A stretch of 64,000 bases of DNA from assembly GCA_000163555.2 (NCBI GenBank), contig ADAC02000001.1, positions 992,001-1,056,000 on the forward strand, written 5' to 3'. Position 1 is the stretch's first letter, and each line of letters opens with the position of its first letter. Positions 1 to 64,000 of the stretch are shown here, piece by piece. This DNA is from an alpha proteobacterium HIMB114. GTDB taxonomy: Bacteria > Pseudomonadota > Alphaproteobacteria > Pelagibacterales > Pelagibacteraceae. The notes under the pieces were generated by a model that searched no databases, was not told where the DNA came from, and was given only the letters and a program-made list of their open reading frames with translations. The position numbers and the translations under genes are program-made.

Positions 1-1
1 A

Positions 2-1033
2 GTGGAAACAATTTTACCTAAAACAAAAAGACTTAAATTAATTGAAGTAGTTCATTTGCTTAAAGAAATTACTGCCATTGAGATGGATTTAAGATTTGAA
101 GGATCAGCGGGCAGTGAATTGAAGAAAAATACAAAATCTGATCCAAAATTTAAAGTGCCTGACATTAATTGGGATTTTACATCAAAAAGAGTTTTAACTT
201 CTGAAAAAGTAGAGGGTATTAGTATAAAAGAATTAGATAAAATTAATGAACTTAAAATTGATAAAAAAGAACTTGCAAAAAATATAATTCAAAATTTCCT
301 AAGACAAGCTGTCGGGGATGGTTTTTTTCATGGCGACATGCATCAGGGAAATCTTTTTGTAGACTCAGATGGAAACATTATTCCGGTTGACTTTGGAATA
401 ATGGGTAGATTAGATAAAGATAATCGAAAATATTTAGCTGAAATTTTATATGGATTCATTCAAAGAGATTATGAAAAGGTTGCTGACGTACATTTTATTG
501 CAGGGCTAGTTCCTTTAGATCAGTCAAAAGATGCTTTTTCTCAAGCACTTAGATCCATTGGAGAGCCTATTTTTGGACAGTCAATTAAAAATATTTCAGC
601 GGGAAAATTATTAGCGCAACTCTTTGAAATTACAGAACAATTTAACATGGCAACTCAGCCTCAACTTTTACTTTTGCAAAAAACTATGGTTGTGGTTGAA
701 GGGGTAGCCAGAACACTTGATGAGGATGCAAATATCTGGGAAATATCAAAACCAGTTTTAGAAGGGTGGCTAAAAAAAGAAGTTGGGCCTGAAACAAAGA
801 TAAATCAAGCTATCAAAACTACATCGCAAGTTATGGATAGGCTACCAGAGCTGCCAGGTATGATGGACAAAGCCTCAAAAGCATTGGAACTGCTTGCCGC
901 TGGAACAGTGGCATCAAATAATGAGATGGCAAAAAAATTTGAATTTGAAAAATTAAAAATTAAAAATCAACAAAATAAAATAATTATATTTATCTTATTA
1001 GTGGTAATATCATTGTTAGTATTATTTAATTAA
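2..1033 (+). CDS. ubiB: UbiB-family protein kinase-like ubiquinone biosynthesis factor (5' end outside window)
   Basis: This is the C-terminal part of a UbiB/ABC1/ADCK atypical kinase needed for ubiquinone synthesis. The visible part carries the catalytic-loop motif HGDMHQGN near residue 110 and the DFG-like VDFGIMGR near residue 129, and ends in a hydrophobic membrane segment (IIIFILLVVISLLVLF). UbiB proteins are usually 450-550 residues, so roughly 100-200 residues lie upstream of the window. The first in-frame GTG at position 2 is therefore not the start. The gene lies 6 bases before coaBC, as in the common alphaproteobacterial order ubiE-ubiB-coaBC-dut. The membrane tail fits family members anchored at the inner membrane. 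Confidence 0.93.
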   Translation: METILPKTKRLKLIEVVHLLKEITAIEMDLRFEGSAGSELKKNTKSDPKFKVPDINWDFTSKRVLTSEKVEGISIKELDKINELKIDKKELAKNIIQNFLRQAVGDGFFHGDMHQGNLFVDSDGNIIPVDFGIMGRLDKDNRKYLAEILYGFIQRDYEKVADVHFIAGLVPLDQSKDAFSQALRSIGEPIFGQSIKNISAGKLLAQLFEITEQFNMATQPQLLLLQKTMVVVEGVARTLDEDANIWEISKPVLEGWLKKEVGPETKINQAIKTTSQVMDRLPELPGMMDKASKALELLAAGTVASNNEMAKKFEFEKLKIKNQQNKIIIFILLVVISLLVLFN

Positions 1034-1039
1034 GCTCTA

Positions 1040-2251
1040 ATGAAAAATAATAAAAAAATTTTATTAATTATTTCTGGTGGCATTGCTGCCTACAAAACTT
1101 TAGACTTAATTAGAAATTTGCGCTCAAAGAACTATGAAATAAAAACAATATTAACAAAAACTGCAGAAGAATTTGTAACACCTCTGTCAATTTCATCATT
1201 GTCTAATAACAAAGTTTATCTTAACAAATTTGATCTTAATGAAGAAATTGAAATGGATCATATAGCTTTATCAAGATGGGCAGATTTAATTTTAGTAGCT
1301 CCTGCTACTGCCAATATCATTGAAAATATCTCTAATGGTTCGGCAAATGACTTTATTAATACTGTTATTCTTGCGTCCAATAAAAAAATATTTTTAGCAC
1401 CAGCGATGAATGTAAAAATGTGGGAAAAAGATGCTACTCAAATAAATGTCGAAAAATTGAAAAAAAGAAATTTTTCAATGATTGGTCCATCAGAGGGGCT
1501 TTTAGCTTGCGGTGAGTTCGGTGAAGGCAGAATGGCAAATGTTAATGAAATTGAATTTACAATCGATAATTTTTTTATAAAAAAAGATATTAATTTATCA
1601 GCAGTAGTTACTGCCGGTCCAACAAGAGAATATATTGATCCTGTTAGATATATTTCAAATGAGTCTTCTGGCTTGCAAGGTTATTATATTGCTAAAAAGA
1701 TGGTTGAGTGTGGAATAAAAACAAAGCTAATAATGGGTCCTTCTCAAATCAAAATTGAGGATAACATTAATACAGTAAAAGTTACAACCGCTCAGGAAAT
1801 GCTTGAAGCGGTTAAAGAAAGTTTACCTACAGATATAGCAGTATGTTCAGCGGCAGTTTCAGATTTTAGAACCGATAAATTCGAACAAAAAATTAAAAAA
1901 AATAATAAAGATTTAAATTTAAAACTATATCAAAATATGGACATACTAAGCTTTATAAGCAATCACAATAATTTACGACCAAAACTTGTCGTAGGTTTTG
2001 CAGCAGAAACAAATAATATAATTGAATATGCTAAAAAAAAACTTGAACAAAAACATTGTGATTGGATAATTGCAAACGATGTTTCTGATAAAAATATTGG
2101 TTTTAATTCTAAAAATAATGAAATTTCGATAATTCGTAAAAACCAAGAGATTGAAAAAATATCAAAAAGAGAAAAGTCTGAAATTGCAACATTATTAGTT
2201 CAAAAAATTTTAAAAGAATTTCCAATTAATGAAAATAAAAGCCTTAATTAA
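1040..2251 (+). CDS. coaBC: Bifunctional phosphopantothenoylcysteine decarboxylase / phosphopantothenate-cysteine ligase
   Basis: CoaBC (Dfp) makes 4'-phosphopantetheine from phosphopantothenate, cysteine and CTP in coenzyme A synthesis. The N-terminal flavoprotein half begins ILLIISGGIAAYK and contains the APAMNVKMW substrate-binding motif near residue 120 and the ACGEFGEGRM segment near residue 155. The C-terminal ligase half starts near residue 190 with TAGPTREYIDPVRYI and carries SAAVSDFR and GFAAET. The 403-residue length is normal for the fused enzyme. It overlaps the next gene, dut, by 23 bases, so the two are probably co-transcribed and translationally coupled. Confidence 0.96.
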   Translation: MKNNKKILLIISGGIAAYKTLDLIRNLRSKNYEIKTILTKTAEEFVTPLSISSLSNNKVYLNKFDLNEEIEMDHIALSRWADLILVAPATANIIENISNGSANDFINTVILASNKKIFLAPAMNVKMWEKDATQINVEKLKKRNFSMIGPSEGLLACGEFGEGRMANVNEIEFTIDNFFIKKDINLSAVVTAGPTREYIDPVRYISNESSGLQGYYIAKKMVECGIKTKLIMGPSQIKIEDNINTVKVTTAQEMLEAVKESLPTDIAVCSAAVSDFRTDKFEQKIKKNNKDLNLKLYQNMDILSFISNHNNLRPKLVVGFAAETNNIIEYAKKKLEQKHCDWIIANDVSDKNIGFNSKNNEISIIRKNQEIEKISKREKSEIATLLVQKILKEFPINENKSLN

Positions 2252-2672
2252 AAAACTTAATCCTAAAGTTAATATCCCTGAATACAAAACAACTGGCTCT
2301 TCAGGTTTAGATTTAGAAGCTTTTATTGAACAAGATATAATAATTAGATCAAAAGAAACTGCATTAATTCCAACAGGAATTTCTGTAGCAATTCCTGAAA
2401 ATTTAGAAATACAAATTCGACCAAGATCTGGGTTGGCATTTAAGAATAAAATTACAGTATTAAATACGCCTGGAACTATTGATGCAGACTATAGAGGAGA
2501 AATTAAAATAATTTTAATAAATTTGGGTGACAAAGATTTTGTAATTAAAAATGGTGATAGAATCGCGCAAATGATTCTTTGCCCAATTGTGAAAGCAGAA
2601 TTTGAAGTAAAAGATAATTTGCCAGAATCTATCAGAGGCGAAGGTGGTTTTGGCTCTACTGGTAAAAATTAA
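2229..2672 (+). CDS. dut: Deoxyuridine 5'-triphosphate nucleotidohydrolase (dUTPase)
   Basis: dUTPase hydrolyses dUTP to dUMP and pyrophosphate, keeping uracil out of DNA and feeding dTMP synthesis. All five motifs of the trimeric family are visible: GLDLEA near residue 26, RPRSGLA near 65, GTIDADYRGEI near 83, GDRIAQM near 107 and the C-terminal arm GEGGFGSTG. At 147 residues it has the usual length. The ATG at 2229 lies inside the end of coaBC in another frame. Its stop overlaps the start of the next gene by one base (TAATG), so this is a tightly packed operon. Confidence 0.97.
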   Translation: MKIKALIKKLNPKVNIPEYKTTGSSGLDLEAFIEQDIIIRSKETALIPTGISVAIPENLEIQIRPRSGLAFKNKITVLNTPGTIDADYRGEIKIILINLGDKDFVIKNGDRIAQMILCPIVKAEFEVKDNLPESIRGEGGFGSTGKN

Positions 2673-3415
2673 TGTCACTAACAAGTGATGAAATTGAAAG
2701 ATACAAAGGTCAAATCAACTTAAAAAAAATAAATATTCAAGGACAATTAAAGTTAAAAAAAGAAAAAATCTTAATTATAGGGGCTGGTGGCATAGGTTCA
2801 CCATGTGCACTTTTCTTGGCTCGGTCTGGTATTACAAATTTTGGAATTGTAGATTTTGATAAAGTCGCAAAAAGTAATTTACATCGACAGGTCTTATTCG
2901 ATCAAAAAGACATAGGAAAACATAAAGCTGAAATTACCAAAAAAAAACTTCAGCTCATTAATAAAAAAATAAATATAAAAATATTTAAAAAAAAGATTAA
3001 TACAAAAAATATTAAATCAATAATAAAAAATTATAATTATATAATCGATGGCACAGATAATTTTCTTTCTAAACTAATTATAAATGATGAATGCGTTAAA
3101 AATAAAAAAAAATTATTTATTGGATCAGTAAGTAAATTTGATGCCCATATTTTTTTCTTTGATTTTTCAAAAAAGAGTGCTTGCTTAAAATGTTTTATGC
3201 CTAAGGCTCCAAATATTTCACCAATTTGTCAAGATGAAGGTATACTTGGTACAGTAACAGGGTCAGCGGGAGCAATCATTTCAAATGAATTGATAAAAAA
3301 TATTACAGGAATCAAGTCAAACCTAAAAAATCGTGTTTTAGTTATAAACTTTGAAACACTTAATTTTAGGATGGTAAAAATTAATAAAAGTCAAAAATGT
3401 AAAAATCATGGATAA
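2672..3415 (+). CDS. MoeB/ThiF/HesA-family E1-like adenylyltransferase
   Basis: This belongs to the E1-like superfamily that adenylates the C-terminus of small sulfur-carrier proteins such as MoaD or ThiS. The ATP-binding GAGGIGSPCALFLARSG lies near residue 37, followed by the conserved NLHRQVLF near residue 70 and the DGTDNF motif. A Cys in ISPICQDEGILG sits where MoeB proteins have a conserved Cys. One zinc pair, CLKC, is present, but the second pair near the C-terminus reads CKNH instead of the usual CxxC. Length is about normal. Whether it serves molybdopterin, thiazole or another pathway cannot be told from context. It overlaps the next gene by 8 bases. Confidence 0.85.
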   Translation: MSLTSDEIERYKGQINLKKINIQGQLKLKKEKILIIGAGGIGSPCALFLARSGITNFGIVDFDKVAKSNLHRQVLFDQKDIGKHKAEITKKKLQLINKKINIKIFKKKINTKNIKSIIKNYNYIIDGTDNFLSKLIINDECVKNKKKLFIGSVSKFDAHIFFFDFSKKSACLKCFMPKAPNISPICQDEGILGTVTGSAGAIISNELIKNITGIKSNLKNRVLVINFETLNFRMVKINKSQKCKNHG

Positions 3416-3866
3416 ACTTTTATTAATAATTTTTGCTATTTTTTTTTTACATCATTCATCTTCAGCAGAAATTAGAAGTTTAAAAAATAATAAAGTAAAT
3501 GTTAGACTTGGACCTTCCAAAACTTATCCAGTAAAATTTATTTATAAAAATAAATATTTACCAGTTTTGATTATTGATGAACATTATAATTGGAGAAAAA
3601 TTAAAGATTATGAAAATGACTTAGGATGGATACATATTTCTCAATTATCTAGAACAAGATCAACAGTAACTACAAAAAATAATCAGGTTATATTTTCGTC
3701 TCCTACAATTTTTTCAAAGCCAAAAGCAAAGCTTGAAATATATCAAGTTTTAATAATTAGTGAATGTACCAAAAATTGGTGTAAAGTTAAAAATTCAAAA
3801 ATTAATGGATGGATTAAAAAAAATCATCTCTGGGGTATACAAAAAGATGAAATTATTAAAAAATAA
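3408..3866 (+). CDS. Secreted bacterial SH3-domain protein
   Basis: A 152-residue protein with an N-terminal signal peptide (hydrophobic LLLIIFAIFFLHH, probable cleavage after SSSA). Two SH3-like repeats follow: the first holds VNVRLGPSKTYPVKF and YNWRKIKD...LGWIH, the second ends KNWCKVKNSKINGWIKKNHLWG. This matches the bacterial SH3 family often found next to D-isomer dehydrogenase or E1-like genes in alphaproteobacteria. It is presumably periplasmic and may bind peptidoglycan, but no catalytic domain is present and a precise role cannot be given. It overlaps the 3' end of the E1-like gene and probably ends the ubiB operon. Confidence 0.82.
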   Translation: MDKLLLIIFAIFFLHHSSSAEIRSLKNNKVNVRLGPSKTYPVKFIYKNKYLPVLIIDEHYNWRKIKDYENDLGWIHISQLSRTRSTVTTKNNQVIFSSPTIFSKPKAKLEIYQVLIISECTKNWCKVKNSKINGWIKKNHLWGIQKDEIIKK

Positions 3867-3919
3867 TAACGCGTTTTTTGTTTAAATAAATACTTCCATC
3901 AAGTATAAACATCTTCTTC

Positions 3920-4432
3920 ATGACAAAAAAAAATTCCTTCACTTACGATGAGCTTATCTCTTGTGCTGATGGAGATATGTTTGGACTTGGTAATGCTAGA
4001 TTACCTTCGCCTCCTATGCTGATGTTTGATCGTATAACAAAAATTACTGAAAATGGTGGACAATACAACAAAGGCTATATCGAAGCAGAACTAGATATAA
4101 AAAAAGATCTTTGGTTTTTTGACTGTCATTTTAAAACTGATCCAGTTATGCCTGGTTGTCTAGGATTAGATGCTCTTTGGCAACTTGTTGGTTTTTTTCT
4201 AGGATGGATTGGCAATCCTGGTAAGGGGAGAGCATTAGGTGTTGGGGAAGTTAAGTTTGTAGGTGAAGTTTTACAATCAAACAAGTTAGCTAAGTATAAA
4301 ATCGATATGAAAAAAATTATTAGAAAAGGAGAGACATCAGTAGGTTTAGGTGATGGTGTACTTTTAATTGATGATAAACAAATATATAGTACTAAAAATT
4401 TAAAAGTAGGTTTGTTTAAAAGTAATTTATGA
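3920..4432 (+). CDS. fabA: 3-hydroxydecanoyl-ACP dehydratase / trans-2,cis-3-decenoyl-ACP isomerase
   Basis: FabA dehydrates 3-hydroxydecanoyl-ACP and isomerises the product to the cis-3 form, the entry point to unsaturated fatty acids. The active-site His (H70, in [13 protein letters not shown]) and Asp (D84, in [11 protein letters not shown]) are both present at E. coli-like positions, and the 170-residue length is standard. It overlaps fabB by 4 bases (ATGA), giving the standard fabA-fabB pair, with fabI next. The 53-base gap upstream separates it from the SH3 gene and may contain its promoter. Confidence 0.97.
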
Positions 4433-5640
4433 GAAGAGTAGTTATTACAGGATTTGGTATAGTTTCATCAATTGGAAACAATAATGAAGAGGTTTTAGAT
4501 TCCTTATTAAATACTAAATCAGGCATAGTTTTTTCAGAAGAATATAAAGAATATGGTTTTAGGAGCCAAGTCTGTGGGTCTATTAAACTTAATTTAGATG
4601 AAGCTTTAGAGAGAAAAGAAAAAAGATTTATGGGCGATGGTTCAGCCTATGCCTATATTGCCATGAAAGAGGCTATTAAAAATTCTGGCCTTGAAGAAAA
4701 AGATATCAGTAATGTTAAAACTGGAATTGTAATAGGTTCTGGTGGTCCATCAATTAAAAATGTAATTCATGCGGTAGATACTACGAGAAAATCTTCCCCA
4801 AAAAAAATGGGACCTTTGATTGTGCCAAGAACTATGTCCAGTACATGCTCTGCTACACTAGCAGTTCCATTCAAAATAAAAGGTATAAATTATTCTATAA
4901 GTTCAGCTTGCGCTACTAGCGCTCACTGTATTGGAAATGGAATGGAATTAATTCAATCTGGAAAACAAGATATTATTTTTGCGGGTGGTGGTGAAGAATT
5001 AGAGTGGGGGATGTCAGCAATGTTTGATGCCATGCCTGCACTATCATCAAAAAGAAATGACACGCCTCAAAAAGCATCAAGAGCATACGATGCAGATCGT
5101 GATGGATTTGTAATTGCAGGTGGTGCAGCTGTTTTAGTTCTTGAAGAAATGGAGAGAGCAAAATCAAGAGGAGCAAAAATTTATGCTGAAATTACTGGCT
5201 ATGGTGCTACATCAGATGGTTATGATATGGTTCAGCCTTCTGGAGAAGGTGCTGTCAGATGTATGAAAATGGCTTTATCAACGAAAAGAAATAAGAAAGT
5301 TGATTACATTAATACCCATGGAACTTCTACACCAATTGGAGATGTAAAAGAGCTAGAGGCTATAAAAGAAACTTTTGGAAACGATGTGCCTTCTATGAGC
5401 TCTACAAAATCAATAACTGGTCACTCATTAGGTGCTGTGTCAGCTCAAGAAGCTGTATTTTGCCTTCTCATGATGGAGCATGGATTCATGGCTGAGTCAG
5501 CTAATATCGAAAATTTAGATGAAAAAGCAAAAGATCTACCAATATTAAGAAAAGTAGAAAAAAAAGATTTAAATTGTGTCATGTCAAATAGTTTTGGTTT
5601 TGGAGGAACAAACTCAACACTGATTTTTGAGAAAGTTTAA
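4429..5640 (+). CDS. fabB: 3-oxoacyl-ACP synthase I (beta-ketoacyl-ACP synthase)
   Basis: FabB elongates acyl-ACP with malonyl-ACP and is required to extend the cis-unsaturated intermediates made by FabA. The Cys-His-His triad is visible: C161 in [10 protein letters not shown]297 in [11 protein letters not shown] and H332 in SITGHSLGA. The C-terminal [10 protein letters not shown] signature is present. It has the normal length of 403 residues. It lies between fabA (4-base overlap) and fabI (1 base between its stop and the fabI ATG), so the three genes form one unsaturated-fatty-acid operon. Confidence 0.97.
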
Positions 5641-5641
5641 A

Positions 5642-6424
5642 ATGCTTTTAAAAGGTAAAAAAGGATTAATCATGGGTGTTGCTAATGACAGGTCAATAGC
5701 TTGGGGTATATCAAAAAAACTATCAGAACATGGCGCCGAATTAGCTTTTACTTATGTAGGTGATGCTTTAAAAAAAAGAGTAATTCCATTAGCTGAGTCT
5801 TTAGGTTCTAAGTTTACATTAGACTGTAATGTTGAAAATAAAGAGCAAATTGTAAATACTTTTCAAGAAATTAAGGATAAATGGGGTGAATTAGATTTTG
5901 TTGTTCACGCAGTAGCTTTTTCAGATAAATCTGAATTATCAGGAGAATACTTAAATACTACAAGAGATAATTTTTTAAGAAGTATGCTCATCTCATGCTT
6001 TTCGTTTACAGAAGTTGCAAAAGAAGCTGCGCCACTGATGGAAAAAGGCGGAAGTATGATTACTTTAACTTACGAGTCTACTAAGACAATTCCTAACTAT
6101 AATGTAATGGGAGTTTGTAAATCTGCCCTTGAAACAAGTACAAAATATTTAGCAAGAGATCTTGGTAAAAATGGTATTAGGGTTAACGCGATAAGCGCAG
6201 GACCGATCAAAACTCTTGCAGCATCGGCAATCGGAGATGCTAAATTTTTATACAAGTGGAATGAAGACCATTCTTTCTTGAAGCGAAATGTTGATATTCA
6301 TGATGTTGGAAACTCTGCATTATATCTTCTAAGCGACCTTGCAGGTGGTGTAACCGGTGAAATACACTATGTGGATGCTGGTTATAATAAAGTTGGAATG
6401 CCAGATCCTAATAATATGTCTTAA
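5642..6424 (+). CDS. fabI: Enoyl-ACP reductase (NADH)
   Basis: FabI reduces trans-2-enoyl-ACP in the last step of each fatty acid elongation cycle. The family nucleotide-binding segment [12 protein letters not shown] is near residue 12, and the YxxxxxxK catalytic pair is seen in NYNVMGVCK near residue 155. The ATG at 5642 gives 260 residues and begins [10 protein letters not shown] as in the family; an in-frame TTG at 5627 inside fabB is not needed. The last four bases, TTAA at 6421-6424, also form the stop codon of the convergent pnp gene. Confidence 0.96.
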
Positions 6425-8499
6425 GAACCTAAAGCTTCTTTAATAGATAGCTTTACTTTTCCCCTGTCAAATCCGATAACTTTAACGTTAACTTCATCAC
6501 CTTCTTTGACTACATCTGAGACTTTTTCTACTCTTTTTTCAGCTAACTGAGAAATATGAACCAATCCATCTTGTTTTCCTAAAAAGTTTACAAATGCACC
6601 GAAATCCATAATCTTAACTACTTTTCCAGAATAAATTTTTCCAACCTCAGGTTTTTCTACCAGTGAATTTATCATTTGAATTGCTTTATCTCTAGTTTCT
6701 TGATCTGCAGCTGAAACTGTTACTTCTCCACTATCATTAATATCAACTTTTGCACCAGACACTTCTACAATCTCTCTGATATTTGCTCCACCTTTTCCAA
6801 TAACAGTTGCAATGTCCTTTTTGTCAACTTGAATTTTTTCCATTCTAGGAGTGTATTGTGATAATTCTTTATTAGACTCTTTGATAGCTTTTGCCATTTC
6901 ATTTAAAATATCTAATCTTCCTTTTTTAGCTTGCTCTAAAGCTTTCTCCATAATTTCAAAAGTAATACCGTTAATTTTAATATCCATTTGAAGAGAGGTA
7001 ATTCCATCTGCAGACCCTGCAACTTTGAAATCCATGTCACCAAGATGATCTTCATCACCTAAAATATCACTTAATACTGAGAATTCGTTACCCTCTTTAA
7101 TTAAACCCATGGCAATACCAGCAATTGGTTTTTCTATCGGAACACCAGCGTGCATTAAAGCCATTGATGAACCGCAAACCGTCGCCATCGAAGAAGAACC
7201 GTTAGACTCAGTAATATCTGATACAATTCTTATCGTATATGGAAAATCTTCATGCTTAGGAAGCGCTGCATTTATAGCTCTCCAGGCAAGCTTACCATGA
7301 CCAATTTCCCTTCTTCCAGTTCCACCAACTCTTCCAACCTCTCCTACAGAAAATGGGGGGAAGTTATAGTGAAGCATGAATCTAGATTTTTGCATCCCTT
7401 CTAGACTTTCAAACCTTTGTTCATCGTCAGATGTTCCAAGTGTAGCAGCAACAATTGCCTGTGTCTCACCTCTTGTAAATAAAGATGATCCATGAGCTCT
7501 TGGAATGATTCCTACTTCACATAAAATATCTCTAACTTCATCTAATTTTCTTCCGTCAATTCTAGATTTCTCTTTTAAAATTTTTGTTCTAACAATATCT
7601 TTTTCTAAAGACTTTAATTGGTCTTTAATTTGAACTTTTGTATATGTTTCATCACCTTCGAATAATTTTTCTACTTTTTCATTAGCCTCGCTAATCATAG
7701 AAGAGCGTTGCTTTTTATCTTTTTCAGAAAAAGCTTTGACTAAATGATCTTTAACCTCTGAAGAGATTTTTGATTTTAATTCTGAAAAATCTTTACTTTC
7801 AATTTCCCATTTAGGTTTGCTAGCTTCTTTAGCTAATTCTTCAATCAAATTAATAACTGGTAAGAAATTTTCATGACCAAATTTCACAGCATCTAGCATC
7901 TGAGCCTCTGTTAAACCTGAAGCTTCTGACTCAACCATTAAAACTGCTTCTTTGGTACCCGCAACAACTAATTCTAGATTAGAACTTTTAATACTTTCTT
8001 TTGAAGGGTTTAAAATAAACTTACCATCAATCAAACCCACTTTGGAAGCAGCAACTGGACCTTGAAAAGGCAACCCAGAAATACTTAATGCTGCAGAACT
8101 TGCAATCACTGCTAAAATATCTGGATCACATTCTTTGTCATAAGATAGTACAGTTGTTAAAACTTGCGTCTCATTTCTAAACTGATCTGGGAATAATGGC
8201 CTAATTGGTCTATCTATTAATCTTGAAATTAGTGTTTCGCTTTCAGTTGGTCTTGCTTCTCTTTTAAAATAACCACCAGGAATTTTACCTGCAGCATAAA
8301 ACTTTTCTTGATAGTTTACGGTTAAAGGAAAAAAATCTGTGTCAGGGTTTGTCTTCTTTGAAGCAACTGCAGTTGAAATAATTACAGTATCACCCCATCT
8401 TAATATAACTGCACCATCTGCTTGTCTTGCAATTTTACCAGTTTCTATTGATAAATTTTTTCCTGCCCAATTAATTTCTTTTTTGACGATGTTAAACAT
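6421..8499 (-). CDS. pnp: Polyribonucleotide nucleotidyltransferase (PNPase)
   Basis: PNPase degrades RNA 3' to 5' by phosphorolysis and is part of the RNA decay machinery. The 692-residue protein shows two RNase PH-like cores ([29 protein letters not shown] in the first is only partly quoted here as [31 protein letters not shown] and [19 protein letters not shown] in the second), then a KH domain ([11 protein letters not shown] near residue 570) and an S1 domain ([15 protein letters not shown] near residue 630). It follows rpsO by 13 bases, the conserved rpsO-pnp order. Autoregulation through the rpsO-pnp leader is known in other bacteria but cannot be seen here. Confidence 0.97.
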
Positions 8500-8512
8500 G
8501 TATTAGCTCCAA

Positions 8513-8782
8513 CTATTTTCTTAGTCCAAGCTGCTCAATAACTTTTTTATATAAGGTTGGTTCTTTTTTATTTAAGTAATCTAAAAGTTTTTTTCTTCTA
8601 ATAATTAATTTACTTAATCCAGTATTTGAGTGCTTGTCTTTTTTGTTATTTTTAAAATGTTCAGTTAAATATTTAATTCTCTCAGTTAAAATACCAATTT
8701 GAACTTCAGAAGATCCCACATCTTTGTCAGATTTTTGAAGCATCTTAATTACTTTGCTTTTATCTAAGTCTTTTTTACTCAT
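8513..8782 (-). CDS. rpsO: 30S ribosomal protein S15
   Basis: S15 binds 16S rRNA early in 30S assembly and contacts 23S rRNA in an intersubunit bridge. The 89-residue sequence contains the diagnostic GSSEVQIGILTERI near residue 22, HSNTGLSKLIIRRKKLLDYL near residue 52 and the C-terminal QLGLRK. It overlaps truB by 8 bases upstream and precedes pnp by 13 bases, placing it at the end of the nusA-infB-rbfA-truB-rpsO-pnp cluster conserved in many bacteria. Confidence 0.97.
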   Translation of the reverse strand: MSKKDLDKSKVIKMLQKSDKDVGSSEVQIGILTERIKYLTEHFKNNKKDKHSNTGLSKLIIRRKKLLDYLNKKEPTLYKKVIEQLGLRK

Positions 8783-9668
8783 TAATATTTAAAATCCTTT
8801 TTGGATAAAAAACTCCATTTTTCATGGAACCCAAAGCCACAACGTTTTGATGATAATCTGCTAGAATTTCTTTATACTCTTTAGAACCAACTTCTTCCAA
8901 CATGCTTACTTTCATTCCGTTTTTAATAAGCTTTAATTTTTTATCGTTAATTTCAATTGTGGGTATATGATATAAAACAGACTTAATATCAAGCATGTAT
9001 TTAAAAAAATCATTAATATTTTCGTTATTTATCAGTGTTTTTAGAGCATAAGAGTTTTTTTTTCTAAAAATTCCATCTCTTAATCTTACAATTTTAGAAC
9101 AATAACAAAAAGTTTTTAGCTCCGTTGCTATATCTTTGGCTAAGCTCCTAACGTAAGTTCCACTCTCACAACTGACAACAAATAGAGATTTTTTATTATT
9201 AAAATCATGGTTTAAAATTTTTAATCCATAAATTTTTTTTTTTACTTTTTTAAGCTCAAATTTAACTCCTTCCCTAGCAAGCTGATATGCTCTTTTTCCA
9301 TCAATTTTTTTTGCAGAAAATTCAGGCGGGCTTTGATTAATTGTACCAATAAACTTTTTAATTGCTTTTTTAATATCTTCATATGACGGTGTAATTTTAG
9401 ATATATTCATTATTTCACCTTCAGAATCTAAAGTATTGGTTTGCTTGCCCCAGTTCACTTCAAAAAAATAAGTTTTTTTAGACTTATTAATTAAAGGAAT
9501 TGTTTTAGTTGCTTCATTTATTGCTATTGGTAAAACACCTTCTGCCATAGGATCAAGAGTTCCAATATGACCAATTTTTTTTAATTTAAATTTTTTTTTT
9601 AGTACGTTTAAGCAATATGATGAGGTAAAACCTGTGGGCTTATATAAATTTATCCAACCGTGAACCAT
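8775..9668 (-). CDS. truB: tRNA pseudouridine-55 synthase
   Basis: TruB converts U55 in the T-loop of most tRNAs to pseudouridine. The opening GWINLYKPTGFTSS and the catalytic motif GHIGTLDPMAEGVLP (Asp near residue 39) are present, as is CESGTYVRSLAKDIA near residue 170. The 297-residue length is usual. Its start codon overlaps the rbfA stop by one base and its end overlaps rpsO by 8 bases, so the genes are read as one unit. Confidence 0.97.
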   Translation of the reverse strand: MVHGWINLYKPTGFTSSYCLNVLKKKFKLKKIGHIGTLDPMAEGVLPIAINEATKTIPLINKSKKTYFFEVNWGKQTNTLDSEGEIMNISKITPSYEDIKKAIKKFIGTINQSPPEFSAKKIDGKRAYQLAREGVKFELKKVKKKIYGLKILNHDFNNKKSLFVVSCESGTYVRSLAKDIATELKTFCYCSKIVRLRDGIFRKKNSYALKTLINNENINDFFKYMLDIKSVLYHIPTIEINDKKLKLIKNGMKVSMLEEVGSKEYKEILADYHQNVVALGSMKNGVFYPKRILNINE

Positions 9669-10033
9669 TAGTCTTTGTCTTTTAACAATAAATTTTCTAT
9701 TTTTTCTGCATAATCAAATGACTCATCAATAACAAAATTTAGATTAGGCATAAATTTAGCTGTCCATTCTTTTGATGCAGATTTTTTTATTTCTAAGGAA
9801 TATTCATTTAATGTTTTTAAAAATTTATCTATGTCTCTTCCTGCCAGTGGCATGAAGAAAACCTTTGCATGCTTTAGGTCAGGAGATACTCTGACCTCAG
9901 TAATAGTTACTAATTTGGTATCAATTTCTGGTAATATAATATTTTGCTGAATAAATGACCTGGCTAAAATTTTTTTTAGATTTTCACCTGCTTTAAGTTG
10001 TCTTTGGGTGAATGGCTGATTATTATTTTTCAT
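9668..10033 (-). CDS. rbfA: Ribosome-binding factor A
   Basis: RbfA binds immature 30S subunits and helps mature the 5' end of 16S rRNA, notably in the cold. The 121-residue protein has the small KH-like fold pattern of the family: ITEVRVSPDLKHAKVFFMPL near residue 46 and the C-terminal MPNLNFVIDESFDYAEKIENLL. It sits two bases after infB and overlaps truB by one base, in the conserved infB-rbfA-truB order. Confidence 0.94.
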   Translation of the reverse strand: MKNNNQPFTQRQLKAGENLKKILARSFIQQNIILPEIDTKLVTITEVRVSPDLKHAKVFFMPLAGRDIDKFLKTLNEYSLEIKKSASKEWTAKFMPNLNFVIDESFDYAEKIENLLLKDKD

Positions 10034-10035
10034 TA

Positions 10036-12219
10036 TTACTCTCTATCAACTGTAACAATCTGAAAAATTTCTATGATATCTCCTTTTTTATAATCTATAA
10101 AATCTTTTATTGTTAGACCACATTCCAGTCCCGACTTTACTTCTTTTGCCTCATTTTTTTCTCTAAATAAACTTCCAATTTTTCCAGTATAAACTACAGT
10201 TCCATCTCTAGTTAATCTTGCATCAGAATTATTTCTTACTTCACCCTGCGTAACTTTAACTCCTGCTACTTTACCTGCTTTTGAAACATTAAAAACTTCC
10301 AATACTTCGCATTGTCCAATACTTTCCTCTTTTGTCTCAGGTTCCAAAGTCCCTTTTATCGATTTTTCAACAAAGTCTATTGCCTCATAAATAATATTGA
10401 AATAACTGATGTCCATTTTATAACTATTAGCCAATTCTTTAGCTTCTTTATTGGGTCTTACATTAAAGCCTAAAATTTTAGCATTTGATGCCTTAGCTAA
10501 AGTTACATCCGTTTCTGTAACAGGGCCTACTGAAGATAAAATAATTTTTGGTTTAATTTTCTCGATTTCAATTTTTAATAATGCTGCGTTAATAGCCTCA
10601 AGTGAACCGTGTACATCGGCTTTTACTAAAATATTTAATGTTTCGGCTTTGTCTGCCTTTACAAAAATATCATCATTGTCAGTAGTTGATTTTAAAGTTT
10701 TTTGTTTTGCTCCATTTTGTCTAAATTCCAGTATTTCTGAAATCTTATTTTCGTCATTTAAAACTATAAAATCATCCCCCGCACTTGTAACACTTTCAAA
10801 ACCTATAACTTCTACAGGTGTAGAAGGTTCGGCTTGAGAAATTTGTTTGTTATTATAATCAAACATTGCTCTTACTTTACCTTTTGCTGCCCCGCTCACA
10901 AAAGTATCGCCTCTTTTTAAAGTTCCGCTAGTTACAAGAACTGTCGAAACAGGTCCTTTACCTTTATCTAGCCTAGACTCAATAACAACACCTTTGGCAA
11001 AACTATCCTTTTTAGTTTTTAAGTCTAATAATTCAGACTGTAATAAAATATTTTCTTTTAACTTATCTAAATTTGTTTTTTTAATTGCTGATATTTCAGT
11101 ACACAAAACATCACCACCCATTTCTTCGACAATAAGTTCGTGTTCTAAAAGTTGATTTTTAACTTTATTAGGGTCAACACCTGGTAAATCACATTTGTTT
11201 ACAGCTACTAAAATTGGAACACCCGCTGCCTTGGAGTGCTGTATTGCCTCAATTGTTTGAGGTTTAATTCCATCATTCGCTGCAACAACAAGTATAACTA
11301 TATCTGTTATTTTTGATCCTCTGACTCTCATTTCAGTGAAAGCTGCATGTCCAGGCGTATCAATAAAAGTTATTAACTGCTTATCATTAACTTTCACTTG
11401 ATAGGCACCAATATGCTGAGTAATACCACCATGCTCTGTTGACACTACGTTTGCTTGTCTTAAAGCATCTAACAGTGAGGTTTTTCCATGATCAACATGG
11501 CCCATAACCGTTACAACAGGCGGTCTTGGATCGCTACCTTTGTCTTCTTTTTCTTCGTCAACTATTTTTTTAATTTGATCTTCAGTAACATCTCCTCTAA
11601 TTGCATTGTGTCCAAATTCACCAACAATAAATTCTGCAGTATCAGCATCAATGCTATGATTAACGGTAACTTTTACATTTTTTTCTAATAAATATTTTAT
11701 GATTGCACTTGATTTTTCAGCCATTCGATTTGCAAGTTCTTGAATAGTAATAACAGAAGGAATATTCACGTCTCTTGCAATTTTCTGGATTTCCTCCTGA
11801 TCGTCATCTTTTTTAAACTGCTTCTCTCTAGCTCTTTTAACCGATGCATGACTTCTTTGACGCTCTATTTCATCGGCATCTGTTAAAGCCCTTCCTAATG
11901 TAAGTTTATAATCTCTTCTTTTTCCCTCAACTTTTTTTTCACTCTTTTTTTTGCCCTTGTACAACTCTTCTTGTATCTTTTTTTTAGCCCACTCTTTGGC
12001 ATTTTTTTTCTTTTCATCAGATGGAGGTGTTATTTTTGGAGCAAAAGGTTTTGAAAATGGCTTCTTATCAAAAGTTTGTTTTTTGTCTTGTGATCTAAAA
12101 TTAGAGTTTTTTCTCTCTACTACAACTTTACCTGGAGTTTTGGTGCTATTATCGTTGAACTTTCGAGGTGTACCCTTGAAATTTTTTAAGGTCAGTTTTT
12201 TTTTCTTTTCTTTGCTCAT
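10036..12219 (-). CDS. infB: Translation initiation factor IF-2
   Basis: IF-2 is the GTPase that places initiator tRNA on the 30S subunit and drives subunit joining. After a lysine-rich N-terminal region of about 150 residues come an IF2 N-domain (VITIQELANRMAEKS), the G domain with GHVDHGKTSLLDAL near residue 241, DTPGHAAF and NKCDLP, and then the C-terminal beta-barrel domains. The 727-residue length is on the short side because the N-terminal low-complexity region is reduced. It starts 21 bases after nusA; the ylxR gene often found between them is absent. Confidence 0.97.
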   Translation of the reverse strand: MSKEKKKKLTLKNFKGTPRKFNDNSTKTPGKVVVERKNSNFRSQDKKQTFDKKPFSKPFAPKITPPSDEKKKNAKEWAKKKIQEELYKGKKKSEKKVEGKRRDYKLTLGRALTDADEIERQRSHASVKRAREKQFKKDDDQEEIQKIARDVNIPSVITIQELANRMAEKSSAIIKYLLEKNVKVTVNHSIDADTAEFIVGEFGHNAIRGDVTEDQIKKIVDEEKEDKGSDPRPPVVTVMGHVDHGKTSLLDALRQANVVSTEHGGITQHIGAYQVKVNDKQLITFIDTPGHAAFTEMRVRGSKITDIVILVVAANDGIKPQTIEAIQHSKAAGVPILVAVNKCDLPGVDPNKVKNQLLEHELIVEEMGGDVLCTEISAIKKTNLDKLKENILLQSELLDLKTKKDSFAKGVVIESRLDKGKGPVSTVLVTSGTLKRGDTFVSGAAKGKVRAMFDYNNKQISQAEPSTPVEVIGFESVTSAGDDFIVLNDENKISEILEFRQNGAKQKTLKSTTDNDDIFVKADKAETLNILVKADVHGSLEAINAALLKIEIEKIKPKIILSSVGPVTETDVTLAKASNAKILGFNVRPNKEAKELANSYKMDISYFNIIYEAIDFVEKSIKGTLEPETKEESIGQCEVLEVFNVSKAGKVAGVKVTQGEVRNNSDARLTRDGTVVYTGKIGSLFREKNEAKEVKSGLECGLTIKDFIDYKKGDIIEIFQIVTVDRE

Positions 12220-12240
12220 TTTTACCCTCGAAACTCATTG

Positions 12241-13785
12241 TTAAAAATTAAAAACTTTTTTTCTTGCACGCATAATTAAATCTTCAGCATCTTTTCTTGG
12301 AATGTTAAATTCTTCTAATACTCCATCAAACTTTTCTCTTTTACCTTTAATTTCATCATATCCACCCACAATTTCATCCGTAGATAACTCTGCAAAATCT
12401 TTTAAAGTTTTGATATTTTCTTCACCTAAAGTCAAAAGCATACCTAAGGTTAAACCTTTATGATTTGCTAAATCTTCTTCAATTCCAAGCTCTTGCACTT
12501 TGCTTGCGATCTCTTTTTCTTCTTCTTCTAAAAACTCTTTAGCCCTATCTTGTAGTTCCTTGGCTGTTTCTTCATCAAAACCATCAATCTTTAAAAATTC
12601 ATCAACATTTGCATTATTAATATCTTTGATAGTGTTAAAACCTTCAGAGACTAAAAGTTGAGCCATGGTTGTGTCAATTTCTAAGGCCTTTATAAGTTTT
12701 GAAGAATTTTCTTTAAATTCACTTTGTCTTTTTTCTGACTCTTCTTTATCTGTTAAAATATCAATTTCATAATCTAATAATTTAGAAGCTAACCTAACGT
12801 TCTGACCTCTTCTTCCAATCGCTTTACTTAAATTGTTTTCATCAATAACAACTTCTGCTCTTCTGTTCTCTTGATCTAAAACAACTTTCATTACTTCAGC
12901 TGGTGCTAAAGCACTGACAACTAATGAGCCAACATCTTCTGTCCAATTAATAATATCAATCTTTTCACCTTGAAGTTCATTAACTATAGTTTGTACACGA
13001 CTTCCTCGCATACCCACACAAGCTCCAACTGGGTCAATAGAACTATCTTTTGATTGTACACAAATTTTTGCGCGACTACCTGGGTCCCTCGCGACAGATT
13101 TAATTGAAATTGTGCCTTCGTAAATTTCTGGAACTTCTTGCTGGAAAAGCTTTGCTAAAAATTGAGGATGAGCTCTAGATAAGAAAATTTGTGGACCCTT
13201 ATTTTCTCTTCTTACATCATAACAATAAGCTTTTACTCTATCTCCATTTTTTAAATTTTCTCTTGGAATTAATTCCTCACGTCTAATAATTGCTTCTGAT
13301 TTTTGTAAGTCTACAATAATATTTCCAAACTCTGATCTTTTTACGATACCACTTAAAATTTCTCCAACTTTATCTTTAAACTCATTGAACTGTCTGTCTC
13401 TCTCGGCATCTCTAATCTGAACTGAAATAACTTGTTTAGCTGTTTGTGCTGCAATTCTTCCAAAATCAATCGGAGGAAGCTCTTCCTTTATCTCTCCTCC
13501 AATTTCAGCAGAAGGATCTTTTTGCTTTGCTTCATCTAAACTAATTTCTGAGTGACTTTCTAAAACTTTTTCAACAACTTTTAATTTTCGACCAAGTTCG
13601 ATAATGCCCGTTTCCCTATCGATGCTAACATAAATTTCATTTTCTGATCCATAGCGTGTTCTTGCTGCCTTCTCGATTGCAGTTTCCATTGATGATAAGA
13701 CTAGATCTTTATCTATCGATTTTTCGGCTGCAACTGCATCCGCTATTCTTATTAATTCTGTACTATCAATTCTATTATTAAGCAT
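12241..13785 (-). CDS. nusA: Transcription termination/antitermination protein NusA
   Basis: NusA binds RNA polymerase and modulates pausing, termination and antitermination. The 514-residue protein shows the N-terminal polymerase-binding domain, the S1 domain near residues 130-200, KH domains including IDPVGACVGMRGSRVQTI near 251 and AIGRRGQNVRLAS near 326, and two C-terminal acidic helix-hairpin repeats (from about 365 and 440), as in long proteobacterial NusA. A terminator-like hairpin lies just upstream. The usual upstream partner rimP is missing from this locus; trmB is the preceding gene. Confidence 0.97.
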   Translation of the reverse strand: MLNNRIDSTELIRIADAVAAEKSIDKDLVLSSMETAIEKAARTRYGSENEIYVSIDRETGIIELGRKLKVVEKVLESHSEISLDEAKQKDPSAEIGGEIKEELPPIDFGRIAAQTAKQVISVQIRDAERDRQFNEFKDKVGEILSGIVKRSEFGNIIVDLQKSEAIIRREELIPRENLKNGDRVKAYCYDVRRENKGPQIFLSRAHPQFLAKLFQQEVPEIYEGTISIKSVARDPGSRAKICVQSKDSSIDPVGACVGMRGSRVQTIVNELQGEKIDIINWTEDVGSLVVSALAPAEVMKVVLDQENRRAEVVIDENNLSKAIGRRGQNVRLASKLLDYEIDILTDKEESEKRQSEFKENSSKLIKALEIDTTMAQLLVSEGFNTIKDINNANVDEFLKIDGFDEETAKELQDRAKEFLEEEEKEIASKVQELGIEEDLANHKGLTLGMLLTLGEENIKTLKDFAELSTDEIVGGYDEIKGKREKFDGVLEEFNIPRKDAEDLIMRARKKVFNF

Positions 13786-13798
13786 TTTTTAATTATGT

Positions 13799-13825
13799 AA
13801 AAAAAAATGGGCATAAGCCCATTTT
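13799..13825 (-). terminator. Rho-independent terminator or attenuator between trmB and nusA
   Basis: On the minus strand, AAAATGGGC and GCCCATTTT form a 9-bp stem with a 4-base loop (TTAT), running directly into a longer T tract (nine T in total at 13807-13799). This is a good intrinsic-terminator shape. It lies 36 bases after the trmB stop and 14 bases before the nusA start, so it either ends the metK-trmB transcript or attenuates read-through into nusA. The stem is A/T-capped, so on the plus strand it could also fold but lacks a downstream T run. Confidence 0.7.
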
Positions 13826-13861
13826 AAAAGTTAACAATTTAGAACGTAATTAAACGAAAAT

Positions 13862-14499
13862 TTAAATTTTATCAATCTTTAAAAAATTTATATTATTCTT
13901 CAATTTTAAAGCTTTTGCATGATATCTGGTGATTGTAGTAGGTGTCTTTTTATAGCTTTTTACAGATATTTTAAGCTCCTTTTTCAATAATTTAGACTTG
14001 TTCTTAATGTCATCAAAATAATCGTAATTATCAGAACCAAAATAAATTGTCCCTTTAGAATTACAATGAGAGATGAGTGATTTTAAAAATTGATAGTTAA
14101 CTAGTCTTCTTTTATGGTGTCTTTTTTTTGGCCATGGATCTGGGAAAAAAATATAACATTGATCAAAACAGTAATTTTTGAATTTTTTTTCGAATTTTTG
14201 AAAAATAAATGGAAATAAAAATATGTTTTTAATTTTATTTGTTGAACAATAATATGCCGTATTAGCTAAACCATTTTTAAATGGCTCAATTCCTATTACC
14301 AAGTTTTTTTTATATTTTTTTGATAAAAAAAATAAATTTTCTCCAACCCCAGAACCTATTTCAATAATAATCTTTTTTCTTTTGTTAAAAAAAGATTTTG
14401 TAATTTTTTGCGTACTAATGAATTTTTTTAAAATTTTTTTTTTTCTTGAGAAAGTGTTCTTGATTGTAAACGACCGAAAAAAAGTCTCTCTTTAATCAT
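13862..14499 (-). CDS. trmB: tRNA (guanine-N7-)-methyltransferase, interrupted by a one-base frameshift
   Basis: TrmB methylates G46 of tRNA using S-adenosylmethionine. The ATG at 14499, overlapping the metK stop (TAATG), opens a frame encoding the family N-terminus (LFFGRLQSRTLSQ) that stops after 23 codons at 14428. The rest of the protein continues in another frame from about 14450: the SAM-binding EIGSGVGENLFFL, then GIEPF, FPDPWPKKRHHKRRLV and the C-terminal TRYHAKA-type segment. The two frames meet at a run of 11 adenines (sense strand; T at 14434-14444); 9 or 12 would give a continuous protein of about 212 residues, the normal size. There is no ATG, GTG or TTG in the second frame before the SAM motif; the first is a TTG at 14302, after it. 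Either a sequence error, a real mutation or slippage expression is possible. Confidence 0.88.
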
Positions 14500-15656
14500 T
14501 AAATATTTTTAAACAAATCAACAATATCAGTTTTTTCCCAAGTAAATGTTCCGTCAGCACCTGGCTGCCTTCCAAAATGCCCATAAGCTGCTGTTGGTTT
14601 GTAAATAGGATTATTTAAATTTAATTTTTCTCTTATTCCTCTTGGGCTTAAGTTAATTTCTTTTCTAATTACACTTTCTACTTTTTCAGACAGTTTTTGA
14701 TCGCCATTAAATAGATCAATATAAATAGATAGTGGTTGCGAAACTCCTATTGCATAAGATAATTGAATTACGCATTTATCACTAACTCCCGCTGCAACGA
14801 TATTTTTAGCTAAATATCTTGAGATATAAGCTGCAGATCTATCAACCTTTGTTGGATCTTTTCCTGAAAAAGCACCGCCGCCATGTAAAGCTGCACCGCC
14901 GTATGTATCAACTATGATTTTTCTACCTGTTAATCCTGTATCACCATCAGGTCCTCCGATTACAAATCTGCCAGTTGGGTTTACATAAAATTGCTCTTCC
15001 GGACAGTCCCAACCTTCTGGCAAAACTTTTTTTACGTAAGGTTTTATTATTTCTTTTACATCATTCTGATCTAACTTTTCATCATGTTGAGTTGAAATTA
15101 CTACTGAAGAAACACCTGTTGGTTTTCCATTTTTATAAACTACAGATATTTGGCTTTTTGAATCTGGTCCTAATCCTTTTTCTTTCCCTGACTTACGTAC
15201 ATGCGCTAGCTCTTCTAAAATTTTATGAGAATATAAGATTGGAGCTGGCATTAATTCCTTTGTTTCGTTGCAAGCATAACCAAACATAATTCCTTGGTCA
15301 CCAGCACCTTCATCTTTTTCATTTCCAGATGAATCTACTCCTTGAGCAATGTCAGTTGATTGAGCATGTAAATAATTAAAAAATTCCAATTTTTCGTGAT
15401 GGAAGCCCTTTTGTTCATAACCAATTTCTTTTATTGTATTCCTCACTGCTTTTTCAATTTCTTCAGAACTAATTTCTGGGCCTCTGATTTCACCCGACAA
15501 AACAACTTTATTGGTCGTTGTTAAAGTCTCACAAGCAACTCTGCTTTCATTAAATTTGGATAAATACAGGTCCACTATAGTGTCTGAAACTTTATCACAA
15601 ACTTTGTCAGGATGACCTTCTGAAACTGATTCTGATGTGAAGATGAAATCTTTCAT
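14499..15656 (-). CDS. metK: S-adenosylmethionine synthetase
   Basis: MetK makes S-adenosylmethionine from methionine and ATP. The start [25 protein letters not shown] is family-typical (quoted motif SEGHPDK near residue 11), with [12 protein letters not shown] near 115, [22 protein letters not shown]-type loop near 260 and [15 protein letters not shown]. Starting at the ATG 15656 gives 385 residues; the TTG five codons earlier lies within a likely promoter. It overlaps trmB by one base. In other alphaproteobacteria lnt and a small HTH regulator lie between corC and metK; here only 56 bases separate them. Confidence 0.97.
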
Positions 15657-15670
15657 AATTTCAAATAGCA

Positions 15671-15697
15671 AATATAAACAATCTTTAACGTTGTCAA
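15671..15697 (-). promoter_or_regulatory. Probable housekeeping promoter of metK
   Basis: In the 56-base gap before metK, the minus strand has a perfect -35 hexamer TTGACA (15697-15692). Downstream is TATATT (15676-15671, spacer 15) or TATTTG (15674-15669, spacer 17) as the -10. The resulting transcript would have a leader of only about 10 bases, leaving no room for a SAM riboswitch. Weak -10 and unusual spacing keep confidence moderate. Confidence 0.45.
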
Positions 15698-15712
15698 ATC
15701 TAAATTGTAATC

Positions 15713-16558
15713 TTAAAGAACTTTAAATATTCTAATTTTTTTTATTTTTCTAGGGTCAGCTTCAATAATCTCAAATTGATAAGTATTATCCACCTTGATT
15801 ACCTCACCAGCATAAGGAACTCTGTTAATCTTGGAAAATATATAACCGCCCAGAGTATCAACATTTTCTTCAACAATACTCAAGTTTGACTCATGGTTAA
15901 AATCGTCTAACGTCATATCTGCTTTTGCTTCAAAAGTATTAGAGTCTATTTTTTTAAAATTAAAATCATCATCTTTATCGTGTTCATCTTCAATTTCTCC
16001 TACAATTTCCTCTATAACATCTTCAATCGTAATTAATCCATCGGTTCCACCATGCTCATCTATAACTAAAGCCATATGAAGTTTGGTAGCTTGCATTTTT
16101 AATAATAAATTCATAACAGGCATTGTTGGAGGAACAAACAAAACCTCTCTCATAATTTTTTTTATATTAAAATCATTATAATTTGATCCTGCAAATTTAA
16201 TTATATCCTTAATGTGTATCATACCCAACACATCATCAAGGTCTTTTCTAAATACAGGCATTCTTGAATGCGATTCTTTATCAATTGTATCTATAACATT
16301 TTTAAAAGAAGAGTTTTGTGAAATCGCAACAATTGAAGCTCTTGGTATCATTACATCATCTGCTTTTAATTTATTGATACTTAAAATATTTGATAAAATT
16401 GATTTTTCTTTAGAACTTAAGTCTATATTTTGACTTTCCTCGTTTGATTTTTCATCAATAACATCTTTGATACTATCTCTTAAACTCTGATTATTACCTA
16501 AAAAATTTATTTTTTTAATAAGTTTAGAAATTATATTTAAATTTTCTTTTTTACTCAT
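15713..16558 (-). CDS. corC: CBS-domain protein of the CorC/HlyC family
   Basis: A 281-residue soluble protein with two CBS domains ([17 protein letters not shown] near residue 65 and the repeat around [17 protein letters not shown] near 135) and a C-terminal transporter-associated domain ([16 protein letters not shown]..., VDTLGGYIF). Homologues are annotated as magnesium/cobalt efflux or hemolysin-like proteins; the exact function is unsettled. The gene overlaps ybeY by 4 bases in the order phoH-ybeY-corC that is widely conserved. Confidence 0.93.
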
Positions 16559-17007
16559 GCTAATTTTAATATTTTGTTTTGTATTTTTTCCATTTTTAAA
16601 AAATTTTTTTCATTATCATGATCATAACCAATCAAATGAAGAAAGCCATGAACAAGCATTTTTTTTAAATACTCTTCAAATTCAATTCCTTGTTTTTTTA
16701 TATAATTGAAGGATAAAGCTAAATCACCCAAGTATATATTTTTTTGTTTTAATTTTTTTTTAAAAAAATTAGGTTTTTCACTGGGAAAAGAGAGAATATC
16801 GGTATCTTTTTTCTTATTTCTATACTTGTAATTTAATGAGGTCATTTTTTTTGTATTCGTCAATAAAACAGAAATTTCAATATTTTTAGATAAAAATTTT
16901 TTCTCACTCATGATGCTTTTCTTTAAAATATTTTTTATTTTTTTCTCAACATTAGTCGAATCTTTAAGCCAGATTTTTGAATCGCAAGATATATGAATTT
17001 TATGCAT
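16555..17007 (-). CDS. ybeY: Endoribonuclease YbeY (rRNA maturation)
   Basis: YbeY is a zinc-dependent endoribonuclease acting in 16S rRNA 3' maturation and ribosome quality control. The diagnostic metal-binding motif HGFLHLIGYDHD (three His) is near residue 120, preceded by the DTDILSFPSE segment near residue 70. At 150 residues it is normal in size. It overlaps phoH by one base and corC by four, so the three genes are coupled. Confidence 0.95.
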   Translation of the reverse strand: MHKIHISCDSKIWLKDSTNVEKKIKNILKKSIMSEKKFLSKNIEISVLLTNTKKMTSLNYKYRNKKKDTDILSFPSEKPNFFKKKLKQKNIYLGDLALSFNYIKKQGIEFEEYLKKMLVHGFLHLIGYDHDNEKNFLKMEKIQNKILKLA

Positions 17008-17975
17008 TATTGATTTTTTTTATAAGCATCAATAATTTTTGATACAAGAGGGTGTCTTTGAACATCTGAGGTGTCAAATCTGGTAATTTTTATCTCATCT
17101 ATATCATCTAAAATGTTGATAGACTTTAATAACCCTGAGGATTTTGACCCAGGCAAATCAATTTGACTAGGGTCTCCATTAACAACCATAGTAGTATTTT
17201 TTCCAAGTCTAGTTAAAAACATTTTTATTTGAGTGTCGGTCGCATTTTGCGCTTCATCTAAAATCACAAAGGAGTCCTTTAAGGTTCTTCCTCTCATAAA
17301 TGCCAATGGAGCAATTTCAACAGTCCCATCTTCAATTTTTTTTTGCATTTTCTCATAGCCTACTAGCTCATAAAGAGAATCGTACAGTGGTATAAGATAT
17401 GGGTCAATTTTCTCTTTCAAATCACCTGGTAAGAAGCCAAGATTCTCACCTGCCTCAACAGCAGGCCTAGATAAAATAATTTTTTTGACTTCACCACTCA
17501 TTAATTTACTCACAGCAACAGCCACGGCTAAATAAGTTTTACCGGTACCAGCAGGTCCAAGAGAAAAAATTATGTTATTTTTTGCTAAATTATTAATATA
17601 AATTTTTTGCTTTTCAGTTCTTGCAAAAATATTTTTTCTTGGCGTCTTTATAACAACATCGTTAGCTAGCACATCATTATTTGATGATGACTCAAAGTGA
17701 TATAAAGATTTTACATCTTCTTCTTCAAGCTCTTTGCTTAATGACTTTTGTAACATTTGATTAATTGTATTTATAACTAATTTGCTTTTAGAATTATCAC
17801 CCTTTATTGTAATTAAATTTCCCCTTAAATTAATTACTGTTCCAGATAATGTTTCTAAAACTTTTAAAAACGAGTCTTGAACACCAACAATTCTATTTAA
17901 AGCCTTATTGTCGTTTACATATAAGCTAGTTGATAAACTATCGTTTTCTATGATTTGAAAAAGATTTGCTGTCAA
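17007..17975 (-). CDS. phoH: PhoH-like ATPase
   Basis: A PhoH-family P-loop ATPase of 322 residues. The Walker A motif GPAGTGKTYLAVA is near residue 139, Walker B is VILDEAQNAT near 237, and the conserved SRPAVEAGENLGFLPGDLKEK segment lies between (motif SRPAVEAGE). The N-terminal part (residues 1-110) contains the KH-like region of the PhoL type. PhoH proteins are linked to RNA processing through their neighbour ybeY, but the biochemical role is uncertain. It begins 5 bases after miaB ends. Confidence 0.95.
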   Translation of the reverse strand: MTANLFQIIENDSLSTSLYVNDNKALNRIVGVQDSFLKVLETLSGTVINLRGNLITIKGDNSKSKLVINTINQMLQKSLSKELEEEDVKSLYHFESSSNNDVLANDVVIKTPRKNIFARTEKQKIYINNLAKNNIIFSLGPAGTGKTYLAVAVAVSKLMSGEVKKIILSRPAVEAGENLGFLPGDLKEKIDPYLIPLYDSLYELVGYEKMQKKIEDGTVEIAPLAFMRGRTLKDSFVILDEAQNATDTQIKMFLTRLGKNTTMVVNGDPSQIDLPGSKSSGLLKSINILDDIDEIKITRFDTSDVQRHPLVSKIIDAYKKNQ

Positions 17976-17980
17976 TTAAT

Positions 17981-19288
17981 TTACGCTATTCTGCCAAATA
18001 AATTATTCCTATTAGCATTTTCTATAAAAATTTTCTTTATTTCGCCAGCTTTAATTGCAGTATTTTTAATAAATACTGGCGTCATATATTGATTGCGACC
18101 AAAAAATTGTTCTTCATTTTGTGTTTTGTTCTCAAACAAAACACTATTCTCATGATTAATCATAGAGTGATTGAACTCAATTTGCTGTTTGAACAAAAGA
18201 CCTTGTAGCTCTTCTAATCTTTTTTGTGATATATTATTATCTAATTCACTTAAATTTGTGGCTGGCGTACCTGGCCTTTGACTATAAATAAATGAATAAG
18301 ATAGTGAAAATTTTACTTCTTTAACTAAATTTATTGTATCAAGATGATCTTCATTAGTTTCTCCTGGAAATCCAACTATAAAATCACTTGAAAACTGAAT
18401 ATCTGATTTTTCTTTTCTAAATTTTTCTATGAGGTTTAAATAATCTGAACGCGTATGATTTCTGTTCATTAGTTTCAAAATTTTATCCGAACCTGATTGT
18501 ACCGGTAAATGCAGTTGTGGCATCAATTTAGGCTCTTCTCCAAATAAAGATATTAATTCTTGATCAAAATCATTTGGATGTGAAGTCGTAAATCTTATTC
18601 TTTTTACATTATTAATTTTTGCTATTTTTTTTATTAACCTTGCCAAAGAGATATCATTATTTTTATATGCACTAACATTTTGGCCAAGAAGAACAATTTC
18701 TTTAGTGCCATTGTCTGTTAACGATAAAATTTCGTCTAATATTTTATTATGATCCCTAGAAAATTCTGGACCACGTGTGTATGGCACAACACAAAATTTG
18801 CAGAATTTATCACAACCTTCTTGTATGGTCACAAAACTTGATATTTTAGATTTAGTATTTTTTAAATTTTTTAAAACATCAAATTTTCCATCTACATCCA
18901 GTTCGGTTTCAACAGATCTTTGTCTGTTGCTTTTGAAGCTTTTAATTAAATAGGGTAATTTGTGGTAAGCCTGAGGTCCTACAACAATATCAACATAATC
19001 ACTTTTTTCAAAAACCATAGATGACTCGGCTTGTGCTACACATCCAGCAAGAACAAAAATTGGTTTTTTCTTATCTTTATAAATTTTTTTTATTTTGCCA
19101 ATGTCTGAATAAACTTTTTGAGTTGCTTTTTCTCTAATATGGCAAGTGTTAAAAATAAAACAGTCAGCTTCGTCAATCTTATCTATTTTTTGATATGCAA
19201 TACTGTTCATTAAATCAGAAATTTTATTTGAATCGTATTCATTCATCTGACACCCAAACGTTTTAATATAGAATTTTTTTTGATTCAT
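17981..19288 (-). CDS. miaB: tRNA-2-methylthio-N6-dimethylallyladenosine synthase
   Basis: MiaB is a radical-SAM methylthiotransferase that converts i6A37 to ms2i6A37 in tRNAs. The N-terminal UPF0004 domain begins YIKTFGCQMNEYDS and has the further Cys residues in FNTCHIR and LAGCVAQAE. The radical-SAM cluster motif is GCDKFCKFCVVPYTRG near residue 157. A TRAM domain ends the 435-residue protein. It overlaps fur by 4 bases. Confidence 0.97.
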   Translation of the reverse strand: MNQKKFYIKTFGCQMNEYDSNKISDLMNSIAYQKIDKIDEADCFIFNTCHIREKATQKVYSDIGKIKKIYKDKKKPIFVLAGCVAQAESSMVFEKSDYVDIVVGPQAYHKLPYLIKSFKSNRQRSVETELDVDGKFDVLKNLKNTKSKISSFVTIQEGCDKFCKFCVVPYTRGPEFSRDHNKILDEILSLTDNGTKEIVLLGQNVSAYKNNDISLARLIKKIAKINNVKRIRFTTSHPNDFDQELISLFGEEPKLMPQLHLPVQSGSDKILKLMNRNHTRSDYLNLIEKFRKEKSDIQFSSDFIVGFPGETNEDHLDTINLVKEVKFSLSYSFIYSQRPGTPATNLSELDNNISQKRLEELQGLLFKQQIEFNHSMINHENSVLFENKTQNEEQFFGRNQYMTPVFIKNTAIKAGEIKKIFIENANRNNLFGRIA

Positions 19289-19719
19289 TTTTTTTTACAA
19301 TAAAGCTCTAAACGATGATCAATGAGCTCGTAGCCCAACCTCTTGGCAATTTTTTTTTTTAAAGTTTCAATCTCATCATCTACAAATTCAATAATTTCGC
19401 CTGAATTAACATCTATTAGATGATCGTGATGATTTTCTGTTGCAACTTCATATCTTGCTTTACCAGCTTTAAAATCATGTTTTTCAATAATTCCGTTTTC
19501 CTCAAGTAACTTTACCGTTCTATAAACAGTAGCAACGCTAATTTTTTTATCTATTTTTACAGCCCTGTTAAATATTTCATCAACATCAGGATGAAACTTT
19601 GTGTCTGAAATAGTCTCTTCTAATAATCTTACGATAACTTTTCTTTGATCTGTTAACCTTAAGCCTCGGTCCTGGCAAATTTTTTCCAGACTTATCGCAA
19701 ATGGAGATGTTTTAATCAT
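19285..19719 (-). CDS. fur: Fur-family metal-responsive regulator
   Basis: A 144-residue Fur-family repressor. The winged helix (RLTDQRKVIVRLLEE, then VATVYRTVKLLEENGII near residue 70) is followed by the metal-binding dimerisation region with HHDHLIDVNSGEIIEF near residue 97 and the H in DHRLELYCKKK. The short C-terminus lacks extra Cys pairs. Gene order fur-miaB-phoH matches the alphaproteobacterial locus, where the protein acts as an iron or manganese (Mur-type) regulator; which metal cannot be told from sequence. It is the only evident metal regulator in the window. Confidence 0.93.
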   Translation of the reverse strand: MIKTSPFAISLEKICQDRGLRLTDQRKVIVRLLEETISDTKFHPDVDEIFNRAVKIDKKISVATVYRTVKLLEENGIIEKHDFKAGKARYEVATENHHDHLIDVNSGEIIEFVDDEIETLKKKIAKRLGYELIDHRLELYCKKK

Positions 19720-19737
19720 TTGTGAATTATATTTTAA

Positions 19738-20253
19738 CTAGAATGAAATTGGTACAATTTTCTTAGCAAATCTATTCTTCAATAATAAAGACTTTATGTC
19801 TTTAATATTTAATTCCAAATTTAACTTATAATTCTTAAATTTTGCTAAATCTTCTTTTTTTATTTTATTAATATTTTTATTTTTTACATTTAATAATATA
19901 TTTTGATTTTTAAGAGAAATTAAAGCTTTGGTCTTTTTATATTTTTTTGCATTTAATAAATCAAAATTGTTAAAAGCTAATAACTTACAACCAAATACTA
20001 GAGAAATTATTTTTGACAAAACAATAGAATTTCTTATTGAAATTATATGACCAGGCCCGACATTCACATAAATTACAAAAGAACTATCTAGCTTTAGTTT
20101 TTTTTTTTTAAAAAAATCAAAAAATACCAATGGTAATTTTTCTGTTTTATCCAAATTTTTAATTTTTTTAGTAAAAGTTTTTTTATCTGAAATTAAAAAA
20201 AAAGATCCATTGCCTAAAGCAAAATCAATTATTAACGATTTATTTTTAACCAT
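19738..20253 (-). CDS. tsaB: Degenerate TsaB-like protein (tRNA t6A modification partner)
   Basis: A 171-residue protein with weak but recognisable resemblance to TsaB/YeaZ, the partner of TsaD in N6-threonylcarbamoyladenosine formation on tRNA. The signature region reads VNVGPGHIISIRNSIVLSKIIS near residue 66 against the family's GPGSFTGLRxG, and the N-terminal IIDFA replaces the usual DTS. It is about 50 residues shorter than typical TsaB. Position supports the call: tsaB lies just upstream of (rimI-)fur in many alphaproteobacteria; rimI is absent here. The extremely lysine/asparagine-rich sequence suggests fast divergence. Confidence 0.62.
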   Translation of the reverse strand: MVKNKSLIIDFALGNGSFFLISDKKTFTKKIKNLDKTEKLPLVFFDFFKKKKLKLDSSFVIYVNVGPGHIISIRNSIVLSKIISLVFGCKLLAFNNFDLLNAKKYKKTKALISLKNQNILLNVKNKNINKIKKEDLAKFKNYKLNLELNIKDIKSLLLKNRFAKKIVPISF

Positions 20254-20258
20254 TTAGC

Positions 20259-21428
20259 TTACGCTAAATTTAATTTTTTTGTTGGAAGAAGAATGGATTT
20301 ATCAAAATCTGTAAGGCTATTTTGCTCAATAATTTTTTGTAAATAAAAAACATATTTATCTTTAATTTCAGAGTATTTATCTAAATGCTTCGATAGCTCA
20401 AGACCAGAAATTTCTAAATTATCATTTCTCATTTTTGATCTTTCTTGTCTTAGTCCTTCGTATGATTTGTGGGTATTTAGATTTTTCTTATAAGCTTTAA
20501 CCGAAGCTCTAATAATATCAAACTTTGTTACTTTAAATGACTGATCTTCATCTCTATCTAAAGGAATAATTCCTGCATTTTTCTTCCAGGTCCTTTGGCC
20601 AAATAAGGAATTACCTTCAAGTGCGAACCTTGACGTTCCCCAACCACTTTCATATGCTGCTTGAGCTATTGCGAGTGACGGTGGAATGATATCGGCTCTT
20701 TCCAATAATAGATTAAAGTCTCCATTCTTAACTTTGTAGTATTTAAATTTTTCTTCTAGCCAGTTTTTGTCGATTTTAGAAATTTTAGAAGATTTTGATA
20801 AAAATAATATTTTTTTTCTCTCTGTTAAAATATCTTCATTTTCAGATAACACTAAAGGCAAAACAATTTGTATAAAAATCCTTTTTCGATTTTGAATATT
20901 TTCTAACTCATTTATACCTCGTGGAAGCTGTGTAAAAAATACAGGCTTAACAGGTTTCCCATCTCTAATCTCTTTTAAATCATATTTTAGTTCATTGAAT
21001 AAAGCTAAGACGCTTCTTGCATGAGGCGTATTGAAACCCCTGGTGTCTCTTTCTTCAAAAAACTTATTTTCAACATCTTCTTTTGGTTCTTCAATCTTAA
21101 CTGAGGCTAGTTCTTTTTGAGCATAAGTCGACTTTACTAAGGCAGTATTTTTTTGAATAACTCCAGGCAATAATACCAGTGCAAAAACACAGGCAACCAT
21201 CAGCCCCGCTCTCATTAGATTGAAATATGACTCTCTTTGTGTTTGCTCTTTTGATAATCTTGGTGTTTCGTCTTTTGGAATGGCTATACCATTTCTTAAT
21301 AAAATTAATTCGATTTGTTTAGCTGTAAGCTTACGTCCTTTCTCCTCATAAAAAAGGTACTCTTCTACCTCATACTTTTTGGCTGTAAGTATTAAATGAT
21401 TTAGATAATTATATTTTTTTTTACTCAT
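20259..21428 (-). CDS. Bax-like membrane-anchored glucosaminidase-family protein
   Basis: A 389-residue protein that looks like the Bax/FlgJ glucosaminidase family. Residues about 70-95 form one membrane helix (GLMVACVFALVLLPGVI); the C-terminal domain contains PPSLAIAQAAYESGWGTSRFALEGNSLFG-type sequence (motif AAYESGWGTSRF with the catalytic Glu) near residue 265 and FGQRTWKK. This suggests a periplasmic peptidoglycan hydrolase. The ATG at 21428 is preferred to one six codons upstream; it still overlaps nfuA by 8 bases. The N-terminal 60 residues may be a cytoplasmic segment. Confidence 0.78.
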   Translation of the reverse strand: MSKKKYNYLNHLILTAKKYEVEEYLFYEEKGRKLTAKQIELILLRNGIAIPKDETPRLSKEQTQRESYFNLMRAGLMVACVFALVLLPGVIQKNTALVKSTYAQKELASVKIEEPKEDVENKFFEERDTRGFNTPHARSVLALFNELKYDLKEIRDGKPVKPVFFTQLPRGINELENIQNRKRIFIQIVLPLVLSENEDILTERKKILFLSKSSKISKIDKNWLEEKFKYYKVKNGDFNLLLERADIIPPSLAIAQAAYESGWGTSRFALEGNSLFGQRTWKKNAGIIPLDRDEDQSFKVTKFDIIRASVKAYKKNLNTHKSYEGLRQERSKMRNDNLEISGLELSKHLDKYSEIKDKYVFYLQKIIEQNSLTDFDKSILLPTKKLNLA

Positions 21429-21960
21429 TGATATTAAATGCTTCAACTGAAGTTACTTCAGGAACATAGTGCTTGATCATTCTTTCCACTCCATGTTTTA
21501 ATGTTACAGTCGAGCTCGGACATCCTGCGCAAGCTCCTTTTAACATCACTTCAGCAACACCATCTTTAAATGATTTTAATCTAATATCACCGCCATCCAT
21601 AGCAACAGCGGGTCTAATTTTGTCATTTAATACTTCTTCAATTCTTTTTGAAATATCGTCTGTAAATTCGCTCTCCTCTTCAAAAGATAGAGCGTCAAAA
21701 TTTTGAGATATCCTTTTATTTAATGCTTCTAGAATATCTTGAACAATGTCGTCCCATGATGAGTCTTTATTTTTTTTAATAGAAATAAAATTTTTATCTA
21801 AATAGACTAATTCTAATTCCTTAATCAAAAACAAATCATTTACCAAATCAATGTTTGACTGATCACTTTTTTTAAATTCTTTTGAACCAATTTTTACAAT
21901 CGTCTGATCAAAGACAAATTTTTTAGTATCTGGATTTGGTGTGTCGACTACATTTATCAT
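21421..21960 (-). CDS. nfuA: NfuA-type iron-sulfur cluster carrier (NifU-like)
   Basis: A 179-residue protein made of an N-terminal Nfu_N domain (VDTPNPDTKKFVFDQ at residue 4) and a C-terminal NifU-like domain with the cluster-binding CAGCPSSTVTLKHGVERM near residue 142. It delivers 4Fe-4S clusters to apo-proteins such as MiaB, encoded downstream in the same gene run. In alphaproteobacteria this gene often precedes tsaB-rimI-fur-miaB, which fits the order here. It ends with an 8-base overlap with the glucosaminidase gene. Confidence 0.95.
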   Translation of the reverse strand: MINVVDTPNPDTKKFVFDQTIVKIGSKEFKKSDQSNIDLVNDLFLIKELELVYLDKNFISIKKNKDSSWDDIVQDILEALNKRISQNFDALSFEEESEFTDDISKRIEEVLNDKIRPAVAMDGGDIRLKSFKDGVAEVMLKGACAGCPSSTVTLKHGVERMIKHYVPEVTSVEAFNINE

Positions 21961-21998
21961 CGGCTTTAAGTATTATTTTTGGCTCAATTATTCAATGT

Positions 21999-22460
21999 TT
22001 ATACAATAGAATCTATATCTTTTTCACTCATAGAGCCAGGAACTAAGACAACGGGTATGGATAAATCTTTCATTTTACTAGATAATAAGGATTTAATTAT
22101 AGGACCAGGGTTTTCACCTTCCTCAGAGGTTGCAAGAACCAAGAAACGTATATCGCTGTCTTCAGTTAAGACTTTTATTATCTCATCATCTCTTTTACCC
22201 AATTTAAGAATTATCTCCGTTTCAATCCCAAAATTTTCTTTTATTTTTTGTGCCCATGATCGGCATATTTTTTTAGCTTCACTAGTTTCTTCTTGTTCTA
22301 TTAAATGCTCAACTTTTGACCATTGAGCGTTGATTGCATGATCAATTACATAAAGCATAGATAAACTACCATTAGTATTCTTTGCTCTTTGAGCTGCAAA
22401 GTGGATTGCATTTTTTAGCTCTTTACTATTATCAACTACAACTAAAAACTTTTTTTTCAT
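21999..22460 (-). CDS. Universal stress protein (UspA family)
   Basis: A 153-residue UspA-fold protein. It begins FLVVVDNSKELKNAIHFAAQRAK, contains VLATSEEGENPG and ends with the nucleotide-binding type motif IPVVLVPGSM. The function is not defined; Usp proteins bind ATP or other ligands in stress responses. It overlaps trpS by one base, and the order murJ-trpS-usp-nfuA is a recurrent alphaproteobacterial arrangement. Confidence 0.9.
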   Translation of the reverse strand: MKKKFLVVVDNSKELKNAIHFAAQRAKNTNGSLSMLYVIDHAINAQWSKVEHLIEQEETSEAKKICRSWAQKIKENFGIETEIILKLGKRDDEIIKVLTEDSDIRFLVLATSEEGENPGPIIKSLLSSKMKDLSIPVVLVPGSMSEKDIDSIV

Positions 22461-23461
22461 TAAATTAATCCTACAATTTTTTTCACTTCGATGATCGTTT
22501 TGTTGGCAGTATCTGAGGCTTGCTCATTTCCATTTTTTAAAATTTTTTTAAGTTGTTCTTTGTCATTTTTATATTCTTTAATTTTGTCTGAAATTGGACT
22601 TATTTTTTCTACTAATAATTCTGCAAGACTATTTTTAAAATCTGAAAAGCTTTTACCGTCAAAATTCTTTATAATTTTTTCTGGAGTCTCCGATTTTAAA
22701 CTTGCATAAATTTTAATTAAGTTTTGAGCTTCAAATCTTTTAGTATCTAATGCTAGTATTCCTTCATTAATCGGTTCACTATCAGTTTTGGCTTTTTTAA
22801 CTTTTTGCATAATTTGATCTTTGCTATCAGTTAAATTTATACGAGATAAATCTGACTCTTCAGACTTACTCATTTTTTTAGTTCCATCCCTTAAACTCAT
22901 AATTCTAGCAACAGATTTGGGAATTATTGGCTCTGGAATTGTAAAAAAATCATTTTTATAATCATTATTAAACTTAGTTGCTATATCTCTGCACAGTTCT
23001 AAATGTTGTTTTTGATCTTCGCCAACAGGAACATGTGTTGCCTGATAAACTAAAATATCAGCAGCCATTAATATTGGATATGTATATAATCCAACACTTG
23101 CTTTTTCTTTATTAGAACCAGCCTTTTCCTTAAATTGTGTCATTCGATTTAACCAACCAACACGTGCGATACAATTTAAAATCCAAGACAATTCAGAATG
23201 CGCTTGAACTTGTGATTGGCAAAAAATAATATTTTTTTTTTCGTCCAATCCACATGCTAAAAAGGTTGCGGCTGTATTTAAAATATTTTCTCTTAGTTCA
23301 TCTGGATTTACAGAAACTGTAATAGCATGTAAATCTGCCAACATATAAAAACACTCATAATCATTTTGCATAGTTACAAAGTTTTTTATTGCACCCAAAT
23401 AATTACCAAGATGCAAATTACCAGTTGGCTGAATACCTGATAAAACTCTTTTTGAAGTCAT
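22460..23461 (-). CDS. trpS: Tryptophanyl-tRNA synthetase
   Basis: TrpS charges tRNA-Trp. The class I signatures are visible: the HIGH-like segment GIQPTGNLHLGNYLGAI near residue 9 and the KMSKS loop in GTKKMSKSEESD near residue 192. The 333 residues match the bacterial enzyme. It overlaps murJ upstream by 4 bases and usp downstream by one base. Confidence 0.97.
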   Translation of the reverse strand: MTSKRVLSGIQPTGNLHLGNYLGAIKNFVTMQNDYECFYMLADLHAITVSVNPDELRENILNTAATFLACGLDEKKNIIFCQSQVQAHSELSWILNCIARVGWLNRMTQFKEKAGSNKEKASVGLYTYPILMAADILVYQATHVPVGEDQKQHLELCRDIATKFNNDYKNDFFTIPEPIIPKSVARIMSLRDGTKKMSKSEESDLSRINLTDSKDQIMQKVKKAKTDSEPINEGILALDTKRFEAQNLIKIYASLKSETPEKIIKNFDGKSFSDFKNSLAELLVEKISPISDKIKEYKNDKEQLKKILKNGNEQASDTANKTIIEVKKIVGLI

Positions 23462-24987
23462 TTATAATTTTTTAACTTAAAATCTTGTATACTAAAAGCT
23501 TTAAACAACGAAGTTATAAGAAAATAGACAATAATCGAATCTCCAACCACAAAAAATAAATAGAAAACTTTGCTCACAGATGTAGAGAAAAACTCTTCTC
23601 TAAAATAGAAAAATTGAAAATATAAAATTGCACCCATTATAAGTGAAGAAGCTATAATCTTTGAAAATCTTTCGACAAAAAGTTTATCCGATAAATGAAA
23701 TTTATCTTTTTTTAAATTAAATTTATAAATGAATGTCGCTAGCCAACATGAAATGGTTGTCCCAGCAGCGATAGATAAAAAACCATATTTTTTAAAAAAT
23801 ATAATGCTTATCAAAATATTAGTTACAACAGTAAACACAGAAACTTTAAATGGAAAATTTGTATCTCCTCTAGCAAAATAAAAATTAGAATATAATTTTA
23901 AAAGTGAAAAAGCCGGTAAGCCAAAACCAAAAATAACTAGAGCGTTTGCTGTATTATTAATACTATCTAGATCAAAAGATCCGTATCCAAAAAGACAGGA
24001 AATTATTTGTTCTGCTCCAACAATAATTCCCATAGCTGCAGGTGCTGATAAAAACACAGACAACTCAACAGATCTATTTTGTATGAAGTAAACATTGTTT
24101 TGTGTTTCATTAATTATGACTTTGCTCAAAACTGGCAAAACCACTGTCCCAATTGCAATTCCCGATATAGCAAGTGGTAACTGATATATACGGTCGGCAT
24201 AATATAAGTATGAAACAGCACTTGGTTGGAATGAAGCTATTATGGTTCCGACTAAAATATTAATTTGCATTACTCCAGACGAAAAAATACTAGGTAAAAG
24301 TTTTTTAAAAAAAATTTTAACTTGATTAGTAAATTTTATAATCAAATCAATTTTAGGGAAAAAGAATTTTTTACAATAAATTATTAAAATAATTAATTGA
24401 ATTAATCCTGCTAAAAACACCGCTATCGACATAAATTTTACATATGATTGATCGAAAGATTTGGCTAAAAAAATTGCTAAAATCAAAAATAAATTTAAAA
24501 TAATTGGTGCTGCAGCTGCTACTGCGAATTTGCCATTTGAATTTAATATTGCTGAAAAAAAAGAAGATAATGATACAAATAATAGAAAAGGGAAAGTTAT
24601 ACGACTTAATTGTATTGCTAAATTAAATTTTTCTGGGTCAGATGCAAAACCTGGTGAAATTAAATAAATAAATCCACTCATAAAAATTTCCGCAATTAAA
24701 GTTAAAATTAATAAAACTATTAACAAAAAATTAAAAACTAAATTTGTAAATTTTTTAGATTCTTTCTTAGCTTTCAGCTTTGTATAAATAGGAATAAAAG
24801 CAGCATTAAATGTTCCTTCGGCGAACAATCTCCTAAATGTGTTTGGAAGCCTAAAGGCTACAAAAAAAGCATCAGCCATCGCTGTAGTACCAACAAATAT
24901 CGCTATTAATATATCTCTAAAGTAACCCAAGACCCTACTGAGAAGTGTTAGTGAGCCAAAAGAGCTGACTGCTTTTAAAATATTCAT
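23458..24987 (-). CDS. murJ: Lipid II flippase MurJ
   Basis: MurJ flips lipid II across the inner membrane for peptidoglycan synthesis. The 509-residue polytopic protein (about 14 membrane segments) starts with the typical SFGSLTLLSRVLGYFRDILIA and has the conserved FFVAFRLPNTFRRLFAEGTFNAAFIPIY region near residue 42 (motif RLFAEGTFN). It is first in the minus-strand run of 19 genes, opposite maeB, with a 69-base divergent gap. A GAGGTG ribosome-binding site lies about 13 bases before its ATG. Confidence 0.96.
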   Translation of the reverse strand: MNILKAVSSFGSLTLLSRVLGYFRDILIAIFVGTTAMADAFFVAFRLPNTFRRLFAEGTFNAAFIPIYTKLKAKKESKKFTNLVFNFLLIVLLILTLIAEIFMSGFIYLISPGFASDPEKFNLAIQLSRITFPFLLFVSLSSFFSAILNSNGKFAVAAAAPIILNLFLILAIFLAKSFDQSYVKFMSIAVFLAGLIQLIILIIYCKKFFFPKIDLIIKFTNQVKIFFKKLLPSIFSSGVMQINILVGTIIASFQPSAVSYLYYADRIYQLPLAISGIAIGTVVLPVLSKVIINETQNNVYFIQNRSVELSVFLSAPAAMGIIVGAEQIISCLFGYGSFDLDSINNTANALVIFGFGLPAFSLLKLYSNFYFARGDTNFPFKVSVFTVVTNILISIIFFKKYGFLSIAAGTTISCWLATFIYKFNLKKDKFHLSDKLFVERFSKIIASSLIMGAILYFQFFYFREEFFSTSVSKVFYLFFVVGDSIIVYFLITSLFKAFSIQDFKLKNYK

Positions 24988-25056
24988 ATAAGTTGTTTAC
25001 ACCTCATATCTTCTGGATTAATAATCTTCCACCATAATAATACGACAAAACTTTGA

Positions 25057-27336
25057 ATGCCTAAAAAAAAAGAAACTATAGAGAAATATACTGATAAAGA
25101 AGCATTAGATTTTCACATTCAGGGTAAGCCTGGAAAGTTAGAAATCATATCTTCCAAACAATTGTCAACTCAAAGAGATCTGTCACTTGCGTATTCCCCT
25201 GGAGTAGCTGTTCCTGTTTTAGAAATTTCTAAAAATCCTCAAACTGCTTATGAGTATACAAGCAAAGGAAATTTAGTTGCAGTAGTAAGTAATGGTTCGG
25301 CAATTTTAGGTTTAGGGAATCTTGGCGCTCTTGCATCAAAACCAGTAATGGAAGGAAAGTCAGTATTGTTTAAAAGGTTTGCAGATATTGACTCAATAGA
25401 TATCGAAGTGGACTCACAAGATGCTGAGGATATCATTAAAACTGTAAGAAATATTGCATGCTCTTTTGGAGGAATTAATCTTGAAGACATAGGCGCACCA
25501 GACTGTTTTGTTATTGAACAAAAATTAAAAGAATTAGTCGATATTCCCATTTTTCATGACGATCAACATGGTACAGCAATTATTACAACTGCTGGATTAA
25601 TTAATGCATTAGATATTTCTGGCAAGTCAATTAAGGATGTAAAAATAGTAGTTAATGGTGCAGGCGCATCAGCTATTGCATGTACTGAACTTTTTAAAAA
25701 TTCTGGAGTGCCTAATGAAAACGTAACAATGTGTGATAGAAAAGGTGTTATCTATCGTGGAAGAGAAGGAGTCGATCAGTGGAAATCTAAACATGCAATT
25801 GATACAAAAGATAGAACTTTAGAACAAGCGATTAAAGGTGCTGATGTAGTTTTAGGCTTGTCTGCTGCAGGAGCAATCACTCAAGATATGATTAAATCAA
25901 TGGCAAAAAATCCAATCATATTTGCATGTGCAAATCCTGAACCAGAAATTAGACCAGAAAAAGTTTTAGAAGTTAGGAATGATGCAATTATAGCTACGGG
26001 AAGATCAGATTATCCAAACCAAGTAAATAACTTAATTGGTTTTCCGTATATTTTTAGAGGAGCATTAGATGTACAAGCAAAAACCATAAATGAGGAAATG
26101 AAAGTAGCTGCTGCACAAGCTATAGCAAAACTAGCTAGAGAAGATGTCCCAGATGAAGTTGTTGCGGCTTATGGTGGTGATAGACCTCATTACGGAAAAA
26201 ATTACATAATACCATCCACTTTTGACCCAAGATTGATCACGACAATCCCTACAGCAGTTGCAAAAGCTGCTATGGATAGTGGTGTAGCTCAAAAACCAAT
26301 TAAAGATTTTGATGTCTACATTAATGAGCTTGAGGCAAGACTTGATCCATCAGTAGGACTAATGCAGGGAATTAATTCAAAAATAAAAAAAACTAAAAAA
26401 AGAATCGTTTTTGCAGAGGGAGAAGATGAAGAAAGTTTAAAAGCTGCAATTGCATTTAAAAACTATGGATTAGGTGAACCTATATTAATTGCAAATAAAG
26501 AAAAATTAAATGAGTCTTTAAAAAAAATAGGTTTAGATGAAAATTTTAATATTGAGATCACTAACTCTTCAGATTCTGAAAAATCTGAAAAATATAAAAA
26601 TTATCTTTATAAAAAACTGCAAAGAAAAGGTATCTTAGAAAAAGAATGTGATAAAATGGTAAAATCTGACAGAGTCACATGGGGATCTTGTATGGTTGCA
26701 TGTGGTGATGCTGATGGAATGGTTGCGGGTAACACGAGACACTTTTCTGCAACAGTTGATAAACTGGCCCAATCAGTTGGCTCTAGAGAAAATGAAATAC
26801 TTTTTGGTTTATGTTTATATGTATCAAAGGGAAAAACAATTTTAATAGCAGATACAAACGTAAATGAATTTCCCACATCAGAAGAATTAGTAGAAATTGC
26901 AATCTCAAGTGCAAGAGTAGCTGAAATCTTGGGTTTTGATCCAAAAGTTGCACTATTATCTCATTCAACGTTTGGTCAACCAGAAACAGAACGAACGAAA
27001 AGAGTAAGGCAAGCAGTTGAGATGTTAGAAAAAAGAAAAGTAGATTTTTTATTTGATGGTGAAATGCAGCCAGATGTAGCTTTAAATCCAAAATTTCAAT
27101 CCACATATCCTTTTTCAAAAATTGTAGGAAATGCAAATGTTCTGGTCATGCCATCAATTCATGCTGCCGCAGTTTCAACAAAAATGCTTAAAGAGTTAGG
27201 CGGTGGTAAAGTAATTGGTCCTCTACTAGTTGGACTTGCCCAACCGATAGAAGTTGCTCCTCTTAGATCATCGAGTTCAGAAATTTTAAATCTTGCATCT
27301 ATTGCAGCTTATTCTTCAGAAATAATAAAATACTAA
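25057..27336 (+). CDS. maeB: NADP-type malic enzyme fused to phosphotransacetylase-like domain
   Basis: MaeB oxidatively decarboxylates malate to pyruvate with NADP. The malic enzyme part spans about residues 1-430, with SLAYSPGVAVPVLEI, FHDDQHGTAIITTAGL near 167 and the Rossmann VVNGAGASAIACTELF near 200. The C-terminal 330 residues are the phosphate-acetyltransferase-like domain common in proteobacterial MaeB, generally inactive and regulatory. At 759 residues the enzyme is full length. It is divergent from murJ, and its TAA overlaps the TAG of the convergent BON gene (CTAA at 27333-27336). Confidence 0.96.
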   Translation: MPKKKETIEKYTDKEALDFHIQGKPGKLEIISSKQLSTQRDLSLAYSPGVAVPVLEISKNPQTAYEYTSKGNLVAVVSNGSAILGLGNLGALASKPVMEGKSVLFKRFADIDSIDIEVDSQDAEDIIKTVRNIACSFGGINLEDIGAPDCFVIEQKLKELVDIPIFHDDQHGTAIITTAGLINALDISGKSIKDVKIVVNGAGASAIACTELFKNSGVPNENVTMCDRKGVIYRGREGVDQWKSKHAIDTKDRTLEQAIKGADVVLGLSAAGAITQDMIKSMAKNPIIFACANPEPEIRPEKVLEVRNDAIIATGRSDYPNQVNNLIGFPYIFRGALDVQAKTINEEMKVAAAQAIAKLAREDVPDEVVAAYGGDRPHYGKNYIIPSTFDPRLITTIPTAVAKAAMDSGVAQKPIKDFDVYINELEARLDPSVGLMQGINSKIKKTKKRIVFAEGEDEESLKAAIAFKNYGLGEPILIANKEKLNESLKKIGLDENFNIEITNSSDSEKSEKYKNYLYKKLQRKGILEKECDKMVKSDRVTWGSCMVACGDADGMVAGNTRHFSATVDKLAQSVGSRENEILFGLCLYVSKGKTILIADTNVNEFPTSEELVEIAISSARVAEILGFDPKVALLSHSTFGQPETERTKRVRQAVEMLEKRKVDFLFDGEMQPDVALNPKFQSTYPFSKIVGNANVLVMPSIHAAAVSTKMLKELGGGKVIGPLLVGLAQPIEVAPLRSSSSEILNLASIAAYSSEIIKY

Positions 27337-27941
27337 TTTGCTATTCTTTGATTATTAGCAAGATCTTCTTTTAAGAAAATACTTGGTATCACTTCTTTTA
27401 TTCCTTGAACGGCCTTTGCTTCATTTATTACAATTTTTCGCTCATCTTCAGATCTCGCAATTCCAAAAATATATAAATTCTTATTAATTGTTGTAAAACT
27501 AAAATTATTCGATTTAACCTCGTCATGCGCAATAAGAGCTACTTTAAATTGTGAAGTAATTAATAAATCTTTAGCTTTATCGGTTAATGAACTTTGATCG
27601 TTTACTTTGATAATATTTTCAACTGATCTAACTCCATTTGTCTCCCAAGCAATTTTTGTCATTTTGATTTTTTCATCAATTGTCTCTACATTACCTTTTA
27701 AAATAAATCTTCCATCTATTGAATTAGCTTTAATTTTTAGCAAATATTTTTCATCAATTTGAGAAATTTTATATAAAAACTTTTTTTCAATAACACTATC
27801 ATCAACAATTCTACCTAATGATCTGGGGTCGTCAGCAACTTCAACGCCAGTTTTAATTATACCTATAGTCGACACTCCAACAACTGGCACGCATGCATTA
27901 ATAAACAGAAGAAGAAGAAAATAAAAAAAATATCTAATCAT
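27333..27941 (-). CDS. Lipoprotein with two BON domains
   Basis: A 202-residue putative outer-membrane lipoprotein. The lipobox LLLFINAC has Cys at residue 17, and two BON domains follow (about 45-125, containing VIEKKFLYKISQ and GNVETIDEKIKMTKIAWETNGVRSVENIIKV, and about 130-200, containing IFGIARSEDERKIVINEAKAVQGIKEVI). The layout is that of DolP/YraP, which binds anionic phospholipid and supports envelope integrity. It overlaps rsmI by 8 bases; in gammaproteobacteria rsmI, lpoA and dolP also lie close together, which supports the comparison. Confidence 0.85.
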   Translation of the reverse strand: MIRYFFYFLLLLFINACVPVVGVSTIGIIKTGVEVADDPRSLGRIVDDSVIEKKFLYKISQIDEKYLLKIKANSIDGRFILKGNVETIDEKIKMTKIAWETNGVRSVENIIKVNDQSSLTDKAKDLLITSQFKVALIAHDEVKSNNFSFTTINKNLYIFGIARSEDERKIVINEAKAVQGIKEVIPSIFLKEDLANNQRIAN

Positions 27942-28770
27942 TTAGATCAATAACTCTTTGATAAATTGATTTCTTATTTATTTCTAGTTTTTTTGATAAG
28001 TATTCGGCAATATCTTTTGAGCTCATCTTTCCAATTAAAAGTTCTATTTCTTTGTCTAAATCAATATTTTGGCTCAATTCTTCAACAGAATTATCAATGA
28101 TTAATGTCATTTCACCTTTGTCATTCTCATCAATGTAATTAGAAATATTTTTAGTATCATCTCTAATATAAGTTTCGTGAACTTTAGTTATCTCTCGAGC
28201 TAAAAAAAATTTTGTTTTCGTGAAAAACTTTATCAAATATTCTGAATTTTTTCTTAAATCTCTAGCGGGCATAAAGAAAACTAAACATGCTTTGATTGGT
28301 TTTAACTTTAATAAATAATTTTCAATTTCTTTATTTTTTTTTGGTATAAACCCACAAAAATAAAAATTGTCAGCAAAACCAGATGCAGACATTGAAGCCG
28401 TGATCGCTGATGGCCCAGGTATTGGTATAACCTTAATCCCCTCATCGTGACATTTTGAAATAATTATCTGACCCGGATCACTTAGCGCTGGTGTTCCAGC
28501 ATCAGATACCAATGATAAAATTTTGTTTTCTTTAAGATCATTTATTAACTTATCAGTTTTATTTTTTTCATTAAATGAATGATATGAAATTAATTTTTTT
28601 TTAATATTTAAAAAATTAAGTAATTTAGATGTTACTCTCGTATCTTCACACAAAATATAATCTGAACCTGACAATATTTCTTGCTGCCTTTTTGAAATAT
28701 CTCCAAGGTTACCAATTGGTGTAGAAACAATATATAATGCAGGTACAATTTTTGTTTTGTAGATGTTCAT
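27934..28770 (-). CDS. rsmI: 16S rRNA (cytidine-1402-2'-O)-methyltransferase
   Basis: RsmI 2'-O-methylates C1402 in the decoding centre of 16S rRNA. The tetrapyrrole-methylase fold is shown by ALYIVSTPIGNLGDIS near residue 11, CEDTRVTSKLLNFL near 41, SDAGTPALSDPGQ near 90 and the PIPGPSAITASMSASG motif near 120. The 278-residue length is typical. It is divergent from the LpoA/LppC-like gene, as in many proteobacteria. Confidence 0.96.
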   Translation of the reverse strand: MNIYKTKIVPALYIVSTPIGNLGDISKRQQEILSGSDYILCEDTRVTSKLLNFLNIKKKLISYHSFNEKNKTDKLINDLKENKILSLVSDAGTPALSDPGQIIISKCHDEGIKVIPIPGPSAITASMSASGFADNFYFCGFIPKKNKEIENYLLKLKPIKACLVFFMPARDLRKNSEYLIKFFTKTKFFLAREITKVHETYIRDDTKNISNYIDENDKGEMTLIIDNSVEELSQNIDLDKEIELLIGKMSSKDIAEYLSKKLEINKKSIYQRVIDLND

Positions 28771-28774
28771 AAAT

Positions 28775-28801
28775 TTAACAAATATAATAATTATGTATAA
28801 C
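28775..28801 (+). promoter_or_regulatory. Candidate promoter of the LpoA/LppC-like gene
   Basis: In the 44-base divergent gap between rsmI and the plus-strand gene, TTAACA (28775-28780) and TATAAC (28796-28801) resemble -35 and -10 hexamers with a short 15-base spacer. In such A/T-rich DNA this could be chance. Confidence 0.3.
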
Positions 28802-28814
28802 TGTTCGAAATAAA

Positions 28815-29957
28815 ATGAAAAAAATATTTAAAATAATCATTTTTTGCTCTCTTTTCTTTACAATAAATAATGCAGCCTATTCTAAATCAGAATTAAAAGT
28901 TGGAGCAATTTTACCATTAAGTGGTGATCATGAGTTATTAGGAAATAATATTTATCAAAGTATTTTAATTACAATATTTGAATTAAAGAATTTAAATATA
29001 AAAATCATACCCCTTGATACTCAAAGTTCAAAAGCAGGTGCAATTAATGCATTTAGACAGGGTATGAATAAAAAAGTCGACCTGTTTGTTGGTCCTATTT
29101 TTTACGACACACTAAATGAAATAAAAAATATAGAAGGATTTAAAGAAAAACTTTTTATTTCTTATAGCAATAGAGAAGAAAATATTTTTCCAAATGTAAT
29201 TAATTTTGGTGTGAATCTTAGTTCTCAGATAAATTCTTTGGTTAAGTTATTTCAAAATAACGAGCAATTTATTTTTTTTGGCGACAACAGTTCATTTACG
29301 AAAAAAGTTTTAGAAAAAAGTAAAAAATTCAAATCCAAAACATCTGATGTGGTTTTTTATAAGGATTTTAAGGATATAGGAAATCAAACAAAAAAAATCA
29401 CCAACTACGAAGAAAGAAATAAAAAGCATCTAGAAGAAATTAAAAAATTAGAACAAATTGAAGATAATCTTGATGAGAAACTTATTGAATCGATGAAAAA
29501 ACACGACACAAAAGAAAAAGTAAATTTTAAAAAGGTTTTTGTCTCATCTTTTGATGATGAGCTGATTTCTTCTATTTCCTATTTTGATTTTTATGATGCA
29601 AATTATAAAGATGTACAGTTTGTTACTCTAAATCTATGGTTTGATAATAAGTATTTAAAAGAACCATCTTTAGAAAACTTAATATTTCCCTCAATAAATT
29701 TGAATGGTTACAAAGAATTGAATCAAAAATATAAGAAAAATTTTGGTAGAAATATTTATCATTTAGAAACTTTATCATTCGATATTATACCGCTCGCATC
29801 AGCCATTTGGTTTTCAACGAAAGAACAGCAATTAAAAGCTTCCATGTTTAACGGTACTTACAAAGGCAAAACTGGAGATTTTACTATCAAGGAAAACAAA
29901 ACTGATAGAGATTTAATTTTGTATAAAATTGAAAATAAAAAGTTTAAGAAAATTTAA
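28815..29957 (+). CDS. LpoA/LppC-like periplasmic protein (penicillin-binding protein activator family)
   Basis: A 380-residue exported protein with a signal peptide (IIIFCSLFFTINNAAYS) and a type I periplasmic-binding fold: LKVGAILPLSGDHELLGNNIYQSI, DTQSSKAGAINAFRQGM and DLFVGPIFYDTL. In other proteobacteria proteins at this position, next to rsmI, are LpoA/LppC, the outer-membrane activators of class A penicillin-binding proteins. No lipobox Cys is seen, so it would be soluble in the periplasm unless the anchor was lost. A branched-chain amino acid binding protein is an alternative, but no ABC transporter genes are nearby. Confidence 0.72.
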   Translation: MKKIFKIIIFCSLFFTINNAAYSKSELKVGAILPLSGDHELLGNNIYQSILITIFELKNLNIKIIPLDTQSSKAGAINAFRQGMNKKVDLFVGPIFYDTLNEIKNIEGFKEKLFISYSNREENIFPNVINFGVNLSSQINSLVKLFQNNEQFIFFGDNSSFTKKVLEKSKKFKSKTSDVVFYKDFKDIGNQTKKITNYEERNKKHLEEIKKLEQIEDNLDEKLIESMKKHDTKEKVNFKKVFVSSFDDELISSISYFDFYDANYKDVQFVTLNLWFDNKYLKEPSLENLIFPSINLNGYKELNQKYKKNFGRNIYHLETLSFDIIPLASAIWFSTKEQQLKASMFNGTYKGKTGDFTIKENKTDRDLILYKIENKKFKKI

Positions 29958-30555
29958 AATATTTTTTAATTTTCATAAAAGCATCATATCGATGTGAGAT
30001 TTTATTTTTTTTTAACTTACCAATTTGAGCAAAAGTTTTTTTTTCACCTTTTGGAATAAATATTGGATCATATCCGAATCCCTTTTTCCCTCTTGCAGGA
30101 AAACTAATATGTCCTTCAACTTTTCCTTGAAACTCAAATGATTTACCATCAGGAAATGCAATTGAAATTGCACATATAAATCTAGCTTTTGAATTTAATT
30201 TTTTTTTTTTATTTAATAAATTAAAAACTTTTTTTATTGCTATATCAAAGTTTTTTGTAGGACCTGCCCACCTAGCAGAATATATTCCAGGTTTTTTGCT
30301 TATAGCATCTACTTCAAGTCCAGAATCATCAGAAATACAAACTAAACCTGTTCTTTTGGCAGCATATAAAGATTTTATTTTTGCATTAGATTTAAATGTT
30401 TTTCCATTTTCAACAGGTTCTCTTAACCTGAAGTCTTTTGGCTTAAAGTATTTTATTTTCTTTGGTAAAATTTCTTTTAATTCTCGAAATTTTCCAGGGT
30501 TATTTGTTGCTAATAAGAGTTTTTGAACTTTTTTTAATTGATAAAGTCTATGCAC
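29944..30555 (-). CDS. rdgB: XTP/dITP diphosphatase (non-canonical purine NTP pyrophosphatase)
   Basis: RdgB/HAM1 removes dITP and XTP from the nucleotide pool. The N-terminal LLLATNNPGKFRELKEIL near residue 13, CISDDSGLEVDAI near 73, SARWAGP near 93 and FGYDPIFIPKGEKKTFAQI near 158 are all family motifs. Length is 203 residues. It overlaps rph by 8 bases, a conserved rph-rdgB pair, and its 3' end overlaps the LpoA-like gene by 14 bases. Confidence 0.96.
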   Translation of the reverse strand: MHRLYQLKKVQKLLLATNNPGKFRELKEILPKKIKYFKPKDFRLREPVENGKTFKSNAKIKSLYAAKRTGLVCISDDSGLEVDAISKKPGIYSARWAGPTKNFDIAIKKVFNLLNKKKKLNSKARFICAISIAFPDGKSFEFQGKVEGHISFPARGKKGFGYDPIFIPKGEKKTFAQIGKLKKNKISHRYDAFMKIKKYFKFS

Positions 30556-31261
30556 TTAAAGCTTCTTTTTGTTTTTGAATAAGTAATTGAATTGATTGTT
30601 TAGAATATTTTAACATTTCGTTTAATTTTTCTTCAGAACAAGTTGTTTGTTCACCAGTTAACTGAAGTTCAATAATTTCGTTTTTTTCATTTATAACAAA
30701 ATTAGCATCCACATCTGCTCCACTGTCTTCTTTATAGTCAAGGTCTACAAGGGTCTCTCCATTTACAACTCCACAACTAATTGCAGCGACATGATTTTTA
30801 ATTGGGTTGGTATTAATGAGCTTTTTATCTTGTAAAATCTTAACACATTGATTCAAAGCCACAAATCCCCCGGTTATAGAAGCTGTTCTAGTGCCTCCAT
30901 CTGCCTGTATCACATCACAATCGATCGTTATTAAGTTTTCACCTAGTAAACTTAAATCAATACTGGCTCTCAAAGACCTTCCAATTAATCTTTGTATTTC
31001 AGATGTTCTGCCACCTATTTTTCCAGCAGATGCTTCTCTTCTCATTCTTTCATTGGTTGATCTTGGTAACATTCCATACTCAGCAGTAACCCAGCCTTTT
31101 CCAGATCCCTTCAGCCATCTTGGGACTTTATCTTCATAAGATGCTGTGCAAATTACATGAGTATTTCCAAACTTTATTAAACAAGAACCATCAGCATTAT
31201 TAATATAATTAGGTATAATTTCGACAGGCCTTAATTCTGTATTTGATCGATTATTTCTCAT
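30548..31261 (-). CDS. rph: Ribonuclease PH
   Basis: RNase PH trims tRNA 3' ends by phosphorolysis. The 237-residue protein begins with the family pattern (RPVEIIPNYINNADGSCLI), followed by EYGMLPRSTNERMRREA near residue 67, GRTSEIQRLIGRSLRA near 83, and DCDVIQADGGTRTASITGGFVA near 113. It is transcribed divergently from grpE with 54 bases between the start codons; the rph-grpE-hrcA neighbourhood is common, but hrcA is missing here. Confidence 0.97.
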   Translation of the reverse strand: MRNNRSNTELRPVEIIPNYINNADGSCLIKFGNTHVICTASYEDKVPRWLKGSGKGWVTAEYGMLPRSTNERMRREASAGKIGGRTSEIQRLIGRSLRASIDLSLLGENLITIDCDVIQADGGTRTASITGGFVALNQCVKILQDKKLINTNPIKNHVAAISCGVVNGETLVDLDYKEDSGADVDANFVINEKNEIIELQLTGEQTTCSEEKLNEMLKYSKQSIQLLIQKQKEALSA

Positions 31262-31266
31262 AAAGT

Positions 31267-31294
31267 CTTGGATTTTATTATTCTATCACTATAT
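31267..31294 (+). promoter_or_regulatory. Sigma-32-type heat-shock promoter of grpE
   Basis: CTTGGAT at 31267-31273 resembles the -35 box CTTGAAA, and CTATCACTATAT at 31283-31294 resembles the CCCCATNT -10 region. The spacing from CTTG to CTATC is identical to that in the dnaK promoter (16 bases between first letters), and nine or ten of twelve bases match in the second element. A transcript would start near 31302, which supports the ATG at 31316 as the grpE start. Confidence 0.6.
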
Positions 31295-31315
31295 AGCATG
31301 CAAACAATTAATATT

Positions 31316-31879
31316 ATGAGTGACAATAAAGACGAAATAAAAAAAGAAAATCAAAATAAAGTTGAGGAAAATAGTAAAGACGAAGATCACTCAACGGAAG
31401 CTAAAGAAAATTTAGAATATAATATTGAAGATAAGTTAAATGACTTAAATGATAAGTATTTAAGATTACTAGCTGAAAACCAAAATCTTAGAAAAAATCA
31501 CGAGCAAGAAAAAGAAGATATTTTAAAATATGGTTCATTTAGTTTTGCACAGCAAATACTTGGTTTGACAGACAATTTAGACCGAGCTTTTCAAATATTT
31601 AAAAATGATGAAAAATTTAAAACAGATGAATTTAAAAATATTTTAAGTGGTATCGAAATGATTGAAAAAGAACTTCAAAGTACACTCGAAAAAAATTCAA
31701 TTAAATATATTGATTGTTTGGATAAGCCTTTCGACCCCAACCTTCACCAAGCCATTGGTGAAAAAGAAAGCGATAAATCACAAGGAACCGTAGTTGAGGA
31801 AATGCAAAAAGGCTATCAAATGCATGATAGGCTTTTAAGACCTTCTATGGTTTATGTATCAAAAAAGTCTAATAAATAG
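31316..31879 (+). CDS. grpE: Nucleotide exchange factor GrpE
   Basis: GrpE releases ADP from DnaK and acts as a thermosensor. The ATG at 31316 gives 187 residues: an acidic, disordered N-terminus, a long coiled-coil helix (LNDLNDKYLRLLAENQNLRKNHEQEKEDI) and the C-terminal beta domain with FDPNLHQAIGE and VVEEMQKGYQMHDRLLRPSMVYVSK. Upstream in-frame TTG 31268 and ATG 31298 fall in or before the probable promoter and transcription start. dnaK follows after 96 bases with its own promoter. Confidence 0.95.
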   Translation: MSDNKDEIKKENQNKVEENSKDEDHSTEAKENLEYNIEDKLNDLNDKYLRLLAENQNLRKNHEQEKEDILKYGSFSFAQQILGLTDNLDRAFQIFKNDEKFKTDEFKNILSGIEMIEKELQSTLEKNSIKYIDCLDKPFDPNLHQAIGEKESDKSQGTVVEEMQKGYQMHDRLLRPSMVYVSKKSNK

Positions 31880-31914
31880 ACATTTTTTCAAAATAAATTA
31901 ATTTTTTTCTCTAT

Positions 31915-31942
31915 CTTGCAATAGCAAAAACTATCCCCATAT
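31915..31942 (+). promoter_or_regulatory. Sigma-32-type heat-shock promoter of dnaK
   Basis: CTTGCAA at 31915-31921 and CCCCATAT at 31935-31942 are separated by 13 bases, closely matching the RpoH consensus CTTGAAA-N13/14-CCCCATNT. A start near 31948 would leave a 28-base leader containing the strong ribosome-binding site AAGGAG at 31959-31964, 11 bases before the dnaK ATG. 'Ca. Pelagibacter' is known to carry very few sigma factors (RpoD and RpoH), so an RpoH promoter is expected here. Confidence 0.82.
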
Positions 31943-31975
31943 CAATCTCAATAAAGAAAAGGAGACTTAAGGATT

Positions 31976-33901
31976 ATGTCAAAGATTATAGGAATTGATT
32001 TAGGAACTACAAACTCGTGTGTTGCCATCATGGATGGCAAAGAAGCTAAAGTTATTGAAAACACTGAAGGTGCTAGAACAACTCCTTCTGTTGTTGCTTT
32101 TACAGAAGCAGAAAAATTAGTTGGAGCTTCAGCTAAAAGACAGGCCGTAACTAATCCAGAAAATACTTTTTACGCAGTAAAAAGATTAATTGGAAGAAAG
32201 TTTGATGGTGCGGCAGTAAAAAAAGATATTGAAGGACTGCCTTACAAAGTCATTGCTGCTGATAATGGTGATGCTTGGGTGGAGTCTAAAGGTGAAAAAT
32301 ATTCACCAAGTCAGATCTCTGCTTTTGTATTACAAAAAATGAAAGAGACAGCAGAAAAACATTTAGGAAGTGAAGTTAAAAAAGCGGTAATTACTGTTCC
32401 AGCTTATTTTAACGACTCTCAAAGACAAGCAACAAGAGATGCTGGTAAAATCGCGGGTCTTGAAGTTGAAAGAATTATAAACGAACCAACTGCTGCTGCG
32501 CTTGCTTACGGATTAAATAAGAAGAATGCAAAAACTGTTGCTGTGTACGATTTAGGTGGCGGTACATTTGACGTATCAATTTTAGAACTGGGTGATGGCG
32601 TATTTGAAGTTAAATCTACAAATGGTGATACTACACTTGGCGGTGAAGACTTTGATGCTACGATAGTAGACTACCTAGCAAGTGAGTTTAAAAAAGATAA
32701 CGCAATAGATCTTAAACAAGATAAATTAGCATTACAAAGATTAAGAGAAGCAGCAGAAAAAGCTAAAATTGAATTATCTTCATCTACACAAACTGAAGTA
32801 AATTTACCATTCATCACTGCTGATAAAACTGGTCCAAAACATTTAAATATTAAATTAACTAGAGCGAAGTTAGAGTCACTTTGTGCTGAGTTAATCGAAA
32901 GAACAATTGAACCATGTAAAACTGCTCTTAAAGATGCAGGTCTTTCTGCAGGTGAGATTGGCGAAGTAATTCTTGTTGGTGGTATGACAAGAATGCCAAA
33001 AGTTGTTGAAACTGTGAAAAACTTTTTTGGTAAAGACCCTAGTAAAAGTGTAAACCCAGATGAAGTTGTTGCCATGGGTGCGGCTATTCAAGGTGGTGTA
33101 TTACAAGGTGATGTTAAAGATGTATTGCTTTTAGATGTAACGCCTTTATCACTTGGTATTGAAACTTTAGGTGGAGTTGTAACTAAACTAATTACAAAAA
33201 ATACAACAATCCCAACTAAAAAAAGTCAGGTGTTTTCTACAGCAGAAGATAATCAACCAGCAGTTTCTATTAGAGTTTTTCAAGGTGAAAGAGAAATGGC
33301 AGCGGATAACAAACTGCTTGGAACATTTGATTTAACTGGAATTCCACCTGCGCCAAGAGGTGTTCCTCAAATTGAAGTTACTTTTGATATTGATGCTAAC
33401 GGAATCGTAAGTGTTTCTGCAAAAGATAAAGGCACAGGCAAAGAACAGAAAATTCAAATTCAAGCTTCTGGTGGATTATCAGATGAGGAAATTGAAAAAA
33501 TGGTTAAAGATGCTGAAGCCAATAAAGAAGCAGACAAAAAGAAAAGAGAAGAAGTTGACAGTAAAAACTCAGCTGATGCTTTAGTTGCTTCAACAGAAAA
33601 AAGTTTGAAAGAGCACGGTAGTAAAATTAGTGATGCTGACAAAAAAACTATCGAAACTGATCTTCAAAATTTAAAAGATGCAATTAAAGCTGACAAAGTT
33701 GAAGATATAAAGGCAAAAACTCAAACCCTTGTTCAATCATCAATGAAACTTGGTGAAGCAATTTATAAAGAGCAACAAGCAAAGGCTGGTGGAACTCAAG
33801 GCCAAGAGGCTGAAGGAAAAGCAGATGCTGGATCTGACAAAAAAGAAGATGTAGTTGATGCTGAGTACGAAGAAGTTAAAGACGATAAAGATAAAAAATA
33901 A
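31976..33901 (+). CDS. dnaK: Chaperone protein DnaK (Hsp70)
   Basis: The 641-residue Hsp70. The ATPase domain begins [17 protein letters not shown] and carries the phosphate motif [14 protein letters not shown] near residue 192 and the adenosine motif [12 protein letters not shown] near 335. The linker [16 protein letters not shown] near 385 leads to the substrate-binding domain, and the C-terminus ends in an acidic, lysine-rich tail ([11 protein letters not shown]). It is preceded by a sigma-32-type promoter and strong ribosome-binding site and followed by dnaJ after 34 bases containing a hairpin. Confidence 0.98.
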
Positions 33902-33919
33902 CGCTTAAATTTTTAAGCG
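33902..33919 (+). other. Stem-loop between dnaK and dnaJ
   Basis: CGCTTAAA and TTTAAGCG form a perfect 8-bp inverted repeat with a 2-base centre, starting right after the dnaK stop codon and 16 bases before the dnaJ ATG. No T tract follows, so it is not a classic terminator. It could protect the dnaK mRNA 3' end, reduce dnaJ read-through or mark a processing site. Confidence 0.5.
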
Positions 33920-33935
33920 GATAGGATTTTGAGGC

Positions 33936-35087
33936 ATGTCTAAAGCGGATTATTATGAAACATTAGGTGTAAACCGCAGTGCCTCAAAAGACGAAATCAA
34001 AAGCGCTTACCGAAAACTAGCAATGAAATACCACCCGGATAGAAATCCAGGTGATAAAGCAGCTGAGACAAAATTTAAGGACGCAACAGAAGCTTATCAA
34101 ATTTTATCGGACCCCAACAAAAAAAGTAGTTATGATCAATTTGGTCATTCAGCTTTTGAAAACATGGGTGGTGGTCAAGGTGGCTTTAGTGATTTTGGAG
34201 GTTTCGACTCTGGATCATTCTCAGATATCTTTGATGATTTTTTTGGTGACTTCATGGGATCTGGTAGAGGAAGAGGTGGTGGAAGAAGAAAATCTAGAGG
34301 TCGAAGAGGTTCAGACTTAAAAATTAATTTAGAGGTTTCATTAGAAGAAGCTTATCAAGGGAAAAAAACTACTTTTAACATTAACTCAACTGAAAAATGT
34401 GGAACATGTTCTGGAAGCGGCGCAAAACCTGGTTCAAGCCCAAAAACATGTGGAACTTGTGGAGGCGATGGAAGGGTCAGATCTCAGCAAGGATTTTTTA
34501 CAGTTCAGCAAACTTGTCCTGACTGTAGAGGCGAAGGAGAAGTTGTTGGAAGTCCATGCAAAGATTGTAGTGGGTTTGGAACACAGAAAAAGAAAAAGAC
34601 ATTATCAATTCAAATTCCAAAAGGTGTAGACGATGGAACAAGAATTAGGCTATCTGGAAAAGGAGAGGCAGGTTCTAAAGGTGGCGCAGATGGAGATTTA
34701 TATGTTTATATACAGGTTAGAAAGCATGAACTCTTTGAGAGAGAAGAAGAAAATTTATTTTACGAGCTTCCCGTCTCTTTGGCAGATGCTGCTCTTGGTA
34801 CATCAATTGAAGTACCAAACATTGATGGATCAAGATCTAAAGTAAAAATTCCAGCAGGTACGCAATCTGGAAAACAATTAAGATTAAGAGACAAAGGAAT
34901 GCCAATGTTAAGAGGTGGTGGGTATGGTGACCTATATCTTCAAATTAAAGTTGAAACGCCAGTTTCACTAAATACTGAACAAAAAGAATTGCTTGAAAAG
35001 TTTAAAGATTTAGAAGATTCTAAAAATAATCCCGAAAATCAAAGTTTTATAAAAAAAGCTAAGAAATTTTGGGAAAGTATTAATTAA
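33936..35087 (+). CDS. dnaJ: Chaperone protein DnaJ
   Basis: DnaJ stimulates DnaK ATPase and delivers substrates. The 383-residue type I protein has the J domain with HPD (KYHPDRNPG near residue 31), a Gly/Phe-rich stretch (about 75-125), four CxxCxGxG zinc repeats ([32 protein letters not shown] between about 150 and 215) and the C-terminal substrate-binding domains. It follows dnaK and overlaps the dapB start by one base (TAATG), so dapB is likely co-transcribed. Confidence 0.98.
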
Positions 35088-35857
35088 TGAAAAAAATAAA
35101 TATTACAATTACTGGCGGCTTAGGTCGAATGGGTCAGCTGCTTATTAAGCAGACCCAAAAAGATAAAAAATTAAAATTATATTCCGCAACAGAGTATAAA
35201 GAATTTAAAAAGGGAAAGATTAAATACCAAAAAAATACAGATGTGGCTTTTAAAGGCACAAACGTTATCATAGATTTCACAAGACCAAATTGTACCCTTG
35301 AAGTATTGAAGCTGGCAGTCAAACATAAGAAAAAAGTAATTATTGGAACAACTGGATTTCAAAAAAAACATTGGAATGCAATAAAAAAAGCATCTAAAAA
35401 AATCGCAATTTTGCAATCTGGTAATATGAGCCTTGGCATTAATTTAATGCAATTTGTATCAAAAATTTTATCAAAGGGATTTATGAGCGATTATCAAATG
35501 GAAGTTCATGATGCTCATCATATAAAAAAAATTGATTATCCATCAGGTACTGCATTAATGCTAGGCCATGCTGTAGCGGAGGGTAAATCTAAAAGTCTAA
35601 AACAAATACAAGGTAAAATATTTTTAAATAAAAAAGGAAAAGGTAAATCTAATAAGCTAAATTTTTATATTGTAAGAAAAGGAAAAATTCCTGGAACGCA
35701 CTCTGTGATTTTTGAAAATAAGCAGGAAAAATTAGAAATTCAACACACGGCTCATTCAAGAGATTTATTTGCCGAAGGCGCAATAGGTGCCGCTAAATGG
35801 TTAGCAAACAAGAAACCTGGTTTATATAATATGCACCATGTTTTAGGTATTAAATAA
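35087..35857 (+). CDS. dapB: 4-hydroxy-tetrahydrodipicolinate reductase
   Basis: DapB reduces the DapA product in lysine and diaminopimelate synthesis. The NAD(P)-binding GGLGRMGQLL is at residue 10, IDFTRPN near 64, GTTGF near 88, and the catalytic HDAHHIKKIDYPSGTALMLG near 142 (His and Lys in H-x5-K and SGT). The 256 residues match the family. It is coupled to dnaJ by a 1-base overlap, an arrangement known in several alphaproteobacteria. Confidence 0.97.
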   Translation: MKKINITITGGLGRMGQLLIKQTQKDKKLKLYSATEYKEFKKGKIKYQKNTDVAFKGTNVIIDFTRPNCTLEVLKLAVKHKKKVIIGTTGFQKKHWNAIKKASKKIAILQSGNMSLGINLMQFVSKILSKGFMSDYQMEVHDAHHIKKIDYPSGTALMLGHAVAEGKSKSLKQIQGKIFLNKKGKGKSNKLNFYIVRKGKIPGTHSVIFENKQEKLEIQHTAHSRDLFAEGAIGAAKWLANKKPGLYNMHHVLGIK

Positions 35858-35863
35858 TCTTTT

Positions 35864-36523
35864 GTGAAAGTTGAAAAAAAAGATAAAGCAAAAATAATAC
35901 TTAAAGAACTTAATAAACTTTATCCAAAAACACCTTCCCCACTAACTCATACGAATAATTTTACTTTACTAATTTCGGTATTACTTTCTGCTCAATGTAC
36001 AGATTTGAATGTTAATAATGTTACAAAAGATATTTATCCAAAATATAATAAACCAGAACATTTTGTAAAATTAGGTCAAAAAAAAATAGAAAAACTCATT
36101 CAAAAGATTGGTCTTTTTAGAATGAAATCAAAAAGCGTGTATCGCTTATCAAAAATTCTGCTTGATAAGCATGGAGGAAAAGTGCCCAAAACTTTTGAAG
36201 AACTTGAAGCATTACCAGGTGTTGGACATAAGACTGCTAGTGTGGTGATGTCTCAGGGATTTGGTTATCCAGCTTTTCCGGTAGATACTCATATTCACCG
36301 ACTAGCACAAAGGTGGGGTTTAACGAATGGAAAAAATGTAGTTCAAACTGAGAAGGACTTAAAAGAACTATTTCCAAAAAAACACTGGAATAAACTACAT
36401 TTACAAATCATCTTTTATGGCAGGGAATATTGTAAAGCTAGGGATTGCTTTGGTCTGGAATGTAAAATATGTACACAGTGCAATCCAAAAAGAAAAAAGC
36501 CAATTTTAACTAAGAAAGCTTAA
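35864..36523 (+). CDS. nth: Endonuclease III (DNA glycosylase/AP lyase)
   Basis: Nth removes oxidised pyrimidines in base excision repair. The helix-hairpin-helix ALPGVGHKTASVVMSQGF near residue 109 includes the catalytic Lys, and the catalytic Asp is in FPVDTHIHRLA near 133. The C-terminal cysteine cluster reads CKARDCFGLECKICTQC, with spacing different from E. coli's C-x6-C-x2-C-x5-C, but four suitable Cys exist for a 4Fe-4S cluster. GTG at 35864 is used as start, giving 219 residues, six bases after dapB. Confidence 0.94.
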   Translation: MKVEKKDKAKIILKELNKLYPKTPSPLTHTNNFTLLISVLLSAQCTDLNVNNVTKDIYPKYNKPEHFVKLGQKKIEKLIQKIGLFRMKSKSVYRLSKILLDKHGGKVPKTFEELEALPGVGHKTASVVMSQGFGYPAFPVDTHIHRLAQRWGLTNGKNVVQTEKDLKELFPKKHWNKLHLQIIFYGREYCKARDCFGLECKICTQCNPKRKKPILTKKA

Positions 36524-36526
36524 AGG

Positions 36527-37456
36527 ATGAAAGTATTAGGAATAGGTAACGCCATTGTAGATGTACTTTGTAAAGTTGATGATCAATTTATTAAAGATCA
36601 TTCTCTTACAAAAGGAACTATGAAACTGGTTGATGAACAAGAATTTCAAAAACTTTTATCTAATTTAAAAATTGAAAGTACAGTATCTGGCGGATCCGTT
36701 GCAAACTCAATTGTTGGGATGTCTCAATTAGGAGATAATGTTTCGTTTATTGGTAAAGTTAATGATGATGATCTTGGCCATAAATATATTGATGGCCTTA
36801 AAAAAGAAAATGTAGATTATTTTTACAATGTTAAAAAAGAAAACATTCCTACAGGAACTTGTTTAATTTTGATCACTCCAGATTCTGAGAGAACAATGTG
36901 TACTTTTTTAGGAATTGCAGGCCAAATTGATGATAATGATATTGATACAAATGCAATTCAAAATGCTGAAATTACTTTCTTAGAAGGATATTTGTGGGAT
37001 GAAGGTGGTCCAACTAAAGCTTTCGAAAAAGCTTTATCAGCTGCAAAAAAATCAGCGATGTCCCTTTCTGATCCGTTTTGTGTTGACCGACACAAAGATA
37101 GTTTTTTAAATTTAGTAAAAAATAAATTAGATATTATTTTTGCAAATGAAAAAGAGGCGATGTCTTTAATTAATGCAAAAAATTTTGACGAGGTTATTGA
37201 ATTTGGAAAATCACTTAATAAACTTTTTATTGTAACGCGTTCTGATAAAGGCTCTATTGCTATAGAAGGAAACGATGTGTCTGAAGCTCATGCTAAATCA
37301 AACTTAAATATTGTAGATCTTACTGGTGCAGGTGATTTATTTGCTGCTGGTTTTTTACATGGGTTTACTAATAATAAAAACCCACATGAAAGTTTGAAGT
37401 TAGGAACTGAAATGGCTTCAAAAATTATACAAAAAATTGGTGCTCGTTTAGATTAG
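36527..37456 (+). CDS. PfkB-family sugar/nucleoside kinase (adenosine kinase-like)
   Basis: A 309-residue ribokinase-superfamily enzyme. It begins VLGIGNAIVDVLCKVDD, has the first signature SGGSVANSIVGMSQLGDNVSFIGKV near residue 55 and the second, DLTGAGDLFAAGFLHG near 264, with the catalytic Asp. The GNAIVDV start and KGTMKLVD segment resemble alphaproteobacterial proteins annotated as adenosine kinase, but sugar specificity cannot be settled from sequence. It sits 3 bases after nth and may share its transcript. Confidence 0.88.
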   Translation: MKVLGIGNAIVDVLCKVDDQFIKDHSLTKGTMKLVDEQEFQKLLSNLKIESTVSGGSVANSIVGMSQLGDNVSFIGKVNDDDLGHKYIDGLKKENVDYFYNVKKENIPTGTCLILITPDSERTMCTFLGIAGQIDDNDIDTNAIQNAEITFLEGYLWDEGGPTKAFEKALSAAKKSAMSLSDPFCVDRHKDSFLNLVKNKLDIIFANEKEAMSLINAKNFDEVIEFGKSLNKLFIVTRSDKGSIAIEGNDVSEAHAKSNLNIVDLTGAGDLFAAGFLHGFTNNKNPHESLKLGTEMASKIIQKIGARLD

Positions 37457-37490
37457 ATTGACAAACTAATAGGTTTGGTAAGATATATTC

Positions 37491-38441
37491 ATGAAAAAAA
37501 TTATAATTTTATCATCATTATTTTTAATTATTTTTACATCAAATTCTTTTTCAAAAATTGAGATCAAAAAAGTAAAAAAGCATAATATCGAATTAATCAA
37601 ATTTCAAAGTCCAGATAGAAAATTTCCTGGAAAAGATGATGTTATTGCACAAATTCATTTTCCTAAAAATACAAGCGGTAAATTACCCGTTATAATTTGG
37701 CAGCATGGCAGTAGTCGTGATGGTTCAAAATTTAAAAAATGGGGAGGAAAAACTGATGAAATGGGTAAAAGAATAGCAAAAAAAGGTGTGGAACAAGGCT
37801 ATGCTGTTGCTTTACTGGACTCTTTTTACAAAAAAGGAATTAAACCTACTGACAAAAAAAAATTTCCTAACGCAATTTTTTTTGGCGTTGTTTTAAAAAA
37901 TATTTTATCCAAAGACCCAAGATTTGATAACAAACGTTTTTATTATGGTGGATTTAGCTATGGAGGAAGCCAAGCTTTAAAATTATATAGCCCAATTTTT
38001 GCCAAGCTTAACCCTCCATGGAAAGCAATTGTTTCGGCCGAACCAGGATGTAACGGCGTTCAATATCCTGCAAAAGTAAGTTTTAAAGGGTTAATTATAA
38101 AAGGAGAGGAAAGTCATTACTATCCTCCAGCATGTATTTATTACCATAAGCTACTTCAAAAAGTTGGGAATAATGTAGAATTAGTAACAATTCCAAAAGT
38201 AAACCATTTTTTTAGTTTAAATGGTGTAATTGGAAAAGGAGTTGCTTTTAATGGATGTACAAACAATATCGCAATTAGATATCCAGATGGATCTTTTAAA
38301 TTTGCAGACGGTACACCCACAAGCAGAAAAGAAATAATAAAAAAATGCATGACGAAAGAATCCGGCGTAGGAAAAACTCGTGAAAAATTAGATGAGGCAG
38401 TAGATCTAACGATTAAATTTTTTAATAAATATAATAGGTGA
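37491..38441 (+). CDS. Secreted dienelactone-hydrolase-like alpha/beta hydrolase
   Basis: A 316-residue protein with a signal peptide (IIILSSLFLIIFTSNSFS) followed by an alpha/beta hydrolase domain. The nucleophile elbow GGFSYGGSQAL (Ser near residue 158) and a late VNHFF (probable catalytic His near 240) are seen, and IWQHGSSRDG resembles the oxyanion region. Dienelactone hydrolases normally use Cys; the Ser here points to a different ester or related substrate, unknown. The 3' end overlaps the convergent transporter gene by 36 bases. Confidence 0.78.
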   Translation: MKKIIILSSLFLIIFTSNSFSKIEIKKVKKHNIELIKFQSPDRKFPGKDDVIAQIHFPKNTSGKLPVIIWQHGSSRDGSKFKKWGGKTDEMGKRIAKKGVEQGYAVALLDSFYKKGIKPTDKKKFPNAIFFGVVLKNILSKDPRFDNKRFYYGGFSYGGSQALKLYSPIFAKLNPPWKAIVSAEPGCNGVQYPAKVSFKGLIIKGEESHYYPPACIYYHKLLQKVGNNVELVTIPKVNHFFSLNGVIGKGVAFNGCTNNIAIRYPDGSFKFADGTPTSRKEIIKKCMTKESGVGKTREKLDEAVDLTIKFFNKYNR

Positions 38442-39809
38442 AAAAAGAGCTGCAATAAAAGACCAGAATAATAAATAATTTGAAATTATTGCTGGGAACA
38501 TAGATTTATCAAACAAAGTTCCAACTAATAAACTTTTAGAAAAATCTGGACTTGGAAATAACAATAAACCTAAAATTATTCCAAAAATAATCGCTTTAAA
38601 TACATCATAATGTTTAATTTTTTTATTATAAAAACCATAAAAAATTGGAATTGCAGCAGCACAACATAATAAATCGGCTAGTAAAAATAGATACAAAACA
38701 CTCATTCCTTTTGATGAAATATAAAAAGCAGAGCCTGCTAAAAGGATACCGCCAGTAATATAAAAATTATTAATATTTTTCTTTTTAATAGATTTATTTG
38801 AATGAATAACAAAAAGGCTTGAGACACTTGCAATCAGAGTATCCAAGCTACTTAAAACCAACGTTAATGATAGAATTAAGATAACTAAATTTAATAACAA
38901 ATACTCTTTGTTAACTAATAAAGAGAAAATAATAATGCTTGGGTCTTTTATCTTTCCATTTAAAGAAGCATAAATTCCAACTAAACCTAAAAGCAAAATA
39001 GTTATTAAAACAATACAAAATGCTGCTGTAAAACCTTTTTTTAACACCTCAATATTCTTAGATGCATAAACTCTTTGCCAAATCCCTTGGTCAAATAAGT
39101 TAGTTGCAAAAACAGCAATAAAAAAAGTAAGACCAGCAGTAAATCCTCCAAAACCAATACTTAAATTTGAAGATTTACTCATAATCAAACTTGGAGAAAG
39201 AAAATCTATTTTTTGGTTTAAAATTATAAAAATAATTAATAAGAAAATTATGATAATCCAGAACTGAAGTTTATCTGTAATGATAGATATTTTTAGACCA
39301 CCTTTTAACGAATAAATTAATGTAGAGATAATAGTCAAAGCTGCAGTTAACCATAAAGGAGTACCTAAAATTAAATTAACAACTTTTGAAATTGCTGTAA
39401 CTTCAGCACAAAAATAAACATAAAGATAAAGTATAGTTAAAATTAAAATTAATTTTAAAACTTTTTGATCGTACCTTTTTTCAATAACTTCAGTTAAACT
39501 TTTGGCGTTTGGCAAAATTTTTCTAATCTTTTCACCAATTTTGGAAAAGTATAAAAATACAAAACTTTGACCTGCTGCATAACCAATTACAGCCCCTACT
39601 CCGCCCCAGGTTGATGCTTCTGCAGGACCAATCAAAATCCATATTCCAAAACAAGATGCAGTTAAACTAAAAGTTAATCCAAAGACATTAACGTTTCGGT
39701 CACTGACTAAAAAAGCAGACTGTGAGATTTTTCCTCTAGATACATAATAACCAAAGGACATAAATCCTAAGCAAACTACAAAGAGCGAAATAATTAAAAT
39801 CGTGTTCAT
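38406..39809 (-). CDS. thiV: SSS-family transporter under TPP riboswitch control (putative thiamin-precursor importer ThiV)
   Basis: A 467-residue sodium:solute symporter family protein with about 13 membrane segments; the conserved region FGIWILIGPAEASTWGGVGAVIGYAAG lies near residue 55 (partly quoted). A TPP riboswitch directly precedes it, so it is almost certainly involved in uptake of thiamin or a precursor. In SAR11 an SSS transporter downstream of a TPP riboswitch has been named ThiV and proposed to import the pyrimidine precursor HMP, which these organisms need. The name here rests on riboswitch, family and organism type. Confidence 0.85.
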   Translation of the reverse strand: MNTILIISLFVVCLGFMSFGYYVSRGKISQSAFLVSDRNVNVFGLTFSLTASCFGIWILIGPAEASTWGGVGAVIGYAAGQSFVFLYFSKIGEKIRKILPNAKSLTEVIEKRYDQKVLKLILILTILYLYVYFCAEVTAISKVVNLILGTPLWLTAALTIISTLIYSLKGGLKISIITDKLQFWIIIIFLLIIFIILNQKIDFLSPSLIMSKSSNLSIGFGGFTAGLTFFIAVFATNLFDQGIWQRVYASKNIEVLKKGFTAAFCIVLITILLLGLVGIYASLNGKIKDPSIIIFSLLVNKEYLLLNLVILILSLTLVLSSLDTLIASVSSLFVIHSNKSIKKKNINNFYITGGILLAGSAFYISSKGMSVLYLFLLADLLCCAAAIPIFYGFYNKKIKHYDVFKAIIFGIILGLLLFPSPDFSKSLLVGTLFDKSMFPAIISNYLLFWSFIAALFSPIIFIKKFNR

Positions 39810-39815
39810 ATGTTT

Positions 39816-39885
39816 TCTTCCTCCGCCAGCATTATCTGGATCAGGTTTAAAGGGTTCATCTCAGGCTAAGCCGCCCCTGAAAACT
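39816..39885 (-). promoter_or_regulatory. TPP riboswitch (THI element)
   Basis: On the minus strand the conserved THI-box parts are present in order: GGGGCGGCTTAGC, then CTGAGATGA (39864-39856), ACCCTTTAAACCTG and CTGATCCAGATAATGC, ending GGCGGAGGAAG. The final GGAGGA also serves as the ribosome-binding site about 9 bases before the transporter ATG at 39809. This suggests control by occlusion of the ribosome-binding site, with TPP binding turning expression off. No terminator hairpin is seen between aptamer and gene. Confidence 0.95.
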
Positions 39886-39938
39886 AATAGATAAGTACAG
39901 TATTTTGCAAAAAAGTCTATCGGTGATATCTTTTAAAA

Positions 39939-40322
39939 ATGAAAAATAAAATAATTATACTATTATTATTTTTTTCTATTCAATTTACCTCTAACAGCTT
40001 AGCTGATCATTGTGGTCACGACATGGATAGGACTTGGTTTTATACATCGAATTTTTCATCAAACTATCAAGTTAGTAAATCAAGAGCCAAATATCAAAAA
40101 TGGACCTTTAAAAATAAAACTGACAAGCAAATTACAATTTACAGCGTAGGTCTTTGGTCAAAAGGCAAAAAAGTCATGAAAGAACAAAAGGTAAAGAAAT
40201 ATCTAAAACCTTTTGGTGTAGTGTCAGTGAAAATGTATGTTGGTGACCTAAATCTTGATGTTGCTGGAAGTGGTTTTTCTAGATGTGAATACGGCAAACC
40301 AGTTGTTAAAAAAAACATATAA
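39939..40322 (+). CDS. Secreted protein of unknown function (possibly the N-terminal part of the next gene)
   Basis: A 127-residue protein with a clear signal peptide (IIILLLFFSIQFTSNSLA, cleavage before DHCGHDM). The mature part has a His/Cys/Asp cluster HCGHDMD at the start, one later Cys (FSRCEYG) and a beta-rich middle (KWTFKNKTDKQITIYSVGLW). No family was recognised. It ends in an 8-adenine tract; reading with one fewer A (or two more) would continue into a basic, proline/tyrosine-rich linker and the DUF805 domain downstream. It is divergent from the thiV-type gene and shares its upstream region. Confidence 0.68.
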   Translation: MKNKIIILLLFFSIQFTSNSLADHCGHDMDRTWFYTSNFSSNYQVSKSRAKYQKWTFKNKTDKQITIYSVGLWSKGKKVMKEQKVKKYLKPFGVVSVKMYVGDLNLDVAGSGFSRCEYGKPVVKKNI

Positions 40323-40860
40323 TCAAAAACCAAGTACATACTCAAAACCAAAAACTTACTATAAGCCAAAAACTAAAAAGAGAAGAAATGTCGATAATTT
40401 TACATTATTCAATTTATTTCTACTAGCTGTAGCAGGAATTTTAATCTTAGTCTTTGTTGCCGCTACTAAAAAAAATGAATACAAAAAATATGTAAAAAAA
40501 TTTCCAAAAGTTTTTGATTTTGCAGACCAAACTATTATTTGTTTTAAAAAATATAGTACCTTCAAAGGACGAGCACAAAGAAAAGAATATTGGTATTTCT
40601 ACTTATTTACTTTTATTGTTTCGGCATTAACCTATTTTATTGATGTAAGTATTTTTAGAAAAGACCCAGATGGAATACTTTTTATTAATGCATTTTTCTC
40701 CATGTTAACTTTTTTGCCTTCAATAGCTGCTGGATGTAGAAGATTACATGATGTTAATAAATCTGGGTGGTGGCAGTTAATTTCTTTAACAGTTATAGGA
40801 ATAATTCCGTTAATCATTTGGCTCGTATCAAAATCAGTTAAAGAAAACAATAAATTTTAA
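40255..40860 (+). CDS. DUF805 membrane protein (N-terminus uncertain; possible frameshifted extension of the upstream gene)
   Basis: The frame is open from 40255 to 40860. The C-terminal half is a DUF805 domain: FKGRAQRKEYWYFYLF near residue 102, followed by membrane helices, the AAGCRRLHDVNKSGWWQL motif near 160 and a last helix. Before it are a linker rich in Lys, Tyr and Pro and a membrane helix (FNLFLLAVAGILILVFVA). Its only starts (TTG 40255, ATG 40258) lie inside the previous gene, without a convincing ribosome-binding site, and the first 17 residues look like out-of-frame sequence. The real product may be a fusion made across the A8 tract at 40308-40315. Confidence 0.72.
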   Translation: MMLLEVVFLDVNTANQLLKKTYNQKPSTYSKPKTYYKPKTKKRRNVDNFTLFNLFLLAVAGILILVFVAATKKNEYKKYVKKFPKVFDFADQTIICFKKYSTFKGRAQRKEYWYFYLFTFIVSALTYFIDVSIFRKDPDGILFINAFFSMLTFLPSIAAGCRRLHDVNKSGWWQLISLTVIGIIPLIIWLVSKSVKENNKF

Positions 40861-40861
40861 A

Positions 40862-40969
40862 CTATTTTTTTTTACGTTTAAAACTGCCTTTTCCTTTTTT
40901 TGGCTTAACAATTCTTTTTTTATATTTTGGTGATCTCAAATCCTCTGCGATAGGATTTCTTTTTTTCAT
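40862..40969 (-). CDS. ArfA-like alternative ribosome-rescue mini-protein
   Basis: A 35-residue basic protein not found by length-limited ORF calling. The central NPIAEDLRSPKYKKRIV and the C-terminal KPKKGKGSFKRKKK resemble the core of E. coli ArfA, whose region [26 protein letters not shown] recruits RF2 and places its KKGKGS tail in the empty mRNA channel. Its ATG overlaps the TGA of the photolyase-related gene (ATGA), indicating translational coupling. It stops one base from the convergent DUF805 gene. ArfA is a backup to tmRNA; whether the short form is functional is not known. A short ribosome-associated basic peptide is the alternative. Confidence 0.62.
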   Translation of the reverse strand: MKKRNPIAEDLRSPKYKKRIVKPKKGKGSFKRKKK

Positions 40970-42450
40970 AACGTATTTGATTTTATAAATGTATTTGCGG
41001 CTGAAAAAATTTCTTTTTTTCGATCGGGTTTCATCTTTTCTAAAATTCTGACCATCATTGATAAACGTGGATTTTTAAGAAAAAATTTCTTATTTTTGTC
41101 TATAAATCTCCAATACAAACCATCCATTATGTTACACCAAGGACCTTTTTTAAAGTCCATCATCTTAAGGAAATAAGCTGATCCACAAATATATGGCTTT
41201 GTTGCAAAGGTACCTCCATCACTAAATAAACCCATGCCATAAACATTTGGTGACATTACCCACTCCGAAGAGTCCATAAACATTTCCATAAACCATTTAT
41301 AAACTTGCCTCGGTTCAATTTCACAAAGGTTCATGATGTTTGATAAAATCATTAATCTTTCAATATGATGAGACCATGCATAATCTTTAGCATTTTTAAT
41401 AGCATGATCTAATGGGTCTAGGCCTGTGGTACCTTCATACCAAGAATTTTTCATCTTATTTTTATGATTAAAAAAATTTGATTTTTGCATTTTATCATCA
41501 AAGTTTTGATAAATACCTCGCATAAACTCTCTCCATCCTATGACCTGTCTTAAATAACCTTCGTAAGAATTTATACTCACTTTTTTTTCAAACTTAGTTA
41601 ATTCATCTAAAATTTCTTGAGGTGTAATAGAGCCATTATTAATAAATGGACTCAGCGCGCTATGAAACAAAATATTATCTCTTTGGTCAACAGCATCTTC
41701 ATAATCACCAAATAATTTGAGTTTATCTTTTAAAAAATTATCTAAAACTAATTTTGCATCTTTTCGAGTTGTTCCAATCCAAAATTGATTAGTATCACCA
41801 GGATGCTTTGGAAATTTTTCATTTATAATTTTTTTTAATTTTTTTGTGTGCTCTGTTTCTTTAAAAATTGGTTGCTTAGGCAGTTTAATATCTTTTGGTA
41901 ATTTTTTTCTATTCTCGCTATCAAAACTCCATTTACCACCCTTTGGACTTCCATCTTTATTCATTAAAATATTAAATTTTGTTCTCTGAATTTTATAAAA
42001 ATTAGCCATGAAAGGTTTTTTAGATTTTCCAAGGTAACTTATAAAATCGTCTCTACTACTTAAAAACATTGGTGTTTTGAGTATCTTATAATCTACTTTT
42101 TCCTTTTTAAGGTATGAAACAATTTTTTTTTCAAAAGGCTTATCTTCAATTTCAAAAAAATTAACATTTTTAATTTTCTTATTTTTTATTACGTTTGCTA
42201 ATTTTTTTACATAATCGTCTTTAAATTCTTTATCTTCAATTTTATGATAAATAACTTTGTAACCCACCTGTTCTAACTCATCTTTAAATGATCTCATTGA
42301 GGACAGAAAAAAAGTAATTTTTTGTTTATGATGTTTTTCATATGTACAAAGCTCAAAGTCTTCTGCCAAGAAAAATAAAGATGATTTGTAATCTTTGAAA
42401 TGCTTAGGATGGAAAAGCTGATTACCTAAAACTATAAACAGATCATTCAT
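40966..42450 (-). CDS. Cryptochrome/photolyase-related protein (FeS-BCP/PhrB family), iron-sulfur cysteines apparently lost
   Basis: A 494-residue deoxyribodipyrimidine photolyase-related protein, the family that includes the Agrobacterium (6-4) photolyase PhrB. The N-terminal Rossmann-like domain starts LFIVLGNQLF; the FAD-binding domain has VIGWREFMRGIYQ near residue 305, AYAHHIQRL-like YAWSHHIERLM near 365, and EWVMSPNVYGMGLFSDGG near 395. Family members normally have a YCxxC and CP motif for a 4Fe-4S cluster after the KM(S)DY segment. Here that region is shortened to KMMDFKKGPWCNIMDGLYWRF-like sequence and lacks the pair. Part of a coupled three-gene operon. Confidence 0.86.
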   Translation of the reverse strand: MNDLFIVLGNQLFHPKHFKDYKSSLFFLAEDFELCTYEKHHKQKITFFLSSMRSFKDELEQVGYKVIYHKIEDKEFKDDYVKKLANVIKNKKIKNVNFFEIEDKPFEKKIVSYLKKEKVDYKILKTPMFLSSRDDFISYLGKSKKPFMANFYKIQRTKFNILMNKDGSPKGGKWSFDSENRKKLPKDIKLPKQPIFKETEHTKKLKKIINEKFPKHPGDTNQFWIGTTRKDAKLVLDNFLKDKLKLFGDYEDAVDQRDNILFHSALSPFINNGSITPQEILDELTKFEKKVSINSYEGYLRQVIGWREFMRGIYQNFDDKMQKSNFFNHKNKMKNSWYEGTTGLDPLDHAIKNAKDYAWSHHIERLMILSNIMNLCEIEPRQVYKWFMEMFMDSSEWVMSPNVYGMGLFSDGGTFATKPYICGSAYFLKMMDFKKGPWCNIMDGLYWRFIDKNKKFFLKNPRLSMMVRILEKMKPDRKKEIFSAANTFIKSNTL

Positions 42451-43100
42451 GAAGAAATGAAATATTTTCCATCTTCTACTGAAATGAATTTTTTATCACT
42501 AAGTTTGCTTTGTAATTTTTGTCTTAATCGATAAAGATGAGTTTCATAAGTATGTGAATCAATCTCTTCTCCATGAGACCAAATATCTTTCATAATTTCT
42601 TGCTTGGTTGCCCCCTCTTTTTTCCCAGATAAATATAAAATAATATCCAATTCTCTTTCAGTTAATTTTGCAGATTTTTTTCCATATGAAATAGTTCTCT
42701 CATTTTTATCTAAATTATATTTTCCAATTTCTACCTTGGACTGGAATAAAAATTTAAATTTTAAAATCGCAAGTTTAATAATTTTTTCTAAATCCTGATA
42801 ATTAACAGGAAGCTCTAAAAAACTACTCAGGACATTATCTTTTTTAATAGTTTTAAAATTTTCGCTTTTTTTAGAGAAAAAAATTTTTGGATATTTAATT
42901 TTTTTTAATTCTTTTAAATCTAGTTTTTCTAAATCATCAACAAAAAACAAAAAAACATAAACATCTATCAATGGAGTTTTTAATATCTCTTTAACTTCCT
43001 TGAAACTCTTGAGATTCTGTAAGTTATACTCAGTTTTCTGCTCCTGCATACACTCAAAAAAAACAGGTGACCCTACGGTAATGATTGAGTAATTTTGCAT
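42447..43100 (-). CDS. Winged-helix (OmpR-type) regulator with a degenerate receiver-like domain
   Basis: A 217-residue protein from the ATG at 43100. The C-terminal 95 residues form an OmpR/PhoB-type DNA-binding domain: AKLTERELDIILYLSGKKEGATKQEIMKDIW and SHTYETHLYRLRQKL, ending VEDGKYFI. The N-terminal 110 residues have the size and hydrophobic pattern of a receiver domain (SIITVGSPVFFECM...), but the acidic pocket and phosphorylatable Asp are not evident. The closest analogues are alphaproteobacterial orphan regulators of this layout. It overlaps the photolyase-related gene by 4 bases (ATGA), so it may regulate it. Longer in-frame starts would run into the divergent gene. Confidence 0.85.
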   Translation of the reverse strand: MQNYSIITVGSPVFFECMQEQKTEYNLQNLKSFKEVKEILKTPLIDVYVFLFFVDDLEKLDLKELKKIKYPKIFFSKKSENFKTIKKDNVLSSFLELPVNYQDLEKIIKLAILKFKFLFQSKVEIGKYNLDKNERTISYGKKSAKLTERELDIILYLSGKKEGATKQEIMKDIWSHGEEIDSHTYETHLYRLRQKLQSKLSDKKFISVEDGKYFISS

Positions 43101-43121
43101 AACGATAAAATATAAATTTAT

Positions 43122-43613
43122 ATGATTATAGTAAATAAAAACGGCACGCTTATGCACAATAAAAAGCTTTATAAATGTGCTTTAGGAAAACGCGGCATTA
43201 CAAAAAATAAAAGAGAAGGTGATAAAAAAACACCTGGAGGAGTTTTTTCTCTTGGAAAGGTATTTTATCGAAAAGACAAAATTAAAAACCTGAAAACCAA
43301 ACTAAAAAAAGTCATTATCAAAAAGAATATGGCATGGTGCGATGATTCTGAAAATAAATCTTATAACAAACTGATTTTTACAAATGATAAAAGTAAAGAA
43401 AAGCTTCATCGAAAAGATAATCTTTATAATATAATTATAGTTATTAATTATAATGTTAGACCTGTTAAAAAAAATAAAGGTAGCGCAATCTTTATTCATT
43501 TAGCTAGAAAAAATTATACAGGCACAATGGGATGTATCGGTTTAAAGAAAAAAGATTTAATTGAGATTTTAAAAACCTTAAAAAAAAGTACAAAGATTAA
43601 AATTCTTACCTAG
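43122..43613 (+). CDS. L,D-transpeptidase catalytic-domain (YkuD) protein
   Basis: A 163-residue YkuD-fold protein. Near the N-terminus KRGITKNKREGDKKTPGGVFSL has the KxEGDxxTPxG pattern of the YkuD fold. The catalytic signature FIHLARKNYTGTMGCIGLKK near residue 125 holds the H-x(n)-TxGC sequence with Cys at about 144. These enzymes make 3-3 crosslinks or attach lipoprotein to peptidoglycan. No signal peptide is apparent, as in many members of the short alphaproteobacterial subgroup. Its stop CTAG overlaps that of the convergent YggS gene. Start codon lies 21 bases from that of the divergent regulator. Confidence 0.86.
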   Translation: MIIVNKNGTLMHNKKLYKCALGKRGITKNKREGDKKTPGGVFSLGKVFYRKDKIKNLKTKLKKVIIKKNMAWCDDSENKSYNKLIFTNDKSKEKLHRKDNLYNIIIVINYNVRPVKKNKGSAIFIHLARKNYTGTMGCIGLKKKDLIEILKTLKKSTKIKILT

Positions 43614-44245
43614 TCTCTTGCTCCAAAAATTTTACTTCCAACTCTTACGTAAGTCGCTCCATTTGCTCCAGCCTCTAAATAGTCATGACTCATGCCCATA
43701 CTAAGCTCTTTTAAATTCAGCTTTATCGATAACTCACGTAAAATTTCAAAATGTTTTTTTGAGTCCTCTTCTACTGGAGGAATGCACATTAAGCCTATAA
43801 TATCTATTTTTTTTTGAGCATAATTATAAAGCTGTTCTGTATTTTCTATACTTACACCAGATTTTTGATCTTCATCTCCAGTGTTAACTTGTAAGAAATA
43901 TTTTCTTTTTAAATTGAGATTTGTTTCAGCTGAAGCAAGTGTGTCTACTAACTTTTCTCTGTCTACTGAATGAATATAATGAAACAACTTTACAGCGTCT
44001 TTAGATTTATTTGTTTGTAAGCCGCCAATAAGATGAAGTTGAATATTGTTATTTATTTTTAAAAGCTCTTCCCATTTTCTTTTAGCCTCTTGAACTTTAT
44101 TTTCTCCATAGGCTAAATGCCCATGATCGATAAGGGGCTGTATGTGGGACAATTCAAATGTTTTACTTACTGCAATAATTTTCGAATTGATATTATTCGA
44201 AACCAATTCTTTTTTAATATTTTCTAAATTTTGTACTATACTCAT
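43610..44245 (-). CDS. YggS-family pyridoxal-phosphate homeostasis protein
   Basis: A 211-residue PLP-binding protein of the YggS/PROSC (PLPBP) family, which keeps free PLP balanced. The PLP-Lys is in IIAVSKTF near residue 27; GENKVQEAKRKWEEL near 73, LHLIGGLQTNKSKDAV near 94, and LSMGMSHDYLEAGANGATYVRVGSKIFG at the C-terminus are family hallmarks. Its ATG is only 4 bases from the ATG of the divergent thiE-like gene. Confidence 0.93.
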   Translation of the reverse strand: MSIVQNLENIKKELVSNNINSKIIAVSKTFELSHIQPLIDHGHLAYGENKVQEAKRKWEELLKINNNIQLHLIGGLQTNKSKDAVKLFHYIHSVDREKLVDTLASAETNLNLKRKYFLQVNTGDEDQKSGVSIENTEQLYNYAQKKIDIIGLMCIPPVEEDSKKHFEILRELSIKLNLKELSMGMSHDYLEAGANGATYVRVGSKIFGARD

Positions 44246-44249
44246 AAAA

Positions 44250-44828
44250 ATGTTTAAAATTTTTTTTTATATTAATGAATTAAACGATATTCAAAAAGAA
44301 AATCTTAATCAACTAAAGAATATAAATATTATTTACAGAAATTACCAAAAAACTGATTACCTTGGTAATGCTTTCAAACTTCAAGATTATTGCAAAAAAA
44401 GAAAATTTAGACTCTATATTTCCAATGACGAAAAGTTAGCCATAAAACTTAGGTCTTATGGTTTATATATACCAAATTTTAATAACAAAAAAAAATATTT
44501 AAAATCAAGTCTACATCTTATTGGTTCTGCTCATAATGAAATTGAATTACGTAAAAAAATTAACCAAGGCTGCAAAGAGATCTTTATCTCACCTATTTTT
44601 AATACTTATTCAGACTCAAACAAAATTGGCAAAGGCTTGAATTTTTATCAAAGCTTAATGTTAAAATTTTCGAAGATACACATCCATGCATTAGGTGGCA
44701 TTAATGAAAAAAACATAAAAAAAATAATTCTTCTTAAAGGAAGAGGTTTTTCATCAATTAGTATGATTGATAAAAAAATGAAAAAAGACTTCATTTCCTA
44801 TCTTAATTTAATTGCTACAAACCTTTAA
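44250..44828 (+). CDS. ThiE/TenI-like thiamin-phosphate-synthase family protein
   Basis: A 192-residue TIM-barrel protein of the ThiE/TenI family. Recognisable pieces are LIGSAHNEIELRKKINQGCKEIFISPIFNT near residue 93 (family: S.H...E...A...GADYI..GPIF.T) and IHALGGINEKNIKKI near 147. The phosphate-binding and pyrophosphate-binding residues of true ThiE are only partly conserved, so it may be TenI-like, or an active but diverged TMP synthase. ATG 44250 is used because longer forms run into YggS. It precedes leuS by 17 bases. With the riboswitch-controlled importer 4 kb away, a role in thiamin salvage is plausible. Confidence 0.72.
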   Translation: MFKIFFYINELNDIQKENLNQLKNINIIYRNYQKTDYLGNAFKLQDYCKKRKFRLYISNDEKLAIKLRSYGLYIPNFNNKKKYLKSSLHLIGSAHNEIELRKKINQGCKEIFISPIFNTYSDSNKIGKGLNFYQSLMLKFSKIHIHALGGINEKNIKKIILLKGRGFSSISMIDKKMKKDFISYLNLIATNL

Positions 44829-44845
44829 ATAAGTAAATTCACATC

Positions 44846-47401
44846 ATGCACCTAGAAAAGTTTAACCCTTCAGTAGTCGATAAAAAATGGCAAGAATATT
44901 GGGATAAAAATAAAGTATTTCAAGCTTCGAAGTCAAAAGATAAACCTAAATACTACTGCCTTGAAATGTTTCCTTATCCATCAGGTAAAATTCATATGGG
45001 TCACGTCAGAAATTATACTTTAGGAGATGTCATCGCTAATTACAAAAGATTAAGAGGTTTTAATGTTTTACATCCTATGGGCTGGGACTCTTTTGGAATG
45101 CCAGCAGAAAATGCAGCTATGCAAAAAAAACTCCACCCTAAAGACTGGACGTTAAACAATATAGAAACCATGAAGAGTCAATTAAAATTACTTGGGTTTT
45201 CAATTGACTGGGATAGAGAGATATCAACGTGTAATGATGATTATTACAAGCATCAACAAAAATTTTTTCTTGATCTATTAAAAAAAGGATTAGTTTATAA
45301 AAAAGAAAGTCTAGTTAACTGGGACCCAGTAGACAATACAGTTTTAGCTAATGAACAAGTTATAGATGGTAAAGGCTGGAGATCTGGTGCTCAAGTTATT
45401 CAAAAAAAACTTTCACAATGGTTTTTTAAAATTACAGCTTTTGCAGATGATCTAGATGCATCATTAAATACTCTTAATGAATGGCCCGAAAAAGTAAAAA
45501 TTATGCAAAAAAACTGGATCGGTAAATCAGTTGGATGTGAGCTAAATTTTGAAATTAAAGATGATAATAAAAAAATTACTGTATTTACAACTAGACCAGA
45601 CACTATTTTCGGAGCATCTTTCATAGCTCTTGCTGTTGATCACCCTCTATCAAAAAAATATGAAAATGATGAAAAATATTTGGACTTCAAAGAGGCTTGT
45701 TACAAAACAGGGAATACAGACGAAGCAATAGCTAAAACAGAAAAGCTTGGGTTTAAAACTGATTTCGAAGTTTTGCACCCATTTATTAAGGATAAAACTT
45801 TACCAGTCTTCTTTTCAAATTTTGTTCTTATGGAATATGGAACAGGTGCAATTTTTGGCTGTCCTGCTCATGATCAAAGAGATTTAGATTTTGCTAACAA
45901 ATACAAATTAGAAGTAACGCCCGTCATACTTCCAAAAGATCAAAAAGCTTCTGATTTTAAAATTGAAAATGAAGCATACACCGGTGATGGAAAAATTATT
46001 AATTCAGATTTTTTAAATAACTTTAGTGTTAAGGAAGGAAAAGCTAAAGTCATCAAGGAAATTGAAAAGAATAAATTTGGAACGGCAAAAACAACATTTA
46101 GATTAAGAGATTGGGGAATTTCAAGACAAAGATATTGGGGTTGTCCTATTCCTGTAATGTATGATGAAAAAGGTGAGGCTATACCAGTCCCAGAAAATGA
46201 GCTTCCGGTAAAACTTCCTGAAGATATTAATTTTGATAAACCAGGTAACCCATTAGACCAACATCCAAACTGGAAAAAGGTTAAGTGTTCTAAAACTGGA
46301 AAAGAATTAATAAGAGAAACCGATACACTAGATACTTTCGTAGATTCATCATGGTACTTTTTAAGATTTTGTTCAAGTAATAATTCAAAAGAAGGATTTT
46401 CAATCGATGATGCAAAATACTGGATGCCAGTTGATCAATACATTGGTGGAGTAGAGCACGCTATTTTACATTTGCTTTATTCAAGATTTTTTACAAGGGC
46501 AATTACAAAAGATACCAACCTTGAAATAAAAGAACCATTCAAAGGTCTATTCACACAAGGTATGGTTTGCCACAAAACTTTCAAAAATGAGAAAGGCGAA
46601 TGGGTTTTTCCTGAAGATGTGATTGAAGAAAATGGTAAATACTTTGATAAAAATAGCAAAGAGACAATTAAAGTTGGACCTTCAGAATCCATGTCTAAAT
46701 CAAAGAAAAATGTAGTTGATCCTCAAACAGTAATTAATCTTTATGGTGCAGATGCAGTAAGGTGGTTTGTTTTATCTGATAGTCCGCCAGAAAGAGATAT
46801 TCAATGGAGTGATGAAGGAATTTCTGGATCTTATAAGTTTATTCAAAAAATTTGGACAATTTCTGAAATGATACAAAATATTGAGGAAAAAAATAAATTA
46901 AATGACGAAGAAATTAGCCAAAGTGAAAAGTTAATAAATAAACTCGTTAAAGAAATTACGTACAATATTGAAAACTTTCATTTTAATGTGGCAGTCGCCA
47001 AATTTTATGAGTTTTTAAACTTTCTATCTAAAAAATTGCATGAAAATAAATCAGAAAAAATTTTATTTAAAAAAATGTTCAAAGAGTTTTTAGTTTTAAT
47101 ATATCCTTTTACACCTCACATAGCGTCTGAATGTTGGGAGAAAAACTATGGTAATAAAGAAATTCACATATCAGCATGGCCAGCATATGATGAAAAATTA
47201 ATCAAAGAAGACAAAATCAACATTGTTATTCAGATTAATGGAAAAAAAAGAGCATTACTTGATGCAGAACCTGACCAAAGTGAAGAGAAGATATTTAATG
47301 AGTGTTTAGAGGTTGAAAACGTTAAAAACTTTGTATCAGGAAAAAATATCATAAAAAAGATATACGTTAAGAATAAATTAGTTAATATTGTCATTAAATG
47401 A
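44846..47401 (+). CDS. leuS: Leucyl-tRNA synthetase
   Basis: LeuS charges tRNA-Leu and edits mischarged products. The class I HIGH motif is [16 protein letters not shown] near residue 42, the editing domain spans about 220-410 ([18 protein letters not shown]), and the KMSKS motif is [13 protein letters not shown] near 612. The 851-residue length is normal. It overlaps lptE by 4 bases; leuS-lptE-holA is a conserved proteobacterial gene order. Confidence 0.98.
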
Positions 47402-47880
47402 AAATATTTAAACAATTTTATCTTTTTATTACTTTGCTTTTTTTTGCATCGTGTGGCTTCTCACCAATGTTAAAAAATGTTGATCTTAGCGATATTAAAA
47501 TAAATAAGATTGATTACTCGGGCCCAAGTGGGCTAACATATTATCTAAAAAGTAACCTTAATATGCCAATCAGTAAAGCATTGAAAGATGCTTATTCTTT
47601 AAAAATAAATATTGGAGAAAGTACTGCTTCTGTAACCAAAAATACTGCAGGAATAACAACGGAGGAAGAGATTACAGTCACAATTAATTTTCAAATTTTT
47701 GATAGCAAAAGAAAACAAATTGGCGAGGAAAATCTAAGTGATGGAAGAGTAGTAAGTGTAACAAACAATGTATCTACAGATGACGAGGTTAAAAGAATTG
47801 AAAAAGAAAATATTATTACAAATTTAATTCAACAACTTACTTTTGCCGTTAGGGCAAAAATCATATCTAGCCAACAATGA
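47398..47880 (+). CDS. lptE: LPS-assembly lipoprotein LptE
   Basis: A 160-residue outer-membrane lipoprotein. The lipobox is [11 protein letters not shown] with Cys at residue 19; the rest shows the LptE pattern ([32 protein letters not shown]). LptE plugs LptD for lipopolysaccharide export. The call rests mainly on lipobox, size and position between leuS and holA, since LptE sequences diverge strongly. It overlaps both neighbours by 4 bases. Confidence 0.9.
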
Positions 47881-48881
47881 TAATTAAAAGTTTTTCAATT
47901 AATTATGAAAAACTTTTTTCAGATTACAAAATAAACTTAATTTATGGTGAAAATTTTCATTTAAAAACCGAAATCCTAAGTAAATTAACTCAAATTTTTA
48001 AAGAAAATGAATTCAAAACAAAATTTATTAAAGAAGATGAATTATTAAAAGATATTGAAATATTAGATAATTATTTAAATCAAGATAGCTTGTTTGGTGA
48101 AAAAGAAATTTTAATTATTCAAGAAGCGTCGGATAAACTATTAGATTACATAAATTTTTCAGAAATAGATAAAAAATTAATTCTAGTTACTGATAACCTT
48201 ACAAAAAAAAGTAGCTTAAGAAATAAAGCTGAAAAAGAAAAAATAATATCTTGTATTGCATGCTACGAAGATGATGAAAAAACACTACAATCTTTGCTTA
48301 GAAATGGATTAACAAAACTTGATATAAAGGTTCCCTATGAAGCTATAGATCAATTATTTAATATTAATAAGCTCAATCGAAATGACATCAATAGTGGATT
48401 AGAAAAATTAGAACTTATTACAAAAGATAAAAAATTAGACAGTGAATCATTTTCTTCACTATTTAACACTACATCATCATTTGATGCTTTTGAAATATCT
48501 AACGCTTTATTGTCAGGGGACAAAAAAGCATTAAATAAAATACTCTCAAGTTTTTATCATTTTTCTATTAACTTCAATGAAGTGCTTGGCCCGCTAAAAT
48601 ACAAAATAAACAAACTAATTGATATTTATGAATATAATGAAAATGAAACTAAAATTACGGTATTAGTTGACACTTATAAACCACCAATTTTCTGGAAAGA
48701 AAAAAACATTATCCAAACACAATTGTCTAAATGGAATAAAAACGAATTAGATACATTACTAGACAAAATTAATGAAATTGAAATACTATGTAAGCTTAAC
48801 TACGAAATCGCAGAAACAATTTTTAACAAGTTCCTTTTAGATATTGTGACGAAAAGGGTATTAACTAATACTTACTTTTAA
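47877..48881 (+). CDS. holA: DNA polymerase III delta subunit
   Basis: HolA is the clamp-loader delta subunit that opens the beta ring. The 334-residue sequence has the family pattern: NLIYGENFHLKTEIL near residue 18, the LFGEKEILIIQ loop near 72, then helical domains II and III (SSFDAFEISNALLSGDKKALNKIL near 200). It lies downstream of lptE with a 4-base overlap as is common. Its 3' end overlaps the convergent parB by 17 bases. Confidence 0.92.
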   Translation: MIIKSFSINYEKLFSDYKINLIYGENFHLKTEILSKLTQIFKENEFKTKFIKEDELLKDIEILDNYLNQDSLFGEKEILIIQEASDKLLDYINFSEIDKKLILVTDNLTKKSSLRNKAEKEKIISCIACYEDDEKTLQSLLRNGLTKLDIKVPYEAIDQLFNINKLNRNDINSGLEKLELITKDKKLDSESFSSLFNTTSSFDAFEISNALLSGDKKALNKILSSFYHFSINFNEVLGPLKYKINKLIDIYEYNENETKITVLVDTYKPPIFWKEKNIIQTQLSKWNKNELDTLLDKINEIEILCKLNYEIAETIFNKFLLDIVTKRVLTNTYF

Positions 48882-49731
48882 CATTAGCAACAAGCTGATT
48901 TAGTTGATCTAGACCTTTATATTCAAAAGTAATCTTACCTTTATTATTTTTCTTATTATCAATAATAACTTTCATGCCTGTTTTTTGTTCTAATGAATTC
49001 TCTAAATCTTTAATATTAGGATCAATGTTTCTAATTTTAATTTTTTTAGAAAAGGTTGCTTTTTTTTTGCTGAGTAATTCAGCTTGTCTTACAGATAAAT
49101 TTTTATTAATAATTTCCTTTGCTAGCTCAACATTATTATTTACATCAATTAAAGATCTAGCATGTCCTGGTGTAAGCAGACCGTTTGTAATCATGTCTTG
49201 AATTTCATTAGGAAGTCTTTTTAACCTTAGCGTATTAGCGATATACACCCTGCTCTTCCCTATCATCTCAGCGATTTTGTCTTGAGTATAACTAAACTTA
49301 TCAATCAAAGTTTGATACCCTTCTGCTTCTTCTAACGCATTTAGGCCCTCCCTTTGAACGTTCTCTAAAACCGCGAATTCAGCGGCTAATTCATCGTCTG
49401 CATCAAGTAAAACTGTTGGAACATCATGAACTTTTGCCAGCTGGGCAGCTCGCCATCTTCTCTCTCCAGCTATAATTTCAAACTTACCATCTTTAGATTT
49501 TCTGACAGCTATAGGCTGAATAATTCCTCGTGTTTTGATGGATGTTGCAAGTTCATCAAGTTGTTTTTTGTCAAAATTTTTTCTTGGTTGATATTGATTA
49601 GGAACTAAAAGATGAATTGGTGTTTTATCTGTTTTAACATTTGAAAGTTCAACAACATTCTTTTTCTCATCATTATTACTATCACCTAATAACGCAGATA
49701 AACCTTTACCTAATCCTTTTGTTTTAATCAT
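48865..49731 (-). CDS. parB: Chromosome partitioning protein ParB
   Basis: ParB is the CTP-dependent parS-binding clamp for chromosome segregation. The 288-residue protein starts GLGKGLSALLGD, has the CTPase/nuclease-like motifs PNQYQPRKNFD, GIIQPIAVRK and IIAGERRWRAAQLA near residues 70-100, then the helix-turn-helix (YTQDKIAEMIGKSRVYIANTLRL near 150) and the C-terminal dimerisation domain. It overlaps parA by 4 bases; a perfect parS site lies about 1.4 kb away in rsmG. Confidence 0.97.
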   Translation of the reverse strand: MIKTKGLGKGLSALLGDSNNDEKKNVVELSNVKTDKTPIHLLVPNQYQPRKNFDKKQLDELATSIKTRGIIQPIAVRKSKDGKFEIIAGERRWRAAQLAKVHDVPTVLLDADDELAAEFAVLENVQREGLNALEEAEGYQTLIDKFSYTQDKIAEMIGKSRVYIANTLRLKRLPNEIQDMITNGLLTPGHARSLIDVNNNVELAKEIINKNLSVRQAELLSKKKATFSKKIKIRNIDPNIKDLENSLEQKTGMKVIIDNKKNNKGKITFEYKGLDQLNQLVANVKSKY

Positions 49732-50507
49732 GCAGCATAGCTTCCATTTAGAATTTCGTTAGATAGTTCTTGATAGGCAATCGACCCAGAACTATTTTTA
49801 TCATAAACAATTACTGGCATTCCATGAGATGGTGCCTCTGAAATTCTAACATTTCTTGGTATGACTGTTTTATAAACTTTTGAGCCAAAATATTTTCTTG
49901 CTTCCTGTTCAACTTGACTAGAGAGTTTATTTCTTCTGTCATACATAGTTAAAATTACACCTTGTATTGATAAATTTTTATTTAAATTTTCTTTTACTCT
50001 TTCAATTGTTTTGATCAGTTGTGAAACACCCTCCAATGCAAAAAATTCTGTCTGCAACGGTATAATTACTGTATCTGAGGCAACTAAAGCCATAATAGTA
50101 AGCAAACTTAAAGAAGGTGGACAATCAATAAGTATATGATTATATTGATTTTTTTCCTTTATTTGGTCTAAAACATCTCTTAAAAAGAAGGCTCTTTTAC
50201 TCTCATCAGCAACCTCCGTTTCAAAACCTGAAAGGTCTTCGTTTGCACATATAATATCTAAATTTTCCGTTTTAGTTTTTGAGATAAATGAATTTGGATC
50301 ATCATTTCTACTAACTAAAAATTCATAAATTGTTTTTTCTCTTTTACCTCTGTCAATTCCTAAGCCCGTGGATGCATTTCCTTGAGGATCTAAATCTATG
50401 ACTAAAATTTTTTGTCCGCTTGATGCTAACGCATGCCCAAGGTTAATTGTCGATGTAGTTTTTCCAACACCGCCCTTTTGATTTATTATGGAAATTATTT
50501 TTGTCAT
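49728..50507 (-). CDS. parA: Chromosome partitioning ATPase ParA
   Basis: ParA is the ATPase that moves ParB-parS complexes over the nucleoid. The deviant Walker A NQKGGVGKTTSTINL is near residue 8, Walker A' is LVIDLDPQGNASTGL near 36 and Walker B is HILIDCPPSLSLLT near 123. Length is 259 residues. It starts directly after rsmG ends (no gap), in the order mnmG-rsmG-parA-parB that usually lies near the replication origin. Confidence 0.98.
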   Translation of the reverse strand: MTKIISIINQKGGVGKTTSTINLGHALASSGQKILVIDLDPQGNASTGLGIDRGKREKTIYEFLVSRNDDPNSFISKTKTENLDIICANEDLSGFETEVADESKRAFFLRDVLDQIKEKNQYNHILIDCPPSLSLLTIMALVASDTVIIPLQTEFFALEGVSQLIKTIERVKENLNKNLSIQGVILTMYDRRNKLSSQVEQEARKYFGSKVYKTVIPRNVRISEAPSHGMPVIVYDKNSSGSIAYQELSNEILNGSYAA

Positions 50508-51125
50508 TTATTTTTTAGATACACCTTTTATTACAAAAACTTTCGAACCCGAATTTGTGATACTTTCATGGTACTCACAATTTATTTCAAAATATTTTTT
50601 TGCTTCAATAAATTCGTCCATGAACTTTTCACCCTTCATTAAAATAATTTTTTTAAATTTTATTTGTGATTGATTAATTATATTAAAAAATTCTTTCATT
50701 GGCTTAAAAGCTCTGCTTACAAGCGTAGTAAAATTTTTTATTTCCATCTGCTTTACGTCACAGTTATGTATTTTAATATCAAGATCAAGAAAACTATTTG
50801 CTTTTTTCAAAAAATTCGACTTTTTTGGGCTTTTTTCAACAAGATGTGTTGAAAAGTTTAAATTGTGGTCTTTCTTGATTATATCCAAAATAATACCTGG
50901 CAGGCCAGCACCAGAACCTATATCTAGAACACTCTTATCGGTTTTATCGAAATATTTGATGATTTGTGCACAGTCTGCGTAGTGTCTCTCTATAGCCTCT
51001 TTTTCAGTGCTTTTTGATATCAATGATAATTTTTGATTATTTTCTAGCAAAAATTCGTGATATTTTGATATTTTTCCTAATGTTTCACGTGAAACACTCT
51101 TATCAAAATAATTTGATCGAATCAT
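50508..51125 (-). CDS. rsmG: 16S rRNA (guanine-527-N7)-methyltransferase
   Basis: RsmG (GidB) methylates G527 of 16S rRNA. The SAM-binding SVLDIGSGAGLPGIIL is near residue 65 and VSRAFKPMKEFFNII near 136; 205 residues in length. The N-terminal SVSRETLGKISKYHEFL is encoded by DNA that contains a perfect 16-bp parS palindrome, a feature also seen in other bacteria. It begins immediately after the mnmG stop codon. Confidence 0.97.
   Translation of the reverse strand: MIRSNYFDKSVSRETLGKISKYHEFLLENNQKLSLISKSTEKEAIERHYADCAQIIKYFDKTDKSVLDIGSGAGLPGIILDIIKKDHNLNFSTHLVEKSPKKSNFLKKANSFLDLDIKIHNCDVKQMEIKNFTTLVSRAFKPMKEFFNIINQSQIKFKKIILMKGEKFMDEFIEAKKYFEINCEYHESITNSGSKVFVIKGVSKK
51081..51096. promoter_or_regulatory. 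parS: parS centromere-like site
   Basis: TGTTTCACGTGAAACA is an exact match to the consensus 16-bp palindromic parS element recognised by chromosomal ParB. It lies inside the 5' part of rsmG, within the mnmG-rsmG-parA-parB cluster that encodes its binding protein. It is the only perfect copy noticed in the window. Confidence 0.96.
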
Positions 51126-52985
51126 TTAAGCAGTATGCTTAAAATTATACCTTTTAGAATACGTTAAAAGAAGATTTATAGCTGCTGGAGTAATGCCCTC
51201 AATTCTTGAGGCCTGACCGAAAGTTTTTGGCCTAATAAGCTCTAATTTCTGCCTGATCTCATTAGATAGTCCGCTTATTGCTGAATAATCAATATTTTCA
51301 GGAATTTTCATGTTTTCATCCTTTTTAAATATCTCAATATCATCCACTTGCTTAGCGTAATAGCCAGAGTAATGATTATCTATCTCAATTTGCTCAATAA
51401 CATCTCGATCGTAATCACCAAGACCAAAAATTGGTTTTAATTTATCAAAAGTTACACCTTTGTACCTTAAAAGCTCTAAACCATTCCTTTTAACACCGTC
51501 CTTTGAGATTTTAATACCATATTTAACTGCCTCATTAGGGGTAAAGGACCTGGAAGACAATTGAACTTTAAGTTTATTAATATTTTCCAATTTTTTTTCA
51601 AAATTTAGCAATCTTGACTCACTTAATATTTCTAAATCTTTCGCTATAGAAGATAATCTTAAATCTGCATTATCAGCACGTAAAGTTAATCTATATTCAG
51701 CGCGTGAGGTAAACATACGATAAGGTTCAGCAACACCCTTTGTTACAAGATCATCAATCATGACACCTATGTATGCTTGTGACCTATCTAATATAAATGG
51801 TTTTTTATTTTTACTTTGAAGAGCAGCATTAATACCTGCGATCAAACCTTGAGCTGCAGCTTCTTCATAACCAGTGGTTCCATTTATCTGACCAGCTAAA
51901 AACAAAGATTTAATTTTTTTTAATTCTAAAGTGGCATTAAGCTCTCTAGGATCAACATAATCATACTCAATAGCATAACCTGGTCTAATCATCTTAACAT
52001 TAGATAAGCCATTGATTTTAAACAATATTTCCTCCTGTGCATCTGCTGGTAAGGACGTAGAAATACCATTTGGATAAATTGTATGGTCATCTAATCCTTC
52101 TGGTTCTAGGAAAATTTGATGTCTAGATTTATCTTTAAATTTTACAATTTTATCTTCAATAGAAGGACAATATCTCGGACCAACACTTTTTATGTTACCA
52201 CTATACATTGCTGAACGTTTTAAATTTTTTTCAATAATTTTATGAACTTCATCATTAGTATAAGTCATAAAACATGAGACCTGATCAACATTAATTTGTT
52301 TACTATCTACTGAAAAAAAATAAGGATCATCATCTGCTTTTTGCTCTTCTAAAATTTCAAAATTAATTGTACGACCATCTAACCTTGGTGGTGTTCCAGT
52401 TTTTAATCTTGATAAATTTAAATTAAATTTTTTTAACTGTTCACTTAATCCAGTTGTTGGATCTTCACCGTGTCTTCCCCCTGGTTTCATTTCATCACCA
52501 ATATGGATGACACCATTTAAAAAAGTTCCAGTAGTTAAAACAATTTTTTTTGCTCTTAACTCTTTTCCAGACTTTAAAATTAATCCAACAATTTCATTTT
52601 CATTAAAAATAAACTGAATTACAGGATCATAAAAAATGCTTAAATTACAGTGACTTATTAGGCATTCTTTCATGTATTTTTTGTATAATTTGCGGTCTGA
52701 CTGCGTTCTGGGTCCTCTAACAGCTGGTCCTCGACTACGATTTAATAATCTAAACTGAATACCTGATGCATCAGCAACTTTTGGCATAACACCATCGAAT
52801 GCATCTATCTCTCTAACAAGATGTCCTTTGCCCAATCCACCAATAGCTGGATTACATGACATTTCACCGATCGAATTTTCATTTGTTGTAACTAACGCAG
52901 TGTTAACTTTCATACGCGCAGATGCAGCAGCAGCTTCACAGCCTGCATGACCAGCACCAATTACAACAACGTCAAATTTTTCCAT
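51126..52985 (-). CDS. mnmG: tRNA 5-carboxymethylaminomethyluridine modification protein MnmG
   Basis: MnmG (GidA) works with MnmE to add cmnm5 to U34 of several tRNAs. The FAD-binding [20 protein letters not shown] is at residue 5, followed by [23 protein letters not shown] near 41, [23 protein letters not shown] near 152 and [17 protein letters not shown] near 370 (quoted in parts). The 619-residue length is standard. It is followed directly by rsmG and preceded by mnmE 45 bases upstream. Confidence 0.98.
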
Positions 52986-53030
52986 TGCTGGAATCTATTA
53001 CTGCGAGATTTTTTTACAAGAGAGATTCGA

Positions 53031-54368
53031 CTATTTTCCTATGCAGAAATCTTGAAATATTTTACCTAATATTTCCTCTACGCCAATAAAACCTACAATA
53101 TGACCAAGGTTATTCGATGCTAATCTAAGCTCTTCTGCAGCTTTTTCTACTTCATCTGATTTGCTAATTTTAAGAAAATCATGAAGTCTATTTGAACATT
53201 TTTTTAATAGCGCTCTGTGTCTAACTCTTGAAATTAAAGTTGTTGATTGTGCAGTATCTATTTCAGATACAATTTTTTTTAATCTTAAATTTAATTTATT
53301 AATTCCAGTTTTATTTTTAATTGAAACTTCTATTAAATCTTGAAATTTATACCCTTTTAATACTTTGATGATTTTTTTTGCATTAAAACTTTTTTTATCT
53401 TTTTTATTAAGAATAATTAGCGTCTTATGTGTAATCAATTTTAGAATATTTTTTGGTATTTTCTTTTCGGTTCCATCTAGTATCAAAATGTCTAAATTGG
53501 CCTCATTACTGGCATTTAAAGCCAATTCTACACCTGTTTTTTCAATCTTGTTTTTAGCGTTCCTAATACCTGCTGTATCAGTCAAAATCACTGGATAATT
53601 ATTAATATGATATTTAACCTCGATAATATCTCTTGTGGTTCCTTTAATGCTTGAAACTATTGCGGCTTGTCTTTTAACTAATAAATTTAAAAAACTGGAT
53701 TTACCGGCATTTGGAGGTCCTATTATTGCTATTTTAAAACCATCTCTAATTATCTCTCCCATAGTTTCGTCTAACATTTCATCAATATCAGAAACTATAG
53801 ATTTAATTTTTTCTTCGTTATTTTTTAAAATCCCTTCTGGTAAATCTTCTTCTGAAAAATCTATTGATGCTTCCGTCTTACTTAGAACATCAAGAATAGT
53901 TTCTCTCCACTCTAAAAATTTAGGACTACTATTTTTAAGTCTAAGGGCTTGTATTCTTTGTGCTTCTGTTTCAGCTTGCAAAAGGTCAGCGATGGACTCT
54001 GCCTCATAAAGATTTATCCTGTTGTTTTGATAAGCAGTTTTAGTAAACTCTCCTGGCTCGGCTAATCTGCAATCTTTTCTATCACCTAAATCTTCTAACA
54101 ACTTATTAATAACTGCCTTGCTTCCATGTATGTGAATTTCAATTAAATGCTCACCGGTATAACTCTGACCTTCTGGATACCAAATTAAAATTCCTTCATC
54201 TATTAGTTCGCCTTCTTGATCATAAAAAGATTTTAGTAATGCTGATCTTGGATGATCAATAACTGTCCGTGTTATTTGATTTGCAATCTGTAAAGCGCTA
54301 TCTCCAGAAATACGAATGATAGCTATGCCTGATACACCAGGAGGAGTTGATAAAGCATAGAAATTCAT
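53031..54368 (-). CDS. mnmE: tRNA modification GTPase MnmE
   Basis: MnmE (TrmE) is the dimeric GTPase partner of MnmG. The N-terminal folate-binding domain begins YALSTPPGVSGIAIIRISG; the G domain near residues 215-370 shows GPPNAGKSSFLN, GTTRD, DTAGIR and NKKD; the C-terminus is the required FCIGK. The 445 residues match the family. Its start lies 18 bases from the ATG of the divergent alkyltransferase gene. Confidence 0.98.
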   Translation of the reverse strand: MNFYALSTPPGVSGIAIIRISGDSALQIANQITRTVIDHPRSALLKSFYDQEGELIDEGILIWYPEGQSYTGEHLIEIHIHGSKAVINKLLEDLGDRKDCRLAEPGEFTKTAYQNNRINLYEAESIADLLQAETEAQRIQALRLKNSSPKFLEWRETILDVLSKTEASIDFSEEDLPEGILKNNEEKIKSIVSDIDEMLDETMGEIIRDGFKIAIIGPPNAGKSSFLNLLVKRQAAIVSSIKGTTRDIIEVKYHINNYPVILTDTAGIRNAKNKIEKTGVELALNASNEANLDILILDGTEKKIPKNILKLITHKTLIILNKKDKKSFNAKKIIKVLKGYKFQDLIEVSIKNKTGINKLNLRLKKIVSEIDTAQSTTLISRVRHRALLKKCSNRLHDFLKISKSDEVEKAAEELRLASNNLGHIVGFIGVEEILGKIFQDFCIGK

Positions 54369-54386
54369 GATAAAAATATATCAAAT

Positions 54387-54653
54387 ATGAAATTAAAAGG
54401 AACACCGCTTCAAGTTAAAGTTTGGAAATACCTAATGAAAATTCCAAAAGGAAAAACTAAAACATATTTAGAAGTTGCTAAAGCAGTTGGAAAACCAAAA
54501 GCGGTAAGAGCGGTAGCAAACGCAATAGGAAAAAATCCATATCCTATAAAAATTCCATGTCATAGAGTAATTCGCTCAGATGGTGGGTTAGGGGGGTATT
54601 CAGGTCCAGGTGGAGTTAAAACGAAAAAAAAATTATTAGCTTCAGAGCGATAA
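54387..54653 (+). CDS. Miniature O6-alkylguanine DNA alkyltransferase (DNA-binding/active-site domain only)
   Basis: An 88-residue protein made only of the C-terminal alkyltransferase domain. It begins GTPLQVKVWKYLMKIPKGKTKTYLEVAKAVGKPKA and holds the reactive-Cys motif IPCHRVIRSDGGLGGYSG near residue 57. The Cys is present, unlike alkyltransferase-like proteins with PWHR. The usual N-terminal domain of Ogt/Ada is absent, and the C-terminus ends early (KKLLASER). Its stop overlaps the convergent UbiH-like gene by 12 bases. It may repair O6-methylguanine, or just recognise it and recruit excision repair. Confidence 0.88.
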   Translation: MKLKGTPLQVKVWKYLMKIPKGKTKTYLEVAKAVGKPKAVRAVANAIGKNPYPIKIPCHRVIRSDGGLGGYSGPGGVKTKKKLLASER

Positions 54654-55733
54654 GCCTTCATCAGCAAATTTTATTATTTCATTTTTTAAGTCTGGAAATT
54701 TATCTAATTGCCTAAACCCACTTTTTCTTAAATTTGATATTTGATTATTATTGAATTTGAAAATTCTTCTTATTAAATCAATTGAAGATGCAAAGATAAA
54801 ATTATTAATTTTTGTTTTTTTCTCATATTCCTCGAGTAATGAAAAGTCTCCAAAATCATAACCATATTTTTTCTTATTTTGATAAACATCATAAAGCTGC
54901 TTGATATCTCTCACCGTCATATTCCATCCTTGCCCAGCAATTGGATGAATACGATGACTTATATCTCCTATGTTAATCTTTCTGGGTTCAATTCCACATG
55001 TTAAAAAATTAAATTTTAAGGAAAAACTTTCAATTTTTGAATTCAATTTAACATTTTTATAAATCGAAAAATTAGAATTTAGATACTTCTCCAAAGATAA
55101 TTTAGAATTAACTATTTTTCTCATCTCAGAATATTTAGATAATGACCACACAAGTGAAGTGTTATTTTGATTTATGGGTAAAAAGGCCAGGGGACCATCA
55201 TTTAAAAAAAATTGTCTTGAGCAGTTATTTAAAAGTTTTTCATGTTTAATAATAAAAGTAAAAGCATCTTCTTTATAGTCCCAACTTAAATCTTTTTTCT
55301 TTGTATCATTATAAACAGTATTAATAGTGAGGGCGTATTTGTTAGGTGAAAAAACTTTTTTAATTTTTAGATTTTTAATTTCTCCAGAAAGCTCTTCATA
55401 AAGTTTGTCTTTTAAAACAATATAACTCAAAGGAATTTTTTTTGTTTTGTTATAAAAAATACTATCTGGATCTAAATAATCTTTATGGTTTTCATATAGC
55501 TTAATTGAATTGATTGAATTGCTAATTTTTTCCAAATTTTTTAATTTTAACTTTTTTAAAAAATTAAAACTATCATTTGAGATAGATATCGAGGCAACAG
55601 AAGGCTTTGGCTTAAAACCTCTTTTTCTAACTAGCTCCACAGGGTAACCTAGTCTGAATAAGGCAAGTGCAACAAGATTGCCTGTTAAACCGTCACCAAT
55701 AATACCAACTTTTTGAATAATTTTTTTATCCAT
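54642..55733 (-). CDS. UbiH/UbiF-family FAD-dependent monooxygenase
   Basis: A 363-residue flavoprotein hydroxylase of the UbiH/VisC family. The Rossmann motif GIIGDGLTGNLVALALFRLGYPVELV is at residue 9, and the second FAD motif IGDISHRIHPIAGQGWNMTVRDIKQL near residue 266 is diagnostic. It probably hydroxylates the benzoquinone ring in ubiquinone synthesis, matching ubiB at the start of the window. It is shorter and more diverged than E. coli UbiH, so the exact ring position is unknown. It is divergent from ftsK with 62 bases between them. Confidence 0.85.
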   Translation of the reverse strand: MDKKIIQKVGIIGDGLTGNLVALALFRLGYPVELVRKRGFKPKPSVASISISNDSFNFLKKLKLKNLEKISNSINSIKLYENHKDYLDPDSIFYNKTKKIPLSYIVLKDKLYEELSGEIKNLKIKKVFSPNKYALTINTVYNDTKKKDLSWDYKEDAFTFIIKHEKLLNNCSRQFFLNDGPLAFLPINQNNTSLVWSLSKYSEMRKIVNSKLSLEKYLNSNFSIYKNVKLNSKIESFSLKFNFLTCGIEPRKINIGDISHRIHPIAGQGWNMTVRDIKQLYDVYQNKKKYGYDFGDFSLLEEYEKKTKINNFIFASSIDLIRRIFKFNNNQISNLRKSGFRQLDKFPDLKNEIIKFADEGLSL

Positions 55734-55795
55734 TTTTTATCAATCTTATAAAAAATGTTAAAAAGTAACAAAGGTTGATTCGTTAAATTTTAAAT

Positions 55796-57928
55796 ATGCT
55801 ACAAAAAGTACTAAATTTTTTAAAACTAAGACTTATTGAAGTCTCAGGTCTTGTTATATTAACATTTTCTATATTTTATCTTTATTCAGTTGCAACTTAC
55901 TCGCCAGAAAACGCTACACTGATTACGCCAGGCAAAACTGAAGATTTAGTTTTGTTGAATTATAGTTTTTATATATCAGACTTTTTATTACAGGCTTTTG
56001 GCCTTTCTTGTTTTTTACTTTTTGTAAATTTTTTTATTTGGAGTTGGTTAATCATTATACAAAAGTCTGTATCTAGTATTACTTTCAAATTTTTATTTAT
56101 CGTTATTTACCTTTCGTTTTTTTCACTTGGACTAAAAATATTATTTGATCAAAGCTTTTGGTTACCTGACAATGGTAATGGAGGATTTTTAGGTGCTTAC
56201 CTTATTAGTTTTATTCCTTTAGATTTTTATACCTTTAATTCAATTATTGCTTATTCATCTTTAACTATTGGAACAATTTTTTTTATATTAAGCTTAGGTT
56301 TAAATTTTTCGGAATGGGTAACTGTTTTAAAAAAAATTAGTTTAATTTTAATAGTGCCTGTTAAATTTTTAAAAATTATATTTAAAAAGGCAGGAACAAT
56401 TGATCAACCTGTTGTTCAAGAAGAAACTGAAGAATTAATTCCTACAATTAATAAAAGCTTTAAACCAAAACCAATGGAGACACAGGCAAGTCTTCCCCTG
56501 GATACAAAAGGGAATTTTTCATTTAAGTCTGGAGAATACAAGCTACCGCCAACTGATTATTTGAACCAGTCAAAAAGTAATAAGAATTCTGATACTTTAA
56601 CAAATGACCATAAAGAATTATCTAAATTTTTAGAAAGCACACTTTTAGACTTTGGTATTATGGGCAAAATTAAAAAAGTAAGCCCAGGTCCAGTTGTTAC
56701 TCTTTATGAATTTGAACCAGCTGCAGGAATTAAAACTTCTAAAATTGTAAATCTTACTGATGACATTGCAAGAAGCACTAGCTCAATATCTACGAGAATA
56801 GCTCCTGTCCCTGGAAAAAATACGATAGGTATAGAAATACCAAATAAAGAAATTGATCCTGTAAATTATAGACAAATTATCGAAAGCAAAGAGTTTGCTA
56901 ATCCAAATATCAATATTCCAATTACTTTAGGAAAAACTATTGCAGGGTATCCGATTGTTGGTGACCTAGTAAGTATGCCTCACTTACTTATCGCTGGAAC
57001 AACTGGATCTGGAAAATCAGTTTGTATCAATACATTAATTTTGTCTGTACTTTATCGACATACTCCTGAAACATGTAAACTTATTTTAATTGATCCTAAG
57101 ATGTTAGAATTGTCAGTTTATCAAGGCATTCCTCATTTATTATCTCCGGTTATTACTGAACCCAAAAAAGCAACTTCAGCATTGAAATGGACTGTAAGAG
57201 AAATGGAAACGCGTTACAGAAAAATGACCGAAGAAGGAGTCAGAAATATTTCAGGGTTTAACGAGAAAGCAAAAAAAGAAGGTAAAAAAGTTATGCCTTA
57301 CATCATTGTTGTTGTTGATGAGATGGCAGATTTGATGATGGTATCTGGAAAGCAAGTTGAAAATTATATTCAACGTCTTGCACAAATGGCTCGAGCTGCA
57401 GGTATTCATATTATTACGGCCACTCAAAGACCAAGTGTTGATGTGATTACTGGTACAATTAAGGCTAATTTTCCAACTCGGATTTCATTCCAAGTGACAT
57501 CAAAAATAGATAGTCGTACTATTTTAGGTGAGCAAGGAGCTGAACAACTATTGGGAAAAGGAGATATGTTGTTCATGTCATCAGCAAGTAGAATGATAAG
57601 AATTCATGGACCTTTTGTTTCAGACTCTGAGATCGAAAAAGTAAGTACCTTTTTAAGATCACAAGGATCACCAACCTATATAGATGATATTACTAAAGTT
57701 GAGGATAATGACAGTGTATCTGAGGGAGGAATAGATTCATCTGATAAAGATGAGCTTTTTAATCAAGCAGTTGAGTTAATTAAAAATGAAGGCAAAGCTT
57801 CAACCAGTTTTTTACAAAGGAAATTACAAATTGGATACAATAGAGCTGCAAGAATTATTGATCAAATGGAAGAGGCAAAAATTATAAGTCCTGCAAATCA
57901 TACTGGTAAACGTGAAATTTTACCGTAA
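55796..57928 (+). CDS. ftsK: DNA translocase FtsK
   Basis: FtsK pumps DNA through the division septum and activates dimer resolution. Four N-terminal membrane helices (residues about 15-190) are followed by a short linker, the alpha/beta motor with LIAGTTGSGKSVCINTLI near 400 and VVVDEMADLMM near 505, and the gamma winged-helix domain (from about 645) that reads KOPS. The 710-residue length is short because the linker is reduced to about 60 residues. It overlaps lolA by one base, an order common in alphaproteobacteria. Confidence 0.97.
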   Translation: MLQKVLNFLKLRLIEVSGLVILTFSIFYLYSVATYSPENATLITPGKTEDLVLLNYSFYISDFLLQAFGLSCFLLFVNFFIWSWLIIIQKSVSSITFKFLFIVIYLSFFSLGLKILFDQSFWLPDNGNGGFLGAYLISFIPLDFYTFNSIIAYSSLTIGTIFFILSLGLNFSEWVTVLKKISLILIVPVKFLKIIFKKAGTIDQPVVQEETEELIPTINKSFKPKPMETQASLPLDTKGNFSFKSGEYKLPPTDYLNQSKSNKNSDTLTNDHKELSKFLESTLLDFGIMGKIKKVSPGPVVTLYEFEPAAGIKTSKIVNLTDDIARSTSSISTRIAPVPGKNTIGIEIPNKEIDPVNYRQIIESKEFANPNINIPITLGKTIAGYPIVGDLVSMPHLLIAGTTGSGKSVCINTLILSVLYRHTPETCKLILIDPKMLELSVYQGIPHLLSPVITEPKKATSALKWTVREMETRYRKMTEEGVRNISGFNEKAKKEGKKVMPYIIVVVDEMADLMMVSGKQVENYIQRLAQMARAAGIHIITATQRPSVDVITGTIKANFPTRISFQVTSKIDSRTILGEQGAEQLLGKGDMLFMSSASRMIRIHGPFVSDSEIEKVSTFLRSQGSPTYIDDITKVEDNDSVSEGGIDSSDKDELFNQAVELIKNEGKASTSFLQRKLQIGYNRAARIIDQMEEAKIISPANHTGKREILP

Positions 57929-58491
57929 TGAGATTTTTCATTATTTTATTTTTAATAATATTTTATCCATTTAATTCTTTTTCAAATATTACTGATGATA
58001 TTGCAAAAAAACTAAACGAAACCAATAATCTCATTTTCTCATTTGAACAGAAATCTAATAATTTAAATGAAATAGGTGAATGCTACTTGCTCTTTCCAGG
58101 TAATTTAAAATGCATTTATAGTGGTGAAGAAGGAAAAGAAATTTATGTAAAAAATAATAGTTTATATATTATTAAACATAAGTTTAAGAGATCGTACAGA
58201 TATCCAATAAAAAACTCTGCTTTTAATATTGTGCTAGATAAAAATAAAATCTTAGAAAATCTCAAATCTATTGATCAATCAAAAATAGGCTCTCAAAATG
58301 ACAATTATTTTTATGAGATTAGAACAGATGATGGTGTGTTTGTGAAAATATTTTTTAACAAAAAAACAAAGCTTTTAAGAGGGTGGGAGACTATTAGCTA
58401 TAATCAGGAACCTGTAAAATTCACTATTATAAACCCTAAAATAAATACTGAATTTAAAGAGAAATTTATTTTACCAAATTACGGTTTTTAA
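57928..58491 (+). CDS. lolA: Outer-membrane lipoprotein carrier protein LolA
   Basis: A 187-residue exported protein with a signal peptide (FFIILFLIIFYPFNSFS) and the LolA-type half-barrel pattern: ISFEQKS-like LIFSFEQKSNN near residue 35, GNLKCIYSGEEGKEIYVKNNSLYI and YRYPIKNS. LolA carries lipoproteins across the periplasm; several lipoproteins (LptE, BON) are encoded here. Position after ftsK supports the call. Its TAA overlaps that of the convergent GNAT gene (TTAA, 58488-58491). Confidence 0.88.
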   Translation: MRFFIILFLIIFYPFNSFSNITDDIAKKLNETNNLIFSFEQKSNNLNEIGECYLLFPGNLKCIYSGEEGKEIYVKNNSLYIIKHKFKRSYRYPIKNSAFNIVLDKNKILENLKSIDQSKIGSQNDNYFYEIRTDDGVFVKIFFNKKTKLLRGWETISYNQEPVKFTIINPKINTEFKEKFILPNYGF

Positions 58492-58985
58492 ACTCTTACT
58501 TTTTCTTTTTTAAAAATATTCATCCCTCTTGCTATATAATTTCTTAAAGCGTGAGGATGATCCAAGGTGCAAGTGTGGACCCAGATACGATTAGGCTTGT
58601 GGTTCCATCCAGACCTTAATGCATGAGTTAATAAATAACCACCAAGTCCTTGTCCAAAGTATTCTTTAAAAATTCCAAAATAAGATATCTCTACTTCTTT
58701 TTTGTCCTCATGGTTCAAGTACTCATAAAATCCAGCTACATCTTCACCAACTTTAGCTACACAAAACTTTAATTTTGATTGATTTAGGTAATTATCCCAT
58801 TCTTTTAAGGACCAAGCCAATCTATCTTTCCAATGAAAGTCTTCTCCAATTTTTTGATATAAAAATTTACAAAACTGAGGGTCTTTTTTTTCACTCTCTT
58901 CAATTTTTAAATTTACTATTCCACATTCAGCAGGAATTAAATCTAATTTAGAATTTGTTTCTAGAAAATACCTTTGAATATTCAC
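58488..58985 (-). CDS. GNAT-family N-acetyltransferase
   Basis: A 165-residue GNAT protein. The acetyl-CoA binding motif is IFKEYFGQGLGGYLLTHAL near residue 105 (Q/R-x-x-G-x-G/A), with preceding beta strands KFCVAKVGEDVAGFYEYL. The substrate is unknown. It is the last gene of the his cluster, two bases after the HIT gene; in alphaproteobacteria HIT and GNAT genes often follow hisE. Confidence 0.88.
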   Translation of the reverse strand: MNIQRYFLETNSKLDLIPAECGIVNLKIEESEKKDPQFCKFLYQKIGEDFHWKDRLAWSLKEWDNYLNQSKLKFCVAKVGEDVAGFYEYLNHEDKKEVEISYFGIFKEYFGQGLGGYLLTHALRSGWNHKPNRIWVHTCTLDHPHALRNYIARGMNIFKKEKVRV

Positions 58986-58987
58986 TA

Positions 58988-59365
58988 CTAAACTTTTCTT
59001 AAACCTCTTAGACCCATTGGTTCACCACCCATAACATGATAATGAAAGTGAGGTACTTCTTGGCTACCATCTGGACCAGTATTTGCAATTAACCTAAAAC
59101 CATTACCACCTTCGGTTAAAGATACTTTTGTAATCTTACAAACTTCAGCAACAGCTTGCATTAATGAAACAATTTCATCTTTTGATGCATTTTTAGAAAA
59201 ATCATCAACATCAGTGTAAGCACCTTTTGGAATTACTAATACATGTACTTTTGCAAGTGGACTAATATCTTTAAATGCCAAAACATGATCATTTTCAAAT
59301 ACTTTATCACAAGGAATTTCACCTCTTAATATTTTTGCAAAGATATTATTTGTATCGTAACTCAT
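58988..59365 (-). CDS. HIT-family purine nucleoside phosphoramidase (HinT-like)
   Basis: A 125-residue histidine triad protein. The triad HFHYHVMGG near residue 106 is present, and the N-terminal FAKILRGEIPCDKVFENDHVLAFKDI is typical of HinT. Such proteins hydrolyse adenosine 5'-phosphoramidates. It overlaps hisE by 4 bases, so it is expressed with histidine genes, a frequent association without a known metabolic reason. Confidence 0.95.
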   Translation of the reverse strand: MSYDTNNIFAKILRGEIPCDKVFENDHVLAFKDISPLAKVHVLVIPKGAYTDVDDFSKNASKDEIVSLMQAVAEVCKITKVSLTEGGNGFRLIANTGPDGSQEVPHFHYHVMGGEPMGLRGLRKV

Positions 59366-59673
59366 TGTCTTTTTCTGTTAGCTTTTTCTACAAGACCAGA
59401 AACGCCTTCTCTTTTCTTTAATTCATTCATGACATCTTCGACTTTCACATTGTTTGCCTCTAACAAAACAAGAATATGATACATAACATCAGCTGCCTCG
59501 TGCACTTCATTTTTCTTCTCATTTAATGCTTCGACAAGTTCTTTAATTTCCTCCATGACTTTCTCGCGGCAAAGACTGTTATTATCTAATAATTTTTTTG
59601 TATAGGACTCATGTTCTGATGAGTTTTTTCTTTCTCGTATTGTTTTAATTAAACCTTCTAAGACCTCAAACAT
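59362..59673 (-). CDS. hisE: Phosphoribosyl-ATP pyrophosphatase
   Basis: HisE hydrolyses phosphoribosyl-ATP to phosphoribosyl-AMP, the second step of histidine synthesis. The 103-residue MazG-like protein has SYTKKLLDNNSLCREKVMEEIKELVEALNE and EVHEAADVMYHILVLLEANNV with the metal-binding acidic residues. It is separate from HisI, which is not in the window. It lies one base after hisF. Confidence 0.95.
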   Translation of the reverse strand: MFEVLEGLIKTIRERKNSSEHESYTKKLLDNNSLCREKVMEEIKELVEALNEKKNEVHEAADVMYHILVLLEANNVKVEDVMNELKKREGVSGLVEKANRKRQ

Positions 59674-59674
59674 G

Positions 59675-60433
59675 CTATAATCTTACAGGAACATTTTCTT
59701 TTTTTAAATACTCTTTTGCCTCTTGAATTGAATATTCCCCAAAGTGAAATATGGAGGCAGCCAATACTGCACTTGCACCACCATCCAAAATACCATCTTT
59801 TAAATGCTGAAGGTTGCCAACTCCGCCTGAGGCTATAACTGGAATATTTAAACTTCTTGATATTTTTTTTGTTAATTCAATATCATAACCATTTTTAGTT
59901 CCATCTCTGTCCATAGAGGTTAAAAGAATTTCTCCTGCACCATTTTTTTCTGCTAATTTAGCAAACTCTAATGCATCAAGCTCTGTTGCTTCTCTTCCGC
60001 CATGAGTAAACACAGTCCATTTATTTTCTGCAGTTTTTTTTGCATCAATCGCAACAACAATACATTGTGAACCAAATTTATTTGAACTTTCTTTTATTAA
60101 CTCAGGATTTTTAATTGCTGCAGTATTAATAGAAACTTTATCTGCACCAGCTAATAAAAGTTTTCTAATATCTTGAATTGATCTTACGCCACCACCAACC
60201 GTTAAAGGCACAAAACAACACTCGGCAGTTTTTTTTACCGTATCTAATAAAATATCTCTTTTGTCACTTGATGCTGTAATATCTAAAAAACAAATCTCAT
60301 CAGCACCATTTTTATTATAAACTGAAGCTTGTTCTACAGGGTCTCCTGCATCAATAAGATCAACAAAATTAATTCCCTTAACAACTCTTCCATCTTTGAC
60401 ATCTAAACAAGGTATAATTCTATTTTTAAGCAT
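59675..60433 (-). CDS. hisF: Imidazole glycerol phosphate synthase cyclase subunit
   Basis: HisF, with HisH, forms imidazole-glycerol phosphate and AICAR from PRFAR. The TIM barrel starts [20 protein letters not shown] with catalytic Asp near residue 11, has LTVGGGVRS near 77 and the second Asp in [15 protein letters not shown] near 174. Length is 252 residues. It overlaps hisA by 8 bases. Confidence 0.98.
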
Positions 60434-61142
60434 TAAATTTTACCAATTCATTTAGATCAATTAAGCCATCATAAATTGCTTTTCCTACAACAACACCAGA
60501 GATTTTCTTTTTAGACTTGATCAGTTTAATATCATCAATACTTGATACACCACCCGATGCTGTTACTGGAATATTTGAACTCTCAGCCATCTTAAGCGTG
60601 TCATCAATATTAATTCCTTGCTTCATCCCATCTTTATTAATGTCAGTAAAAATAATACTTTTTAAAGGTAGGTTTTTAATAGTTTCTAAAAAATCAAAAC
60701 ATGAAATTTCTGTTTGATCTTTCCATCCCTTTAAAGCAATCATTTTATCTCTAACATCGAGGCCTACTGAAATTTTATTTTTATACTTTTGAGATATCTC
60801 GATTAATAAATCTGGATCATTTACTGCTGCAGTTCCCATCACTGCATTCTCAACTCCAAGATCAATGACTTCTTCAACAGTATCTTTTGTCCTCAACCCA
60901 CCACCAACTTGAACTTTTAAACCAGTGCTTTGAATAATTTCTTTAATTGTTTTTAGATTTGATTTTTCTTTATGAATAGTTCTGTCAAGATCAACTACAT
61001 GCAAAAATTCAAAGCCTTTATCCTCAAAGGCTTTAGCTTGTTCAATAGGAGACCTTGAATAAACTGTTTGTTGTTCAAAATCACCTTTGGTTAACCTTAC
61101 ACATTTTCCATCTTGAAGATCTATAGCTGGATAAATAATCAT
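60426..61142 (-). CDS. hisA: ProFAR isomerase (phosphoribosylformimino-AICAR ribotide isomerase)
   Basis: HisA isomerises ProFAR to PRFAR by an Amadori rearrangement. The barrel begins [21 protein letters not shown] with catalytic Asp8, has VQVGGGLR near residue 78 and the other catalytic Asp in [14 protein letters not shown] near 167. Length 238 residues. It overlaps hisH by one base and hisF by 8, so the four genes are coupled. Confidence 0.98.
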
Positions 61143-61777
61143 TATAATTTAATAAAATTTTCTAATATTTTTATACCATTTGCCTGACTTTTTTCTGGGT
61201 GAAATTGAGTCCCAAAAATATTGTCCTTTTCAATTGCTGATACAATTTCAGTTGAATAATTAGTTGTAGCAGAAATAAATTGGTCATTTTCAACATCAAA
61301 AGCAAAGCTATGAACAAAATAAAAATGGCTTTCATTTTCAATTCCTGAAAATAATTTTGATTTTTGATTAATGCTAATATTATTCCACCCCATATGTGGT
61401 AATTTCAAATTCTTATCTGTTAAATTAATTTTGTTTACTTTACCTTTAATCCAATCAAAGCCTTTACTTCCCCCATCCTCTTCTCCAAATGAAGAAAATA
61501 ATTGCATACCAACACAAATACCCAAAATTGGTTTTTGTTTGACTAAAACAGCACTGGTTAGCTCATCAATCATTCCTTCTATTGATAAAAGAGATTGATA
61601 ACATTGTTTAAATGATCCTTGACCAGGTAGCACTATTTTATCAAAATTTTTTAATTCATTTGCTAAATTAATAATTTTAACATCAGATTTATTTAAAATA
61701 TTATTTGAAGCTAGTTCAACTGCTTTTGAGACTGACTTTAGGTTGCCAGACTCATAGTCAATGATAGCTATTTTCAT
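61142..61777 (-). CDS. hisH: Imidazole glycerol phosphate synthase glutaminase subunit
   Basis: HisH releases ammonia from glutamine for HisF. The class I amidotransferase triad is visible: Cys in ILGICVGMQLF near residue 87 and His/Glu in FGTQFHPEKSQANG near 190. The start IAIIDYESGNLKSV is typical; 211 residues. It lies 6 bases after hisB. Confidence 0.98.
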   Translation of the reverse strand: MKIAIIDYESGNLKSVSKAVELASNNILNKSDVKIINLANELKNFDKIVLPGQGSFKQCYQSLLSIEGMIDELTSAVLVKQKPILGICVGMQLFSSFGEEDGGSKGFDWIKGKVNKINLTDKNLKLPHMGWNNISINQKSKLFSGIENESHFYFVHSFAFDVENDQFISATTNYSTEIVSAIEKDNIFGTQFHPEKSQANGIKILENFIKL

Positions 61778-61783
61778 TAATTG

Positions 61784-62371
61784 TTAAATAGTACCTTTGG
61801 TCGATGGTATTATATTTTCAGCTCTAGGATCGACTGTAACAGCTTCTCTTAAAGCTCTAGCTAAACCTTTATAACAAGACTCTATAATGTGGTGAGAATT
61901 ATCACCGTAAATATTTTCAACGTGCAAAGTAATACCTGCACTTTGTGAGAATGCGTGATACCATTCTTTAAATAATTCAGTATCCATCTCGCCAAGTTTT
62001 TCTACAGCAAGTTTTACTTTCCAAACTAAATAAGGGCGATTTGATAAATCCAAAGAAACACGACTTAATGTTTCATCCATTGGTATGGTTGCACTTGCGT
62101 ATCTTTTAATTCCTTTTTTATCGCCTAGAGCCTTTTTCAAAGCTTCTCCAAAGGCTATACCGCTATCTTCTGTTGTATGATGAAGATCAATGTGCAAATC
62201 ACCTTTGGCCTCTAGATTAATGTCTATTAGAGAATGTTTAGCAATTTGTTCCATCATATGATCAAGAAAACCAATGCCTGTATTAATCTTGGACTGACCA
62301 GTACCGTCTAGGTTTACTTCAACATTAATTAAAGTTTCTTTTGTTTCTCTTTTAATTGAACCTTTTCTCAT
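61784..62371 (-). CDS. hisB: Imidazoleglycerol-phosphate dehydratase
   Basis: HisB dehydrates imidazole-glycerol phosphate to imidazole-acetol phosphate. This is the monofunctional form (195 residues): [15 protein letters not shown] near residue 33, [22 protein letters not shown] near 62, and the repeat [18 protein letters not shown] near 156 provide the Mn-binding His and Glu residues. It is first in the cluster hisB-hisH-hisA-hisF-hisE, as in other alphaproteobacteria, and divergent from hslV. Confidence 0.98.
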
Positions 62372-62413
62372 ACTTTACTGAAGTATTTACCTCATTAAGA
62401 ATTAAATTAACAC

Positions 62414-62443
62414 CTTGAAGATAAAGGAATAATAACCACATAT
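62414..62443 (+). promoter_or_regulatory. Possible sigma-32-type promoter of hslVU
   Basis: CTTGAAG at 62414-62420 and CCACATAT at 62436-62443 resemble the RpoH -35 and -10 boxes, with a 15-base spacer instead of the 13 seen at dnaK. hslVU is a classical RpoH target. A start near 62449 would leave almost no leader before the ATG at 62451, and there is no ribosome-binding site in that space, so leaderless translation would be needed. Confidence 0.42.
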
Positions 62444-62450
62444 ATTGAAA

Positions 62451-63002
62451 ATGGAGCAAAATAAAGACAGACTAGATTGGCACGGAACAACGATCGTTCT
62501 AATAAGAAAAGGTAACGATGTTGTTGTTGCAGGTGATGGACAAGTAAGTATTGGCAATACTGTGATGAAAAGCACAGCTAAGAAAGTTCGTAAAATAGAA
62601 AAAAGAGATGTCATTGCTGGATTTGCGGGGTCAACGGCGGATGCATTTACACTATTTGAAAGATTAGAAGCAAAATTAGAAAAGCATGGCGGTCAATTAA
62701 CTAGAGCCGCTGTTGAATTGGCTAAAGACTGGAGGTCAGATAAATATTTAAGAAGATTAGAAGCTCTAATGGCCGTAGCAGATAAAAAAAATAGTTTTAT
62801 AATTAGCGGTAATGGAGATGTTTTAGAACCAGAACACGGTATTATTGCAATTGGATCAGGTGGAAATTATGCATTAGCTGCTGCTAGAGCAATGATTGAT
62901 GATCCTAAAAAAACAGCCGAAGAGATTGCAAAAAAATCTATAGAAATCGCAGCTGACATTTGTGTTTTTACAAATCACAATATTACAACCGAAAAACTTT
63001 AA
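62451..63002 (+). CDS. hslV: ATP-dependent protease proteolytic subunit HslV
   Basis: HslV (ClpQ) is the peptidase of the HslUV complex. The propeptide of about 12 residues ([12 protein letters not shown]) precedes the catalytic N-terminal Thr of [23 protein letters not shown]. Further signatures are [29 protein letters not shown] and [17 protein letters not shown] 62451 gives 183 residues; a TTG two codons upstream is less likely. Its TAA overlaps the hslU ATG by one base. Confidence 0.97.
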
Positions 63003-64000
63003 TGGAAGAAAATCAAAAAATTGTTTCATTCTCACCAAGAGAAATTGTCTCTGAACTTGACCGATTTGTAATTGGCCAATCAGAAGCAAAAAGAGCTGTT
63101 GCTATAGCTTTGAGAAATAGATGGAGAAGACAAGAATTACCTGAAGAAATTCGTGAAGAAGTTTTGCCAAAAAACATTTTAATGATTGGTCCAACTGGTG
63201 TTGGTAAAACTGAAATTTCAAGAAGATTATCTAAATTAGCTGAAGCACCATTTATCAAAGTAGAAGCAACAAAATTTACAGAAGTTGGATACGTTGGTAA
63301 GGATGTCGAGCAAATTATCAGAGATTTAATTGAAATTTCGATTGCATTAGTAAAAGAAAGAAAACGAAAAGAAGTCTTAACCAAAGCTCAAATGTCTGCT
63401 GAGGAAAGAGTGCTTGAGGTGTTAGTTGGTAAAAACGCAAGTGGCGCAACTAAAGAAAGTTACAGAAAAAGATTAAGGGCAGGTGATTTAGATAACAACG
63501 AGATTGAAATTTCTGTTCAAGACAGCCCCCAAATGCCATCTTTTGATATCCCAGGAATGCAAGGTAGCGTTGGAATGGTGAGCATCGGAGATATTTTTGG
63601 AAAAGGCATGACTAAGAAGAAAAAGAAAAAAATGACTGTCAAAGAATCGTATGATTACCTTATTGAAGAAGAGTCTGATAAATTAATGGATAATGATCAA
63701 GTTTTAAAAGAAGCAAAATTTGCAGCTGAAAATAACGGCATTGTTTTTCTTGATGAGATCGATAAAGTTTCTGCAAGATCAGATGGTAGATCTGGAGCTG
63801 ATGTTTCAAGAGAAGGAGTGCAAAGAGATTTGCTTCCATTAATTGAAGGGACAACAGTAAACACTAAACACGGTCCTATAAAAACTGATCATATTCTTTT
63901 TATCGCTTCTGGCGCATTTCAATTAGCTAAGCCTTCTGATCTATTACCAGAATTACAAGGAAGACTTCCTATTAGAGTAGAGCTTAATGCGTTAACTAAA
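63002..64000 (+). CDS. hslU: ATP-dependent protease ATPase subunit HslU (3' end outside window)
   Basis: HslU (ClpY) is the AAA+ unfoldase that feeds HslV. The ATG at 63002 overlaps the hslV stop (TAATG), and 333 codons are present to the end of the window; the full protein is about 440 residues. Visible are [16 protein letters not shown], the Walker [15 protein letters not shown] near residue 63, [17 protein letters not shown] near 87 and Walker [13 protein letters not shown] near 249, with the intermediate I-domain between. The sensor and C-terminal regions lie beyond the window. Confidence 0.97.

Follow-up and report, generated by a model that had tools for sequence, protein, structure and literature searches.

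A canonical TPP riboswitch aptamer overlaps the ribosome-binding site of a ThiV-type symporter gene in the SAR11 bacterium HIMB114

Results

The aptamer and the gene behind it

The window analysed here is a 64,000-nucleotide stretch of contig ADAC02000001.1 of HIMB114. Within it, cmscan placed a TPP riboswitch aptamer (RF00059) on the minus strand at 39888-39801, spanning the full model (1-105) with 71.1 bits and an E-value of 5.3e-12; its flanks reach codon 3 of the downstream gene, thiV. Given a curated gathering threshold of 54.3 bits for this family, the match is far beyond chance and bears out the THI-box aptamer proposed by the initial annotation. The element lies where it had been claimed; its orientation, however, had to be corrected to the minus strand, and the box drawn around it (39816-39885) truncates the 3' strand of P1 at 39816. 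No second RNA family reached the gathering threshold in the whole 64-kb window, and the RF00059 search reported no second TPP aptamer in the 1,237,371-base (1.237 Mb) genome to which it belongs.

Numbering positions by homology to E. coli thiM, we assigned the parts of the aptamer from the sequence and the cmscan alignment, all on the minus strand. The P1 5' strand GUUUUC (39879-39884) forms 6/6 pairs with the 3' strand GAAAAC (39812-39817) and is followed by P2 (AGGG, 39875-39878) and a very short P3 (GGC-UUA-GCC, 39864-39872). The CUGAGA at 39859-39864, made up of the last P3 base and J3-2, corresponds to the pyrimidine-binding T-loop (PMC3764141, PMC7824784). The 5' strand of P4 is CCU (39843-39845), and J4-5 contributes GAU (39840-39842), equivalent by thiM homology to G60-A61-U62, with G60 at 39842 and AU at 39841-39840. 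P5 (CCAG/CUGG) closes the L5 loop AUAAUG (39830-39835), which in thiM docks on P3 (PMC3764141). On the returning side, J5-4 carries the C77-G78 equivalents (39824-39825), assigned to pyrophosphate contacts (PMC7824784, PMC3764141), and the 3' strand of P4 is AGG (39820-39822), then AA. Both the CUGAGA pocket and the pocket of G60 and C77/G78 in the AU/CG internal loop are found in the window copy, in which position 79, the partner of G60 in the model, is a G. The positions described as highly conserved in TPP aptamers are U39-A43, U59/A80, G60, C77 and G78, with G78 touching the pyrophosphate (PMC3764141), and hydrogen bonds are reported from both C77 and G78 (PMC7824784).

The Shine-Dalgarno (SD) sequence GGAGGA (39819-39824) consists of aptamer bases. 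Its first base (39824) is the G78 equivalent, and it continues through P4, spanning J5-4, the P4 3' strand and J2-4. The aptamer had been described as ending in GGAGGA; instead, the P1 3' strand follows, standing between the SD and the start codon, and then come AU and the AUG at 39809-39807. With this start codon 9 nt beyond it, GGAGGA does serve as the ribosome-binding site of the SSS gene, as had been proposed.

That gene (38406-39809, minus strand) encodes a thiV-type sodium:solute symporter of 467 aa. The predicted SSS-family membership is confirmed by Pfam (PF00474 SSF, E 8.5e-11), and the protein is homologous to SAR11_0811, the ThiV of HTCC1062, with 47.6% identity over 441 aa. A promoter-like TTGAAT-18-TATAAT at 39954-39983 on the same strand is a candidate thiV promoter by consensus match only (10/12 positions); the region holds 5 such sites versus 1.0 expected from shuffles.

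Thiamin genes elsewhere in the genome

A homology search of the HIMB114 genome gave no match to ThiC, and a ThiD-type kinase is present (PF08543, 297 bits). We rejected TenA salvage for this genome, because its PF03070 (TENA) match is the folate-related CADD protein, other than TenA. TenA is what makes AmMP usable, and with CADD as the PF03070 match HMP itself is the likelier need. PF03070 gave five matches in four of the seven genomes searched; among the three scanned, those of genomes G000 and G005 are CADD and one of G040 is TenA. The latter (salvage_TenA, 142.8 bits; locus L175, 1498-2160) sits between nth-like and pfkB-like genes, whose window counterparts (35864-36523 and 36527-37456) lie side by side without an intervening gene.

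A thiE-like gene had also been noted about 4.4 kb from the aptamer. A TMP-TENI gene is indeed located there (44253-44828; 52.6 bits in Pfam), between YggS-like and leuS-like genes, but its identity as ThiE was not upheld: it is a weak, diverged paralogue that scores 41.4 bits with the NCBIfam thiE model, whose cut-off is 145.1. A better ThiE candidate, at genome position 757,901, reaches 126 bits in Pfam and 122 bits with the NCBIfam model, which is also below the cut-off. A link between the riboswitch and the 44253-44828 gene was rejected on these grounds.

Overlap of aptamer and ribosome-binding site

No terminator-like site was found on either strand between 39780 and 40010. The thiV start codon lies 2 nt past P1, which leaves no room for a leader terminator ahead of the gene. 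With its SD bases belonging to the fold that the ligand would stabilise and no such site nearby, the leader has the anatomy of direct SD occlusion. Relatives have a short spacing, too: the P4 AGG and the start codon are 13 nt apart in each of the nine aptamers that precede thiV in the window's genus (g1) and in g8, and, with start codons chosen mechanically, a callable ORF begins 5-13 nt from the P4 AGG in 109/110 aptamers read across the SAR11 family, the 110th lying at a contig end. Yet the coupling, singled out as very compact by the initial annotation, is not special. In 11/23 sampled TPP aptamers of non-SAR11 Alphaproteobacteria the start codon is likewise at most 15 nt from the P4 AGG, and we therefore rejected SD overlap as a SAR11 speciality.

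Energy folding of the leader (ViennaRNA, 39893-39768) failed to reproduce a switch. At 37 C, the ligand-free minimum is -23.2 kcal/mol, with P4 formed and P1 broken; the aptamer as drawn comes to -17.4 and a fold constrained to leave the SD unpaired to -17.8. The differences grow at 20 C (-37.6, -25.9 and -32.8 kcal/mol, in that order). The P4 AGG is mostly paired without ligand (unpaired probability 0.05-0.10). Since the AGG stays paired and the aptamer is not the minimum, the energy model does not explain a clean ON state. The proposal of ribosome-site occlusion is thus supported by the anatomy and not by the energy model.

Two forms of the RNA within the Pelagibacteraceae

We searched 197 Pelagibacteraceae genomes with RF00059 and kept matches at E <= 0.001. 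A TPP match was obtained in 167 of them, one reported in each, and 30 had none; only 16/197 exceeded the curated cut-off. We fetched and read 110 of the 167 matches; the remaining ones were classed by pattern, and three were checked by cmscan alignment. The canonical J4/5 loop is present in 16/110 (seven in g1, three in g8, five in g12 and one, G166, in g5) and absent in the other 94. In total, and unexpectedly, 151/167 genomes with a match, HTCC1062 included, lack the C77/G78 pyrophosphate contacts, and 16, the window's included, are canonical. The exact pattern of the collapsed form occurs in 150/197 genomes, at one place each, and G019, one base off the pattern, completes the 151; the 197 are thus made up of 151 collapsed, 16 canonical and 30 without a match. 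Form and score do not coincide: the matches above the cut-off comprise 12 canonical and four collapsed copies, the latter from g6, and four canonical copies (G012, G023, G040 and G166) fall below it.

The collapsed copies read keep CUGAGA, the U59/A80 equivalents and, except for one g6 copy (G019, with U), G60. In the main group (87/94), CCUG directly abuts the P5 strand and a single base separates P5 from AGG, as in CCUG-UCCG-GUAAUU-CAGA-A-AGG; the seven g6 copies have one extra base before P5. In Infernal alignments, precisely the AU and CG columns of J4/5 are empty in the HTCC1062 copy (L095, 2001-2089) and in L114, as are the CG columns and one AU column in the g6 copy L026. The outer P5 pair of the 87 is U-A, A-U or G-U according to lineage. 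At the third position of P5, 79 have a C-A mismatch and 8 a U-A pair, which weakens the reading of these RNAs as a collapsed aptamer.

The collapsed RNAs do not look decayed, judging from their P3 arms, which pair in 44/44 distinct main-group segments (mean 2.59/3 versus 2.15 for shuffled arms, 0/500 shuffles as high). On the other hand, main-group copies pair poorly in P1 on average, slightly above shuffled partners, with 2.63/5 pairs versus 2.32 (0/200 as high, indicative of some excess); the best free helix averages 3.38 versus 3.41 (126/200 as high). These P1 values, too, weaken the reading as a collapsed aptamer. In the seven g6 copies P1 forms 4.86/5 pairs, a number that shuffling cannot test.

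Outside SAR11, both forms were sought with exact patterns that demand UAAU in L5. The canonical-loop pattern matched in 29/337 genomes of a draw from the Alphaproteobacteria, namely two SAR11 and 27 others; CUGAGA lies upstream in 23 of these 27 places, and four have no CUGAGA nearby. The collapsed pattern matched in 3/337: both g4 genomes, among four SAR11-family members of the draw, and G198. The G198 match, the only one in the class draw that falls beyond the SAR11 family, was, by pattern only, taken as chance, with no aptamer seen at that place; this match aside, the exact pattern found no collapsed form in the 333 non-SAR11 Alphaproteobacteria. A slightly stricter pattern gave 0/349 in a draw from the phylum. 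Six matches on viral contigs were, by pattern only, likewise taken as chance, since no GGGG occurs in the 45 nt upstream. Because the patterns are exact and need UAAU in L5, they would miss other collapsed forms, and since even the canonical pattern matched in only 29/337, the lack of collapsed forms outside SAR11 holds for these patterns only. Canonical aptamers do occur in Alphaproteobacteria outside SAR11, and we therefore take the canonical form as ancestral. In a midpoint-rooted tree built from 60 of the 94 full-length ThiV, which carries a long-branch warning, proteins behind canonical and collapsed aptamers fall on either side of one branch, which corresponds to one change. That the split is a single event likewise weakens the collapsed-aptamer reading.

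The substrate motif of ThiV

The two sets of transporters also differ in transmembrane segment 6 (TM6). The sequence is LF-D-QG-I-WQR in each of the 12 full-length ThiV encoded behind a canonical aptamer and LF-H-QG-N-WQR in each of the 82 behind a collapsed one; nine alignment columns are invariant among the 12 and hold something else in at least 97% of the 82. The published cTMD6 criterion asks for a conserved Phe with His and/or polar residues after it (PMC11452348). The window protein keeps the Phe (F239) and has Asp240 in place of His and Ile243 in place of Asn; the mapping of this motif to SiaT position 254 is our own. Since the predicted substrate motif differs, the substrate of ThiV in the window's clade may be something other than HMP and is best treated as uncertain for this lineage. 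We found thiV under a TPP aptamer in three Alphaproteobacteria outside the SAR11 family as well, all canonical, with F-H-HG-N in G453 and F-N-Q in G520 and G343. As G453 combines His and Asn with a canonical aptamer, we rejected the idea that the Asp/His difference tracks the type of aptamer, and Asp/Ile probably arose within the clade of the window.

Other genes behind the aptamer

ThiV is not the only protein encoded behind these RNAs. In genus g2, 11/18 aptamers read precede a 289-aa protein and seven precede ThiV. The former is NMT1/THI5-like (PF09084, 90.2 bits for the one of 11 scanned, the others sharing its N-terminus), and the two kinds of gene appear under the same collapsed riboswitch, as in L044 (2001-2943) and L111 (2001-2942) versus L056 (2001-3501) for ThiV. 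Among six g2 representatives compared, the same two neighbours, a RimK-like gene and lpxB (by eye), flank the NMT1-like gene of L044, L111 and L040 and the ThiV gene of L056 and L059; the upstream neighbour of L055, also with ThiV, differs. A search with the G033 ThiV found the protein in G033 itself and in G071, and in 0/11 g2 genomes with the NMT1-like gene, which are 61-92% complete, so that a copy elsewhere in them may have been missed. By eye, the 289-aa protein shows no obvious signal peptide, and the stretches seen contain no adjoining transporter gene. Among solved structures, its nearest relatives are 4nmy, a binding protein (E 4e-7), and THI5/THI13 of yeast (E 0.004-0.025); it lacks the lysine of the KAMIH motif found in yeast. 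An HMP-P synthase is one possible identity for it.

Canonical aptamers have other neighbours, too. In two g12 genomes (L033 and L025, 1501-3088), the aptamer is followed by a Gcw_chp outer-membrane-type protein, called by scan in L033 and by eye in L025, and then by a ThiV-like ORF. In G031, a g1 genome, it precedes a short-chain dehydrogenase (SDR) gene (scanned), and in G048 a like gene, called by eye (loci L022 and L017, 1501-2346 in each); neither has an evident thiamin role.

Discussion

What the window holds is a TPP riboswitch of the canonical form, placed on the gene of a ThiV-type symporter. ThiV and its TPP riboswitch have been described in SAR11 (PMC11452348, PMC4260697, PMC2704228), and the Pelagibacter riboswitch is listed among those with robust secondary-structure predictions (PMC4260697). 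As the pairing is already published, the arrangement in the window is known in kind and constitutes one more case of it. For the window element itself, we infer TPP binding, the OFF sign, translational control and the substrate; for the SAR11 thiV riboswitch at large, ligand specificity and activity have been described as still to be confirmed (PMC11452348).

We consider it likely that this riboswitch, in the 5' leader of a sodium symporter gene in a SAR11 cell with no ThiC found, shuts off translation at high TPP and that the symporter imports the pyrimidine half of thiamin. High TPP would bridge the CUGAGA pocket in J3-2 and the G60/C77/G78 pocket in J4/5 and thereby lock P4 and P1. With the SD bases held in the locked J5-4, P4 and J2-4 and the P1 3' strand next to them, ribosome loading would be blocked and the importer would not be made. 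At low TPP, P1 and P4 would open and thiV would be translated. ThiV would then supply the pyrimidine, most likely HMP, to ThiD and ThiE. The suggestion of the initial annotation that this is the SAR11-type arrangement for import of the pyrimidine precursor gains support from the Rfam and Pfam matches, the homology to ThiV, the ThiC search and the published work on SAR11 ThiV.

That repression of translation is probable rather than established leaves room for control at another level. The same riboswitch might act on transcription, by premature termination or polymerase release; the SAR11 switch has in fact been described as proposed to turn off transcription (PMC11452348), and Rho-dependent ends leave no detectable hairpin. 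We regard this as unlikely, given the lack of a terminator-like site at 39780-40010 on either strand and an SD that lies within the aptamer. A further published point counts against our preferred reading, namely that constitutive expression of ThiV was inferred in HTCC7211 (PMC11452348). At the far end stands the possibility that the RNA regulates nothing, being a fortuitous match or a decayed remnant. We found no binding data on a SAR11 copy in the accessible parts of the literature, and two genomes of the window's own genus lack the aptamer-thiV unit: G031, whose aptamer precedes the SDR gene, and G039, which has no TPP match (84 and 86% complete, respectively, with ThiV found in neither). 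Against this, the aptamer and thiV occur together in 6/8 g1 and 3/3 g8 genomes of the draw, the P3 arms pair in 11/11 distinct canonical segments (mean 2.18/3 versus 1.01 for shuffled arms), and together with the score of the match (71.1 bits, E 5.3e-12) this makes an idle RNA exceedingly improbable.

Instead of HMP, the protein of the window's clade could carry another, perhaps positively charged, thiamin-related solute such as AmMP or thiamin. The uniform Asp and Ile in 12/12 at TM6 against His and Asn in 82/82, the nine clade-fixed columns and the probable derivation of Asp/Ile within this clade, given the His/Asn of G453, speak for this reading. These differences, however, amount to one split on the ThiV tree and hence a single event, TenA was not found in the window genome, where the PF03070 match is CADD, and HTCC7211 is reported not to use thiamin (PMC11452348); we thus hold another solute to be rather unlikely, and prefer import of HMP. 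Thiamin and AmMP at pM and nM levels are reported not to support SAR11 growth (PMC4260697).

The window copy is of value as a canonical contrast. In other SAR11 the pyrophosphate pocket has gone missing across a whole lineage, which divides the RNA of this family into two kinds, with and without that pocket. From sequence comparison, we tentatively suggest that the RNA of the HTCC1062 clade, which lacks C77/G78 in J4/5 and keeps the pyrimidine pocket, G60 (with one exception) and UAAU in L5, might respond to a ligand that is unphosphorylated or held in another way, HMP or thiamin for instance, and no longer read TPP via its pyrophosphate. It would then form a variant riboswitch class, with g1, g8 and g12 keeping the ancestral form and the swapped gene of g2 possibly encoding an HMP-P synthase; this idea may well prove wrong. 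If true, some of the ocean's most abundant cells would carry a variant riboswitch class. The question bears on which molecule SAR11 cells respond to in regulating the import of a vitamin precursor that they need. The accessible parts of the literature gave us no mention of a J4/5 loss in SAR11 TPP RNAs, and the supplements of PMC4260697 (Pelagibacter structure) and PMC2704228 (lengths) may show it.

The nearest known system is the thiV (SAR11_0811) switch of HTCC1062 and HTCC7211, which matches the window in gene family, position and overlap with the SD and start. The HTCC1062 match (786499-786587) overlaps the intergenic region 786467-786574 before SAR11_0811, which is listed with a TPP riboswitch (PMC2704228). 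The two nevertheless differ: the HTCC1062 copy scores 43.3 bits with the AU and CG columns of J4/5 gapped, whereas the window copy is canonical at 71.1 bits, and the ThiV proteins, at the identity given above, have different TM6 motifs. An SSS transporter under a THI element, as in the window, is also known from Methylobacillus (Rodionov 2002, cited in PMC4260697) and from metagenome fragments (PMC2211319), the latter source naming thiV under THI elements. In G453, from a different lineage, the gene starts 43 nt past the P4 AGG, unlike in the window.

Compared with E. coli thiM, the window aptamer has a P3 of 3 bp with a 3-nt loop, and its SD lies inside the aptamer with no separate expression platform seen, whereas thiM uses a separate anti-SD element. 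The conserved positions of thiM (2GDI), namely U39-A43, G60, C77, G78 and the UAAU of L5, are all present in the window copy as well.

Follow-up and report, generated by a model that had tools for sequence, protein, structure and literature searches.

A 35-residue, hairpin-free ArfA encoded by SAR11 bacteria, with relatives in many viruses

Introduction

Does a 35-codon reading frame wedged between two genes of a SAR11 bacterium encode a genuine ArfA ribosome-rescue protein, and how could so short a version work and be regulated? SAR11 bacteria rank among the most numerous in the ocean. The frame lies in a 64,000-nt stretch (the window) from the genome of the alphaproteobacterium HIMB114 (Pelagibacteraceae), a single contig of 1,237,371 bases.

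Reviews describe ArfA as limited to beta- and gammaproteobacteria (PMC8012679). A 2024 survey of 15,259 genomes with DNA profiles found it in none of 2,376 Alphaproteobacteria, 2,022 of which carry ArfB (PMC11633108). Taken together, reviews and survey place ArfA in gammaproteobacteria, some betaproteobacteria and a few Bacillus (PMC8012679, PMC11633108), in agreement with the original prediction of this locus, which had called the protein mainly known from the gamma and beta classes. We found no report of a chromosomal ArfA from SAR11 in the literature searched.

In E. coli, a 3' stem-loop in arfA leads to a non-stop mRNA, so that ArfA is made only when tmRNA fails (PMC3989581). Truncation at N47 is reported to leave the protein active and further shortening to inactivate it (PMC5378476), and its active form has 52-55 residues (PMC6299226). 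The KKGKGS part lies in the empty mRNA channel (PMC5378476, PMC6299226), and residues 15-31 contact RF2, with a hydrophobic patch of L19, L24 and F25 (PMC5378476).

Results

The predicted 35-codon minus-strand frame is present at exactly the position given for it (Table 1), and its product contains both elements singled out there, NPIAEDLRSPKYKKRIV and the basic tail KKGKGSFKRKKK with its KKGKGS-type motif. As claimed, the product is shorter than E. coli ArfA: 35 residues compared with 72 encoded. The placement between two genes also stands, but not as a simple intergenic location: the start codon overlaps the stop codon of the photolyase-related gene by 4 nt, an arrangement that likely couples translation of arfA to the upstream gene. 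On the other side, one nucleotide separates the stop codons of arfA and the DUF805 gene. Elsewhere in the window, a TPP riboswitch (71.1 bits, 39801-39888, minus strand) lies directly upstream of a sodium:solute symporter gene.

Table 1. Features of the arfA locus in the window
Feature	Position	Strand	Details
arfA (35-aa ArfA)	40862..40969	-	ATG at 40969, TAG stop 40862-40864, product MKKRNPIAEDLRSPKYKKRIVKPKKGKGSFKRKKK
KKGKGS codons, residues 24-29	40883..40900	-	pattern match 40880-40900
arfA residues N5-V21	40907..40957	-	phmmer alignment to E. coli ArfA 14-30 (RF2/decoding-centre region)
ATGA, arfA start over upstream stop	40966..40969	-	4-nt overlap
Deoxyribodipyrimidine photolyase-related gene (DPRP + FAD_binding_7), 494 aa, upstream of arfA	40966..42450	-	Pfam, synteny
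Winged-helix response-regulator-like gene (Trans_reg_C)	42447..43157	-	Pfam, synteny
L,D-transpeptidase (YkuD) gene, next conserved neighbour	43122..43613	+	Pfam, synteny
DUF805 membrane-protein gene, convergent with arfA	40255..40860	+	Pfam, synteny

The profile search came out as the prediction of an ArfA-like identity required. The peptide matches Pfam ArfA (PF03889) with 32.8 bits against a cut-off of 25.5 (E = 4.9e-8), this being its sole Pfam match even at E ≤ 10, and the match is recovered at 30.6 bits in a six-frame search of the genome. All six PDB matches found with phmmer are chains of E. coli ArfA; the alignments run from K12 to K44 and contain no gaps. The GGQ-bearing RF-1 domain (PF00472) expected of ArfB (YaeJ) was not found in the peptide by the Pfam search, and an NCBIfam search gave no match, which speaks neither for nor against ArfA. 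At the DNA level, a KKGKGS[FY]-type pattern occurs once in the window, where 0.01 matches are expected. By family membership, the sequence can thus be assigned securely to the genuine ArfA proteins.

A chance frame could in principle mimic such a protein: lysine makes up 15 of the 35 residues, the genome is AT-rich and many further short ORFs lie nearby. To allow for this lysine-rich composition, we built a shuffle control, scoring the peptide against a profile made from 23 gammaproteobacterial ArfA cores only. The peptide reached 31.8 bits, compared with a maximum of 8.2 among 2,000 shuffled versions of it.

The frame is also widely kept, with ArfA matches in 199 of the 247 Pelagibacteraceae genomes and in 85 of the 102 high-quality ones. 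Orthologues in related SAR11 genomes, which the original prediction had called for, sit mostly at one conserved locus, and substitutions do not ignore the KKGKGS core. Pairwise comparison of 81 SAR11 orthologues gives a pooled dN/dS of approximately 0.10, or 0.16 when the motif that served for the search is left out. Third codon positions are the most variable, and the glycine codons of the invariant KGKG use all four synonyms. The invariance of the motif is partly by construction, since the loci were fetched by the pattern PKKGKGS[FY] or as best-scoring Pfam hits; outside the motif, N5, A8, L11, K15, Y16 and R19 are invariant across the 81 species. A further 20 SAR11 copies were taken from the Pfam hits, including many with lower scores; KGKGS is intact in 19 of these, and the other reads KGKGA. 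The arfA frame is under purifying selection.

The genomic site is similarly stable. In most of the 80 named Pelagibacteraceae species compared, arfA directly follows the winged-helix regulator gene, which itself adjoins the L,D-transpeptidase gene (regulator and transpeptidase were named by Pfam, the kinase below and further neighbours by eye). The window's group has the photolyase-related gene inserted between regulator and arfA, with the start/stop overlap retained, and in most other SAR11 a PfkB-type kinase gene takes the place of the DUF805 gene as convergent neighbour. An NTGA overlap (ATGA, TTGA or GTGA) of start over stop is found at 64 of the 80 loci. The fixed site, the frame kept in so many genomes, the low dN/dS and the gap between peptide and shuffles rule out a lysine-rich chance ORF, a reading to which we attach practically no credence.

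The gene is missing from the syntenic site in at least six SAR11 genomes (among them G026), so arfA is not essential across the group. At six loci the regulator gene is not followed by arfA, while tmRNA is kept and ArfB is absent; the sequences suggest that the regulator gene without arfA in several SAR11 genomes reflects lineage-specific loss or absence.

Some small proteins are similar to the N-terminal half of SAR11 ArfA yet have no KGKGS. Two genomes of one SAR11 genus (G005 and G019) encode such proteins, e.g., MKRNPIAKALRTPKFKKKVIKDKKKYNRKKVKKYF, the one in G005 reaching the Pfam cut-off for DUF7230 (27.0 bits); from its sequence, DUF7230 could represent a relative of ArfA that carries a different tail. 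Three genomes of a sister family have a similar KGKGS-less protein, NPVAKELRTPKFR..., encoded directly after a gene whose product ends in ...DGGSVLL and weakly similar to SAR11 ArfA (E approximately 2e-4 to 4e-4). As candidate ArfAs, the proteins of both groups were rejected: against the gammaproteobacterial model they score 1.8-6.4 bits, inside the range of the shuffles.

To compare regulation, we folded the 80 nt after the core and expressed stability as z relative to shuffles. Gammaproteobacterial arfA genes have a median z of -4.4, with 83% below -2 (n = 24), whereas the median for SAR11 is +0.6, with 1% below -2 (n = 108). A hairpin inside the gene, which is typical of regulation in E. 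coli but accessory rather than family-defining, is thus lacking at almost all of the 108 SAR11 loci folded. The coding sequence instead ends a median of 5 residues after the core: SAR11 arfA is already truncated, by an ordinary stop codon. A median of 2 nt separates arfA from the convergent gene, too little for a terminator of its own. A near-palindrome noticed by eye at the end of the window's arfA (TTTTAAAC...GTTTAAAA) raised the possibility of a terminator or an RNase III site, which we dismissed because the region folds no more strongly than shuffles (z = +0.57). With a normal stop right after the core and no hairpin, production of ArfA would be independent of the state of trans-translation, and the gene is probably always on.

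The remaining rescue toolkit of the genome consists of a permuted tmRNA (238.7 bits), SmpB and two PF00472 proteins, RF1 and RF2; a third PF00472 protein was not found. Across the family, permuted tmRNA is present in 91 of 97 good genomes. ArfB was found in none of the 247 genomes, each of which has at most two PF00472 proteins, except for one with a third, partial hit; that protein was rejected as a possible ArfB because its RF domain is partial. The same PF00472 search did detect ArfB in control Alphaproteobacteria. Because ArfB is absent, ArfA looks, from the gene content, like the only protein backup to tmRNA-SmpB in SAR11.

What the peptide shares with E. coli ArfA (YhdL, PF03889) is the basic KKGKGS tail and the preceding A-site region, in a gapless alignment to residues 12-44, and the SAR11 genome supplies an RF2 with the contacted residues. 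Unlike the E. coli protein, the SAR11 peptide starts near Q10 and ends at the equivalent of K44: residues 1-9, the part of the E. coli protein in contact with h44 and S12, have no equivalent in it, the hydrophobic C-terminal tail is absent, and it comes from a gene without a hairpin in a genome without ArfB. The original description of the peptide as close to the minimal active form therefore holds roughly but not fully, for the shortest form reported active is the N47 truncation and the N-terminus is missing as well. With a C-terminus shorter than that form and N-terminal residues absent, activity is not guaranteed.

The A-site region itself is present and conserved in SAR11, but the RF2-contacting patch is only partly kept: the F25 position is an invariant Tyr, while L24 and L19 are replaced by Lys and Asp. 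These charged residues, seen in the alignments, and the missing N-terminal strand could mean that the E. coli ArfA-RF2 interface does not apply and that Francisella ArfT is the better comparison, a protein that is likewise short (40 aa), has a basic tail and is not regulated like ArfA (PMC6299226). However, ArfT has KKGGSTNKK in place of KGKGS, no aromatic residue at the F25 position and low similarity to ArfA (PMC6299226). Neither that type of tail nor the loss of the aromatic is found in the window peptide, which has the full KKGKGS and a Tyr; Y25 also occurs in some gammaproteobacterial ArfAs (two of the loci compared). Aligned to E. coli RF2, moreover, SAR11 RF2 has an intact pocket of V198, F217 and W319, the residues contacted by E. 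coli ArfA (PMC5378476), and in SAR11 RF1 the residue corresponding to 217 is not Phe. Since these may be general RF2 residues, the pocket lends weak support to a partnership with ArfA. On balance, we consider a departure from the E. coli interface quite improbable and favour an ArfA that would use RF2.

ArfA genes elsewhere in the class are rare (6 of approximately 380 class genomes outside SAR11). They share the same core, e.g., NPAARELADPKYRKRVIKAKKGKASYTRKG, but differ from SAR11 arfA in that the ORF continues for tens of codons and that three of the four loci folded have a strong tail hairpin (z below -2). In four of these genes the frame extends beyond the core into a GC-rich stem with a T-run after it, the gammaproteobacterial arrangement, which is apparently unreported for Alphaproteobacteria.

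Relatives are also common in viruses, with at least 291 viral contigs in IMG/VR encoding one. In approximately 31 of the 80 contigs inspected, arfA lies between the gp44 and gp62 clamp-loader genes, with regA next, and genes for gp45 and DNA polymerase are found near this site in these marine T4-like phages. The PHROG family phrog_20887, listed as of unknown function, matches ArfA. Named phages with a copy are HTVC027P (gp30), Roseobacter phage CRP-212 and Caulobacter phage Cr30; HTVC027P gp30 has already been named ArfA (PMC12753301). The Arf-like ORFs of CRP-212 (MRQKNPVAKILRTPRYRQRKVMPKKGKGSYKRNTKHRKETT) and Cr30 have no matching ORF in the deposited gene tables. A tblastn search of named phages with the 35-residue peptide returned nothing, probably due to low-complexity filtering, and a 66-residue viral query did find copies. 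No KGKGS ORF was seen in the regions inspected of HTVC008M, Mosig EXVC030M and HTVC010P, named relatives of arfA-bearing contigs. HTVC027P gp30 and the proteins of the marine T4-like phages resemble SAR11 ArfA in their NPVAKEVRTPKYKSQIIKPKKGRGSFKR core and in mostly having no strong hairpin (9% with z < -2), but they often carry an N-terminal extension (WDGRSRxS...) and their genes sit in phage gene blocks.

The number of viral relatives raises the alternative that SAR11 acquired arfA from phages and uses it chiefly for phage-related or other purposes. HTVC027P, with an arfA of its own, has HTCC1062 listed as host, and G026, which may be HTCC1062, is one of the genomes without arfA at the syntenic site. 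Against this, host arfA occupies a chromosomal site that is conserved across most of the species sampled and has no adjoining phage genes, and in an unrooted tree host and viral sequences tend toward separate clusters, although approximately 30 alignment columns are too few to root the origin of either. We therefore regard a phage origin as unlikely, and vertical maintenance in SAR11 as the preferred reading.

Discussion

The explanation that we consider very probable is that SAR11 bacteria maintain by vertical inheritance a genuine, core-only ArfA, which uses RF2, is free of the hairpin switch and is the sole protein backup to tmRNA-SmpB. It accounts for the observed family membership, conservation, selection and synteny, for the absence of ArfB next to tmRNA, SmpB and RF2, and for the lack of a hairpin; from these we infer expression, RF2-dependent activity and constitutive production. 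Specifically, on a ribosome that has run to the 3' end of a message lacking a stop codon, the tail KKGKGSFKRKKK would enter the vacant mRNA channel while NPIAEDLRSPKYKKRIV would sit in the decoding centre and position RF2, which would then release the peptide. The protein would be made with or without working trans-translation, probably via translational coupling to the upstream gene.

What appears new, judged from sequence comparison, is a true ArfA that is minimal, has no hairpin switch, belongs to a clade not previously associated with the family and has many viral relatives. A broader scenario is that SAR11 swapped the widespread alphaproteobacterial ArfB for a minimal, hairpin-free, always-made ArfA, and that marine alphaproteobacterial phages repeatedly took up arfA, including next to the T4-like clamp-loader genes, so that ribosomes stay free during infection, especially of hosts without arfA. 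We put this combined scenario forward tentatively, as slightly more apt to be wrong than right.

If arfA is widespread in SAR11, the published map of ArfA distribution needs correcting, and trans-translation is predicted to be dispensable in SAR11 strains that carry arfA and essential in those that do not. The presence of arfA in a phage replication gene block suggests that ribosome rescue matters while marine bacteria are infected. Finally, an ArfA of 35 residues that has no tmRNA-dependent switch would show how little protein suffices, separating the rescue activity from its regulation.
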